Source of the DNA: Chloroflexota bacterium
Lineage (GTDB): Bacteria > Chloroflexota > Limnocylindria > Limnocylindrales > CSP1-4
Direction of reading: 5' to 3'
Length of the DNA stretch: 36,522 nucleotides
Assembly: GCA_003171065.1 (NCBI GenBank)
Contig: PMXQ01000083.1
Location: forward strand, 1 to 36,522
Under the pieces are notes generated by a model, which saw only the letters and a program-made list of their open reading frames with translations, was not told where the DNA came from and made no database searches. Of this stretch, positions 1-36,522 are shown in pieces. Within the stretch, counting starts at the first letter, position 1. Each line of letters opens with the position of its first letter. The translations under genes were made by a program, and so were the position numbers.

Positions 1-669
1 GCGACCGGACTGTACGGGGCCGGCCAGGGCGGCTTCTACTTCGATGCCTGGTCCAACGTCAACCTCAGTGCCGCCCAGATGGGCGGCAATGGAGCCCAGG
101 CGCCGTCGCCCGAGCCAACTGCCGCTCCTTCTGAGACTCCAGCCGCAGCGCAGCCGAGCGATTCAGCCAGCCCCCTGGCCACCTTCGATCAGTCGGTCAG
201 CAGTCCGGTCGCGCCCGCCCCGGGAGGCCAGCCTTCCTCGCCGCCGGATACCTCGACCGGCCTGCCACAGCGCGTGCCGGTTGGCCCCAACCCTGGAATC
301 GTGACGAGCTGGTCGGTTCGTTGGGACGCCACAGGCCAGTACGTGGCTATCTGGGTGGCCGATGCCGGGTTCACGGATGTTGGCCAGGTGACGCTGCTCA
401 ATGTCATTCCCGGCTCGACCATGCTCAACCTGGATGGCCTGCTGCTGTCGGCTTCGGCGTGTTCGAACATCCAGTTCAACAACTCGCAGTTCGTCTACAC
501 CTCACCGGGTCAGGGTGGCGACGGCAAGACATATCTCTTCCAGCTGCCCGCGGTTCCGCCCGCCCCCAATGCAACGCCCGAAGTCACGGCGCCTGCGGAC
601 AGCTCGGCATCGGACCAGCCCATCGCCACGAAGCTGCCGCCAGTCTCTACGGACCGCCCGGGGAGCTAG
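1..669 (+). CDS. C-terminal part of an unknown, probably surface-located protein (5' end outside window)
   Basis: The reading frame is open from base 1 and stops at TAG 667-669, leaving about 222 residues of a protein that begins upstream. The visible part starts with a short aromatic stretch (GGFYFDAW). A long Pro/Ser/Ala-rich linker follows at about residues 28-95. Then comes a beta-rich piece (WSVRWDATGQYVAIWVAD) that resembles one blade of a WD40/TolB-like propeller, and finally another Pro/Ala/Ser tail. Such linkers are usual in extracytoplasmic proteins. No catalytic motif is visible and I do not recognise the family. It is separated from pyrR by about 200 bases that hold the pyr promoter, so it is unlikely to belong to the pyrimidine operon. 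The frame is secure because composition and codon phase stay consistent to the stop; the function is not. Confidence 0.7.
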   Translation, partial: ATGLYGAGQGGFYFDAWSNVNLSAAQMGGNGAQAPSPEPTAAPSETPAAAQPSDSASPLATFDQSVSSPVAPAPGGQPSSPPDTSTGLPQRVPVGPNPGIVTSWSVRWDATGQYVAIWVADAGFTDVGQVTLLNVIPGSTMLNLDGLLLSASACSNIQFNNSQFVYTSPGQGGDGKTYLFQLPAVPPAPNATPEVTAPADSSASDQPIATKLPPVSTDRPGS

Positions 670-2533
<1,864 letters not shown>

Positions 2534-2537
<4 letters not shown>

Positions 2538-4018
2538 GCCTGCAGTCGAAGACCGCCAGCAGGACGACCGCCCTCGGCCCCAGCGTCGGCGAGGTCGTCG
2601 AGCGGTTCGAGCTCGAGAAGGCCTGGCTGGTCGACCCCGTCTCCGGACGCGAAGGCCCGGGCGAGATCGTCGTCACCGACGGCGTTCTCGAATCGGTCGT
2701 CTGGCTCGAAGGTGAAGAGGCGAGCGGCGTCACCGACAAGGGTGTCGTCGTCGCCCCCGGTTTCTTCGACCTCCACGCTCACTTCCGCGAGCCGGGCTTC
2801 GAAGACGCGGAGACCGTCGCCACCGGCGCCGCCGCCGCAGCTCACGGGGGCTACACGACCGTCGCGATGATGCCGAACACCTCGCCCGCCCTCGACGAGC
2901 CGGGCGTGCTGGAGCGCATCCGATCGGCTGCCCGGGCGAGCGGATCGCCCGTCGAGGTCCTCGCCTACGGCGCCGTCTCGGCCGATCGGGCAGGGGAGCA
3001 GCTCTCCGCCATGGGCGAGCTCGCCGACGCCGGAGTCATCGGCTACTCGGACGACGGCGCGCCGGTTCGGACGGCCAAGCTCCTGCGCAGCGCCCTGCTC
3101 TACGCCGGAATGCTCGGGCTTCCGGTCGTCGAGCACGCCGAGGACCTCGAGCTGACCGCCAGTGCCGAAGCCAACGAAGGCTACGTCGCCTCGATCCTGG
3201 GGCTGGCGGGGTGGCCAACGGCGGGGGAGGTGAACGCCGTCTCGCGAGACCTCGCCGTCCTCGCTGACGCGCTGCGCGACGAGCCCCGTGCCCGGCTCCA
3301 CCTGACGCATCTTTCCACGACCGCCTCGCTCGATCTGGTCCGACGGGCGAAGGCCGCCGGGCTGCCCGTGACCTGCGACGTGACGCCTCACCACCTGGCC
3401 CTCGCCGATGAGTGGATCGCCGGCGCGCGGCGCTGGTCATGGGAGGCGCTCGGCCCCGACGGCACGTCCCGCGATCCGTGGGCGGACGAAGCCCTCACCG
3501 CCTGGCCTTACGACACGTCGCTGCGGGTCAATCCGCCGCTTCGCACTCCCGTTGACGCGGCCGCCTGCCTGGCCGCGCTCCTGGACGGGACCGCCTCCGC
3601 GGTCGTCACGGACCACGCCCCGCACACGGTCGTGGACAAGGAAGTGGAGTTCGGCATGGCATCCAACGGCATCAGCGGCATCGAGACGGCGCTCGGCGTG
3701 CTGATCGCGCTCGTCGATTCGTGCAGGCTGCCCCTCGCGCGGGCCATCGCCGCGCTGACAACGGCACCGGCCGCGATAGTGGCCGGCTGGCCGGCGCTCG
3801 CCGCGACCGCCGCCGCCCGCAAGAGAGGGCTCACGGAGGGCGCTCCCGCGGACCTCGTCGTGTTCGACCGCGCCGATCGGTGGACCGTGACCGAGGAGTC
3901 GCTGCGCTCGAAGGGCAAGAACTCGCCGTTCATCGGCCGCGAGCTGTCCGGTCGAGTGCTGCTCACGATCGCCGGCGGCCGCCTCGCCTACGAGGATCCC
4001 AAGGGCGGCGACGAGTAG
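2534..4018 (+). CDS. pyrC: Dihydroorotase (class I)
   Basis: PyrC cyclises carbamoyl aspartate to dihydroorotate using zinc. Visible metal and substrate motifs are DLHAHFREPG (H81 and H83), VEHAED, HLTHLST, DVTPHHL and VVTDHAPH, in the order expected for amidohydrolase-fold class I dihydroorotases. At 494 residues it is longer than the usual 420-430. There is an N-terminal extension of about 25 residues and an insertion after DVTPHHL (WIAGARRWSWEALGPDG and following) before the substrate loop LRVNPPLR. I chose ATG 2534, which overlaps the pyrB stop as ATGA; the frame is open further upstream only as a shadow of pyrB. A gap of about 150 nt follows, so the next two genes could have an additional promoter. 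Confidence 0.95.
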
Positions 4019-4171
4019 GCGAGATTCGGGCTTGCCGCCAGGGTCGCGACCGGCGGTGTCGGCGCTGCCCCCACTCGTGCGAGAATAGGAGTCCGCGCGT
4101 CCGCAAGCCAGGATGATCCCGATCAAGCCAGGTGGCGGTCAGCGCGCCGAAGTGAGGAGAACGCGGAAACA

Positions 4172-4498
4172 GTGCCAGTCCTTGCGACCTTCTTCTCAGT
4201 CCGTAGAGGACGCGACCCCTTCTTCAAGTTCTTCATGAAGACGATGCTGCCTCGCCAGATGAGGCAGTACGAGGAGAAGTTTGGGATCAAGTTCATAGGC
4301 TGGTACAACGTCGCTCATGGCTGGGATTTCGACAACGTGATCCTTCTGGACCTGCCCGACTACGCCACACTGGACAAGCTCGAACGCGACGAGGCGACCC
4401 GCGCGCTGGGCCACCGCGCCGGGGAGTGGATGTTCGAGCGGCACCATTCGATGTTCCTCCGGGAGCGCATCGGCCCGGACCTCGAGTTCAAGGGATAG
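4172..4498 (+). CDS. Small conserved-looking protein, possibly a dimeric alpha/beta-barrel fold
   Basis: A 108-residue soluble protein starting at GTG 4172, 11 nt after a GAGGAGA ribosome binding site (4154-4160). It shows a basic helical N terminus (VRRGRDPFFKFFMKTM), a strand pair around FIGWYNVAHGWDFDNVILLDLPD, and a helix with a His/Arg-rich end (HRAGEWMFERHHSMFLRER). The pattern of strand, helix and 'Y...LDKLERDEATRALG' recalls the ferredoxin-like dimeric alpha/beta barrels (NIPSNAP, EthD or ABM type), but no diagnostic residue is visible and the fold is a guess. It sits between pyrC and pyrK, 13 nt before the next gene, so it is probably transcribed with the pyrimidine genes. Nothing shows a direct role in pyrimidine synthesis. 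Confidence 0.75.
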   Translation: MPVLATFFSVRRGRDPFFKFFMKTMLPRQMRQYEEKFGIKFIGWYNVAHGWDFDNVILLDLPDYATLDKLERDEATRALGHRAGEWMFERHHSMFLRERIGPDLEFKG

Positions 4499-4511
4499 GG
4501 AGACGACCGCG

Positions 4512-5489
4512 ATGGATACGAGCCGAAACGACCTGCTCGGCGAACTCGCTGCGGACGCCGCTCTGGAGCGAACCGACTTCCTGGCATCGGCGTCGGCGCA
4601 GCTGGGCCGCTTTCTCGACGGCAACGAAGCGCGCATCCGCGAGCTCGGGGGCGTGGTCCTGATCGACGACGAGGTGGACTACCTCGCCATCGCCGAGGAC
4701 ATGACGTTCCGAAGCCGAAACCGCTACCAGGACGAGACCACGGGCAAGTGGGTCACTGACACGGAGGTCATCGAATCCGCCGCGGAGCTCGTCGAGCTGT
4801 ACAACCTGGCCGACGTCTTCGCCGCCTTCGCCGAGGCCACCAAGCTTGAAGCCGGCCTGGTACCCGAGCCCACGGCAACCGGCGATCTGCTCCGCTCCGC
4901 GGACATCGCGCCGGAGGAGACCGTCTCACTCGGCGCCGAGAACCCGTACGCTGCCGCGGCCGACGATTGGGCCGCCGGCCGCGACCACGAAGAGGCGCCC
5001 GAGACAGAGGAAGATGCGGCCGAGCGCCTGTACGATCTGGCCCTCGCCTTCCAGGAGCGTAGCCAGCAGACCGAGGCCCATCTCCTCGAGCAATTCGAAT
5101 CCGCGGCCTCTGCGCTGACCTCCGTGCTGGGCGACCTGATCGTCGTCGACGACGAGGACGAGCGCCTCACCCTCCGCTCCTCTGGCTCCTTCGCTGCCGA
5201 GGTGGTGTCGGAGGAAGACGCAGAGTCTGGCCAGTGGCAGAAGCTCGACAGCCCTGACGAGATCGTCAAGTACTACGACCCCACTGATATCTTCGGCGAC
5301 CTGGCCGATGCCCTGGCGGAGGCCTTCCCGGATCTGGCCGAGGAGGCTCCCGCCGGCGAGGGCGAAGAGGGCGCCGAGGCCGGCGAGGGCGAAGAGGGCG
5401 CCGAGGCCGGCGATGCCGAAGAGGGCGATGAGGCCGGCGATGCCGGCGAGAGCAAGAACAGCGGCAAGGAGCACGGCGACCGCCGGTGA
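4512..5489 (+). CDS. Acidic protein of two repeated domains with a Glu/Gly/Ala repeat tail, inside the pyr operon
   Basis: A 325-residue, strongly acidic protein of unrecognised family. Two segments align with each other: about residues 36-110 (LGGVVLIDDEVDYLAIAED ... LYNLADVFAAFAEA) and about 208-280 (LGDLIVVDDEDERLTLRSS ... YYDPTDIFGDLADALAEA). Each has a hydrophobic strand ending in [VI]DDE, a variable middle containing a T/SGxW piece, then a Y-[NY]-[LD]-x-[DT]-[DVI] helix, so the gene probably arose by domain duplication. The two copies are joined by an acidic linker and a helical stretch (AAERLYDLALAFQERSQQTE). The C terminus consists of imperfect nine-residue repeats of the type AGEGEEGAE and ends in a basic patch. 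There is no signal peptide or membrane segment. The stop overlaps the pyrK start as GTGA, so translation is tied to pyrK. A binding or scaffold role is possible; the function is unknown. Confidence 0.85.
   Translation: MDTSRNDLLGELAADAALERTDFLASASAQLGRFLDGNEARIRELGGVVLIDDEVDYLAIAEDMTFRSRNRYQDETTGKWVTDTEVIESAAELVELYNLADVFAAFAEATKLEAGLVPEPTATGDLLRSADIAPEETVSLGAENPYAAAADDWAAGRDHEEAPETEEDAAERLYDLALAFQERSQQTEAHLLEQFESAASALTSVLGDLIVVDDEDERLTLRSSGSFAAEVVSEEDAESGQWQKLDSPDEIVKYYDPTDIFGDLADALAEAFPDLAEEAPAGEGEEGAEAGEGEEGAEAGDAEEGDEAGDAGESKNSGKEHGDRR
5352..5432 (+). repeat. 27-bp tandem repeat in coding sequence (three copies)
   Basis: Units at 5352-5378 and 5379-5405 are identical, the third (5406-5432) has a few changes, and a fourth partial unit follows. 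Each encodes nine acidic residues (AGEGEEGAE type), so the period keeps frame. It forms the C-terminal tail of the duplicated-domain protein. Confidence 0.9.
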
Positions 5490-6349
5490 CGATGCGCCTG
5501 GTTTCGGCCGAGCTCGTCGAGACCCGGCAGATTCTGCCGGGCCAGTGGATCCAATCGTTTCACGCGCCTGAGCTCGCCGCCGGATCGAGAGCGGGCCAGT
5601 TCGTCCACGTCCGAACTGGCGACTACTCCGGCCTGGTGCTGCGGCGGCCGTTCTCGATCAACACCGCGGATCCGGCGACCGGGATCGTGACGCTCCATTT
5701 CCGGACCGTCGGACGCGGCACCGAATGGCTGACCCGCGCCCGCGAGGGCGATCGGCTGGACATGCTCGGGCCGCTGGGCCGCCCGTTCGAGGTCGACCCG
5801 CGCAGCCGCCACCTGCTGCTCATCGCCGGGGGCATGGGGATGGCGGGAATCCGAATGCTCGCCGACGAGGCGGTCCAGGGCGGCCGCCAGATCGTGATCC
5901 TGTTTGGGGCGCAGAGAGCGTCGCACGTCTACCCGTCCAGCCTGCTGCCCGACGAAGTGGAGTACGTGGTCGCGACGGACGACGGGTCGCTCGGCCACCA
6001 CGGCTTCGTGACCGAGCTCGTTCCCGGATACGAGGCCTGGGCCGACCAGGCCTTCGCCTGCGGTCCGCACGCGATGCTCAAGCGACTGGCGGCGCTGGCC
6101 GCGGGTCGCCGTGATCGTCTCGGAGTCGCGAAGCTGGGCCGCAAGAAGGGCGGCGGCAGGCAGGATCCGATGGGCTCCACGGCCGCGCGGCGCAAGGCCT
6201 TCCTGCAGGTGTCGATGGAGCAGACGATGGGTTGCGCCGTGGGCGCCTGCCTCGGCTGCACGGTCATTGGCGTGGACGGGCCGCTGCGTGTCTGCCGCGA
6301 AGGGCCGGTCTTCGCGGCCGAGGAGATCGCCTGGGAGTCGATCGCGTGA
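5486..6349 (+). CDS. pyrK: Dihydroorotate dehydrogenase electron-transfer subunit (PyrK-like)
   Basis: PyrK passes electrons from the PyrD flavin through FAD and a [2Fe-2S] cluster to NAD+. The 287-residue protein shows the FAD motif RRPFSIN (residues 53-59), the nucleotide-binding start LLIAGGMGMAG (111-121), ACGPHAML (191-198) and a C-terminal cluster with C250, C255, C258 and C270 in the spacing x4-x2-x11 typical of PyrK. An unusual basic insertion (about 208-240, rich in Arg, Lys and Gly) lies just before the cluster. Translation starts at GTG 5486, overlapping the previous stop as GTGA; ATG 5492 is an alternative. The stop overlaps the pyrD start. Together with the neighbouring pyrD this points to a type 1B dihydroorotate dehydrogenase. 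Confidence 0.92.
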   Translation: MTMRLVSAELVETRQILPGQWIQSFHAPELAAGSRAGQFVHVRTGDYSGLVLRRPFSINTADPATGIVTLHFRTVGRGTEWLTRAREGDRLDMLGPLGRPFEVDPRSRHLLLIAGGMGMAGIRMLADEAVQGGRQIVILFGAQRASHVYPSSLLPDEVEYVVATDDGSLGHHGFVTELVPGYEAWADQAFACGPHAMLKRLAALAAGRRDRLGVAKLGRKKGGGRQDPMGSTAARRKAFLQVSMEQTMGCAVGACLGCTVIGVDGPLRVCREGPVFAAEEIAWESIA

Positions 6350-7566
6350 AGGCCCGCAAGAGGGTCGTAACCTCGGCCGACGTCAGGGCGGGGGCGAAAG
6401 CCGCCAAGCCTGCACGGGGGGCCGACAAGCCGAAGCGAACGCCGACCGTTCGGACGATCAGGAGCGCCATCGTGGCTGTGGATCGATCGGCCCGCTCGGG
6501 CAGCGGCCGGCCCAGGGTTGAGACGGGCCGCACTGCCGTCGCCGATCGCGGCACGCCGCTCGCCGCCCGGCCGACGCTGGCCGAGCGCGAGGCGCTCGAT
6601 CGGATCGACCTCTCGGTCGAGCTGGCGCCGCAGCGAGGACTCCGGCTGCCGAACCCGATCATGGTCGCCTCGGGCACGTTCGGCTACGGCGTCGAATACG
6701 GCGAGGTCGTGGACGTGCAGCGCCTCGGCGCGATCTGCTGCAAGGGCACGACGCTGCGGCCGCGGGCCGGCAACCCGCCGCCCCGGGTCACCGAAACGCC
6801 CGGCGGGATGCTCAACTCGATCGGCCTGCAGAACCCGGGCGTGGACGCCGTCATCGAGAAGTACGGCCCCGTCTGGCAGGGCTGGAAGGTGCCGGTCATC
6901 GTCAACGTCGCCGGCGAGTCGATCGAGGACTACGTCGAGGTGGTGCGCCGGCTGGATGGCGTGCCAGGCGTGGCCGGGATCGAGCTCAACATCAGCTGCC
7001 CCAACGTCGGCAAGGGCGGGCTGCAGTTCGCCATCGACCGCGACGCCGCTCGCGCCGTCACCGCAGCCGTCCGCCGGGCGACCGACCTGCCGCTGCTGGT
7101 CAAGCTCTCGCCCAACGTGGCGGACGTCCGGCCCATCGCCAGAGCGATCGAGGAGGCCGGCGCCGACGCGATCACGGCCATCAACACACTCTCGGGGCTG
7201 GCCGTCTCGGCCGACCGAACGCGCGCCTTCCTGGGCAACACCTACGGTGGCCTGTCGGGCCCGGCCATCAAGCCGGTGGCGCTGCGCATCGTCTACGAGG
7301 TGGCGCAGGTGGTCTCGATCCCGATCGTCGGCATCGGCGGCGTGACCTCCCTCGCGGACGTGCTGGACTTCATGGCATGTGGCGCGGTGGCGGTCCAGGT
7401 CGGCACGGCCATCTTCGCCGACCCGGAACTGCCGGTCCGGCTTGGCGACGAGCTGCGTGCGGAGTGCTTGCGGCGTGGGCTCTCGTCCTACGCTCCGCTC
7501 GTCGGGACGGCCCTGCCCAAGCGCGCCGGCGCGCCGTCCGTCAAGGGTGCGGAGTATCGACCGTGA
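6346..7566 (+). CDS. pyrD: Dihydroorotate dehydrogenase, type 1B catalytic subunit, with long basic N-terminal extension
   Basis: PyrD oxidises dihydroorotate to orotate with FMN. Family motifs are present: MVASGTFGYG (about 106-115), CKGTTLRPR (K133), MLNSIGLQNPG, the catalytic-cysteine loop NISCPNV (C218, as in class 1B), LLVKLSPN and the FMN phosphate site IVGIGGV ... GAVAVQVGTAIF. The protein is 406 residues against about 305 for typical class 1B enzymes. The first 85 or so residues are extra, rich in Lys, Arg and Ala, and look disordered. I keep the GTG 6346 start because it overlaps the pyrK stop as GTGA, like the other junctions here. A shorter product starting near residue 80 cannot be excluded, but no ribosome binding site was noticed there. 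It should work with PyrK as a heterotetramer. Confidence 0.94.
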   Translation: MKARKRVVTSADVRAGAKAAKPARGADKPKRTPTVRTIRSAIVAVDRSARSGSGRPRVETGRTAVADRGTPLAARPTLAEREALDRIDLSVELAPQRGLRLPNPIMVASGTFGYGVEYGEVVDVQRLGAICCKGTTLRPRAGNPPPRVTETPGGMLNSIGLQNPGVDAVIEKYGPVWQGWKVPVIVNVAGESIEDYVEVVRRLDGVPGVAGIELNISCPNVGKGGLQFAIDRDAARAVTAAVRRATDLPLLVKLSPNVADVRPIARAIEEAGADAITAINTLSGLAVSADRTRAFLGNTYGGLSGPAIKPVALRIVYEVAQVVSIPIVGIGGVTSLADVLDFMACGAVAVQVGTAIFADPELPVRLGDELRAECLRRGLSSYAPLVGTALPKRAGAPSVKGAEYRP

Positions 7567-7583
7567 GTCGGGAGAGGACCAGG

Positions 7584-7631
7584 CAGCCGCGGGCCGGGTT
7601 GAGTGACCAGCCGCGGGCCGGGTTGAGTGAC
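7584..7631 (+). repeat. 24-bp perfect tandem duplication between pyrD and pyrE
   Basis: 7584-7607 and 7608-7631 are identical copies (starting CAGCCGCGGG, ending GAGTGAC), and a degenerate third copy begins at 7632. It lies in the 91-nt spacer just ahead of the pyrE ribosome binding site (GGGAGG 7648-7653). It may be simple slippage; no hairpin explains the period. Confidence 0.9.
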
Positions 7632-7657
7632 CGGCCGCGGACCGAAGGGAGGCTGGC

Positions 7658-8344
7658 ATGACCACGATTCGACCGGCGGCCGAGATTGCGGCGGCGAAGG
7701 TTATCGCGGCGCGGACGGAGGAGCTCTTCCGTCGGTCGGGCGCGCTCAAGGAAGGCCACTTCCTGCTCAAGAGCGGCAAGCACTCGGACCGGTACCTGGA
7801 GAAGTTTCTCGTGCTCCAGGATCCCGCCGCCACTAGCGAGCTGTGCGGATTCTGGGCGGCGCGGCATCGACAAGCGGACGGGGCGCCAGCAGTGGACCTC
7901 GTCGCCGGCCCTACGACGGGCGGGATCGTCCTCGCCTTCGAGACCGGGCGGCAGCTCGGGGTCCGGGCCATCTTCGCCGAAGAGGTCAAGGATGCCGACG
8001 GCACCACGCGGCGCGAGTTCCGGCGCGGCTTCACCATCTCCCCGGGCGAGCGGCTGCTGCTCGTGGACGACATCCTGACCACCGGCGGCTCGTTGCTGGC
8101 GATGATCCCCGCGGTAGAGGCCCTGGGCGGGGAGATCGTTACGTGCGCTGTCCTCGCGGATCGCTCCGGCGGGCTGGCGGCGCTCAACTCCCCGCTGACG
8201 GGGCGGAGCTACCCACTCCGCGCCCTGTGGCAGCTCGCCCTTCCCACCTACGATCCGGGCCCCAAGACCTGCCCGGCCTGCAAGGCCGGAGTGGCGCTCT
8301 ACGCCCCGGGCAGCACGGGAGCGGCCGGCGGCGCCACGAGCTAG
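7658..8344 (+). CDS. pyrE: Orotate phosphoribosyltransferase
   Basis: PyrE joins orotate and PRPP to form OMP. The 228-residue protein has the PRPP loop LLLVDDILTTGGSL (133-146), the upstream GPTTGGIVLA segment and the flexible-loop region EEVKDADGTTRREFRRGF. It also has a C-terminal CPAC motif followed by a PGS motif, as seen in the Thermus-type orotate phosphoribosyltransferases (TIGR01367). It starts at ATG 7658, five nt after a GGGAGG site. It is the last gene of the operon; pyrF, carA and carB are not in this window. Unlike the upstream genes it does not overlap its neighbour: the 91-nt spacer contains the 24-bp repeat, so its expression could differ. Confidence 0.94.
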   Translation: MTTIRPAAEIAAAKVIAARTEELFRRSGALKEGHFLLKSGKHSDRYLEKFLVLQDPAATSELCGFWAARHRQADGAPAVDLVAGPTTGGIVLAFETGRQLGVRAIFAEEVKDADGTTRREFRRGFTISPGERLLLVDDILTTGGSLLAMIPAVEALGGEIVTCAVLADRSGGLAALNSPLTGRSYPLRALWQLALPTYDPGPKTCPACKAGVALYAPGSTGAAGGATS

Positions 8345-8377
8345 CAGCGCGACGATCGAGCGGCGCCACGATCTAGC
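8329..8377 (+). repeat. 17-bp near-identical direct repeat spanning the pyrE stop codon
   Basis: CGGCGCCACGAGCTAGC (8329-8345) recurs at 8361-8377 with one change, offset by 32 nt. The first copy contains the pyrE stop codon. No stable terminator with a T run is visible here. Confidence 0.8.
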
Positions 8378-8401
8378 GCGCGCGGGCAGCTCGAAGGTAG
8401 C

Positions 8402-8407
8402 TATTCT
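8402..8407 (+). promoter_or_regulatory. Possible -10 box (TATTCT) upstream of the small secreted peptide gene
   Basis: TATTCT sits about 73 nt before ATG 8480. No matching -35 was seen. Assigned only from similarity to other TANNNT boxes in the window. Confidence 0.25.
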
Positions 8408-8479
8408 GGACGCGGCCGCTCACCGGTCCACGGAGAACGCGAGGGCGAACCAGCGGCGTCAGCGGAGGTCGAGGCATCG

Positions 8480-8692
8480 ATGAGTAGAGCGGGAGACGGG
8501 ATTGCCGCGATTGCCGAGCTTGGTCTGTGGGTAACCGCGGCCGCCCTCATCGCCAGCGCCGCCGGAATGCGCCTGCCGGGCGGGCTGCTGGCTTCCCCAA
8601 GTCCGACGCCCACGGCCGTTGCAGCGCCCAGTGGCAGTCCCGGCGTCACCGTGACGCCTGCGCCCAGGCCGTCGTCAACCCCAGGCACGTAG
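8480..8692 (+). CDS. Small putative secreted or membrane-anchored Pro/Thr/Ser-rich peptide
   Basis: This 70-residue ORF starts at ATG 8480 behind a plausible GCGGAGG ribosome binding site (about 8460-8467). Residues 9-28 form a hydrophobic stretch (AAIAELGLWVTAAALIASAA), followed by about 35 residues rich in Pro, Thr and Ser (SPSPTPTAV and similar). This is the layout of a short anchored surface peptide or of a signal peptide with a small mature part. No family is recognised. It stands alone between pyrE and a convergent gene on the other strand. Ribosome binding site, composition and topology support a real gene, but its small size leaves doubt. Confidence 0.5.
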   Translation: MSRAGDGIAAIAELGLWVTAAALIASAAGMRLPGGLLASPSPTPTAVAAPSGSPGVTVTPAPRPSSTPGT

Positions 8693-8810
8693 GCTCTCAG
8701 GCCGCGCCAGCTCCCAGGGCGGGGTGACTGCCGGCGACAGCGTTTGCGCCGGCAGCTGCGCGTGCGCGTACGAGCGCACGGGACGCCATTCGTCGGCGTC
8801 CAGGCCCACG

Positions 8811-9713
8811 CTACGCGGACGGCGCCGCGCTCCCCGACTCGCTGGCCGACCCGGACGGTGCGGGTGAGGCGAGCGCGGCATCGATGGCGGCCTTGATCAG
8901 GTCGTAGGTGGGCCAGGAATTGGCGTTCGCCCCGGCCACGAACTTGCCGTTCACGAGGATGGAGGGCGTCGCGGTCACCTGTGCTGGCGTGGACGCCTGC
9001 TCGGCCGCAATCGCGGCGTCGTGAGTGCCCTGATCCAGGCACGGCAGGTAGGTCGACATGTCGAGGCCGGCCGCTCTGCCGATGTCGGAGAGCCTGGACA
9101 TGGTGAACGCCGCGGGATTCTCGGTGGGGGACTGGTTGTTGGCGTAGAGCCAGTCGTGCATGACCCAGAACTTGCCCTGGTCGGCCGCGCACCAGGCGGC
9201 GTTCGCGGCATCGCGCGAGGCCGTGGCGCCGTCGTGGGCGTCGATCGTCAGGAAGTCGTGCCAGACCAGGCTGGCCTTGCCCGTGGCGATGTAGTTGTCC
9301 ACGAGGCTCTGCTCGGTCCCCTGAGTGGCGAAGACGAAGCAGGCGGAGCAGCGGAAGTCGCCGTAGATGTCGATCGTGACGGGCGCGCTCGGACTGCCCA
9401 GCGTTCGGCCGTTCGACGGGATGTTCGTCGGCGTGATCGCGCTGGGAGGGATCGGCGTGCCGGTGGGGACTCCGCCGCTGGGCCGCGTCATGAACGCTGC
9501 GCCGACGACGATGACGATGGCGACGACCGCAAATACCAGGGTCCAGATCAGCAACGAGCCGAGGCCGTTGGCGCTGGAGCCGCGAGTTCCGGACCGGGCC
9601 AGGGCCCGAGCGGTCTCTTTGTTCGCCAGGCTCTGCTGCCTGGCCGACTGGCGAGCGGCGGGCGGTACGTCGCCGCTCGAAGATGGGCGTTTGGGCGCGC
9701 GTTTCCGCTTCAT
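8811..9713 (-). CDS. Membrane-anchored DsbA-like thiol-disulfide oxidoreductase
   Basis: A 300-residue protein with a basic, low-complexity cytoplasmic N terminus (1-50), one membrane helix (about 52-76) and an outside thioredoxin-fold domain of the DsbA/thioredoxin_4 type. The active-site motif is FRCSACF (C122 and C125, a CSAC variant of CXXC). It is followed by the DsbA helical insert, the cis-Pro region TATPSILVNG and a Ser/Pro/Ala tail. It should form or exchange disulfides in exported proteins. Its start ATG 9713 overlaps the GNAT stop as ATGA, and a GGGGGAT ribosome binding site lies just upstream, so the two genes are translated together. Related Chloroflexota and actinobacterial proteins have the same anchor-plus-DsbA layout. 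Confidence 0.88.
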   Translation of the reverse strand: MKRKRAPKRPSSSGDVPPAARQSARQQSLANKETARALARSGTRGSSANGLGSLLIWTLVFAVVAIVIVVGAAFMTRPSGGVPTGTPIPPSAITPTNIPSNGRTLGSPSAPVTIDIYGDFRCSACFVFATQGTEQSLVDNYIATGKASLVWHDFLTIDAHDGATASRDAANAAWCAADQGKFWVMHDWLYANNQSPTENPAAFTMSRLSDIGRAAGLDMSTYLPCLDQGTHDAAIAAEQASTPAQVTATPSILVNGKFVAGANANSWPTYDLIKAAIDAALASPAPSGSASESGSAAPSA

Positions 9714-10291
9714 CGAGTTATCCCCCTTTGGTCGGCCTCGACGGGAGCGTCCCGGCATACAGGCCGGCCGGATGGACCGGTCAGCGGGCAGTCGAACTCC
9801 AGCTCGTCTCGGATGGGGATTCCGTGGTCCCCGACGAGCGGGATCTCGGGCTTGAGCAACTTGCGGGCCTGCGTCGCCGCGTCGGGCCACAGACGCACGA
9901 GACGCAGGCCGCGGCGTTGATAGAAGCGCATGGCATCGACGTTGTCGTAAGTGGTCACGAGCCACAGGCGGCGAGCGCCCGCCGCACGGGCCAGCTCGGC
10001 GACCGCGTTCAGGAGTGCCGTACCCGTTCCGTGGCCCCGTTCGAAGGCCTCGAGCAGGACGAGCTTGCAGGCGCCCGCGGCGAAGCGGTACGCGGCCACG
10101 CCCAGCCAGCGCTCGCCGTCCACGGCCAGCAGGCATGGCAGTCCAGAGACTCGATGAAGAGAGAGGCGGCTGGCCACGTAGGGCGAGCCCCAGCTCTTCA
10201 CGATCACGCGGTCGAGCTCGCCGCGCTCCTCGAGTCGGATCTGGCGGATCGCCCGGGCGACAGTCGTGGCTTCAGGCGTGGCGTGGAGCAT
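9710..10291 (-). CDS. GNAT-family N-acetyltransferase
   Basis: 193 residues with the acetyl-CoA loop RGHGTGTALL (about 85-94), matching the GNAT R/QxxGxG/A pattern, followed by the downstream helix and YDNVDAMRFYQRRGLRLV, the usual N...A...FY...GF motif. Such enzymes transfer an acyl group from CoA to an amine; the substrate cannot be told. The start at ATG 10291 has only a distant GGAG site. The gene is coupled to the DsbA-like gene by a four-base overlap. The C-terminal 30 residues after the GNAT core (starting PLVGDHGIPI) are not typical and may cap the domain. Confidence 0.88.
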   Translation of the reverse strand: MLHATPEATTVARAIRQIRLEERGELDRVIVKSWGSPYVASRLSLHRVSGLPCLLAVDGERWLGVAAYRFAAGACKLVLLEAFERGHGTGTALLNAVAELARAAGARRLWLVTTYDNVDAMRFYQRRGLRLVRLWPDAATQARKLLKPEIPLVGDHGIPIRDELEFDCPLTGPSGRPVCRDAPVEADQRGITR

Positions 10292-10311
10292 GGCGGCAAG
10301 GGCTCCGGGCT

Positions 10312-11991
10312 CTAGACGAGCTTGACGTGCTCGTGCCAGTGGGGCGCGGACGCCGGCAGCCCGAGAGCCTCGATCTTCGGTTCGATCGCCTGCTGCGCCT
10401 CGGGGTCGCCGTGGACGATAAAGATCTGTCGCGGCACGCCCGGGTCGCCGGCCTTTCGGCCCTCGATGAAATGGCCGAGCCAGGCCAGGATCTGAGGCTC
10501 GTCGGCGTGGGCGGAGAAACCGGTGATGGAGCGCACGGCACAGCGGACCTGATACTCCTGACCGTCGAGGCGGGCCGTCTTCACGCCGGCCTGCAGGCGG
10601 GCCCCGAGCGTGCCCTCGCCCTGGTAACCCACGAACAGGATCATCGCCTTCGTGTCGCCGATGAGGGTTCGCAGGTGGCCCAGGACGCGGCCGCCGGTGA
10701 GCATCCCGTTCGAGGCGACCAGGACGTACGGCCGTCGCGAGCGATCGATCTTCTCGGAGTCGGCCGCCAGCGGCGTCTCCTGCTCGTTCGGGAAGTCGAT
10801 CGGGCCTTCGCCCTTGTTCAGCAGGGCCAGCGTGTCGGCGTCGTAGTAATCGCGGTGCTCGCGGTAGATCGTCGACGCCTTCGACGCCATCGGAGAGTCG
10901 AGGTAGAGCTTGATCCTGGGGATGCGGCCGGCGTCGAGGAGGTGCTGCAGGGCCCAGACGACCTCCTGCGTTCGGCCGATCGCGAACGACGGGATCAAGA
11001 GCACGCCGCTCTGCGCGATGACGTCGTTCACGGCCTGCGCGAGCTGATCGAGAGACTCGTCCTCGGGCTCGTGGGTGCGGCCGCCGTAGGTCGACTCGAC
11101 AAAGACGTAGTCGGCGGCCTTGATGACGGTGGGGTCGCGCAGGATCGGGGCGGCGGTGCGGCCGAGATCGCCGGAAAAGACGAGGGTCCGGGCCGGGGTG
11201 CTCCCCTGCGCCTCGACGCGCAGCTCCACGATCGAGGAGCCGAGGATGTGGCCCGCGTCGTGGAAGACGGCGGTGATGCCGGGGGCGACGGCGACCGTTG
11301 CCTCGTAAGCCACGGCCTTGAACCGGTCCAGCGAACTCTGGGCCTGCGCCGTGTCGTAGAGCGGCTCCTCAACGACGAGGTTCGGCTGAGCTGGATTGCC
11401 GGCCATGGAAGCCGCGTAGTTGGCGTGACCAACGGGCGGGTAGCCGAGGCGCGTGCCGAGGGCTTGCTCGTCGTGCAGGGCCAGCTCGTCGACCCCCGAC
11501 GCCACGACGTGGCCGTCCGGCGTCAGGTCGCCCGGATGCAAGGCTGGGACCGCGGTCGCCTCGTCCTCCTGCTCGGCGATCTGTTCCTGCGCTTGGATGT
11601 CGGCCAGCTCCTTCTGCTCCTCGCGGGCGGCCTTGTCCGGGTGCTTCGCCGCCCAGTGGCGCTGCCGCTTGGCGTATTCCTCCTGGAGCTTGCCCGAGTC
11701 GAGCAGCACCAGAGTGGCCAGCTCGATCGTGCCTCTGGTCGCATAGATGGGCCCGTTGAAGCCCTCGGCCACGATGCGCGGAATCAGGCCGCAGTGGTCC
11801 AGATGGGCGTGGGTCAAGACGATCGCATCGAGGCTGGCGGGATCGTAGGCCGGAGGGACGCGGTTGCGGACGACCTCGTGCGGGCCGCCCTGGAACATGC
11901 CGCAGTCGATCAGCACATGGGCTCGATCGGTGATGAGGAGGAATTGGGATCCGGTGACGGTGTTAGCAGCGCCGAGGAAGCGGATTTCCAT
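10312..11991 (-). CDS. Metallo-beta-lactamase/beta-CASP nuclease (CPSF/RNase J-like) with a large insertion
   Basis: 559 residues. The metallo-beta-lactamase metal motif THAHLDH (H61, H63, D65, H66) is intact, as are HDAGHILGSS, VFSGDLGR, the beta-CASP entry ESTYGGRTHE, and the C-terminal RMMBL motifs GFSAHAD and IFIVHGD. These define a bacterial CPSF-like RNA-processing nuclease ('MBL fold metallo-hydrolase RNA specificity domain'). Unusual is a stretch of about 90 residues (115-205) after QEEYAKRQ: first charged and helical (Glu/Gln/Ala-rich), then Gly/Asp/His-containing. Close relatives usually have a much shorter linker to the EPLY segment here. The start ATG 11991 has no good ribosome binding site; CAGTAT six nt upstream could be a promoter for a leaderless message. 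It is divergent from the VOC gene. Confidence 0.9.
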   Translation of the reverse strand: MEIRFLGAANTVTGSQFLLITDRAHVLIDCGMFQGGPHEVVRNRVPPAYDPASLDAIVLTHAHLDHCGLIPRIVAEGFNGPIYATRGTIELATLVLLDSGKLQEEYAKRQRHWAAKHPDKAAREEQKELADIQAQEQIAEQEDEATAVPALHPGDLTPDGHVVASGVDELALHDEQALGTRLGYPPVGHANYAASMAGNPAQPNLVVEEPLYDTAQAQSSLDRFKAVAYEATVAVAPGITAVFHDAGHILGSSIVELRVEAQGSTPARTLVFSGDLGRTAAPILRDPTVIKAADYVFVESTYGGRTHEPEDESLDQLAQAVNDVIAQSGVLLIPSFAIGRTQEVVWALQHLLDAGRIPRIKLYLDSPMASKASTIYREHRDYYDADTLALLNKGEGPIDFPNEQETPLAADSEKIDRSRRPYVLVASNGMLTGGRVLGHLRTLIGDTKAMILFVGYQGEGTLGARLQAGVKTARLDGQEYQVRCAVRSITGFSAHADEPQILAWLGHFIEGRKAGDPGVPRQIFIVHGDPEAQQAIEPKIEALGLPASAPHWHEHVKLV

Positions 11992-12072
11992 ACGCGCATA
12001 CTGCCATCCATTCGGGTCGAGCGTGCGCGAGTCGCGCAGGCCTGTGGCCGCGGCCGTAGCGGAGGGATGCGA

Positions 12073-12501
12073 ATGACGGGCATCGCCAGGCTGGTCAACG
12101 CGGCCGCGGTCTTCTTGACGCCGGACATCCGCAGGACCGCCGCGTACTACCGCGACGTGTTCGGCTTCACGGTCGTCGAGCACTACGACACGGAGGAGGT
12201 CTTCGCCGCGATCTACCGCGACGACGTCGAGATCATTCTGGTGCAGGCCAGGCACGGCGATGTCCAATCCAACACCGCCCGTCACGGCGCCGGCTTCGAC
12301 ATCTACCTCGACCCGGATACCGTCGAGGGCGTCGATTCGATGCACGAGGAACTGAAGGCGAAGGGCGCCCGGATCGCCCGCGAGCCGGCAATGACAGCCT
12401 ATGGCAGCTACGAGTTCGTCGTCGAGGACGTAGACGGCAGGCTAATCGGGATCGGGCGGATCCGGGACCGCGGAACGTTTTTCCGCGGCGCCGTCGAATG
12501 A
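12073..12501 (+). CDS. VOC-superfamily (glyoxalase/bleomycin-resistance-like) protein
   Basis: A 142-residue protein of one vicinal-oxygen-chelate module pair: LTPDIRRTAAYYRDVFGFTV in the first half, then AGFDIYLDP ... LKAKGARIAREPAM ... YEFVVEDVDGRLIGIG in the second. Candidate metal ligands include an early position near the N terminus and the C-terminal Glu/Asp strand, but the full set is not clear, so it could be an enzyme or a binding protein. ATG 12073 is chosen because GGAGGG lies six nt upstream; an in-frame ATG at 12067 is the alternative. It has no obvious functional partner. Confidence 0.85.
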   Translation: MTGIARLVNAAAVFLTPDIRRTAAYYRDVFGFTVVEHYDTEEVFAAIYRDDVEIILVQARHGDVQSNTARHGAGFDIYLDPDTVEGVDSMHEELKAKGARIAREPAMTAYGSYEFVVEDVDGRLIGIGRIRDRGTFFRGAVE

Positions 12502-12565
12502 CGGTCCGGCGACCGCCCGCATTCCGCCCGAGCGTTTGGAGCTGTTCCCGCGTCTGTAGGGTGTG

Positions 12566-13132
12566 ATGGCCGATCGATCGCTTCCGCGCGCCGCGACCGG
12601 AACACGCGCGATCCCCGACGCAGGCTGCGAACGGACGGTCCGGCTGCTGTTCCAGCGCCGCTCGCAGGAGATGTTCGGCTTCGTGCGCCGTCTCGGCCTC
12701 GGTGATGAGGAGGCGTCCGACGCCGTCCAGGAGACGATGCTGCGCCTGTGGCGCGAGCTGGACTCCGGCGCGGAGATCGACGATCCGGACGCCTGGGCCT
12801 TTCGGACGCTGTACCGGGTGAGCATCGACAGCCACCGACTGCGACGGCGGATGGCCGGTCTGGTCGACCGCATCGGCGGCGGGCTTTCGGCAGCCGATCG
12901 GGGCCGCCACGATGGCGACCCGGCGCGAGCGATCGAGGTCGACGCCATCTGGCAGGCGGTAGATCGGCTGCCGGAGCGCCAGCGCGCCGTCCTTTACTTA
13001 CGCTACCGGGCCGATCTGCCGTACGAACGAATCGGTCTGGCCCTGGGGATAACTCCCAGCGCCGCGCGAGGCCACGCGTCCACCGGACTCGGGACTCTAC
13101 GTCGGCGCTTTCAAGCCGAGGACGAACGATGA
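12566..13132 (+). CDS. ECF-type RNA polymerase sigma factor
   Basis: 188 residues. Region 2 is recognisable (LFQRRSQEMFGFVRRL ... DAVQETMLRLWREL ... AWAFRTLYRVSIDSHR), as is region 4 with its helix-turn-helix (VDRLPERQRAVLYLRYRADL then YERIGLALGITPSAARGH). The linker is short and region 3 absent, as in ECF sigma factors. It would direct RNA polymerase to a small regulon on an outside signal. ATG 12566 is chosen; GTG 12563 directly before it is equally possible. The stop overlaps the start of the next gene as ATGA, the usual arrangement for a sigma factor and its membrane anti-sigma factor. Confidence 0.92.
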   Translation: MADRSLPRAATGTRAIPDAGCERTVRLLFQRRSQEMFGFVRRLGLGDEEASDAVQETMLRLWRELDSGAEIDDPDAWAFRTLYRVSIDSHRLRRRMAGLVDRIGGGLSAADRGRHDGDPARAIEVDAIWQAVDRLPERQRAVLYLRYRADLPYERIGLALGITPSAARGHASTGLGTLRRRFQAEDER

Positions 13133-14835
13133 CTCACGACGAAGAGATCGAGGCGGCGCTGAAGAGCCGGCCGGCGGATGAACGGGTCTACGACGAGCCG
13201 CTGGCGATGCCCGCGTTCTCGGTGACTCAGCGGGTTCGCCCGGTCGCGAGGTCGCGTGCCCGGAGCGGCAGATTGAGGCCGCTCGCGGCGTTGTTGGTCG
13301 TTCTGGTCGTCGCCGGCGCGTCGCTCACGTTCGGCTTGTATGGGCCACTCCATCTCGCTCGGTCCGGCCCGGCCGGCACGCCGGCGGTCCAGGGCACGGA
13401 CCAGGGGGAGAATCCTCTCTCTCTCGAGCAGACCGCCGAGGCCAGCGTAGGGCCGTCGGGGCAAATCCGGTCCGGTGGGTTCTGGGCCATAAAGGGCTCG
13501 GCGCTGCTTGTGTCGACCGACGACGGACAGACCTGGCGCGCCCACTCGATTCCCCGGGCAAACATGAACACGCTCGTCGGAGACGCACTGTTCATGCTCG
13601 ACGCGGACCACGCCTGGACGATCACCGACGCCCACACGATCTACCGGACGAGCGACGGCGGAGCCAGCTGGGCCGCCGCGACTCTGCCCGACAACTGCGG
13701 CATCCAGTTCGGTCTGAGCTTCGTAGACGCGTACGTCGGATACGTGATCTGCCTCGACGACTATGCCCGGGCTACCGTGATGAGCACAGACGATGGCGGC
13801 GCGACCTGGCGGGTGATCACAACGAACGCGACCACCGACTCGGGCCCCATCGGCTCGGTCATGGAGGCAACGGACGAGAGGACTCTCTGGGCGGTCTCGA
13901 ACGATTTCGACAACGGCACGCAAGCGCTCCTTGCGGTGAGTCGGGACGGCGGCGCCACCTGGACCGATGCGAAGCTGCCTGCGGTGCCGGCTGCCAACGT
14001 TCGGGCAGAGGACGATGGCAAGCCCGGCTGGTCGGTGAGTCTGCCCACCTTCGTTACGTCCGAGCAGGGCCTCGTCGGGGTACTGGATCGGTCGGTCGGA
14101 TCCTCCGGCGGGCAGTTCTTCGCCACCGGCGACGGCGGGCGGACCTGGAAGGAGGATCCCGAGGCGTCCGGCCAGAATCGCCCCCCGGCAGCGGTTCTGA
14201 CGATGAATTCCTGGGTTGCATATGAGGACTCACCGCCGCAGATCTTGCACACCTCGGACGGCGGCGCGCACTGGACCGCGGTCTCGGCCAGCGGGTTGCC
14301 GGATCCGGCCAACTTCCAGGACGTCGGGTTCGTGGACGAGAGGCACGGCGTCGCCGAGGTGACTTCCGTCCTGCTCGTGACCTCCGACGGCGGCTCGACC
14401 TGGACGGCGCCGGATCTGACGGCAGCAGCCGCCGGGCTGGTGCCGGTGTCCGGCGATGACGAGGCAGCCGTTCGGGCGACGGTCGAGGCCTACGAACAGG
14501 CGAGACTGGCCGGCAATGTGGCGGCCGAGAACGCCGTGCTCTCGGCGGTGTCTCAGATCATGTCCGTGGACACGCCCGACGCTACGCCGACGCCAGTGCC
14601 AACGGGGTTCGAGATCGTGAGCGTGGCTCGCACCGGCCTGGACCTCGATCCTGCCGCCGGCTACGAGAACGTCGACGTCCTGGAGGAAGCCGACTACTCG
14701 CGCGTCTTCGCCGTCACGGTTCGAGTGACGGTCGTCGGCGGTTCAACAACCGAAGAGAAGCTTCTGGTCGCTCCGTTGCTGGGAGCCGGGTGGCGGATCT
14801 GGACGCCCTCAGACTTGACGGTTTCGCCGAAGTAA
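13129..14835 (+). CDS. Probable anti-sigma factor fused to an extracytoplasmic seven-Asp-box propeller
   Basis: 568 residues. Residues 1-47 form a short cytoplasmic segment (DEEIEAALKSRPADERVYDE); a single membrane helix follows at about 48-70; the rest is outside. Seven Asp-box motifs of the form S/T-x-D-G/D-G-x-T-W lie at about 129-136, 174-181, 219-227, 271-278, 333-340, 375-382 and 418-425, predicting a seven-bladed BNR/sialidase-type or Ycf48-like propeller. A C-terminal domain (about 440-568) with a helix followed by strands looks NTF2-like. It overlaps the ECF sigma gene by four bases, so it most likely holds and releases that sigma factor. The cytoplasmic part is too short for a classical zinc anti-sigma domain and lacks its HxxxCxxC. 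The propeller could sense a ligand or cell-wall component; this is inference. Confidence 0.82.
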   Translation: MTHDEEIEAALKSRPADERVYDEPLAMPAFSVTQRVRPVARSRARSGRLRPLAALLVVLVVAGASLTFGLYGPLHLARSGPAGTPAVQGTDQGENPLSLEQTAEASVGPSGQIRSGGFWAIKGSALLVSTDDGQTWRAHSIPRANMNTLVGDALFMLDADHAWTITDAHTIYRTSDGGASWAAATLPDNCGIQFGLSFVDAYVGYVICLDDYARATVMSTDDGGATWRVITTNATTDSGPIGSVMEATDERTLWAVSNDFDNGTQALLAVSRDGGATWTDAKLPAVPAANVRAEDDGKPGWSVSLPTFVTSEQGLVGVLDRSVGSSGGQFFATGDGGRTWKEDPEASGQNRPPAAVLTMNSWVAYEDSPPQILHTSDGGAHWTAVSASGLPDPANFQDVGFVDERHGVAEVTSVLLVTSDGGSTWTAPDLTAAAAGLVPVSGDDEAAVRATVEAYEQARLAGNVAAENAVLSAVSQIMSVDTPDATPTPVPTGFEIVSVARTGLDLDPAAGYENVDVLEEADYSRVFAVTVRVTVVGGSTTEEKLLVAPLLGAGWRIWTPSDLTVSPK

Positions 14836-14871
14836 GAAGCGATCCACGTATCCCGTCGGGCCTGGAAGAGG

Positions 14872-15717
14872 TCAGTCGCGGAGGTCGATGTAGACCGGGG
14901 CGTGGTCTGAGGGAAGCTGGCCCTTGCGGGCGTCGCGGTCGATATCGGCGGCGGTGCAGCGAGCGGCCACGGAGCGGGTCACGTACAGGTGGTCGATGCG
15001 CATCCCCAGGCCCTTGTGGAAGTTGCCGGCGCGGTAGTCCCACCAGCTGAACTTGCCGGGCTCCGGGTGGTGGAGCCGGTAGGCGTCGACCAGGCCCCAG
15101 TCGCGCAGGGCGGCGACGGCCTTGCGCTCGGGCCCGGAGACGTGCGTGGCGCCGGCGAAGTCGCGCGGGTCGTAGACGTCGATGTCCTCGGGCGCGACGT
15201 TGAAGTCGCCGCCGATGACCAGCGATCCCGCCGGATCCTGGGTCTCGCGCAGCCAGCGGGCCAGGCGGTCGAACCAGGCCAGCTTGGCTCGATAGAACGG
15301 CGTGTCGAGGGCCCGGCCGTTGGGGGCGTAGATGCTAACGACGCGCACGCTGCCGCAGACTGCCGAGATCATTCGCGCCTCGTCGCCGGGAGCGACCGAA
15401 GCCTCGGCCTCGATGGCAGTGGCGATCGCCGCCGTCGCGGACTCGGGCCCGGGTGAGCGGCGGACCGGCCCGTCGCCGAAGTTCGTGATGACGTCCGCGA
15501 TCCCGACGCGGCTCGCGATGGCGACGCCGTTCCAGCGCCCCTCGCCGTGGTGGGCCAGCTCGTAACCTGCCATCTGGAACGGCATGTCCGGGGCCGCCTG
15601 GTCGGCGAGCTTGGTTTCCTGCATCAGTAGCACGTCCGGGGCGCGTTGGGCGAGCCACTCCTCGACTCGCGGCAGGCGGGCCTTGAGCGAGTTGACATTC
15701 CAGGTCGCGATGCGCAT
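14872..15717 (-). CDS. xth: Exodeoxyribonuclease III / AP endonuclease
   Basis: 281 residues of the EEP (exonuclease-endonuclease-phosphatase) fold, acting in base-excision repair at abasic sites and 3' blocks. Key motifs are WNVNSLKARL (N-terminal Asn), LMQETKL (metal-binding Glu), SIYAPNGR, GDFNVAPEDIDVYDP, FSWWDYRAGNF, MRIDHLYVT and the catalytic SDHAPVYID. An insertion of about 25 residues (around RRSPGPESATAAIATAIEAE) sits in the first half where E. coli-type enzymes have a short turn. The start ATG 15717 has CGGAGG about 7 nt upstream. It is 55 nt after the ACT-domain gene and may be part of the same transcript. Confidence 0.95.
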   Translation of the reverse strand: MRIATWNVNSLKARLPRVEEWLAQRAPDVLLMQETKLADQAAPDMPFQMAGYELAHHGEGRWNGVAIASRVGIADVITNFGDGPVRRSPGPESATAAIATAIEAEASVAPGDEARMISAVCGSVRVVSIYAPNGRALDTPFYRAKLAWFDRLARWLRETQDPAGSLVIGGDFNVAPEDIDVYDPRDFAGATHVSGPERKAVAALRDWGLVDAYRLHHPEPGKFSWWDYRAGNFHKGLGMRIDHLYVTRSVAARCTAADIDRDARKGQLPSDHAPVYIDLRD

Positions 15718-15773
15718 CCAGCGCCTCCGAGTTGCCGCCCCGGCCTGGGGCGGGTCGCCGGTTCGACCGCCGG

Positions 15774-16460
15774 CTAGTAGCGCCGGCCCTTCTGCCGGGC
15801 GAAGTCGAACTTGGCCGTGTCGGCGATACCCATGACCGCCATCGTGCCGGCCTGAACCGGGTCGGTGACCACCAGGTCCGCCACGTCGGTCACGGTGCCG
15901 ACCATGTTGAGCGAGATGACCGGGATGCCGAGCGCCTGGATCTCCTGCACGGCCCTGGTGATGTCGCCGCCCATGATCGAGCCGGCGAGCAGCAGCGCCC
16001 GGGCCCGGTCGAGGTCGGCCACGGCGCGGACGGCTGAGGCCAGGTTCTCCTCACCGACGAGCGGGATGGTGTCGACGCTGATCTTCTCGCCGCGGAGGTT
16101 GTGGCGGTCCGCCTCGCTGACCGCCCCGAGCACGGCCTGGGCGATCTGCGCCCCACCGCCGATGACGATGAGCCGCTTGCCGAAGACCTTGTCCAGGGAC
16201 TTGGTCTTGCGGCAGCCCCGCAGGTTCGGCAGCTCGTCGAGGATCTCGGTGACGCGTTCGTCGGGCAGCCCTTCGATTTCCAGCTCGATCTCGACCAGTG
16301 GCCCAGCCTCGGCGTCCGTCCAGCGGCGAACGGTGCTGAGAGTTCGGACGGTGCCGCCGGCCGCGGCCACATGGCTGGCGACCTCCGCGATCGCGGCCGG
16401 GCGGTCGGCGTAGTCGAGGCGAACGGCGACCGTTGGCGCGGTGTGCTCCGAGCGCGCCAT
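15774..16460 (-). CDS. ACT-domain protein with a C-terminal DUF5612-like domain
   Basis: 228 residues. The N-terminal 80 or so form an ACT-type ligand-binding domain (VRLDYADRPAAIAEVASHV ... GGTVRTLSTV). The remaining 150 look like a nucleotide- or ligand-binding alpha/beta domain (KRLIVIGGGAQIAQAVLGAV ... LLLAGSIMGGDITRAV ... VISLNMVGTVTDVADLVV). From memory this layout resembles proteins called DUF5612 in methanogens and some Chloroflexota, but I could not check. The start ATG 16460 comes one nt after the stop of the upstream ACT gene, so the two are surely translated together. Regulation of amino-acid metabolism is the usual theme for ACT proteins. No enzyme partner is visible. Confidence 0.8.
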   Translation of the reverse strand: MARSEHTAPTVAVRLDYADRPAAIAEVASHVAAAGGTVRTLSTVRRWTDAEAGPLVEIELEIEGLPDERVTEILDELPNLRGCRKTKSLDKVFGKRLIVIGGGAQIAQAVLGAVSEADRHNLRGEKISVDTIPLVGEENLASAVRAVADLDRARALLLAGSIMGGDITRAVQEIQALGIPVISLNMVGTVTDVADLVVTDPVQAGTMAVMGIADTAKFDFARQKGRRY

Positions 16461-16461
16461 G

Positions 16462-16743
16462 TCAGCGGCCCCCGCCCATACCGCGATCGGTCAGGCCGGT
16501 TGCCCGCGACATGTCGTCGAGCGTCATCCCGGCCGCGTCGTCATGCTCCTCGAACCCGAGCTGGAGGGCCTCGAACGCCTTGCGCGTCCCGGCCGCGTCG
16601 CTCGTGGTCAGCATCAGCGCGCCGTCGGTGTCCTCGGCGACCCCGACGATGGCAGTGATGTTGATGCCTCGCTCGCCGAGGGCGGCCGCCATTCGCGCCA
16701 GGGCCCCGGGCTTGTCGTCCAACTGAACGGTGAACCAGATCAC
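16462..16743 (-). CDS. Small stand-alone ACT-domain protein
   Basis: 93 residues starting at GTG 16743, preceded by a near-perfect AGGAGGTG ribosome binding site. The whole protein is one ACT domain (FTVQLDDKPGALARMAAAL ... GINITAIVGVAEDTDGAL) plus a helical tail (AFEALQLGFEEHDD). Stand-alone ACT proteins bind amino acids or similar effectors and act by pairing with other ACT domains. The gene directly before the ACT-DUF5612-like gene on the same strand suggests that the two bind each other. The longer open frame upstream is not used, because the ribosome binding site fixes the start. Confidence 0.85.
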   Translation of the reverse strand: MIWFTVQLDDKPGALARMAAALGERGINITAIVGVAEDTDGALMLTTSDAAGTRKAFEALQLGFEEHDDAAGMTLDDMSRATGLTDRGMGGGR

Positions 16744-17109
16744 GCCGCACCTCCTGCGTGGATGGTAGCGGCCGCGAGGCACAAGGGGGAGGGGAGTGGA
16801 CCCGCCCGGGCGCCTCGGCCCCCGGCGCGGCCCGTTTCTGCAGATTTCTCCCAGGGCGGTCGCAATGCAGCAACCACGGGGCCGGAGTGGGTCCGATCGC
16901 GCTTCCCGCGGATCGATGCCGCCTGCTCGAGCGTGATATCGGGCCCCCAGTGAGCCATACGAGCCGCCGGCGCGGGCGGGGTCGTCCGGATATCGGCCAG
17001 ATCCCGAATAACGATCACAGGGCGGGAATCCTGCAGAAACTGTGGGCTCGACGGTCGACCCGATAGACCCCGGCCGGGCGATGCGGCTCGACCCGCTACT
17101 CTTCTCGCC
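16744..17109. other. Divergent intergenic region, no gene seen
   Basis: The 366 bases between the minus-strand ACT gene and the plus-strand ArsC-like gene hold no convincing ORF. A 9-bp word TTTCTGCAG (16835-16843) recurs inverted as CTGCAGAAA (17031-17039), and GATATCGG occurs twice (about 16936 and 16988). These could be regulator sites or chance. The promoter of the ArsC-like gene is at its end. Confidence 0.5.
17097..17102 (+). promoter_or_regulatory. Candidate -10 box of the ArsC-like gene (leaderless message)
   Basis: TACTCT is followed by seven bases and then ATG 17110, with no Shine-Dalgarno in between. A transcript starting at the ATG itself would explain this. Confidence 0.45.
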
Positions 17110-17484
17110 ATGCCCGCTCCCGCCGGTCCGACCGTCCAGCTCTTCGGGCTCGTCGATTCGCGCCCGACCCAGGCCGCGCTGCGCTTCTTCAAGGAGCGGC
17201 GCGTGAACGTCACCTTCGTCGACCTGCGCCGCAAACCGATCGCACCCGGGGAGTTGCGCCGCTTCGTGGAACGGCTCGGGGCCGCCGCGCTGCTGGACAC
17301 CCAGGGGCGCCAGTACAGGGACCTGGGTCTGGCCCACATGAGCCTGGGCGACGATGAGATCGTGGAGCGACTGCTCGCCAACAATGGGCTTCTCCGGCTG
17401 CCCCTCATCCGCTTCGGCAACGCCTTCACCGCCGGCCCGGCCGACGCCACGTGGAGGACCTGGCTGGCGGGAACAGCGAAGTAG
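17110..17484 (+). CDS. ArsC/Spx-fold protein lacking the catalytic cysteine
   Basis: 124 residues with the layout of the arsenate-reductase/Spx thioredoxin-like family: an N-terminal strand and loop, FFKERRVNVTFVDLRRKPI, GELRRFVERLG, and the late LLRLPLIRFG ... TWRTWL. Where enzymes have Cys (Spx: CxxC) the sequence reads FGLVDSRPTQAAL, so both positions are replaced (Ser and Thr), and there is no cysteine anywhere in the protein. It therefore cannot reduce arsenate by the known mechanism. Binding to RNA polymerase, as Spx does, or another non-redox role is possible. No ars genes are nearby. It starts at ATG 17110 without a ribosome binding site, seven nt after a TACTCT box. Confidence 0.82.
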   Translation: MPAPAGPTVQLFGLVDSRPTQAALRFFKERRVNVTFVDLRRKPIAPGELRRFVERLGAAALLDTQGRQYRDLGLAHMSLGDDEIVERLLANNGLLRLPLIRFGNAFTAGPADATWRTWLAGTAK

Positions 17485-17534
17485 CGCGCTGCAAGTGGCG
17501 CTCCATCCATCGGGCGGAACCGGTCCCGCTTTCA

Positions 17535-17552
17535 GGATTCCATGAGGAATTC
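17535..17552 (+). promoter_or_regulatory. 18-bp palindrome, likely MarR operator
   Basis: GGATTCC-ATGA-GGAATTC is an inverted repeat with seven-base arms (one mismatch) and a four-base centre. It covers the region where the -35 and spacer of the promoter ending at TAAGGT (17557-17562) would lie, directly before the MarR gene. The size and place fit autorepression by a MarR dimer. Confidence 0.5.
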
Positions 17553-17556
17553 ACCA

Positions 17557-17562
17557 TAAGGT
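17557..17562 (+). promoter_or_regulatory. Candidate -10 box of the MarR-ABC operon
   Basis: TAAGGT is followed by six bases and then ATG 17569, which suggests a leaderless message. The sequence AAGGTAAGGG could alternatively act as a ribosome binding site on a longer transcript. Confidence 0.4.
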
Positions 17563-17568
17563 AAGGGC

Positions 17569-18105
17569 ATGGCCGAAACATCAAGGAATGCCGTAACGTT
17601 CGACGATGTCGAGGCTCACGCTCAAGCGCTTGGCCGGCTTATGCCGAATGGGCCGCCGGGCTGGGCCTCCCACGACCTGACGTTCGGTCAGCTGCGGCTC
17701 CTCTTCGTGGTCCGTCAATCGGGACCCGTCTCGATCGGGCAGCTCGCCGACATGCTGGGGGTTACCGATGCCACTGCCTCCGAGTTCGTCGATCGAGTGG
17801 AGCGCCGCGGACTGGCGGTGCGGATCCACCGCGCCGATGACCGACGCGTGGTCGATTGTCAGCTCAGCGACGAGGGCGCACGCCTGCTGGCGGAGATCGA
17901 GGGTGCCCGACAAGAGGCGATGCGAAAGGTGCTTGCGCTTCTGACGCCGGACGAGCTGGCCCAGTTCGATCACTTCCTTCAGATCATGGCCGAGCGACTG
18001 TCGGCCTCATCCCCAATGTCGGCTTCGACGGAAGGAGCGACCCAGGTGAGTTTCGGAAGGCCACCCACGAGCCCGGCACGGGACGCCGGCGGGGGACCGG
18101 TATGA
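17569..18105 (+). CDS. MarR-family transcriptional regulator
   Basis: 178 residues. The winged helix is clear: LTFGQLRLLFVVRQSGPVSI, GQLADMLGVTDATASEFVDR (recognition helix) and VERRGLAVRIHRADDRRVVD (wing), flanked by the dimer helices at each end. The last 40 or so residues are disordered in appearance (Ser/Pro/Gly-rich). It would repress its own operon, which continues with an ABC exporter, until a small molecule is bound. A palindrome lies over the promoter region. The stop overlaps the ABC ATPase start as ATGA. Confidence 0.92.
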   Translation: MAETSRNAVTFDDVEAHAQALGRLMPNGPPGWASHDLTFGQLRLLFVVRQSGPVSIGQLADMLGVTDATASEFVDRVERRGLAVRIHRADDRRVVDCQLSDEGARLLAEIEGARQEAMRKVLALLTPDELAQFDHFLQIMAERLSASSPMSASTEGATQVSFGRPPTSPARDAGGGPV

Positions 18106-19202
18106 GCGGCACCAGCGGCACGAGCGGCGCAAGAATGGACGGCGCCGGCGTGAGCGGCACCGGCGTGAGCGGCACCAGCGGCGCGCGCGGCACGGACGGC
18201 CTTGCCCTGGCCACTCGCGGTCTCAGCAAGAGCTACGGATCCCGGCGCGCGCTCAACGGCCTCGACCTGTCGGTACCGACAGGCGTGGTGTACGGCTTCC
18301 TCGGCCCCAACGGCGCCGGCAAGACGACCACGATGCGAGTCCTGACCGGGCTGATCCACGCCGACGGCGGCACGGTCGAAGTGCTCGGTAAGCCGTTCAG
18401 GCGGGGAGACCGGCATCGCCTGTTCGAGGTGGGAGCGCTCGTCGAATCGCCGACCTTCTACCCGTATCTCTCGGCCCGGGCCAATCTTCGGGAGCTGGCC
18501 GCGTCCGGCGCCCACGTGCCTTCGAAGCGCATCGAGGAGTTGCTGGATCTGGTCGGCCTGTGCGACCGCGCCAGCGACAAGGTCCAGGGTTACTCGATGG
18601 GCATGAAGCAGCGGCTCGGCATCGCCGCGGCGCTGCTGAGCGACCCGAAGCTGCTGCTCCTCGACGAGCCCGCCAACGGCCTCGACCCGGCCGGCATCGT
18701 GGCCATGCGTGACACGCTCCGGGCGCTGGCATCCCAGGGCAAGACCGTCTTCGTCTCCAGCCACCTCCTGGCCGAGATCCAGGTCATGGCCGACGTCGTC
18801 GGCATCATCGCCGCCGGCAAGCTGGTCCGCGAGGGCCAGCTAAAGGAATTGCTGTCCATGCAGGGCGTCGTCAAGGTCCGCGTTCGGCCGAACCTGGTCG
18901 ACGGCGCCATCGCCACGCTCGCTCCTTTCGCCAGGGCCGAACGGCTGACCGAGACCGACCGCGAGGAGGGCTGGCTGTCGGTGCATCTGGCTACGGATCG
19001 CGCCGAACAAGTGAATCAGACGCTTGCCGGCGCAGGCATCTACGCCTCCGGCCTGGAGTCGGGCACTGACCTGGAGATGCTCTTCCTGGAGCTGACCGGC
19101 GGTCAGCGGCCTTCGAGCAGCGAAGGTGAGTTCGTGGGCCTGGGCTCGCCCAACGGCGCAGAGGACGGCGGCGCCCCCGCCGGAAAGGGGACCGCGGCAT
19201 GA
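18102..19202 (+). CDS. ABC transporter ATP-binding protein
   Basis: 366 residues. ATPase motifs are Walker A (GPNGAGKTTT, 68-77), the Q-loop/LVESPTFYPYLSARANL segment, signature YSMGMKQRL (164-172), Walker B LLLLDEP (184-190) with the D-loop NGLDP, and the H-loop VSSHLLAE. It resembles the BcrA/CcmA type of exporters for peptides, antibiotics or lipids. The first 33 residues are a low-complexity run of Ser-Gly-Thr units (SGTSGTSGA, GVSGTGVSGT) not found in typical homologues. A C-terminal domain of about 90 residues follows the ATPase, as in DrrA/BcrA-type proteins. Translation is coupled to MarR before it and to the permease after it by ATGA overlaps. Confidence 0.93.
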   Translation: MSGTSGTSGARMDGAGVSGTGVSGTSGARGTDGLALATRGLSKSYGSRRALNGLDLSVPTGVVYGFLGPNGAGKTTTMRVLTGLIHADGGTVEVLGKPFRRGDRHRLFEVGALVESPTFYPYLSARANLRELAASGAHVPSKRIEELLDLVGLCDRASDKVQGYSMGMKQRLGIAAALLSDPKLLLLDEPANGLDPAGIVAMRDTLRALASQGKTVFVSSHLLAEIQVMADVVGIIAAGKLVREGQLKELLSMQGVVKVRVRPNLVDGAIATLAPFARAERLTETDREEGWLSVHLATDRAEQVNQTLAGAGIYASGLESGTDLEMLFLELTGGQRPSSSEGEFVGLGSPNGAEDGGAPAGKGTAA

Positions 19203-20026
19203 GGCTCTTCTTCTCGGGCATTCGGAAGCTCTACCGGCGGCCGGCGACCTTTGTGACTTTCGGGCTGCTGGTCGGGCTGATCGTTCTGATCCTCATTCTC
19301 GCCGGGGCCACGGCCAATAGCACCGTGGGCAACGGCAACGGCGGCGGTCAGAGCAGCCGTGCGGCGATCAAGGATCTGCTCACTTTCCCGGGGGCCTATG
19401 ACCGGATGCTCTCAGTCGTCGTGAGCATCGGCGGCCTCTTCGGCATGGTCTACGGCGCGGCGATCGCCGGCTCCGAGTGGAGCTGGGGCACGCTCAAGTC
19501 GGCCGTCGCTCGAGGCGAGAGTCGCGTCCGCTACATGCTCCTGACCTATGCCTCAATCGGGCTGCTGATCGCCATCGGCATCGTGGTCGCGTTCGTGGTC
19601 GCCCTTGTGACGGCCGTGATCTCGGCCAACCTGGCCGGCATCTCGACCAGCGGGCTCAACGACGCTTCGACGCTGAGCGACCTGCCTGAACGGCTGCTCA
19701 AGGGTTGGGTCGCCGTCATGGAGGAAACCGCCCTCGGCTTTGCCATTGCGACGCTGGCCCGCAGCCAGCTGGCCGGAATCGGCGCCGGCATCGCCTTCTA
19801 CTTCGGCGAGAGCTTCGCGAGCCTGTTACTGCCCAACATCGTCAAGTTCATGCCATTCAGCGTGGCGAACGCGGCGTTGTCCTCGGGATCGTCCGGCCTC
19901 GGCAGCGGCGGGCAGGCCATAGCCGCACTCCCGGCCGACCAGGCTCTCGTACTGGTGTTCGTCTGGCTGATCGGGTGCCTCGTGGTCGTCTCACTCTTCG
20001 CGGACCGCGCAGAGATAACCGGGTAG
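19199..20026 (+). CDS. ABC transporter permease (ABC-2 type)
   Basis: 275 residues with about six hydrophobic segments: around 18-37 (FVTFGLLVGLIVLILILAG), one near residues 70-95 (MLSVVVSIGGLFGMVYGAAI), a long one (GLLIAIGIVVAFVVALVTAV), ALGFAIATLARSQLAGIGAG, and a C-terminal one (ALVLVFVWLIGCLVVVSLF). An outside loop after the first segment is Asn/Gly-rich. It should pair with the ATPase whose stop it overlaps (ATGA), giving a heteromeric or homodimeric exporter controlled by the MarR protein. The substrate is unknown; drug, antibiotic or lipid export is the usual theme. Confidence 0.88.
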   Translation: MRLFFSGIRKLYRRPATFVTFGLLVGLIVLILILAGATANSTVGNGNGGGQSSRAAIKDLLTFPGAYDRMLSVVVSIGGLFGMVYGAAIAGSEWSWGTLKSAVARGESRVRYMLLTYASIGLLIAIGIVVAFVVALVTAVISANLAGISTSGLNDASTLSDLPERLLKGWVAVMEETALGFAIATLARSQLAGIGAGIAFYFGESFASLLLPNIVKFMPFSVANAALSSGSSGLGSGGQAIAALPADQALVLVFVWLIGCLVVVSLFADRAEITG

Positions 20027-20219
20027 CGGCTTTCGGCCGTCCCGGTACGCGCGTCGGGGAGTGGTTGCGGCTCCCCGACGGGCAACTAGCGTGGCGGCAG
20101 CCACCCGCCCACGCTGCATTCGGGCCTCTCCGTTCCGGCGGGTGATGTTGCCGTCCGACCAGCCGATCCCTTGGGAGTGGGCCGCACGCAGGCGTAACCG
20201 GCGTGGCATGCTCTGCGGG

Positions 20220-20225
20220 TACGAT
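20220..20225 (+). promoter_or_regulatory. Possible -10 box of the LOG-family gene
   Basis: TACGAT precedes ATG 20238 by 12 nt, with AGGAGAG in between. A start about seven nt downstream would leave a very short leader. Weak evidence. Confidence 0.3.
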
Positions 20226-20237
20226 CAGGAGAGATAG

Positions 20238-21194
<957 letters not shown>

Positions 21195-21534
21195 CGCCGG
21201 GGCCTGGAGGCGGCGCCGCGCCGCGCCGCGTGGCCGTGCGGGTGGGCCGGGGATATTTCCAGATACACACCACATCGACTTTCGGAGAAGGTTGGGCCGC
21301 GTCGACGGCCAGCTCGGGCCACACGAATCGTCCGAGACGCGATTCTCACGTTTGCGGGGGCACGGTCTATGACGCCGGGCGAGTCCAGGATCCCGTCAGG
21401 GCGGTCCAGCCATTCTCAATGTCGCCCTGATGCGTGCCGGAAAGATTGGGCCGCCAGGACACCTGACCGCGGACGGCCACGCCACGAGAATGGCGCGGAC
21501 GGCTGCGTGGACTCGCGCGCTGGACGGGCCGGGA
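21195..21534. other. Convergent intergenic region, no gene seen
   Basis: These 340 bases lie between the LOG gene and the GNAT-Rieske gene, whose 3' ends face each other. There is a slightly AT-richer patch (about 21250-21270) and GC-rich inverted pieces just after the LOG stop, but no clear terminator T run or supported ORF. Confidence 0.45.
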
Positions 21535-22608
21535 CTACTCGGGCAGGATCGGGAGCTGGGCCTCGAGGTGGCCCTCGCGGATTCGTGCGGGGTAGTAGCG
21601 CAGGCGGGTGATCCGGGTCAGGCGGCGCGCCTCGAGCTTCCTGTTCGGCGGCTCGGGTTTGGGCTCCGCGCCGGCCGGTGACCACGACGAGTGGTAGTTG
21701 CCATCGGCGTCGAGCCCGCCGGTCGTTGGCATCTGGACCGTCTCGCCGGTGGCCAGGTCGAAGCGTCCCTCGTGCAACGGGCACGCCACGACGCAGCCAT
21801 CAAGGTCCCCGACGGAGAGTGGCGCCGCCATGTGCGGGCAGCGGTCGTCCGTCACGACGATGCCGTCGGGCGTCCAGGCGACCAGCAGATCCAGGCCCGC
21901 CAGCGTGACCCGGCGCATCGACCCGGGCGCCAGCTGCGCAATCGCGGCGATCTGCACGAACGGGGCCGCTCGCGTGCCGGAAGCCCGCAGCTCGCGGGGC
22001 GTCGCGGCGAGCGGAATGCTCGCCGAAACCGAGTCGGCTGCCAGGACGTCTGACAGATCCTCCGGCGTCATCGAGTACATGACCGCGTCCGTCGCTTGAG
22101 CGTCCCGATCCAACGTCCAGTTGCGGGCGAGGCCTTCGAAGCGGAAGCCGGCCTTCTCGGCGACCGCCTGGGACGCCACGTTGCCCGGCAGCGTCCACAA
22201 GGCCAGGCGTTCGATGTCGATGTGCTCGAAACCCCACCGCGTCACCAGGCGCAGGGCCCTGGACGCCACTCCTCGCCGGCGAGCCTCCGGGGCGACCAGA
22301 TAGCCGACGGCATGCAGCCGTGGGTTCGGTCCCAGGTGGAGCCCGATCGAGCCGATGAACCGGTCGGTGGCGGCGTCCGCGATCGCGAACTCGTAGCCTG
22401 TTCCATCGTGCCAGGCCTGGAGGGTCATCAGGATGAAGCGTCGGGCATCGGCCTCGGTGTAGGGCACCGGGATGATCGGGATCCAGCGCTGGATCTCCGG
22501 GTCCTGACAGGCGACTGTGACGACCGGCGCGTCATCCGCTCGGAAGGCACGCAACGTGACGACGCCGTCACTGAGCGGCGGATTGGGCGGAGCCAGCTTC
22601 TCGGGCAT
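21535..22608 (-). CDS. Fusion of a GNAT acetyltransferase and a Rieske [2Fe-2S] domain
   Basis: 357 residues in one uninterrupted frame. Residues 1-180 are a RimJ/RimL-type GNAT domain (LSDGVVTLRAF, VGYLVAPEARRRGVASRALR with the acetyl-CoA loop at 109-115, NVASQAVAEKAGFRFEG). After a linker of about 30 residues, 216-300 form a Rieske ferredoxin domain with C257-P-H259 and C276-P-L-H279, the complete CxH...CxxH ligand set, followed by EGRFDLATGE as in Rieske ferredoxins. A C-terminal tail of about 50 residues follows. I know of no established protein with this pair of domains. It might be a redox-regulated acetyltransferase or an accidental fusion. ATG 22608 has no ribosome binding site; CATACT lies six nt upstream. 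The frame is also open further 5', through a hairpin and to an ATG at 22767. Confidence 0.88.
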   Translation of the reverse strand: MPEKLAPPNPPLSDGVVTLRAFRADDAPVVTVACQDPEIQRWIPIIPVPYTEADARRFILMTLQAWHDGTGYEFAIADAATDRFIGSIGLHLGPNPRLHAVGYLVAPEARRRGVASRALRLVTRWGFEHIDIERLALWTLPGNVASQAVAEKAGFRFEGLARNWTLDRDAQATDAVMYSMTPEDLSDVLAADSVSASIPLAATPRELRASGTRAAPFVQIAAIAQLAPGSMRRVTLAGLDLLVAWTPDGIVVTDDRCPHMAAPLSVGDLDGCVVACPLHEGRFDLATGETVQMPTTGGLDADGNYHSSWSPAGAEPKPEPPNRKLEARRLTRITRLRYYPARIREGHLEAQLPILPE

Positions 22609-22614
22609 GGGCCA

Positions 22615-22620
22615 AGTATG
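22615..22620 (-). promoter_or_regulatory. Candidate -10 box of the GNAT-Rieske gene
   Basis: Read on the minus strand, CATACT is followed by six bases and ATG 22608. It lies downstream of the terminator-like hairpin at 22679-22710, so the gene may have its own promoter and a leaderless message. Confidence 0.35.
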
Positions 22621-22678
22621 CCGCGTCCGGCGTCTGGCGCCATGTCGCGCCGTAGCCTCGGCCCGGCCGGGACAAGGA

Positions 22679-22710
22679 AGGCGGGCCGGTGAGGGGGAGC
22701 CGGCCCGCCT
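22679..22710 (-). terminator. Strong GC-rich hairpin, likely terminator on the minus strand
   Basis: AGGCGGGCCGG (22679-22689) and CCGGCCCGCCT (22700-22710) are perfect 11-bp arms around a 10-nt loop. On the minus strand the stem is followed by TCCTTG, a modest T-rich end. On the plus strand a purine run follows, so it is read as a minus-strand terminator. It lies between a possible promoter (22780-22785) and the GNAT-Rieske start. Confidence 0.6.
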
Positions 22711-22773
22711 GAGGAGGATGCACAGCTTTCGCCTGACGACAATGCCCGAAATGGGTCCGTCCCCCATACGGAC
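22679..22773 (-). ncRNA. Candidate small RNA or structured leader of about 95 nt
   Basis: Three hairpins follow each other on the minus strand: GTCCGT 22773-22768 with ACGGAC 22760-22755; TTTCG 22751-22747 with CGAAA 22731-22727; and the 11-bp terminator stem 22710-22679. A TAGACT box (22785-22780) ends seven nt before the first hairpin. Together these give promoter, folded body and terminator. No known RNA family (6S, SRP, tmRNA, RNase P or a riboswitch I can recall) is matched. Alternatives: an attenuating leader of the GNAT-Rieske gene, since an ATG at 22767 opens a frame that runs into that gene, or chance GC-rich pairing. Confidence 0.4.
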
Positions 22774-22779
22774 GCGCGC

Positions 22780-22785
22780 AGTCTA
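22780..22785 (-). promoter_or_regulatory. Candidate -10 box of the small RNA/leader
   Basis: TAGACT on the minus strand, seven nt before the first hairpin. It also forms one arm of an imperfect hairpin (22780-22800) that could act on the plus strand. Confidence 0.35.
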
Positions 22786-22897
22786 GCCCGAAGCGAGACT
22801 TTCTGCATCGCCTTTGCGGCATCGCCGTGTTGGATGCATGATCCTAAACGGCGGCTCCCCGTCGCCTTCTCGCGGTATCGCGACGCTGGAGGATGCA

Positions 22898-23851
22898 ATG
22901 CGCTTCGCGCTAATGCTGGAGCCCCAGCAGGGTCTAACCTACCTGGAGCAGCTGGAGATCGCCAGGCTGGCCGAAAGGCTCGGCTTCGAGGCTCTGTTTC
23001 GTTCGGACCACTACCGCAGCTTCCCTGGTCCGGCGGATCGACCGACGACCGACGCCTGGGCGGTCCTGGCGGGCATCGCCCGCGAAACCACGACCATTCG
23101 CCTCGGCACGCTGGTCTCGCCGGTCACCTTCCGCCATCCTGGGTCGTTCGCCAAAGTCGTGACCACGGTCGACGAGATGAGCGGCGGCCGCATCGAAGTC
23201 GGCGTCGGGGCCGGTTGGAACGACCTGGAGCACAGCCAGCTCGGCCTGCCCTTTCCCGACATCGTCAAACGGGCCGACCTGATGGAGGACGAGCTGCAGA
23301 TACTCCACGGCCTGTGGGAGGAGCCGGACGGCTGGTCGTTCGTGGGCAGGCAGGTTTCGGTTATGGATGCCGGCTTCCATCCCAAGCCGGTCCAGAGGCC
23401 CCGCCCGCCGATCATCGTCGGCGGCGAGGGCAGACCCCGATCGCTGCGTCTGGCCGCCCGCTACGCCGACGAGTACAACATGTCGGGCGCCGACCCGGCC
23501 GAGTGCGGGGAGAAGTTCGCCCTGCTGAACGACGAGTGCCGCAAGATCGGCCGCGATCCGGCGACGATGCGCCGGTCTGTGATGGCCGGCTTTCTCATCG
23601 GTGTAGATCAGGCCGAGCTCGAGCGGCGCGTGCACGACCTGCTGGCCATGGTCGGAGATTCGGGAGCCGACGCCTCGGCCTTGCTGGAGGAGCACCGGTC
23701 GCGCTGGATCGTCGGCACGCCCGATCAGGCCCGGGCCATGGCCGCTCGCTTTGCGGCGACGGGCGCTGACCGGATCATGCTCCAGGACATGCTGCCGCGC
23801 GACCACGGCATGATCGAGCTGGCCGCCCGCGAGTTGATCGGCAGAGTCTGA
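22898..23851 (+). CDS. Luciferase-like, probably F420-dependent oxidoreductase
   Basis: 317 residues of the bacterial luciferase (LLM) TIM-barrel superfamily. Typical pieces are FALMLEPQQGLTYLEQLEIA, FRSDHY, TTTIRLGTLVSPVTFRHPG, EMSGGRIEVGVGAGWNDLEH and RPPIIVGGEGRPRSLRLAARYADEYN. The pattern agrees with the Rv1855c-like group (TIGR03560) of coenzyme-F420-dependent enzymes, although FMN use cannot be excluded from sequence alone. The start ATG 22898 has GGAGG five nt upstream; the longer open frame from 22814 lacks such a site. The substrate is unknown. No F420 biosynthesis gene is in the window. Confidence 0.9.
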   Translation: MRFALMLEPQQGLTYLEQLEIARLAERLGFEALFRSDHYRSFPGPADRPTTDAWAVLAGIARETTTIRLGTLVSPVTFRHPGSFAKVVTTVDEMSGGRIEVGVGAGWNDLEHSQLGLPFPDIVKRADLMEDELQILHGLWEEPDGWSFVGRQVSVMDAGFHPKPVQRPRPPIIVGGEGRPRSLRLAARYADEYNMSGADPAECGEKFALLNDECRKIGRDPATMRRSVMAGFLIGVDQAELERRVHDLLAMVGDSGADASALLEEHRSRWIVGTPDQARAMAARFAATGADRIMLQDMLPRDHGMIELAARELIGRV

Positions 23852-23866
23852 GGCGAGGGCCGCGGG

Positions 23867-23920
23867 CTGGCCGGTCTGTCGCCCTGCGGCCGACTGGCCG
23901 GTCTGTCACCCGGCGGCCGG
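23867..23920. repeat. 27-bp tandem duplication between convergent genes
   Basis: Units at 23867-23893 and 23894-23920 share an exact 14-bp start (CTGGCCGGTCTGTC) and diverge after it. It lies in the 96-nt spacer between the LLM gene and the NiSOD protease gene and is GC-rich enough to fold, so part of it may serve termination. Confidence 0.75.
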
Positions 23921-23947
23921 CCGAAGCGATCGCCCGTCCGCGAGAGC

Positions 23948-24397
23948 CTACTTCCGGAGCTTGCCCTTCGAGGCGATGCTGGCCCGCGCCCTGGCGCTGC
24001 TGGCGCGGCGCCGCGGGATGAGCCCGATCCGGCGCGGCGGCCAGTAGCGGAACCAGGCTCGCCCCACCAGCGCGTCGAGCGGCACCGGGCCGTAGTGTCG
24101 CGAATCGACGGAGTGGCCGCCGCCGTCGCCGAGCAGCCACGCCTCGTCGCCGAGCTTGACGTACTCGGTTCCGGCCAGCACGACGTCGCCGGGACCGGCC
24201 GCCACCCGCTTGATGGCGAGCTGCCCGGTCCCGGGCTGGCGTACCACGACGACGCTCCCGCGCCGGGGCCAACGGCGTGGCGCGGGATCCAGGAACAACC
24301 AATCGCCCGGCTGGAGGGCCGGCGTCATGCTCTCCTCAGCCACGGCCACGCGCCACGTCCCGCGTCGGAGCCGGCGCCAGCCTTCGGCGAAGGGCAT
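23948..24397 (-). CDS. sodX: S26-family peptidase, probable nickel superoxide dismutase maturation protease
   Basis: 149 residues of the signal-peptidase (S26) fold. It carries the catalytic serine in EESMTPALQPGD (S23), the general-base lysine in LAIKRVAAGPGD (K63) and the terminal box DSRHYGPVPLDALVGRAWFRYWP. It has no N-terminal membrane anchor, unlike LepB, and ends in a basic Arg/Lys/Ala tail. It directly follows sodN (48 nt gap, same strand), where the maturation protease that trims the NiSOD propeptide is usually encoded. Cutting before the HCDVPC hook would free the His needed as a nickel ligand. The symbol rests on that context. The start ATG 24397 has no clear ribosome binding site. 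Confidence 0.85.
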   Translation of the reverse strand: MPFAEGWRRLRRGTWRVAVAEESMTPALQPGDWLFLDPAPRRWPRRGSVVVVRQPGTGQLAIKRVAAGPGDVVLAGTEYVKLGDEAWLLGDGGGHSVDSRHYGPVPLDALVGRAWFRYWPPRRIGLIPRRRASSARARASIASKGKLRK

Positions 24398-24445
24398 TGG
24401 ATGGGGCTCGGTGACGACGGCTATTGGGGGCGGCTCTCCGATGGG

Positions 24446-24865
24446 CTACTTCTTGGTCGACCAGAAGATATCGGAGAATTCCTTGACCGCGGCTTCGAGG
24501 TCGGACGCGGCCTGAGCGTCGATGTTCTGCTTGTTCTTGCTGGCGAGCTTGAGGATCTTCCAGGTTCGATCGTGGATGTCCGGGTAGCGCTCCAGGTGCT
24601 CGGGCTTGAAGTAGTCGCTCCAGATGACCTGGATCTCGTGCTTCACTATCTCGGCGTGCTGCTCCTTGACGGCGACACAGCGAACGAACTTCTGGCGATC
24701 CGCCTCGGTTGGGTTCTCCTTGGGCAGCTGGCCGAGGAGCTCGACCATGCGGGCCACGGTTCGGGCGGCCAGCTCGGCCTGGTGCGGGTCGTAGATGCCG
24801 CACGGAACGTCGCAGTGGGCGTAGACGGTGGTGGTGGGCTTCAGCCAGCGTGTTACCAGGGACAT
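24446..24865 (-). CDS. sodN: Nickel-containing superoxide dismutase
   Basis: 139 residues. The nickel hook HCDVPCGIYDP occupies residues 17-27 and matches the invariant H-C-D-x-P-C-G-x-Y of NiSOD, with His17 becoming residue 1 after removal of the 16-residue propeptide (ends VYA). C18 and C22 supply the thiolate ligands. The following four-helix part (ARTVARMVELLGQL, RCVAVKEQHAEIVKHEIQVI, WKILKLASKN) is as expected. The enzyme disproportionates superoxide; it has no leader for export and is likely cytoplasmic or released. ATG 24865 follows a strong GGGAGGAGA. The protease gene comes next in the same direction. NiSOD is known from actinobacteria, cyanobacteria and some Chloroflexota. Confidence 0.96.
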   Translation of the reverse strand: MSLVTRWLKPTTTVYAHCDVPCGIYDPHQAELAARTVARMVELLGQLPKENPTEADRQKFVRCVAVKEQHAEIVKHEIQVIWSDYFKPEHLERYPDIHDRTWKILKLASKNKQNIDAQAASDLEAAVKEFSDIFWSTKK

Positions 24866-25219
24866 CGGGTCTCCTCCCAGCATGGGACGGCGGGCGAGGC
24901 GGGGACCAGCAGGCAGCTTCGCTGGGCCTCGGCCGTGTGCAAGTGTTGAGGGCTCCGCGCGCCCTGTCAACCGGGCGGCCGTTCCGATCCGGACGCCGCG
25001 TCAAGGCCGATCGGCCCGCCGATCCGGCTGCCGGGACAATCGGAACCGGGGGCATGATTCGGGCCTCCGGCCTCCACGGAAAACCCACACTTCCTGCATA
25101 AGGTTTTCAGTCTGGCTACAGATTGCAGACCCAGCATTTGTGTTGATCCGGCCGCGCATACGGCGTGGCCGGGCACGGAGATCACCGAGCCGCAGAAGCC
25201 TGGGAGCAACCTCTACTCG
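24866..25219. other. Divergent intergenic region with an AT-richer promoter-like patch
   Basis: 354 bases between sodN (minus) and the ferric-reductase-like gene (plus). A relatively AT-rich stretch at about 25078-25145, with several TTT, TTG and TAC words, stands out from the GC-rich surroundings and probably holds the promoter of the reductase gene, perhaps with regulator sites. No ORF is supported and no box could be fixed with confidence. Confidence 0.45.
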
Positions 25220-26686
25220 ATGACCGGCCCGACCCCTGCCCTCAACGCAAATCCCTCGACGGCGAGCGCCGGCACGGCGCCCGTGGCTGCGAACCCTTCC
25301 GGGAGCGTGGCCTACTCGGCTCCCGCCCGGAAAGTTCGCCGCGTCCCGGTGCCTCGGGTCTGGCCGATCAAGGACTACGACATCTACGCCCTGCTGGGCG
25401 GGAACGCCTTCGTGATCCTGGCCATGTGGGTCCGCCACGGCGGTCTGAACGAGCTGGCGACGTCCGCAGGCATCGTGACCGCCATCGGTGAGCTCGCGGC
25501 TCTGTACGGCACGTACCTGGTCCTGATCCAGCTCGTGCTCATGTCGCGCAGCCCCTGGCTCGACCAGGTCTTCGGCCAGGACAGGCTCGTCGCCGCCCAC
25601 CGCTGGGTCGGCTTCAGCGCGATCTGGCTGCTCGTCGCCCACTTCGTCTTCACGACCGTCGGCTATGGCATGGCCGACGGCAGCGGCCCGATCAACGAGG
25701 CGATCAATCTCCTCACGGTCTATCCCTACGTCCTGTGGTCCGGCATCGGGCTGGTCCTGTTCATCCTCGTCGGCATCACGTCCGTGCGGGCGGCTCGTCG
25801 GATGGCCTCATACGAAACCTGGTACGCAATCCACCTCTACACGTACCTCGCCATCGCCCTCAGCTTCCTGCACCAGCTCTTCGTCGGCGTCGACTTCACC
25901 ACCGATCCGGTTGCGCGCATTTACTGGATTGGCCTGTACGTCCTGGCCTTCGGGCTGCTGTTCGTCTTCCGCTTCGGCCAGCCGATCTCGGTCTCCTGGC
26001 GCCATCGGCTCCGCGTCGCCAACGTCGTCAAGGAAGGTCCGGACGTCGTGTCCATCTATCTCACCGGCAGGGAGCTCGACCAGCTCCCGGTCCGGGCCGG
26101 CCAGTGGTTCCGGCTTCGGTTCATGACGTCGAACGGCTGGTGGCGGGCCCATCCGTTCTCGATCTCGGCGGCCCCCAACGGCAAGTACTTGCGCTTCACG
26201 GTCAAGAACCTGGGCGACTACACCAGGCTCCTGCAGCACGTCCGCGTCGGAACATCGGTCTACGTCGAGGGCCCGTACGGCGTCTTCACCGGCGCCACCC
26301 GGACCAAACCGCGCGTTCTGTTCATCGCCGGTGGGATCGGCATCACGCCGCTCCGGGCGCTCCTCGAGGAGCTCCCGGCCGCGCGCGGGAACCTGACGCT
26401 GATCTATCGGGCGAGCCACGAGAACGAGGTGGTCTTCCGCAACGAGCTGGACGAGCTGGCCGGCCTGCGGGGAGCCACGGTCCATTACCTGGTCGGTCGC
26501 CGCGGTTCCAGGGAGATGCCGTCCGATCCACTCGATCCGAGGGCGCTTCGCCGCCTGGTTCCGGACGTCTACGACCGTGACATCTACGTCTGCGGGCCGG
26601 CCGGGATGATGGAGCGCGTCCTGAGCGGCCTTCACTGGCTGCGCATCGCCGAGTCGCAGATCCACTACGAACGCTTCACCTTCTGA
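25220..26686 (+). CDS. Ferric-reductase-like transmembrane protein with FAD/NAD(P)H domain
   Basis: 488 residues. A disordered N terminus of about 50 residues precedes six or so membrane helices (about 55-255) with two pairs of haem-ligand histidines: H127 and H141 in one helix, H205 and H218 in another, as in FRE/NOX-type bis-haem proteins. The cytoplasmic FNR-like part follows: FAD motif HPFSIS (311-316), a phosphate-binding loop with GDYTR, GGIGITPLRALLEE (371 onward), the YRASHENE loop and the C-terminal DIYVCGPAGMM and ERFTF end. Electrons would pass from NAD(P)H to FAD, across the membrane through the haems, to an acceptor outside. The next gene encodes an FMN-binding protein 11 nt downstream, the likely acceptor. 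The ribosome binding site is weak (GGGAG, 14 nt before ATG). Confidence 0.92.
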   Translation: MTGPTPALNANPSTASAGTAPVAANPSGSVAYSAPARKVRRVPVPRVWPIKDYDIYALLGGNAFVILAMWVRHGGLNELATSAGIVTAIGELAALYGTYLVLIQLVLMSRSPWLDQVFGQDRLVAAHRWVGFSAIWLLVAHFVFTTVGYGMADGSGPINEAINLLTVYPYVLWSGIGLVLFILVGITSVRAARRMASYETWYAIHLYTYLAIALSFLHQLFVGVDFTTDPVARIYWIGLYVLAFGLLFVFRFGQPISVSWRHRLRVANVVKEGPDVVSIYLTGRELDQLPVRAGQWFRLRFMTSNGWWRAHPFSISAAPNGKYLRFTVKNLGDYTRLLQHVRVGTSVYVEGPYGVFTGATRTKPRVLFIAGGIGITPLRALLEELPAARGNLTLIYRASHENEVVFRNELDELAGLRGATVHYLVGRRGSREMPSDPLDPRALRRLVPDVYDRDIYVCGPAGMMERVLSGLHWLRIAESQIHYERFTF

Positions 26687-26697
26687 GGACGGCACGA

Positions 26698-27204
26698 ATG
26701 AACTTCCTTCCCAAACGCGGAGTGATCGGAGGGGCCCTGACCGCCCTCGCGCTGGCCCTGATCCTCAGCTTCAAGACGCCCAACGTCTCCGGGCTGATCA
26801 CCGTCAACTCGAACGGCGGAACCTCCGTCAACTCGAACGGCGGAACCTCCGTCAACTCGAGCGGCACCACGGGGCAGACGCAGCAGGGCTCCGGCTCCGG
26901 CTCGGGCTCTGGGATCGGGCAGAGGAGCACCTACACCGGACAGCTGACCGGGCAGGCCGTCCAAATCCCCTTCGGCACCGTCCAGGTCCAGGTGACGATG
27001 CAGAACGGCAAGATCACCGACGTGCAGACCCTTCAGCTGCCCGGCGGCCAGTTCCGCTCGCAGCAGATCGGCCAGTACGCGGCGCCCCAGCTGCGCAGCG
27101 AGGTGCTGGCGGCCCAGAGCGCCCAGGTCAACACGATCTCGGGCGCGACCTACACCAGCGAGGGCTACCTGCAGTCGGTTCAGTCGGCTCTCGACCAGGC
27201 GTAG
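26698..27204 (+). CDS. Exported FMN-binding-domain protein, probable covalent flavin carrier
   Basis: 168 residues. An N-terminal signal or anchor segment (VIGGALTALALALILSF, about 9-25) leads into a Ser/Asn/Gly/Thr-rich linker made of repeated VNSNGGTS units (36-60). The C-terminal 90 residues are an FMN-binding domain (VQIPFGTVQVQVTM ... ITDVQTLQLPGG ... NTISGATYTSEGYLQSVQ). SGAT (S148-T151) is the flavinylation motif whose Thr carries FMN attached by ApbE; no apbE is seen here. It follows the haem/flavin reductase by 11 nt with its own GAGGAC site, so the two form a likely electron chain from cytoplasmic NAD(P)H to an outside flavin. The final acceptor is unknown. Confidence 0.9.
   Translation: MNFLPKRGVIGGALTALALALILSFKTPNVSGLITVNSNGGTSVNSNGGTSVNSSGTTGQTQQGSGSGSGSGIGQRSTYTGQLTGQAVQIPFGTVQVQVTMQNGKITDVQTLQLPGGQFRSQQIGQYAAPQLRSEVLAAQSAQVNTISGATYTSEGYLQSVQSALDQA
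26801..26848 (+). repeat. 24-bp perfect tandem repeat in the linker of the FMN-binding protein
   Basis: 26801-26824 and 26825-26848 are identical, and a third copy with changes runs on to about 26869. It encodes the repeated eight residues VNSNGGTS in the flexible linker and keeps the frame. Confidence 0.92.
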
Positions 27205-27334
27205 CTCGATCGGCGGTCAGCCGGCCCATCCCCGCGTTGGCAACTGCGCTCCTCTCGCACGTTGAATTGCGGGCGCTCGGCTCCGCCTCGGCCTGCGCCG
27301 TCGGCTCGGCGATCGGCGCCAGTGAGGCGAACCT

Positions 27335-28018
27335 CTAGGGCGCCCAGGAGTTCATCTCGATTTCGCCCGCGGGAACGGTGTTGTCGCCCAGGCACGACGG
27401 GACGCCGCCAAGGTCTGTCGGGGACGCGGCGTTGGCGGTGACCATGCCCGTTCCGGGCATGACGAACGCCACCCGGACCGGGGCCACGATCGGCGGCGCG
27501 GCGCACAGGTTCGACGTCTGAACCGAGGCTAGCAGCGTGGCGTTGGGGGCCAGCATCAGCTGCGGCGAGGAGCCCGGGGCCGCGCCACTGATCAGGATCG
27601 AGTTGTCGCCATTGAGGAGGAGCGGCTGGCTCTTGGACGCGATGAGGCAGGGCGTCGAGCCGGCGTTCTCGAGCTGGAAGGTGGCCATCTCGTGACCGGA
27701 GCCGCTCTGCCAGGCCAGTCCGCCCTGCAGCGTCATGGTGATCTGGAGGTCGGCCCCGTAGCACGGACCAATGGTCGGCGAGGGCTTGGGGGTCGGCGGC
27801 GGGGTGGGCGTTGGCGACGGGGTGGGCGTTGGCGTGGGTGTGGGTGACGGCGTGGCCGTCGGGGTCGGGGTCACGAAAGGAAGGACTCTCGGCGTCTTGG
27901 TGGCGCCAGCGCAACCTGCGAGCGCGGCGCCGAGCACCAGCATGGCGATCAGCCCCAGCGACGCCGAGCGGGCCGCTCTGCGTTCGCGGGATCGGCGGGC
28001 TGGAAGATGGGCGTGCAT
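27335..28018 (-). CDS. Putative lipoprotein with a DUF4232-like domain
   Basis: 227 residues. A basic N terminus and hydrophobic stretch end in the lipobox LAGC (signal LGLIAMLVLGAALAGC), predicting lipid attachment. Then comes a long Thr-Pro linker (repeats of TPTP and PTPS) and a domain of about 150 residues beginning GPCYGADLQITMTLQGGLAWQ, with cysteines at the start, middle and end (PCLI, NLCAAPP, PSCLG). This matches the general plan of DUF4232 surface proteins in actinobacteria and Chloroflexota, for which no function is known. The start is ATG 28018, five nt after GAGGAGG; the ATG at 28021 directly before it is too close to that site but possible. It is convergent to the FMN-binding gene. 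Confidence 0.85.
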   Translation of the reverse strand: MHAHLPARRSRERRAARSASLGLIAMLVLGAALAGCAGATKTPRVLPFVTPTPTATPSPTPTPTPTPSPTPTPPPTPKPSPTIGPCYGADLQITMTLQGGLAWQSGSGHEMATFQLENAGSTPCLIASKSQPLLLNGDNSILISGAAPGSSPQLMLAPNATLLASVQTSNLCAAPPIVAPVRVAFVMPGTGMVTANAASPTDLGGVPSCLGDNTVPAGEIEMNSWAP

Positions 28019-28392
28019 CATGTCCTCCTCGAGGGTTGTCGGCCCACAGGGTAGCGCAAAGCCGCCCGTGTCCACCTGCGACCGCATCTGGGCGGCAACG
28101 CGGCGGTCGTCGGATGAGCGCCGATCCGCCGGTCGGGCGCCCCATAGAGCCGGTCCGGCGAGCGCGTGCCTGCGCGAGAACGCCGGCGGGGCGTTGCACA
28201 GGCGACGCTGATGCCGGGCCAAGGGCTGCAGCGGCCGGCGCCGGGGGCCATGGTCAGGGAGTTCGGTCGGGATGGCGCTCGGTTGATCTCGCGGTGAGGC
28301 GAATCGTCGGTGGATTAGCTGCCGGGAGTGGCGAATCCGCACCTGGAGTCGGCGGACGATTCGGCGGGACCACGCTGGGAGGCCTGTCGCCC

Positions 28393-28422
28393 AACCTCAC
28401 TCCAGGCCACCTAACCTCACTC
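28393..28422 (+). promoter_or_regulatory. Pair of 10-bp direct repeats, possible activator site
   Basis: AACCTCACTC occurs at 28393-28402 and again at 28413-28422, exactly 20 bp apart, i.e. two helical turns. The pair lies 58 nt upstream of the TATGAT box of the LysM gene. The rest of the 28022-28479 spacer shows no ORF I can support. Confidence 0.35.
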
Positions 28423-28479
28423 AAGCGCCATTCTGACGCGAGCGCCAGCACGGGCGAGACAGGCCCCGCCTGGCGCAGG

Positions 28480-28485
28480 TATGAT
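28480..28485 (+). promoter_or_regulatory. -10 box of the LysM gene (leaderless message)
   Basis: TATGAT, the best -10 hexamer in the window, is followed by seven bases and ATG 28493, with no Shine-Dalgarno. The upstream ATG at 28481 lies inside this box and is probably not a start. No consensus -35 is seen. Confidence 0.55.
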
Positions 28486-28492
28486 CTATCCA

Positions 28493-29560
28493 ATGAGCGA
28501 CGAGACTGTCACGTCGTTCCAGGAGGGACATGCGGCTTGCCCGTTTGTCGCCTTCGAGGACGACCGAGATCACCGAGCCGATCACCCGGACTACGGTCAC
28601 CGCTGCTTCGCTGCGGCCGAGCCGGAGCCACGGGCCCTGCCGCACCAGGAGCGCTTCTGCCTCTCCGCCGCCTTCGCACAATGCCCGATATTCCTCGATT
28701 GGGCGCGCCAGGAGGCCGCCGGGGTAGCGACCAAAGGTTCCGCTGCAGCTTCCGCCGCGACCAGTCCGATCGTCGCGGCCACCGCAAGGGCGGCCACCGT
28801 CGAGTCGCCGGCCTTCCTTGCCAGCCGCGGCCGGACGACCCCCGCCGAGGCAGGTCCGGTGCCGCCGCACTCCTCGGACCCGGGTTCGGGTCTGTGGGGC
28901 TTCGAAGGCGCACCCAAGCGAACGGTCGCCTCCGCGACCGTCCCGACCGCGGCGTCGAGCTCCGCGGATTCGGGGACCACGGCCTACGCGATGGCCCGGC
29001 GTGGGCCGACCCACCCGGATTGGGAGAAACCGCCTCGCCTGGATAACTACCCGCGGTTGCGCGCGCACGAGGACCGGAACAACAACCAGCCACTGCTGCT
29101 GGCGGCGCTGGGCGTCGCCGTCGTGATGGTCGCCCTGATCCTGATCCCGCTGTGGGGCGGCAAGGGTGGCAGCATCGTGAACCCGAGCGCCAGTGGGTCG
29201 CTCATCGCGGGCGCAAGCGGGGCGTCGCCGTTGGCGACCGACACGCCCGTCCCGACGCCCGAGCCCGACAGGACCCTGCAGGTCTACACGATCACCGCCA
29301 AGGACAAGACCCTGAGTGGCATCGCCGCGAAGTTCGGGATATCTCTCACGCAACTCGAGCTGGCGAACCCCCTATCGGGTTGGGGGAGCAAGAGCTGGGA
29401 CGTCATTTTCCCGGGCATGACCGTCTATATCCCGTGGCAGACGTGGACCCCGCCGGCCTCGACCCCGTCTCCGACGCCGACCCCGGTCACAACGCCCACC
29501 CCGAAGGCGACGCCGACCCCTCTGGCCACGCCTACTCCCGCGACCACGCCGGGCTACTAG
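28493..29560 (+). CDS. LysM-domain membrane protein with an N-terminal four-cysteine domain
   Basis: 355 residues. The first 70 carry C16-P, C38, C56 and C64-P, with conserved-looking neighbours (ACPFVAFEDDRDHR, YGHRCF, HQERFCLSAAFAQCPIFLDW), which suggests a metal- or cluster-binding cytoplasmic domain. A low-complexity region of about 130 residues follows, then a membrane helix (LLLAALGVAVVMVALILIPLW), a linker, one LysM domain (YTITAKDKTLSGIAAKFGIS ... TQLELANPL ... IFPGMTVYIP) and a Pro/Thr tail. LysM binds peptidoglycan or chitin-like sugar chains. The protein thus links an outside sugar-binding domain to an inside cysteine domain. From memory, Chloroflexota encode similar proteins, but I cannot name the Cys domain. 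Confidence 0.87.
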   Translation: MSDETVTSFQEGHAACPFVAFEDDRDHRADHPDYGHRCFAAAEPEPRALPHQERFCLSAAFAQCPIFLDWARQEAAGVATKGSAAASAATSPIVAATARAATVESPAFLASRGRTTPAEAGPVPPHSSDPGSGLWGFEGAPKRTVASATVPTAASSSADSGTTAYAMARRGPTHPDWEKPPRLDNYPRLRAHEDRNNNQPLLLAALGVAVVMVALILIPLWGGKGGSIVNPSASGSLIAGASGASPLATDTPVPTPEPDRTLQVYTITAKDKTLSGIAAKFGISLTQLELANPLSGWGSKSWDVIFPGMTVYIPWQTWTPPASTPSPTPTPVTTPTPKATPTPLATPTPATTPGY

Positions 29561-29631
29561 TCGCGTTCGGGGGAACCACCCAGTTCGACTGACGGCGTAT
29601 CGGCGCGCCACGGAGGCCCGTGCATGCGCCA

Positions 29632-29657
29632 GCCGACTTTGCCGGCCGACTTTGCCG
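29632..29657. repeat. 13-bp tandem repeat between convergent genes
   Basis: GCCGACTTTGCCG occurs at 29632-29644 and 29645-29657, with a changed third copy from 29658. It lies in the 122-nt spacer between the 3' ends of the LysM gene and the NTF2-like gene. Confidence 0.9.
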
Positions 29658-29682
29658 GCCGATTGCGCCCCAGCCGCTGCGG

Positions 29683-30012
29683 TCAGCGGGGCGTCAGGTT
29701 GATCGCGGTGATCTTGCCGGCCTCGACCCGGAAGCTGGCGTCGAGCTGCTGGCTGGGGACGCCGGGGCGGACGATCAACAGGTTTGCCTGGTAGGTGTTG
29801 CCCATGTCGCGCACATCGCCGGGGATCATCCGAAAGCCGGGCTCGGCGCGGAGGAACCAGCCGCCGATCTCGCGCAGTCCGCGAAGCGTTCGGGCGTTGC
29901 CGCTGACGTGGACGCGCATCTCGGCCCGCTCGTCCATCAGCGCGACTGCGCCCTCGCGATCGCCGCTGTTCAGCAGCTCGAAGAACATTTCCATCGTGTC
30001 GACAGCACCCAT
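29683..30012 (-). CDS. NTF2-like (SnoaL-type) small protein
   Basis: 109 residues of the cone-shaped NTF2 fold: MEMFFELLNSGDREGAVALM, then MRVHVSGNARTLRGLREIGGWFLRAEPG and the strands with DASFRVEAGKITAINLTPR. Members include polyketide cyclases, isomerases and many unknown small-molecule binding proteins; no catalytic pair can be assigned. ATG 30012 has no ribosome binding site but lies six nt after TAAACT on the minus strand, so it may be leaderless. An in-frame ATG six codons later is another possible start. Confidence 0.82.
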   Translation of the reverse strand: MGAVDTMEMFFELLNSGDREGAVALMDERAEMRVHVSGNARTLRGLREIGGWFLRAEPGFRMIPGDVRDMGNTYQANLLIVRPGVPSQQLDASFRVEAGKITAINLTPR

Positions 30013-30018
30013 GGCCTG

Positions 30019-30024
30019 AGTTTA
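30019..30024 (-). promoter_or_regulatory. Candidate -10 box of the NTF2-like gene
   Basis: TAAACT on the minus strand, six nt before ATG 30012, with no Shine-Dalgarno. Same arrangement as several other genes in this window. Confidence 0.4.
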
Positions 30025-30076
30025 GCCGACGCCGGGGCCGGCGCGGTGCCTCATCGCGTCGTGCGGCCGCGTCCGG

Positions 30077-30193
30077 CTAGAACCCGCCGCCCGCTCCGCC
30101 GCCGCCTCCGCCGCCTCCACCGAAGCCGCCACCGAAGCTGCCGCCGAACGCCAGCACGACCCCCACGAAGGCCCGCTGACGGTTGACCCTCAC
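30077..30193 (-). CDS. 38-residue glycine-rich ORF coupled to the methyltransferase/MTHFR gene
   Basis: Starts at GTG 30193, which overlaps the stop of the preceding gene as GTGA, and is preceded by a strong GGGAGGAG ribosome binding site. It encodes a short basic-hydrophobic start (RVNRQRAFVGVVLAFGGSF) followed by glycine runs ending GAGGGF. The tail looks like the glycine-rich ends of TPM/YgcG-type membrane proteins, so it could be a remnant of such a gene or a real small protein. No homologue can be named. The site and the overlap support translation; the function is unknown. Confidence 0.45.
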   Translation of the reverse strand: MRVNRQRAFVGVVLAFGGSFGGGFGGGGGGGGGAGGGF

Positions 30194-32244
30194 GGCGTCT
30201 CCTCCCTGCCGCTGGTGGCCGACCTCGTGGCCATTCGGGCGCGAAGTCGCCGGACGAGCTCGGCCGAAAGCTCGTAGCGACCGAAGCTGGGCATGACGTA
30301 TGTGCCCTGGACCATTCCCTCGGTTCGATTCAGCAGATCCATCGCCATATCGAGACCGACTTCCGTGCCGCGCGAGCCGGCCTCGCGCATGGCGGCTCGC
30401 TGCGCCTCTGGGATCGTGATGCCGGGCACTTCGTTGTGCAGGAACTCTGCGTGGCGGGAGCTGTGGAGCGGCAGCACGCCGAGCAGCACCGGAACGGGGA
30501 AGCCGCCCGGGCCGAAGATGCCGCGCGCCATGACCAGCATCTCCTCCACCTGGGCCACCGAGTAGAGCGGTTGGGTCATGATCACGTCCGCGCCGGCGGC
30601 CAGCTTGCGCTCGAGGCGGGCCCATTCCTGGTCCGGATCGGCGGCGGTGGGGTCGAGGGCACAGGCGATGGTGAAGCCGGCCAGCTGACCGATGGCGGCG
30701 CCGGCCTGGTCCTCGCCGGTGTTCAGGCGCCGAAGGACCTCGATCAGGCCGATCGCGTCGATATCCCAGACCGCAGTGGTCGTCAGCTGATCCGCGGCCC
30801 GCGGCGGATCGCCGGTGAGCGCCAGGATGTTGCGAACGCCCAGGGCGTGGGCTCCCAACAGTTCGGCTTCGAGGGCCATCAGGTTTCTGTCGCGCGTCGT
30901 CAGGTGGACCAGGCATTCGAGGTCGAGGTCGTGCTGGATGCCGAAAGCCACCGCCATGGCGCCCATTCGGACTCGCCCGGTCGCCGAGTCGCTGATGTTC
31001 ACCAGGTCCACGCCGGCCTGCTGCAGGAGTCGGGCGGCCTCGATCGTGCGATCGATGCGGATCGAGCGCGGCGGGTCGATCTCGACCGAGATGACGAATG
31101 TGCCATCGGCAAGCTTCCGGGCCAGGGTCGTTGGCGGCGGCGCCTCACCCTCGGCACCGAGCTCGCGGCGGGGCGTGCGCGGCGCGGCCGAGGCGGCATT
31201 CTCACGCTCGGCGTCGTCGGGGCGCGGGGCGACGGTCACTCCGCGGCGGCCGTCGGCGCCCAGGGCGTCGATCGCGACCCGCATCGCCGCCGTGTGCTTG
31301 GGTGTCGTTCCGCAACAGCCGCCGACGATCATGGCGCCGGCGGCGATCATCCGCGGGACCATCTCGCCGAAGTACTCGGGCTCGGCCGAATAGACGAGGC
31401 GGCCTTCGATGCGCTGGGGGAGGCCGGCGTTCGGCTGAAGGGAGCGGGCCACGATGGCGCTCGGTGGACCGGTCCGCACGAGCGCCTCGAGACAGGCCTG
31501 CGGACCGGCCCCGCAATTGACCCCGATGGCGTCCACGCCGGCCTCCGTGAGCGCGGCCGCAGCGGCGGCGGGTGTGGTTCCGTCGGCCAGCAGCAGGTCC
31601 TCGCCGAAGGTCATCTGCGCGATCACGGGCAGGTCGCAGGCGCGGTGGATCTCCTCGATCGCGGCCAGCAGCGTCTCGAGGTCGCCGAAGGTATCGCATA
31701 CGAACACGTCGACGCCGCCCTCCAGGAGCCCTTCGACCTGCTCGCGGAACGCTGCCCGGGCGAGCCCGGGATGCGGCCGATCCGGGATTCGGAGCGACGC
31801 GCCCAGCGGCCCGATCGTGCCGGCAACGAGCGCCTCACGCCCGGCGACGTCTCGGGCTTCGCGGGCGAGCTGAGCGCCGCGCCGGTTCATCTGCCCGGCC
31901 AGGTGCTCCAGGCCGAACTCGGCGAGACGGAAGCGGTTCGCACCGAAAGTGTTCGTCTCAATCGCGTCGGCCCCCGCCTCGAGGTACTCGCGGTGGATCT
32001 CGAAGACGACCTCGGAGTGGGTCAGCACCACCTCGTCGAGGCAGGCCCGCTGGGGAATGCCGCGGCTGTACAGCAGCGTGCCCATCGCGCCGTCGAAAAG
32101 CAGCGGCCGGCGCCGCAACCGCATGCGGAAGCGCTCGCGTTCGGTCAGGGCCCCGGGAACGTGGGTCGTGGCCTTGCCGGCATCGTCCGCCGCGGCGAAC
32201 GATGCGAACAGCTCGAGTGGCGACGAAGTGGGCATCATGGGCAT
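30190..32244 (-). CDS. Bifunctional homocysteine S-methyltransferase / methylenetetrahydrofolate reductase
   Basis: 684 residues. Residues 45-345 or so are a homocysteine S-methyltransferase barrel with DGAMGT (51-56), ETNTFGANRF (96-105), the zinc-ligand Cys in VNCGAG (C244) and GGCCGTTP (C310 and C311). After a linker, from about 370 to the end lies the MTHFR barrel: VISVEIDPPRS, VNISDSATGRVRMG, HLTTRDRN, ILALTGDPP, IACALDP and DVIMTQPLYS. The protein would make methyl-THF and use a methyl donor to form methionine, like YitJ of Bacillus. There is no cobalamin domain. ATG 32244 is seven nt after TAGGCT with no ribosome binding site; in-frame starts at residues 3, 4 and 41 are possible. The stop overlaps the glycine-rich ORF. 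Confidence 0.93.
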   Translation of the reverse strand: MPMMPTSSPLELFASFAAADDAGKATTHVPGALTERERFRMRLRRRPLLFDGAMGTLLYSRGIPQRACLDEVVLTHSEVVFEIHREYLEAGADAIETNTFGANRFRLAEFGLEHLAGQMNRRGAQLAREARDVAGREALVAGTIGPLGASLRIPDRPHPGLARAAFREQVEGLLEGGVDVFVCDTFGDLETLLAAIEEIHRACDLPVIAQMTFGEDLLLADGTTPAAAAAALTEAGVDAIGVNCGAGPQACLEALVRTGPPSAIVARSLQPNAGLPQRIEGRLVYSAEPEYFGEMVPRMIAAGAMIVGGCCGTTPKHTAAMRVAIDALGADGRRGVTVAPRPDDAERENAASAAPRTPRRELGAEGEAPPPTTLARKLADGTFVISVEIDPPRSIRIDRTIEAARLLQQAGVDLVNISDSATGRVRMGAMAVAFGIQHDLDLECLVHLTTRDRNLMALEAELLGAHALGVRNILALTGDPPRAADQLTTTAVWDIDAIGLIEVLRRLNTGEDQAGAAIGQLAGFTIACALDPTAADPDQEWARLERKLAAGADVIMTQPLYSVAQVEEMLVMARGIFGPGGFPVPVLLGVLPLHSSRHAEFLHNEVPGITIPEAQRAAMREAGSRGTEVGLDMAMDLLNRTEGMVQGTYVMPSFGRYELSAELVRRLRARMATRSATSGREETP

Positions 32245-32251
32245 GCAGGCA

Positions 32252-32257
32252 AGCCTA
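32252..32257 (-). promoter_or_regulatory. Candidate -10 box of the methyltransferase/MTHFR gene
   Basis: TAGGCT on the minus strand, seven nt before ATG 32244. No riboswitch-like leader fits in such a short space, so SAM control by riboswitch is unlikely. Confidence 0.4.
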
Positions 32258-32340
32258 GCGGGTCCGTCGCCGTTGGGACAATAGCCCTCCGTCGGGGCGG
32301 GCGGACGGCGCGCGGCGTTGTGGCCGGGCGGTAGGCGGAG

Positions 32341-32772
32341 CTAGAGGCCGATGACCTTGCGCGGCAGGAGCAGCAAGTCGAGCAGCGTGGCAACGACGCT
32401 GATCACGATGGAGCCGACGACCGCGACTCCGATCGCCTCGTAGCCCCAATGCGGCGGGTAGCCACCCAGGGTGAACCCGATATTGAGCTGGGCGCTGGTC
32501 TGGCTGACGAGCCATGCCGTCCCAAGCAGCATCGCGGCGTTGATGGCGAACGCGATCAGACCCATCGTCAGGAACCCGATCGGCATCGCCAGGAAATTGA
32601 GGATCGGCTTGAGGTAGCTGTTCACCAGCGCGAAGACGAGGGCGATGATCACGATCTTGGCCCAATCTCCGGGCTGGTCGTTGCGGAACGCCAGGTTGAA
32701 CTCAGGGACCACGTTTGCCGCGGCGAGTAGCGCAACGGCGTTCACGGCGACCTTGAAGAGCAGGTCGAGCAT
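32341..32772 (-). CDS. Small four-helix membrane protein (phage-holin family 4 / PF04020-like)
   Basis: 143 residues with four hydrophobic segments: LLFKVAVNAVALLAAANVV, IVIIALVFALVNSYLKPIL, the middle MPIGFLTMGLIAFAINAAML and the last VAVVGSIVISVVATLLDLLL. The N-S-Y-L-K-P-I-L and P-I-G-F-L-T-M-G motifs are typical of the widespread 'phage holin family protein' group, which is chromosomal and not tied to phages. Its role is unknown. The start ATG 32772 has GGAGGAA at a good distance. No phage genes are near. Confidence 0.9.
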   Translation of the reverse strand: MLDLLFKVAVNAVALLAAANVVPEFNLAFRNDQPGDWAKIVIIALVFALVNSYLKPILNFLAMPIGFLTMGLIAFAINAAMLLGTAWLVSQTSAQLNIGFTLGGYPPHWGYEAIGVAVVGSIVISVVATLLDLLLLPRKVIGL

Positions 32773-32944
32773 GAGCGATTCCTCCGAGGCTGGGCGACGC
32801 TGGGGCGGCGGCGTCGCATGGTCGGATGCTAGCGCGCATGTCGAGGGGGCGTCGGGGTTTCGCGCGCGGCGTCTTCACGCCCAAGCGGTGGCGGCACGCA
32901 CCGAATGCCCATGCGGCCGTCGATCCGTGGCCCCGTCCGCCCGC

Positions 32945-32950
32945 TACACT
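32945..32950 (+). promoter_or_regulatory. Candidate -10 box of the DUF885 gene
   Basis: TACACT lies 21 nt before ATG 32972. A transcript starting about 32958 would still contain the strong CGGAGGAGA site (32961-32968). Confidence 0.45.
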
Positions 32951-32971
32951 CCAGCAATACCGGAGGAGAAC

Positions 32972-34756
32972 ATGACCGTATTCGCTGAGCGTGTGGACGC
33001 GTTCCTGGGCGACTTCTTCCGCCGCTACCCGGTGGCTGCGACGGCCGCCGGCAATCACGCCCACGACGGTGAGTGGCCCAACCTGACCGATGCCGGCCAG
33101 GCGGACAGGCTGGCCTTCATCGACGACTGGAACGCCGAGCTGCAGGCGATGCCGGACGCGTCTCTGGCGCCCGATGACCGGATCGACCGGGACCTCCTCA
33201 TCTCGGAGCTGGCGGCGTTGCGTTTCGACGAGGTGGAGCTCCGCGAAGCCGGCTGGGATCCGCTCAGTTACGTCTACCTCCTCGGCGGCGGAATCTTCCC
33301 GCTGCTGGCCCGCGACTTTGCCCCGCTTCCCACACGTTTGGCAAGCGTTGCCTCACGGTTGGAACGGGTTCCGGCGGTCCTCAAGGCCGCGAAGGGTCAG
33401 CTCGGCCGAATCAACGGCCGGCCGGTCTCGAAGCTTCACCTGGAGACGGCGCTTCGGCAGCTGCCCGGGATAGACTCGCTCGCGGATGACGCCCTGGCCC
33501 AGGCCGCGGCGGCTGCCTCCGATCCCGCGGTCGCCGCACTGGCGCCCCGTCTCGAGAAGTCGGCCGCGACCGCCCGCAGGGCGCTCGGGGGCTTCGCCAG
33601 GTACTTGAGGGGCGATCTGCTGCCGCGATCGCACGGCGATGGCCGCCTCGGGCGCGACCTCTTCGCCCGGAAGCTTCGCCACACATTCCGCAGCAACCTG
33701 ACCGACGAGCAGATTCTGACCGAGGCCCGCCTGGAATACGACGCCGTTCGGGCGGAGATGATCCGGATCGCCCGCAAGATCTGGAAGGTGTGGGTGCCGG
33801 GCCAGCCGCTGCCGAACGCCGCGGGTGAGGGCAGCCAGGAAGCGGCCGATCAGAAGATTGTCAGCCGCGTGACCTCGGCCATCGGTCGGGCCCATCACCC
33901 GGCCGGCGAGCTGGTCGAAGCGTGCAAGGAGTCGTACCGCGACATCGTCGAGTTCTGCATGCGCAAGAACCTGATCGGCGTCCCCCACGAACCGCTCGAG
34001 ATCGACTGGACGCCGCCCTTCCTGCGCGAGTTCGCCGGCGCCATGCTCGACTCGCCGGGCCCGCTCGACAAAGGCCAGAGGTCGTTCTACTTCATGACGC
34101 CGCCTCCCGACGAATGGACGTCCGGGCAGATAGAGTCGTACCTGGCCGAAGAGAACGATCGGCAGATCGCCCTGACCACGATCCACGAGGCGACACCCGG
34201 CCACTATCTCCAGCTCGTGTACTCGAACCGCTGTCCGTCAGTGGTGCGAGCCGTTTTCGGAAGCGGTGTGTTCGTGGAGGGATGGGCCGTCTACGTGACC
34301 CAGGTCATGATGGACTTGGGCTTCCACGCCGACGACCCGGCCCTTCTGCTCATCCATTGGAAGTTCTACCTGCGCGCCATCACGAACGCGATGATCGACG
34401 TCGGGATCCATGCCGGCTCCATGACGGAGGCCGAGGCCATGGAGTTGATGGTCAACGGCGGCTTCCAGGAGGAGTCCGAAGCCCGCAAGAAATGGGATCG
34501 CGCGCGGCTCACCTCCACGCAGCTGTCCACCTACTTCGTTGGCTCGATGGAGATGTGGAATCTGGAGCGGGAACGACGCCGCCGGGCTGCCGCCGCGTCG
34601 GGCGATCCGCGCGGTGCCTCGGCTGTCCCGGAGCCGCGCGTCGTCGGCGGCCTCGGCCGGACCCCGGGCTTCAGCTATAAGGCGCACCTGGAGTCGGTCA
34701 TCGCGCACGGCTCCCCGCCGATCCCCGTTCTCCGGCGGATCCTGCTGGGGGAGTAG
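32972..34756 (+). CDS. DUF885-family protein, probable zinc metallopeptidase
   Basis: 594 residues, the usual size for DUF885. The key motif TTIHEATPGHYLQ (H405, E406, H411) resembles the HExxH-type zinc site in the form HExxPGH, and the downstream FVEGWAVYVTQVMMDLGF contains the expected third-ligand Glu region. The N terminus (VFAERVDAFLGDFFRRYPVAATAAG) is typical of the family and there is no signal peptide, so it is likely cytoplasmic. Peptidase activity is inferred from the motif; substrates are unknown. The start ATG 32972 follows CGGAGGAGA. A long helical middle (about 150-290) and an Arg/Ala-rich region before the end are unremarkable. Confidence 0.9.
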   Translation: MTVFAERVDAFLGDFFRRYPVAATAAGNHAHDGEWPNLTDAGQADRLAFIDDWNAELQAMPDASLAPDDRIDRDLLISELAALRFDEVELREAGWDPLSYVYLLGGGIFPLLARDFAPLPTRLASVASRLERVPAVLKAAKGQLGRINGRPVSKLHLETALRQLPGIDSLADDALAQAAAAASDPAVAALAPRLEKSAATARRALGGFARYLRGDLLPRSHGDGRLGRDLFARKLRHTFRSNLTDEQILTEARLEYDAVRAEMIRIARKIWKVWVPGQPLPNAAGEGSQEAADQKIVSRVTSAIGRAHHPAGELVEACKESYRDIVEFCMRKNLIGVPHEPLEIDWTPPFLREFAGAMLDSPGPLDKGQRSFYFMTPPPDEWTSGQIESYLAEENDRQIALTTIHEATPGHYLQLVYSNRCPSVVRAVFGSGVFVEGWAVYVTQVMMDLGFHADDPALLLIHWKFYLRAITNAMIDVGIHAGSMTEAEAMELMVNGGFQEESEARKKWDRARLTSTQLSTYFVGSMEMWNLERERRRRAAAASGDPRGASAVPEPRVVGGLGRTPGFSYKAHLESVIAHGSPPIPVLRRILLGE

Positions 34757-34857
34757 CGGCGGGGCGGGGGGAGTGTTGCGCCCCAGGGCCGGCGTGGCGC
34801 AGGGCTGCGTCGCGGGCCGCCCTCGGGGGAGTGGCGCGACGGGGCGACCCTGGCGTT

Positions 34858-34876
34858 TGTCCGATAACACCGGACA
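34858..34876. repeat. Palindromic element, copy 1
   Basis: TGTCCG-ATAACAC-CGGACA: perfect six-base arms. It shares 14 of 19 positions with the element at 35037-35055. No T run follows, so it is not an obvious terminator. Confidence 0.55.
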
Positions 34877-35036
34877 GGATTGGGCCAAACCAAACCTTCG
34901 CAGTCCGAGCCGGCGCCATACCGGCCCGACCGGCCTGCCGTCTACGCTCGCTCGCCGAGATTCACGCCTCCGCGAGCCCTTCTCCCTCAGCCGGCAGCGG
35001 CTTCGGAAGGCTCGAAAGGTCCCAGGAGGCCTGAGC

Positions 35037-35055
35037 TGTTCGGTACAGCCGGACA
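35037..35055. repeat. Palindromic element, copy 2
   Basis: TGTTCGG-TACAG-CCGGACA: seven-base arms with one G-T wobble. It is in the same orientation as the copy at 34858-34876, with starts 179 bp apart. Confidence 0.55.
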
Positions 35056-35106
35056 ACTGAAGGATCGTGGGAGGGAGCGAACCGACGGTCGGGGAGCCGC
35101 GCCGAT

Positions 35107-36522
35107 CTAGCCCGCGATGCCCGCCGCGGCGGCCGCATCCTCGAGTCTGTCGAGCTGGTAGCCGCAGGCTTCGCCGGCGCGCGCGAGGATGGCGGTCAGG
35201 CGGTCGGCCTCGGCGAGGCGGGCGGCAGTTTCGGCCGCGGAAAGCGTCCTATCTTCGGCGGCACCCAGCGCGTCGAGGGCCAGCATCCACCACAGCAGTT
35301 GGTCGAACGATTCGCGGTGGAACCAGCTGACGCCTTCCCAGACATTGACCTGGATGTACGGGCGAACGGCCTCGTCGACCACCAGGGCCCGGGCAAGGGC
35401 CGCCGGCCGATCGGCTGGAGGCAGAGCGGCCACCGAGCTCGGCAGCGGGAGCTGGCGAAGAAGGCGCAACAGCGCAACGAGCCGCCAGGCGGTCGCCTCG
35501 TCCTGCCCAAGATCGCGGAATACGTTGGCCAGCACGGAGCCCAGCTGCAGCTCGTCGACGGCGGAGCCGCCCCGGGAGCCGTCCGGATCGGCGACGGCGG
35601 CGATCGCTTCCCCGGCCAGGCGGCCGAAGAGCGCGACCCACGTCGACGGGTCTGTCAGACCGGTACACAGGCGCGACACGCCCGTCGGTCCCGCGAGCCC
35701 CGGAAGCTCCAGGGCGGCTTCGACGCCGAGCCGGAACGCGGCAGCTGCGGCGGCCACGTCGCCCGTGCCCCCCGCAACCTCGACGAGGACGTGGAGCATC
35801 CGCCCGACCGCGGCTGTGGTGCCGGCCAGCAGCGTCTCCACTGCCTCCGGGGTGGCGGCAGCCGTCGTGGCCGCGCCCGCTTCTGTGCCCGCGGCCCTGG
35901 ACGCTACCTCTGTGCCCGCGGCCCTGGCCGCCGTCGCCGCCCCGGCCGCCGCCGCCCCGGCCGCCGCCTTCTTCTTGCCCCGGCGCCGCGTGGGGCAGGC
36001 CAGCTCGGCCCGCGCCACTCCGATCTCGGTCAATCGCGCAAGCGCGCCGCCCTCGCCCGCCCCGACCAGCGCGCGGACCGCGTCGTGCAGGGGCGCGAGA
36101 TGCATCTCCCTCAGCGCCGCCGCGACGCTCGCCACGCCGGCGCCGCCGAGCCGCTCGGCCAGGCGGGCCAGCTGCCCCGAAGGCCCGTCGTGCATCTCGT
36201 GGATGTCGAGGAAGACCTGGCAACCGTAGGCGTGCAGGTCGACGAACATCCCGTCGCGGCACAGGTCGGAGCTCCGCCGGATGAACTCCAGGCCGGATCG
36301 GTGCTCGCGCAGGATCGTGTACCAGTCGCCGTCCGGGTGCAGCCCCAGCCCCTCGCCCAGGGACCGCTGCCGCAGCCGCCGCCCGCCACCCCCGCCGTCG
36401 TCCGGCACGGAGTAGGCAGCCGAGGCCTTGATCCAGCCGTGCGCTTCGGCATAGCGGTTGTGATAGACGATTAGGGAGCGCTCGTCGCCGGCGCGATTCG
36501 AGTACGCGAAGACGTCCTCGTT
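35107..36522 (-). CDS. C-terminal part of a probable GH13-family (alpha-amylase-like) protein (5' end outside window)
   Basis: The minus-strand frame is open to the window edge and ends at TAG 35107-35109, giving about 471 residues of a longer protein. It enters with NEDVFAYSNRAGDERSL and LIVYHNRYAEAHGWIKASA, then HRSGLEFIRRSSDLC, DGMFVDLHAYGCQVFLDIHE. This segment resembles what follows the barrel in a group of large Chloroflexota/actinobacterial amylase-family proteins; the catalytic residues would lie outside the window. The rest is mainly helical and Ala/Leu-rich, interrupted by a low-complexity stretch (KKKAAAGAAAAG and repeated AAGTE units). An internal GTG (36408) is not the true start, because coding composition continues upstream without a break. 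Confidence 0.72.
   Translation of the reverse strand, partial: NEDVFAYSNRAGDERSLIVYHNRYAEAHGWIKASAAYSVPDDGGGGGRRLRQRSLGEGLGLHPDGDWYTILREHRSGLEFIRRSSDLCRDGMFVDLHAYGCQVFLDIHEMHDGPSGQLARLAERLGGAGVASVAAALREMHLAPLHDAVRALVGAGEGGALARLTEIGVARAELACPTRRRGKKKAAAGAAAAGAATAARAAGTEVASRAAGTEAGAATTAAATPEAVETLLAGTTAAVGRMLHVLVEVAGGTGDVAAAAAAFRLGVEAALELPGLAGPTGVSRLCTGLTDPSTWVALFGRLAGEAIAAVADPDGSRGGSAVDELQLGSVLANVFRDLGQDEATAWRLVALLRLLRQLPLPSSVAALPPADRPAALARALVVDEAVRPYIQVNVWEGVSWFHRESFDQLLWWMLALDALGAAEDRTLSAAETAARLAEADRLTAILARAGEACGYQLDRLEDAAAAAGIAG

Follow-up and report, generated by a model that had tools for sequence, protein, structure and literature searches.

The window analyzed here is the whole stretch of 36,522 nucleotides of contig PMXQ01000083.1 from a soil Chloroflexota bacterium. 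It carries a gene for an ECF sigma factor that overlaps a gene for a membrane protein with an Asp-box propeller. The locus raises the question of whether the two products form a sigma/anti-sigma pair and, if they do, how a propeller came to stand in the exported position of that pair. The genome is an incomplete assembly (3.0 Mb, 88% complete), and its closest named relative is Chloroflexi bacterium fen_1050 (genome G043). The host order includes a sister family with genomes of 1.1–1.2 Mb, which fits the described split between Limnocylindraceae and CSP1-4 (PMC13212565); the host family is probably CSP1-4.

The features of the locus are listed in Table 1. In the Pfam scan of the sigma factor, Sigma70_r2 (E 3.7e-10, residues 28–95) and Sigma70_r4_2 (E 3.3e-10, residues 127–179) both score above cut-off and no other domain is found, so that the protein consists of regions 2 and 4 only, as an ECF (group IV) factor does. 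The NCBIfam model sigma70-ECF gives 67 bits for the same ORF against a cut-off of 42.9. The element upstream of the gene resembles the typical ECF promoter layout, GGAAC-N16-CGTC. It is kept in all seven syntenic orthologs, while the sequence farther upstream has diverged. The 27-base pattern occurs at one site per genome in 7/7 genomes, always before the sigma gene, and the reversed-pattern control gives 0 sites. This ECF promoter layout upstream of the sigma gene indicates a putative autoregulation. A relaxed pattern gives 57 sites in the own genome and 32 in the reversed control, a modest excess. Only 11 nt lie between CGTC and the start codon (window 12551–12566), so that the sigma mRNA may have almost no leader. 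The sequence GTGATG at the sigma start is retained in six of the seven orthologs.

Table 1. Features of the sigma factor/propeller locus in the window.
Feature	Position	Strand	Basis
ECF-type promoter GAGCG-N16-CGTC	12530..12556 (GAGCG 12530-12534, CGTC 12551-12554)	+	upstream of sigma gene
ECF sigma factor, 188 aa, regions 2 and 4	12566..13132	+	ORF, Pfam, NCBIfam
ATGA overlap, sigma stop/partner start	13129..13132	+	-4 offset in 55/59 homologous pairs
Membrane anti-sigma candidate, 568 aa	13129..14835	+	ORF, Pfam, hydropathy
Cytoplasmic tail, residues 1-47, signature IExxLRxRPxDExxY (window: IEAALKSRPADERVY); putative sigma-binding part	13129..13269	+	conserved in class A partners
Likely fusion point CGCTCGCGGCG, start of membrane helix	13280..13290	+	near-identical words in L087 tail gene and L006 free propeller gene
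Transmembrane helix, ~residues 52-72	13282..13344	+	hydropathy
Asp-box (Ycf48-like) propeller, ~residues 116-430, seven Asp boxes	13474..14418	+	motif count, profiles
C-terminal domain, residues 436-568	14434..14832	+	common to ~590-aa sigma-linked propeller proteins

The partner protein has a single hydrophobic stretch, with the best 19-mer at residue 52 (hydropathy score 2.49). The sequence-only reading had described a one-helix membrane protein overlapped by the sigma gene at ATGA, with an inside part of about 47 residues that lacks the zinc anti-sigma motif and an outside part with seven Asp boxes, and all of these hold. Residues 1–47 contain zero Cys and no HxxxCxxC. This tail has no match in Pfam, NCBIfam or PDB, and no similarity to CnrY is detected by hhalign (probability 0.1%). 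Exactly seven Asp boxes are counted, at residues 129, 174, 220, 271, 333, 375, and 418; shuffled sequence contains 0.046 on average and at most 2. The propeller also scores 62.4 bits with PSII_BNR (PF14870), above the Pfam gathering cut-off of 27, and the PDB profile search matches it with Ycf48/HCF136, xyloglucan hydrolases, sialidases, and sortilin. Its coupling to a sigma gene argues for a role other than photosystem II assembly. The claim of a propeller fold rests on the sequence profiles, because AlphaFold2 gives the whole partner a pLDDT of 32 (pTM 0.27) from a two-row alignment of the window and L006 sequences. The C-terminal piece had been called NTF2-like, and this assignment could not be confirmed. 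Its AlphaFold2 model from two sequences reaches a pLDDT of 62. At E ≤ 0.001 this model matches nothing in the PDB; the top match (E 0.29) is limonene-epoxide hydrolase, an enzyme with an NTF2-like fold. The sole two cysteines of the partner, Cys190 and Cys208 (window 13696–13752), sit near each other within the propeller, and several propellers of class B, defined below, have counterparts to them; a disulfide bond between the two is possible.

A coupled pair of a sigma factor and a candidate membrane anti-sigma factor is well supported, judging from synteny, overlap, and the covariation described below. The reading that we favor, and consider distinctly probable, is an autoregulated ECF sigma/anti-sigma switch built on a modular minimal tail with exchangeable exported domains, in which a propeller has here replaced an ancestral domain. 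The sigma factor and its partner would be made together, and the 47-residue inner tail probably holds the sigma factor in check, binding it on the cytoplasmic side of the membrane so that it does not reach RNA polymerase. Once an outside ligand had bound to the propeller, stepwise proteolysis involving an M50 site-2 protease would follow, by which the sigma factor would be freed to transcribe its own operon and perhaps also a small regulon. The own genome encodes a full-length M50 protease, which is weak evidence because M50 proteases are near-universal, with matches also in 14/14 control genomes. A glycan or cell-wall fragment as the ligand is a guess, and a doubtful one.

We read about 60 loci of the host family that carry relatives of the sigma factor, each with its downstream gene, and counted 59 pairs. 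The partner start lies at −4 in most of them (Table 1), and all 59 partners except that of L130 have a helix near the N-terminus, preceded by a tail of 37–75 residues. The exception is a zinc-motif, RskA-type protein with a recognized RskA_C anti-sigma domain. A search of other ECF loci for the motif set, which had been proposed as a check, finds propellers with at least five Asp boxes in 26 of the 59 partners, on several tail types, a share that is inflated since some loci were picked by propeller similarity. The remaining partners carry Kelch propellers, LysM, DUF4232, or unknown domains. Kelch-type propellers take the exported position in partners of the ECF sigma genes at L092, L093, L095, L096, and L143, and at least two propeller families are thus apparently in use there. 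LysM is the exported part in L090 and L094. The sigma partner at L139:3691-6894 has 1068 residues and 12 Asp boxes, and probably contains more than one propeller. The propeller sensor had been regarded as a novelty of this locus; it is instead recurrent in the host family, and the own genome alone holds at least four further ECF/Asp-box pairs (two at L007, one each at L008 and L150).

The same holds when the family is counted from the side of the propellers. The coupling would be in doubt if the propellers of all relatives stood apart from sigma genes, and this is clearly not the case. A sigma gene lies directly upstream of 28 family propeller genes in an automatic tally, and L131 and L142, which the tally missed, are paired in the locus-by-locus reading above (28–30 loci), against 7 distinct loci without a sigma gene and 5 more at contig edges. 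Among the best-matching propellers of other Chloroflexota families, most are lipoproteins that have no sigma gene; sigma-linked ones are found there at five loci in family f17 and one in family f19. PF14870 alone finds class-wide propellers poorly; an alignment of sigma-linked propellers did better.

These distributions bear on a reading in which the partner is an anti-sigma factor and the propeller is an anchoring or scaffold module, that is, a Ycf48-like assembly factor carried along in the operon and not a ligand sensor. Ycf48 and HCF136 are among the closest solved propeller homologs. The propeller may indeed have its own function, because membrane-anchored tailless propellers without sigma genes are present in the family (L127, L128, L144, L134) and free lipoprotein forms elsewhere in the phylum. 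However, Asp-box propellers occur on several tail types at the frequency given above, and Kelch and LysM domains take the same exported position, a pattern that fits a sensor slot. We consider the scaffold role unlikely and keep to an exchangeable sensor on a minimal tail.

The tails fall into groups that follow their sigma factors. Class A comprises the partners of sigma genes scoring >170 bits, the window pair included. With this threshold and the motifs set post hoc, IExxLRxxPxDExxY is present in 19/27 class A partners, in 1/32 others, and in 17/1474 background ORF starts. Class B partners share the motif PDLExxLRxYY. The homology between class A and class B tails is not claimed, as hhalign aligns 12 residues only with a probability of 11%. 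A promoter motif similar to that of the window, which was defined after inspecting some of the scored genes, stands before 18/28 class A sigma genes (shuffles, mean 0.56, maximum 5) and before 1/31 others. In family f5, which belongs to the same taxonomic class, class A sigma genes are likewise followed by tails of class A type. Tail distance tracks sigma distance, with a Mantel Spearman correlation of 0.32 for class A (n = 27) and 0.74 for the others (n = 29; both p = 0.0005). This correlation fits the co-evolution of a binding pair, though plain shared descent alone could also give it.

The direction of control should be considered at this point, since the membrane protein could be a positive partner that the sigma factor needs for activity or stability. 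That its tail has no known anti-sigma signature would agree with such a role. The arrangement of the genes speaks for the opposite: well-studied sigma/anti-sigma pairs have the sigma gene first, an overlapping membrane partner second, and an autoregulatory promoter, and this is the layout of the window locus. Moreover, L130, a locus with the same layout, encodes the recognized RskA_C domain. A positive role is accordingly quite improbable, and we proceed with the partner as a candidate anti-sigma factor.

A probable origin of the propeller in this pair can be read from the syntenic locus. The window sigma gene sits between genes for an MBL-fold hydrolase and exonuclease III (names read from the sequence alone), and six relatives have collinear flanks on both sides. 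The sigma factors of these relatives are 63–85% identical to that of the window, and the tail is recognizable in 6/6 and 51–60% identical in the four closest. The exported part, by contrast, varies. In five relatives (G036, G038, G040, G043, and G055; loci L086, L087, L088/L006, L089, and L091) it is a Pfam-less, ancestral domain, mutually homologous among them and unrelated to the propeller, and in the sixth (G041, locus L090) it is LysM. Among the seven orthologs, the propeller is found in the window only. It thus appears that one and the same inner tail serves with different, interchangeable outer sensors.

The gene order in fen_1050 is sigma, tail with the old domain, and then a separate propeller gene whose product has the helix and no tail. 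This product is 79% identical to the window partner from residue 41 on. The DNA of the window matches that of fen_1050 as far as 13206 and then from 13314 onward, and about 1.1 kb is absent in the window; a shared word of ~10 bp lies at the junction, at the start of the helix. The old exported domain was not found in the rest of the own assembly. In the propeller tree, a long branch within the sigma-linked propellers unites the window and fen_1050. The window partner looks like the product of a fusion that joined the tail to the propeller where the membrane helix begins and removed the old domain, and fen_1050 is likely to be an intermediate still carrying both domains. In the simplest history, the propeller gene would have arrived beside the operon, and a deletion would then have fused it to the tail. 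This history needs a further step, either a loss in G038 or a transfer from one lineage to another, because G038 is nearer to the window than fen_1050 by its flanks and yet lacks the propeller. The idea that the fen_1050 propeller is preceded by a decayed sigma/tail remnant was rejected, because 145/1000 shuffles reach the local alignment score of 21. An assembly artefact, in which ~1.1 kb was lost from a locus truly arranged as in fen_1050, is a very improbable source of the fusion: the fusion is known from a single metagenome-assembled genome and has the short shared word at its junction, but that word is far below usual assembly k-mers in length, the frame is open through the junction, the flanks are collinear, no trace of the old domain is left elsewhere in the assembly, and the coupling of sigma factors with propellers in general is independent of the window locus.

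Tailless helix-anchored propellers without a sigma gene directly upstream are present at L127, L128, L144, L134, and L006:5986-7587, and are possible donors for sensor fusions. We further suggest, with moderate confidence, that the tail with IExxLRxxPxDExxY is an undescribed minimal anti-sigma domain that Limnocylindria-like Chloroflexota use as a general inner plug and combine with exchangeable Asp-box or Kelch propellers, LysM, and other domains. On this view, the window and fen_1050 would represent two stages of one natural sensor swap, the arrival of a propeller gene beside the operon and its fusion at the membrane helix.

The principle of a short sigma-binding tail, which had been put forward as new, is already known. 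CnrY-type class II anti-sigma domains have a short sigma-binding inner part (PMC8103513, PMC7406223), and the N-terminal domain of RsgI6 has 54 residues (1–54) (PMC12203970). The SigI/RsgI systems of Clostridium thermocellum (PMC12203970, PMC4711584) share with the present pairs a short inner domain, one helix, swappable outer sensors, and several paralogous pairs per genome. They differ in that the sigma factor here is ECF and not SigI, the sensor is a propeller and not a carbohydrate-binding module, and no autocleavage domain is recognized. Pfam scans of the whole partner and of its tail find no RsgI N-terminal domain. The partner has the RsgI layout of short tail, one helix, and exported domain in architecture, ligand binding being putative. 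RsgI is best read as the nearest working analogue, and the partner as RsgI-like in layout and unrelated in sequence.

The pair resembles CnrH/CnrY in having an ECF sigma factor and an inner part of fewer than 50 residues before one helix (47 residues here, within the class II length). In contrast, the tail has no CnrY similarity, and CnrY (94 aa) lacks a large exported domain, sensing being left to a separate protein, CnrX. Class II domains are also marked by structures in which they wrap around the outside of the sigma factor. Membrane-bound class I anti-sigma factors (RseA, RskA, ChrR; PMC7406223) show the same gene order and membrane topology, but their ASDI has ~101 residues on average (PMC7406223); the tail of 47 residues, without HxxxCxxC and without a Pfam or NCBIfam match, falls outside both the zinc and non-zinc forms. 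With Ycf48/HCF136 (PDB 2xbg, 5oj3, 8am5) the partner shares the Asp-box propeller and a PF14870 score over cut-off, whereas its propeller is fused to an anti-sigma-like tail and an extra C-terminal domain, in a non-cyanobacterial host. ECF57 sigma factors, which have WD40-like C-terminal extensions (PMC8999054), likewise tie propeller-type repeats to ECF control, but do so within the sigma factor itself, to which the repeats are fused. A limited literature search found no paper linking anti-sigma factors with Asp-box propellers. The part of most interest is the sensor swap at one syntenic locus, which the sequence-only reading could not have revealed.

ECF signaling is a main bacterial route for sensing the outside, and the gain of new input domains is poorly documented. 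A syntenic locus with a constant sigma factor and tail, a changing exported domain, and a likely intermediate in fen_1050 makes sensor exchange testable. The very short natural tail might also serve designed sigma switches. For the uncultivated soil Chloroflexota, the finding offers a possible job for many of their unannotated propeller proteins.

Follow-up and report, generated by a model that had tools for sequence, protein, structure and literature searches.

A GNAT acetyltransferase and a Rieske ferredoxin domain joined in one gene in a narrow lineage of Chloroflexota

GNAT acetyltransferases and Rieske iron-sulfur domains are both well known, and among the genomes searched here their combination was met only in two genera. 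The locus that carries the combination poses the question of what job a Rieske ferredoxin performs where no Rieske oxygenase is found, and whether its tie to a GNAT domain matters. The DNA analyzed, hereafter the window, is a stretch of 36,522 nucleotides that forms one contig (C111, PMXQ01000083.1) of a Chloroflexota draft genome of 3.0 Mb, which is 88% complete and distributed over 151 contigs.

The fusion gene occupies positions 21535..22608 on the minus strand, a strand that the earlier note on this DNA did not give, and encodes 357 amino acids in a single open frame from an ATG at 22608 to a stop at 21535-21537. The list of open reading frames also offers a longer form of 410 amino acids that starts at an ATG at 22767, but this start is less favored, as the ATG at 22608 is common to the relatives and has a CATACT hexamer just 5' of it. 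Residues 17-156 (22141..22560, minus strand) match the Pfam family Acetyltransf_3 over profile positions 2-138 of 138 (E 1.3e-29; 104.1 bits against a cut-off of 25.4), and the modeled GNAT fold extends to residue ~195. Within this domain lies R110-x-x-G113-x-A115 (22264..22281, minus strand), an R-x-x-G-x-A motif that we take to be the acetyl-CoA pyrophosphate loop and whose three named residues are present in all 17 aligned fused sequences. A variable linker at residues 188-203 (22000..22047, minus strand) is followed by the Rieske core at residues 219-297 (21718..21954, minus strand; Pfam Rieske, E 4.4e-15, 55.8 bits against a cut-off of 20.3). The four predicted [2Fe-2S] ligands C257, H259, C276 and H279, arranged as CxH-x16-CxxH (21772..21840, minus strand), are conserved in every one of the 51 relatives aligned (17 fused and 34 stand-alone). 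An insertion of ~38 residues, at approximately residues 298-335 (approximate limits 21604..21717, minus strand), lies ahead of the final strands of this fold; it includes the stretch EARRLTR and is conserved in stand-alone Rieske relatives too. The earlier note had read a complete GNAT domain and these same four ligands in one frame, and the Pfam matches and individual residues agree with it.

By the same note, relatives in which the two domains are separate genes at this place would have refuted the reading and pointed to a local frame fusion or an assembly error. Within genus g1, to which the source genome belongs, every apparent split is accounted for by an NN, a contig end or a missing locus. 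Of the 21 genus g1 genomes (the source genome included), 16 have both domains in an uninterrupted frame, which is complete in 15 and in the other (G003) runs from residue 39 with an NN directly before it. In G005 and G010 the frame is broken exactly at a two-base NN, and in G006 the two halves, each in frame, are split between contigs, the GNAT half running out at one contig end and the Rieske half starting from the end of a second contig. The contig of G019 stops 35 bases past the neighboring LOG gene, which was not found in G008; the fusion locus is not assembled in either genome. No unfused copy was seen in any of the 21 genomes, and the fusion agrees among assemblies from different projects. 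With gaps explaining the exceptions, a local frame fusion or assembly error is rejected, and the GNAT half and the complete Rieske domain, with a flexible stretch between them, are confirmed as one real gene in this group of uncultured soil Chloroflexota. The draft of G018 carries two distinct fused copies (C200 and C210), which share 80% and 73% identity with the fusion protein of the window; this draft has 6% contamination, and the two copies represent either a strain mixture or a duplication.

Beyond genus g1, the fusion is also found in genus g20, at 56-57% identity, in a single genome (G080) that was fetched twice (L031 and L075). A class-wide search of 177 genomes confined the fusion to genera g1 and g20, and a 400-genome sample of the phylum gave no further fusion, with other families showing only separate GNAT or Rieske matches. 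In the family (107 genomes), matches at E 1e-15 or better occur in 25 of 27 genera and, as counted from the search rows, the Rieske part is matched alone in 23 of those 25. None of 197 matching plasmid records and neither of two matching phage records covers 80% of the query. The GNAT-Rieske fusion is therefore restricted, among the genomes searched, to one genus plus one sister genus; the whole-genome searches covered Chloroflexota, and the rarity of the fusion holds for that phylum's genomes. A literature search pairing Rieske with GNAT or acetyltransferase found no such fused protein, and the portion of PMC2922099 that describes operons with a separate Rieske gene does not mention one; none of the terms looked for occurs in PMC13212565. 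The class, phylum and literature searches thus support the earlier note in its view that the combination is without a characterized precedent. Additionally, the source genome encodes a stand-alone paralog of the GNAT half (G000:C26:6433-6948; 47% identical), and similar paralogs are found across the family.

A single frame may nevertheless give two proteins if an internal start yields a separate Rieske protein, and we examined the expression signals with this alternative in mind. The CATACT hexamer (22615..22620, minus strand) ends 6 nt 5' of the ATG, and the same hexamer lies 6-7 nt 5' of the GNAT ATG in 15 of 16 genus g1 sequences. L071 has CATAAT, preceding an ATG 9 nt upstream, and the g20 locus L075 has GATACT. 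CATACT is likely the -10 element of a leaderless transcript; leaderless mRNAs in which a -10 element adjoins the open reading frame are described in PMC12340547. The pattern TANNNT occurs 4-9 nt before the in-frame start in 45 of 61 stand-alone Rieske loci (L080-L140) versus 0.75% in shuffled sequences, which suggests leaderless transcription in this Chloroflexota family. Inside the fused gene, a TANNNT followed by a start is found in only 2 of 16 cases, so that expression of the Rieske half most likely relies on the start of the GNAT half. One of the two (L072, TANNNT-GTG) does lie close to the beginning of the Rieske half, and ATG codons are frequent at the last GNAT strand, as expected if two proteins are made; but the promoter-like internal start is not shared, and the common internal ATGs are absent from L071 and L075. 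As no candidate is common to the fused genes, an internal start for a separate Rieske protein was rejected, and we consider it hardly credible that the fusion is an artefact of assembly or a source of two proteins.

Where the fusion came from can be approached through its stand-alone relatives. The stand-alone Rieske proteins of the family (e.g. L104, L120 and L134) are orthologous to the fused form, with ~48-67% identity in the Rieske part, and share with it the ~38-residue insertion and the neighboring LOG, LLM and SodN genes. Unlike the fusion, they are ~160 amino acids long, have their own TANNNT before the start and MarR and MFS genes upstream, and are without a GNAT domain. Named genomes were scanned with patterns specific for this Rieske family, taking the best 80 of 86 relatives. 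Of the 61 stand-alone loci so obtained, 52 have a co-directional MFS efflux-type gene (PF07690) upstream, and four of the nine without it have less than 1.8 kb of upstream sequence. A MarR gene often precedes the MFS gene, and the block SodN, S26-type peptidase, SIS, LLM, MarR, MFS, Rieske, LOG is widely kept. An operon with the MFS gene as the ancestral mode of Rieske expression is a weakened idea, because a TANNNT of its own precedes the start of the stand-alone Rieske gene. A GNAT gene adjoining the stand-alone Rieske gene was sought in the same 61 loci and gave one weak, distant match near the end of L081 (29.5% over 105 amino acids), in a search whose control matched 18 of 19 fused-lineage loci.

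L075 retains the MFS gene directly upstream of the GNAT-Rieske gene, an arrangement that reads as an intermediate state between a stand-alone Rieske gene behind the pump and the fusion alone. No MFS gene was seen in the other 18 fused-lineage loci, two of which (L079 and L073) have little upstream sequence. The gene order in L075 suggests that a GNAT gene landed downstream of the MFS pump gene and ahead of the Rieske gene, where it would have taken over expression of the Rieske gene as the latter's own promoter was lost; the pump and its MarR regulator would subsequently have been lost in genus g1. From these comparisons, the fusion looks like a single insertion of a GNAT gene before an old Rieske gene, with later loss of the pump. 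In the Rieske tree, all 17 fused sequences fall on one side of a branch with support 90/69, a branch that is not starred. In the GNAT tree the fused sequences do not form one clade in the best tree, although their monophyly is not rejected (p-AU 0.18), and a single origin is not firmly established, as the GNAT tree leaves the fused sequences ununited. With the stand-alone gene behind the pump, the pump with the fusion, and the fusion alone all represented, the origin of a domain fusion is directly readable from these loci.

The next question is whether the two halves work as one machine. The earlier note had suggested acetylation that responds to redox or oxygen, which would imply that GNAT activity changes with the oxidation state of the [2Fe-2S] cluster or with its loss, such that acetylation follows oxygen, superoxide or redox poise. 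All four ligands are kept in 17 of 17 fused sequences, in keeping with such gating, but the link between the halves does not look like part of a switch. Median dN/dS values over 120 pairs from 16 genus g1 sequences are 0.15 for the GNAT half, 0.58 for the linker and 0.17 for the Rieske half, and by this measure both halves are under purifying selection and the linker much less so. The linker also varies from 16 to 38 residues over 17 sequences, its length being taken as the printed segment minus 18 fixed positions. An AlphaFold2 model of the full fusion, built with a 51-row alignment, has a mean pLDDT of 88.5 and a pTM of 0.59, so that the joint geometry is not confidently predicted. A structure search with this whole model returned only GNAT chains, and the Rieske half was therefore modeled separately (mean pLDDT 94.5, pTM 0.88). 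The GNAT half best matches Mycobacterium smegmatis RimJ (6c30; Z 22.3, rmsd 2.3, 188 aligned), with further close matches to Vibrio cholerae 2fck and Bacillus anthracis 3fbu (Z about 22). The Rieske half matches the ferredoxin of naphthalene dioxygenase (2qpz; Z 16.0, rmsd 1.4, 102 aligned), and model residues 18-157 span the 102 aligned residues of this 103-residue protein, revealing the insertion. A linker that evolves fast and spans 16-38 residues speaks more for two separately folding modules held by a tether than for a rigid redox switch, and the redox-responsive acetylation of the earlier note is possible but unsupported, the variable linker and the pTM of 0.59 leaning against tight coupling.

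Thirteen positions of the Rieske half are near-fixed in the fused sequences and rare in the stand-alone ones (e.g. W245, R344 and I354) and could mark a docking face. Two of the thirteen are shared by all 17 fused sequences and 11 have a deviating fused row, which is the g20 sequence at 10 of the 11 and L070 at the other (R205). Because the deviation lies in the g20 sequence, these positions mark genus g1 and not the fusion itself, and they give no clear evidence of an interface.

If the Rieske half is an electron carrier, the nature of its partner becomes important. The ring-hydroxylating oxygenase alpha subunit (PF00848) was found in none of 16 genus g1 genomes examined, and the same search matched 8 of 9 control genomes of a neighboring family (f2). 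A BphA4-type reductase (Reductase_C) was detected in 1 of 21 genus g1 genomes, the source genome not being that one. The classical dioxygenase-ferredoxin job is not supported in genus g1 by these counts, and the Rieske half is probably not such a ferredoxin. The diiron oxygenase family PF02332 matched 0 of 21 genus g1 genomes, and the control genomes likewise gave no match. The source genome has one other Rieske domain, directly after a SufD-like gene (C14, L178 11-1824), in a small protein whose gene overlaps the end of the SufD-like gene. Most genus g1 genomes have two Rieske matches (G016 has three, G018 four, G010 and G019 one each, and G008 none), and the second match in most is of a size like this small SufD-linked protein.

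The absence of the usual electron-transfer partners leaves room for a sensing role of the Rieske half, which is possible and would suit redox gating. In a second alternative, an enzyme that receives an electron from the Rieske half acts on the substrate of the GNAT half, and the fusion channels that substrate between the two reactions. The nearest fold of the Rieske half, that of the dioxygenase ferredoxins, is in keeping with electron delivery, as is the persistent adjacency of a divergent luciferase-like (LLM) flavoenzyme gene (22889..23851, plus strand, start approximate; PF00296, E 1.7e-49), which is kept beside the Rieske gene in most loci. Such a two-step modification is nonetheless distinctly unlikely, given a genus without ring-hydroxylating oxygenase and almost without the matching reductase, and loci in genus g1 in which no same-strand partner gene for the fusion is present.

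Redox-related neighbors have been a further reason to think of gating. Besides the LLM flavoenzyme, they comprise a nickel superoxide dismutase (PF09055) with an adjoining S26-type peptidase gene (23948-24970, minus strand), the latter probably its processing enzyme, and an ArsC-like protein. On the other side of the fusion lies a convergent gene of the LOG or 'possible lysine decarboxylase' family (20238..21194, plus strand; PF03641, E 1.6e-31), which occupies the same place in stand-alone Rieske loci. Most of these neighbors are as old as the stand-alone Rieske gene and so give no argument for coupling, and the Rieske protein is free-standing in 23 genera. With these points added to the linker and the joint geometry, redox gating is in our judgment unlikely. 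If it were true that the cluster gates the GNAT half, however, this would be a new route for oxygen or redox control of acetylation. Equally doubtful is a broader version, a new class in which an oxygenase-free Rieske protein has been captured as a regulatory or electron-supplying half and acetylation follows cluster oxidation in soil Chloroflexota living near anoxia. Farther along the window, a ferric-reductase-like membrane flavoprotein is followed by an FMN_bind protein (25220-27204); among the loci compared, both of these gene clusters occur only in the fused lineage.

At the other extreme, the fusion may be a neutral accident, tolerated without gain while both halves keep their former jobs. 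Its limitation to two genera and the relaxed linker would fit, but the lack of an unfused copy in all 21 genus g1 genomes speaks against it, and we think it improbable. A fusion kept throughout a genus may have been selected for coupling, which would count against two independent modules. We favor, with a probability of about 0.6, a true lineage-restricted fusion of two independent modules on a tether. Read from one start, a RimJ/RimL-type GNAT (residues 1 to ~187) would be tied by a flexible linker (188-203) to a complete Rieske ferredoxin (204-357). The GNAT half would acetylate an amine, either a protein N-terminus or a small molecule, using acetyl-CoA, and the Rieske half would carry or sense single electrons with a partner other than a Rieske oxygenase; the tether would give 1:1 production and proximity rather than switching.

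Each half has well-characterized relatives. RimJ/RimL-type GNATs (6c30, 2fck and PA3944, 6edd) have the fold of fusion residues 1-193 and likewise the R-x-x-G-x-A loop, but their solved chains of 166-213 residues are GNAT alone, whereas the fusion adds ~160 residues of Rieske ferredoxin. No NCBIfam equivalog reaches its cut-off for the fusion protein, which scores 20.0 of 190 bits for RimJ (S5-alanine) and 19.2 of 184 bits for the L7/L12-serine enzyme, far below the cut-off in both cases. Dioxygenase Rieske ferredoxins (2qpz, BphA3 2e4q and CarAc 1vck) share the CxH...CxxH ligands, and their fold is covered almost entirely (102 of 103 residues); in contrast to them, the Rieske half of the fusion has the ~38-residue insertion, sits behind a GNAT domain, and occurs in a genus nearly all of whose genomes are without the oxygenase or BphA4-type reductase of the dioxygenase systems. 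Elp3 likewise couples a GNAT domain to an iron-sulfur module, there a radical-SAM domain with a [4Fe-4S] cluster. No Pfam match to a radical-SAM domain was found in the fusion up to E 0.1, and the likeness between Elp3 and the fusion is that each combines a GNAT fold and an iron-sulfur module within one protein.
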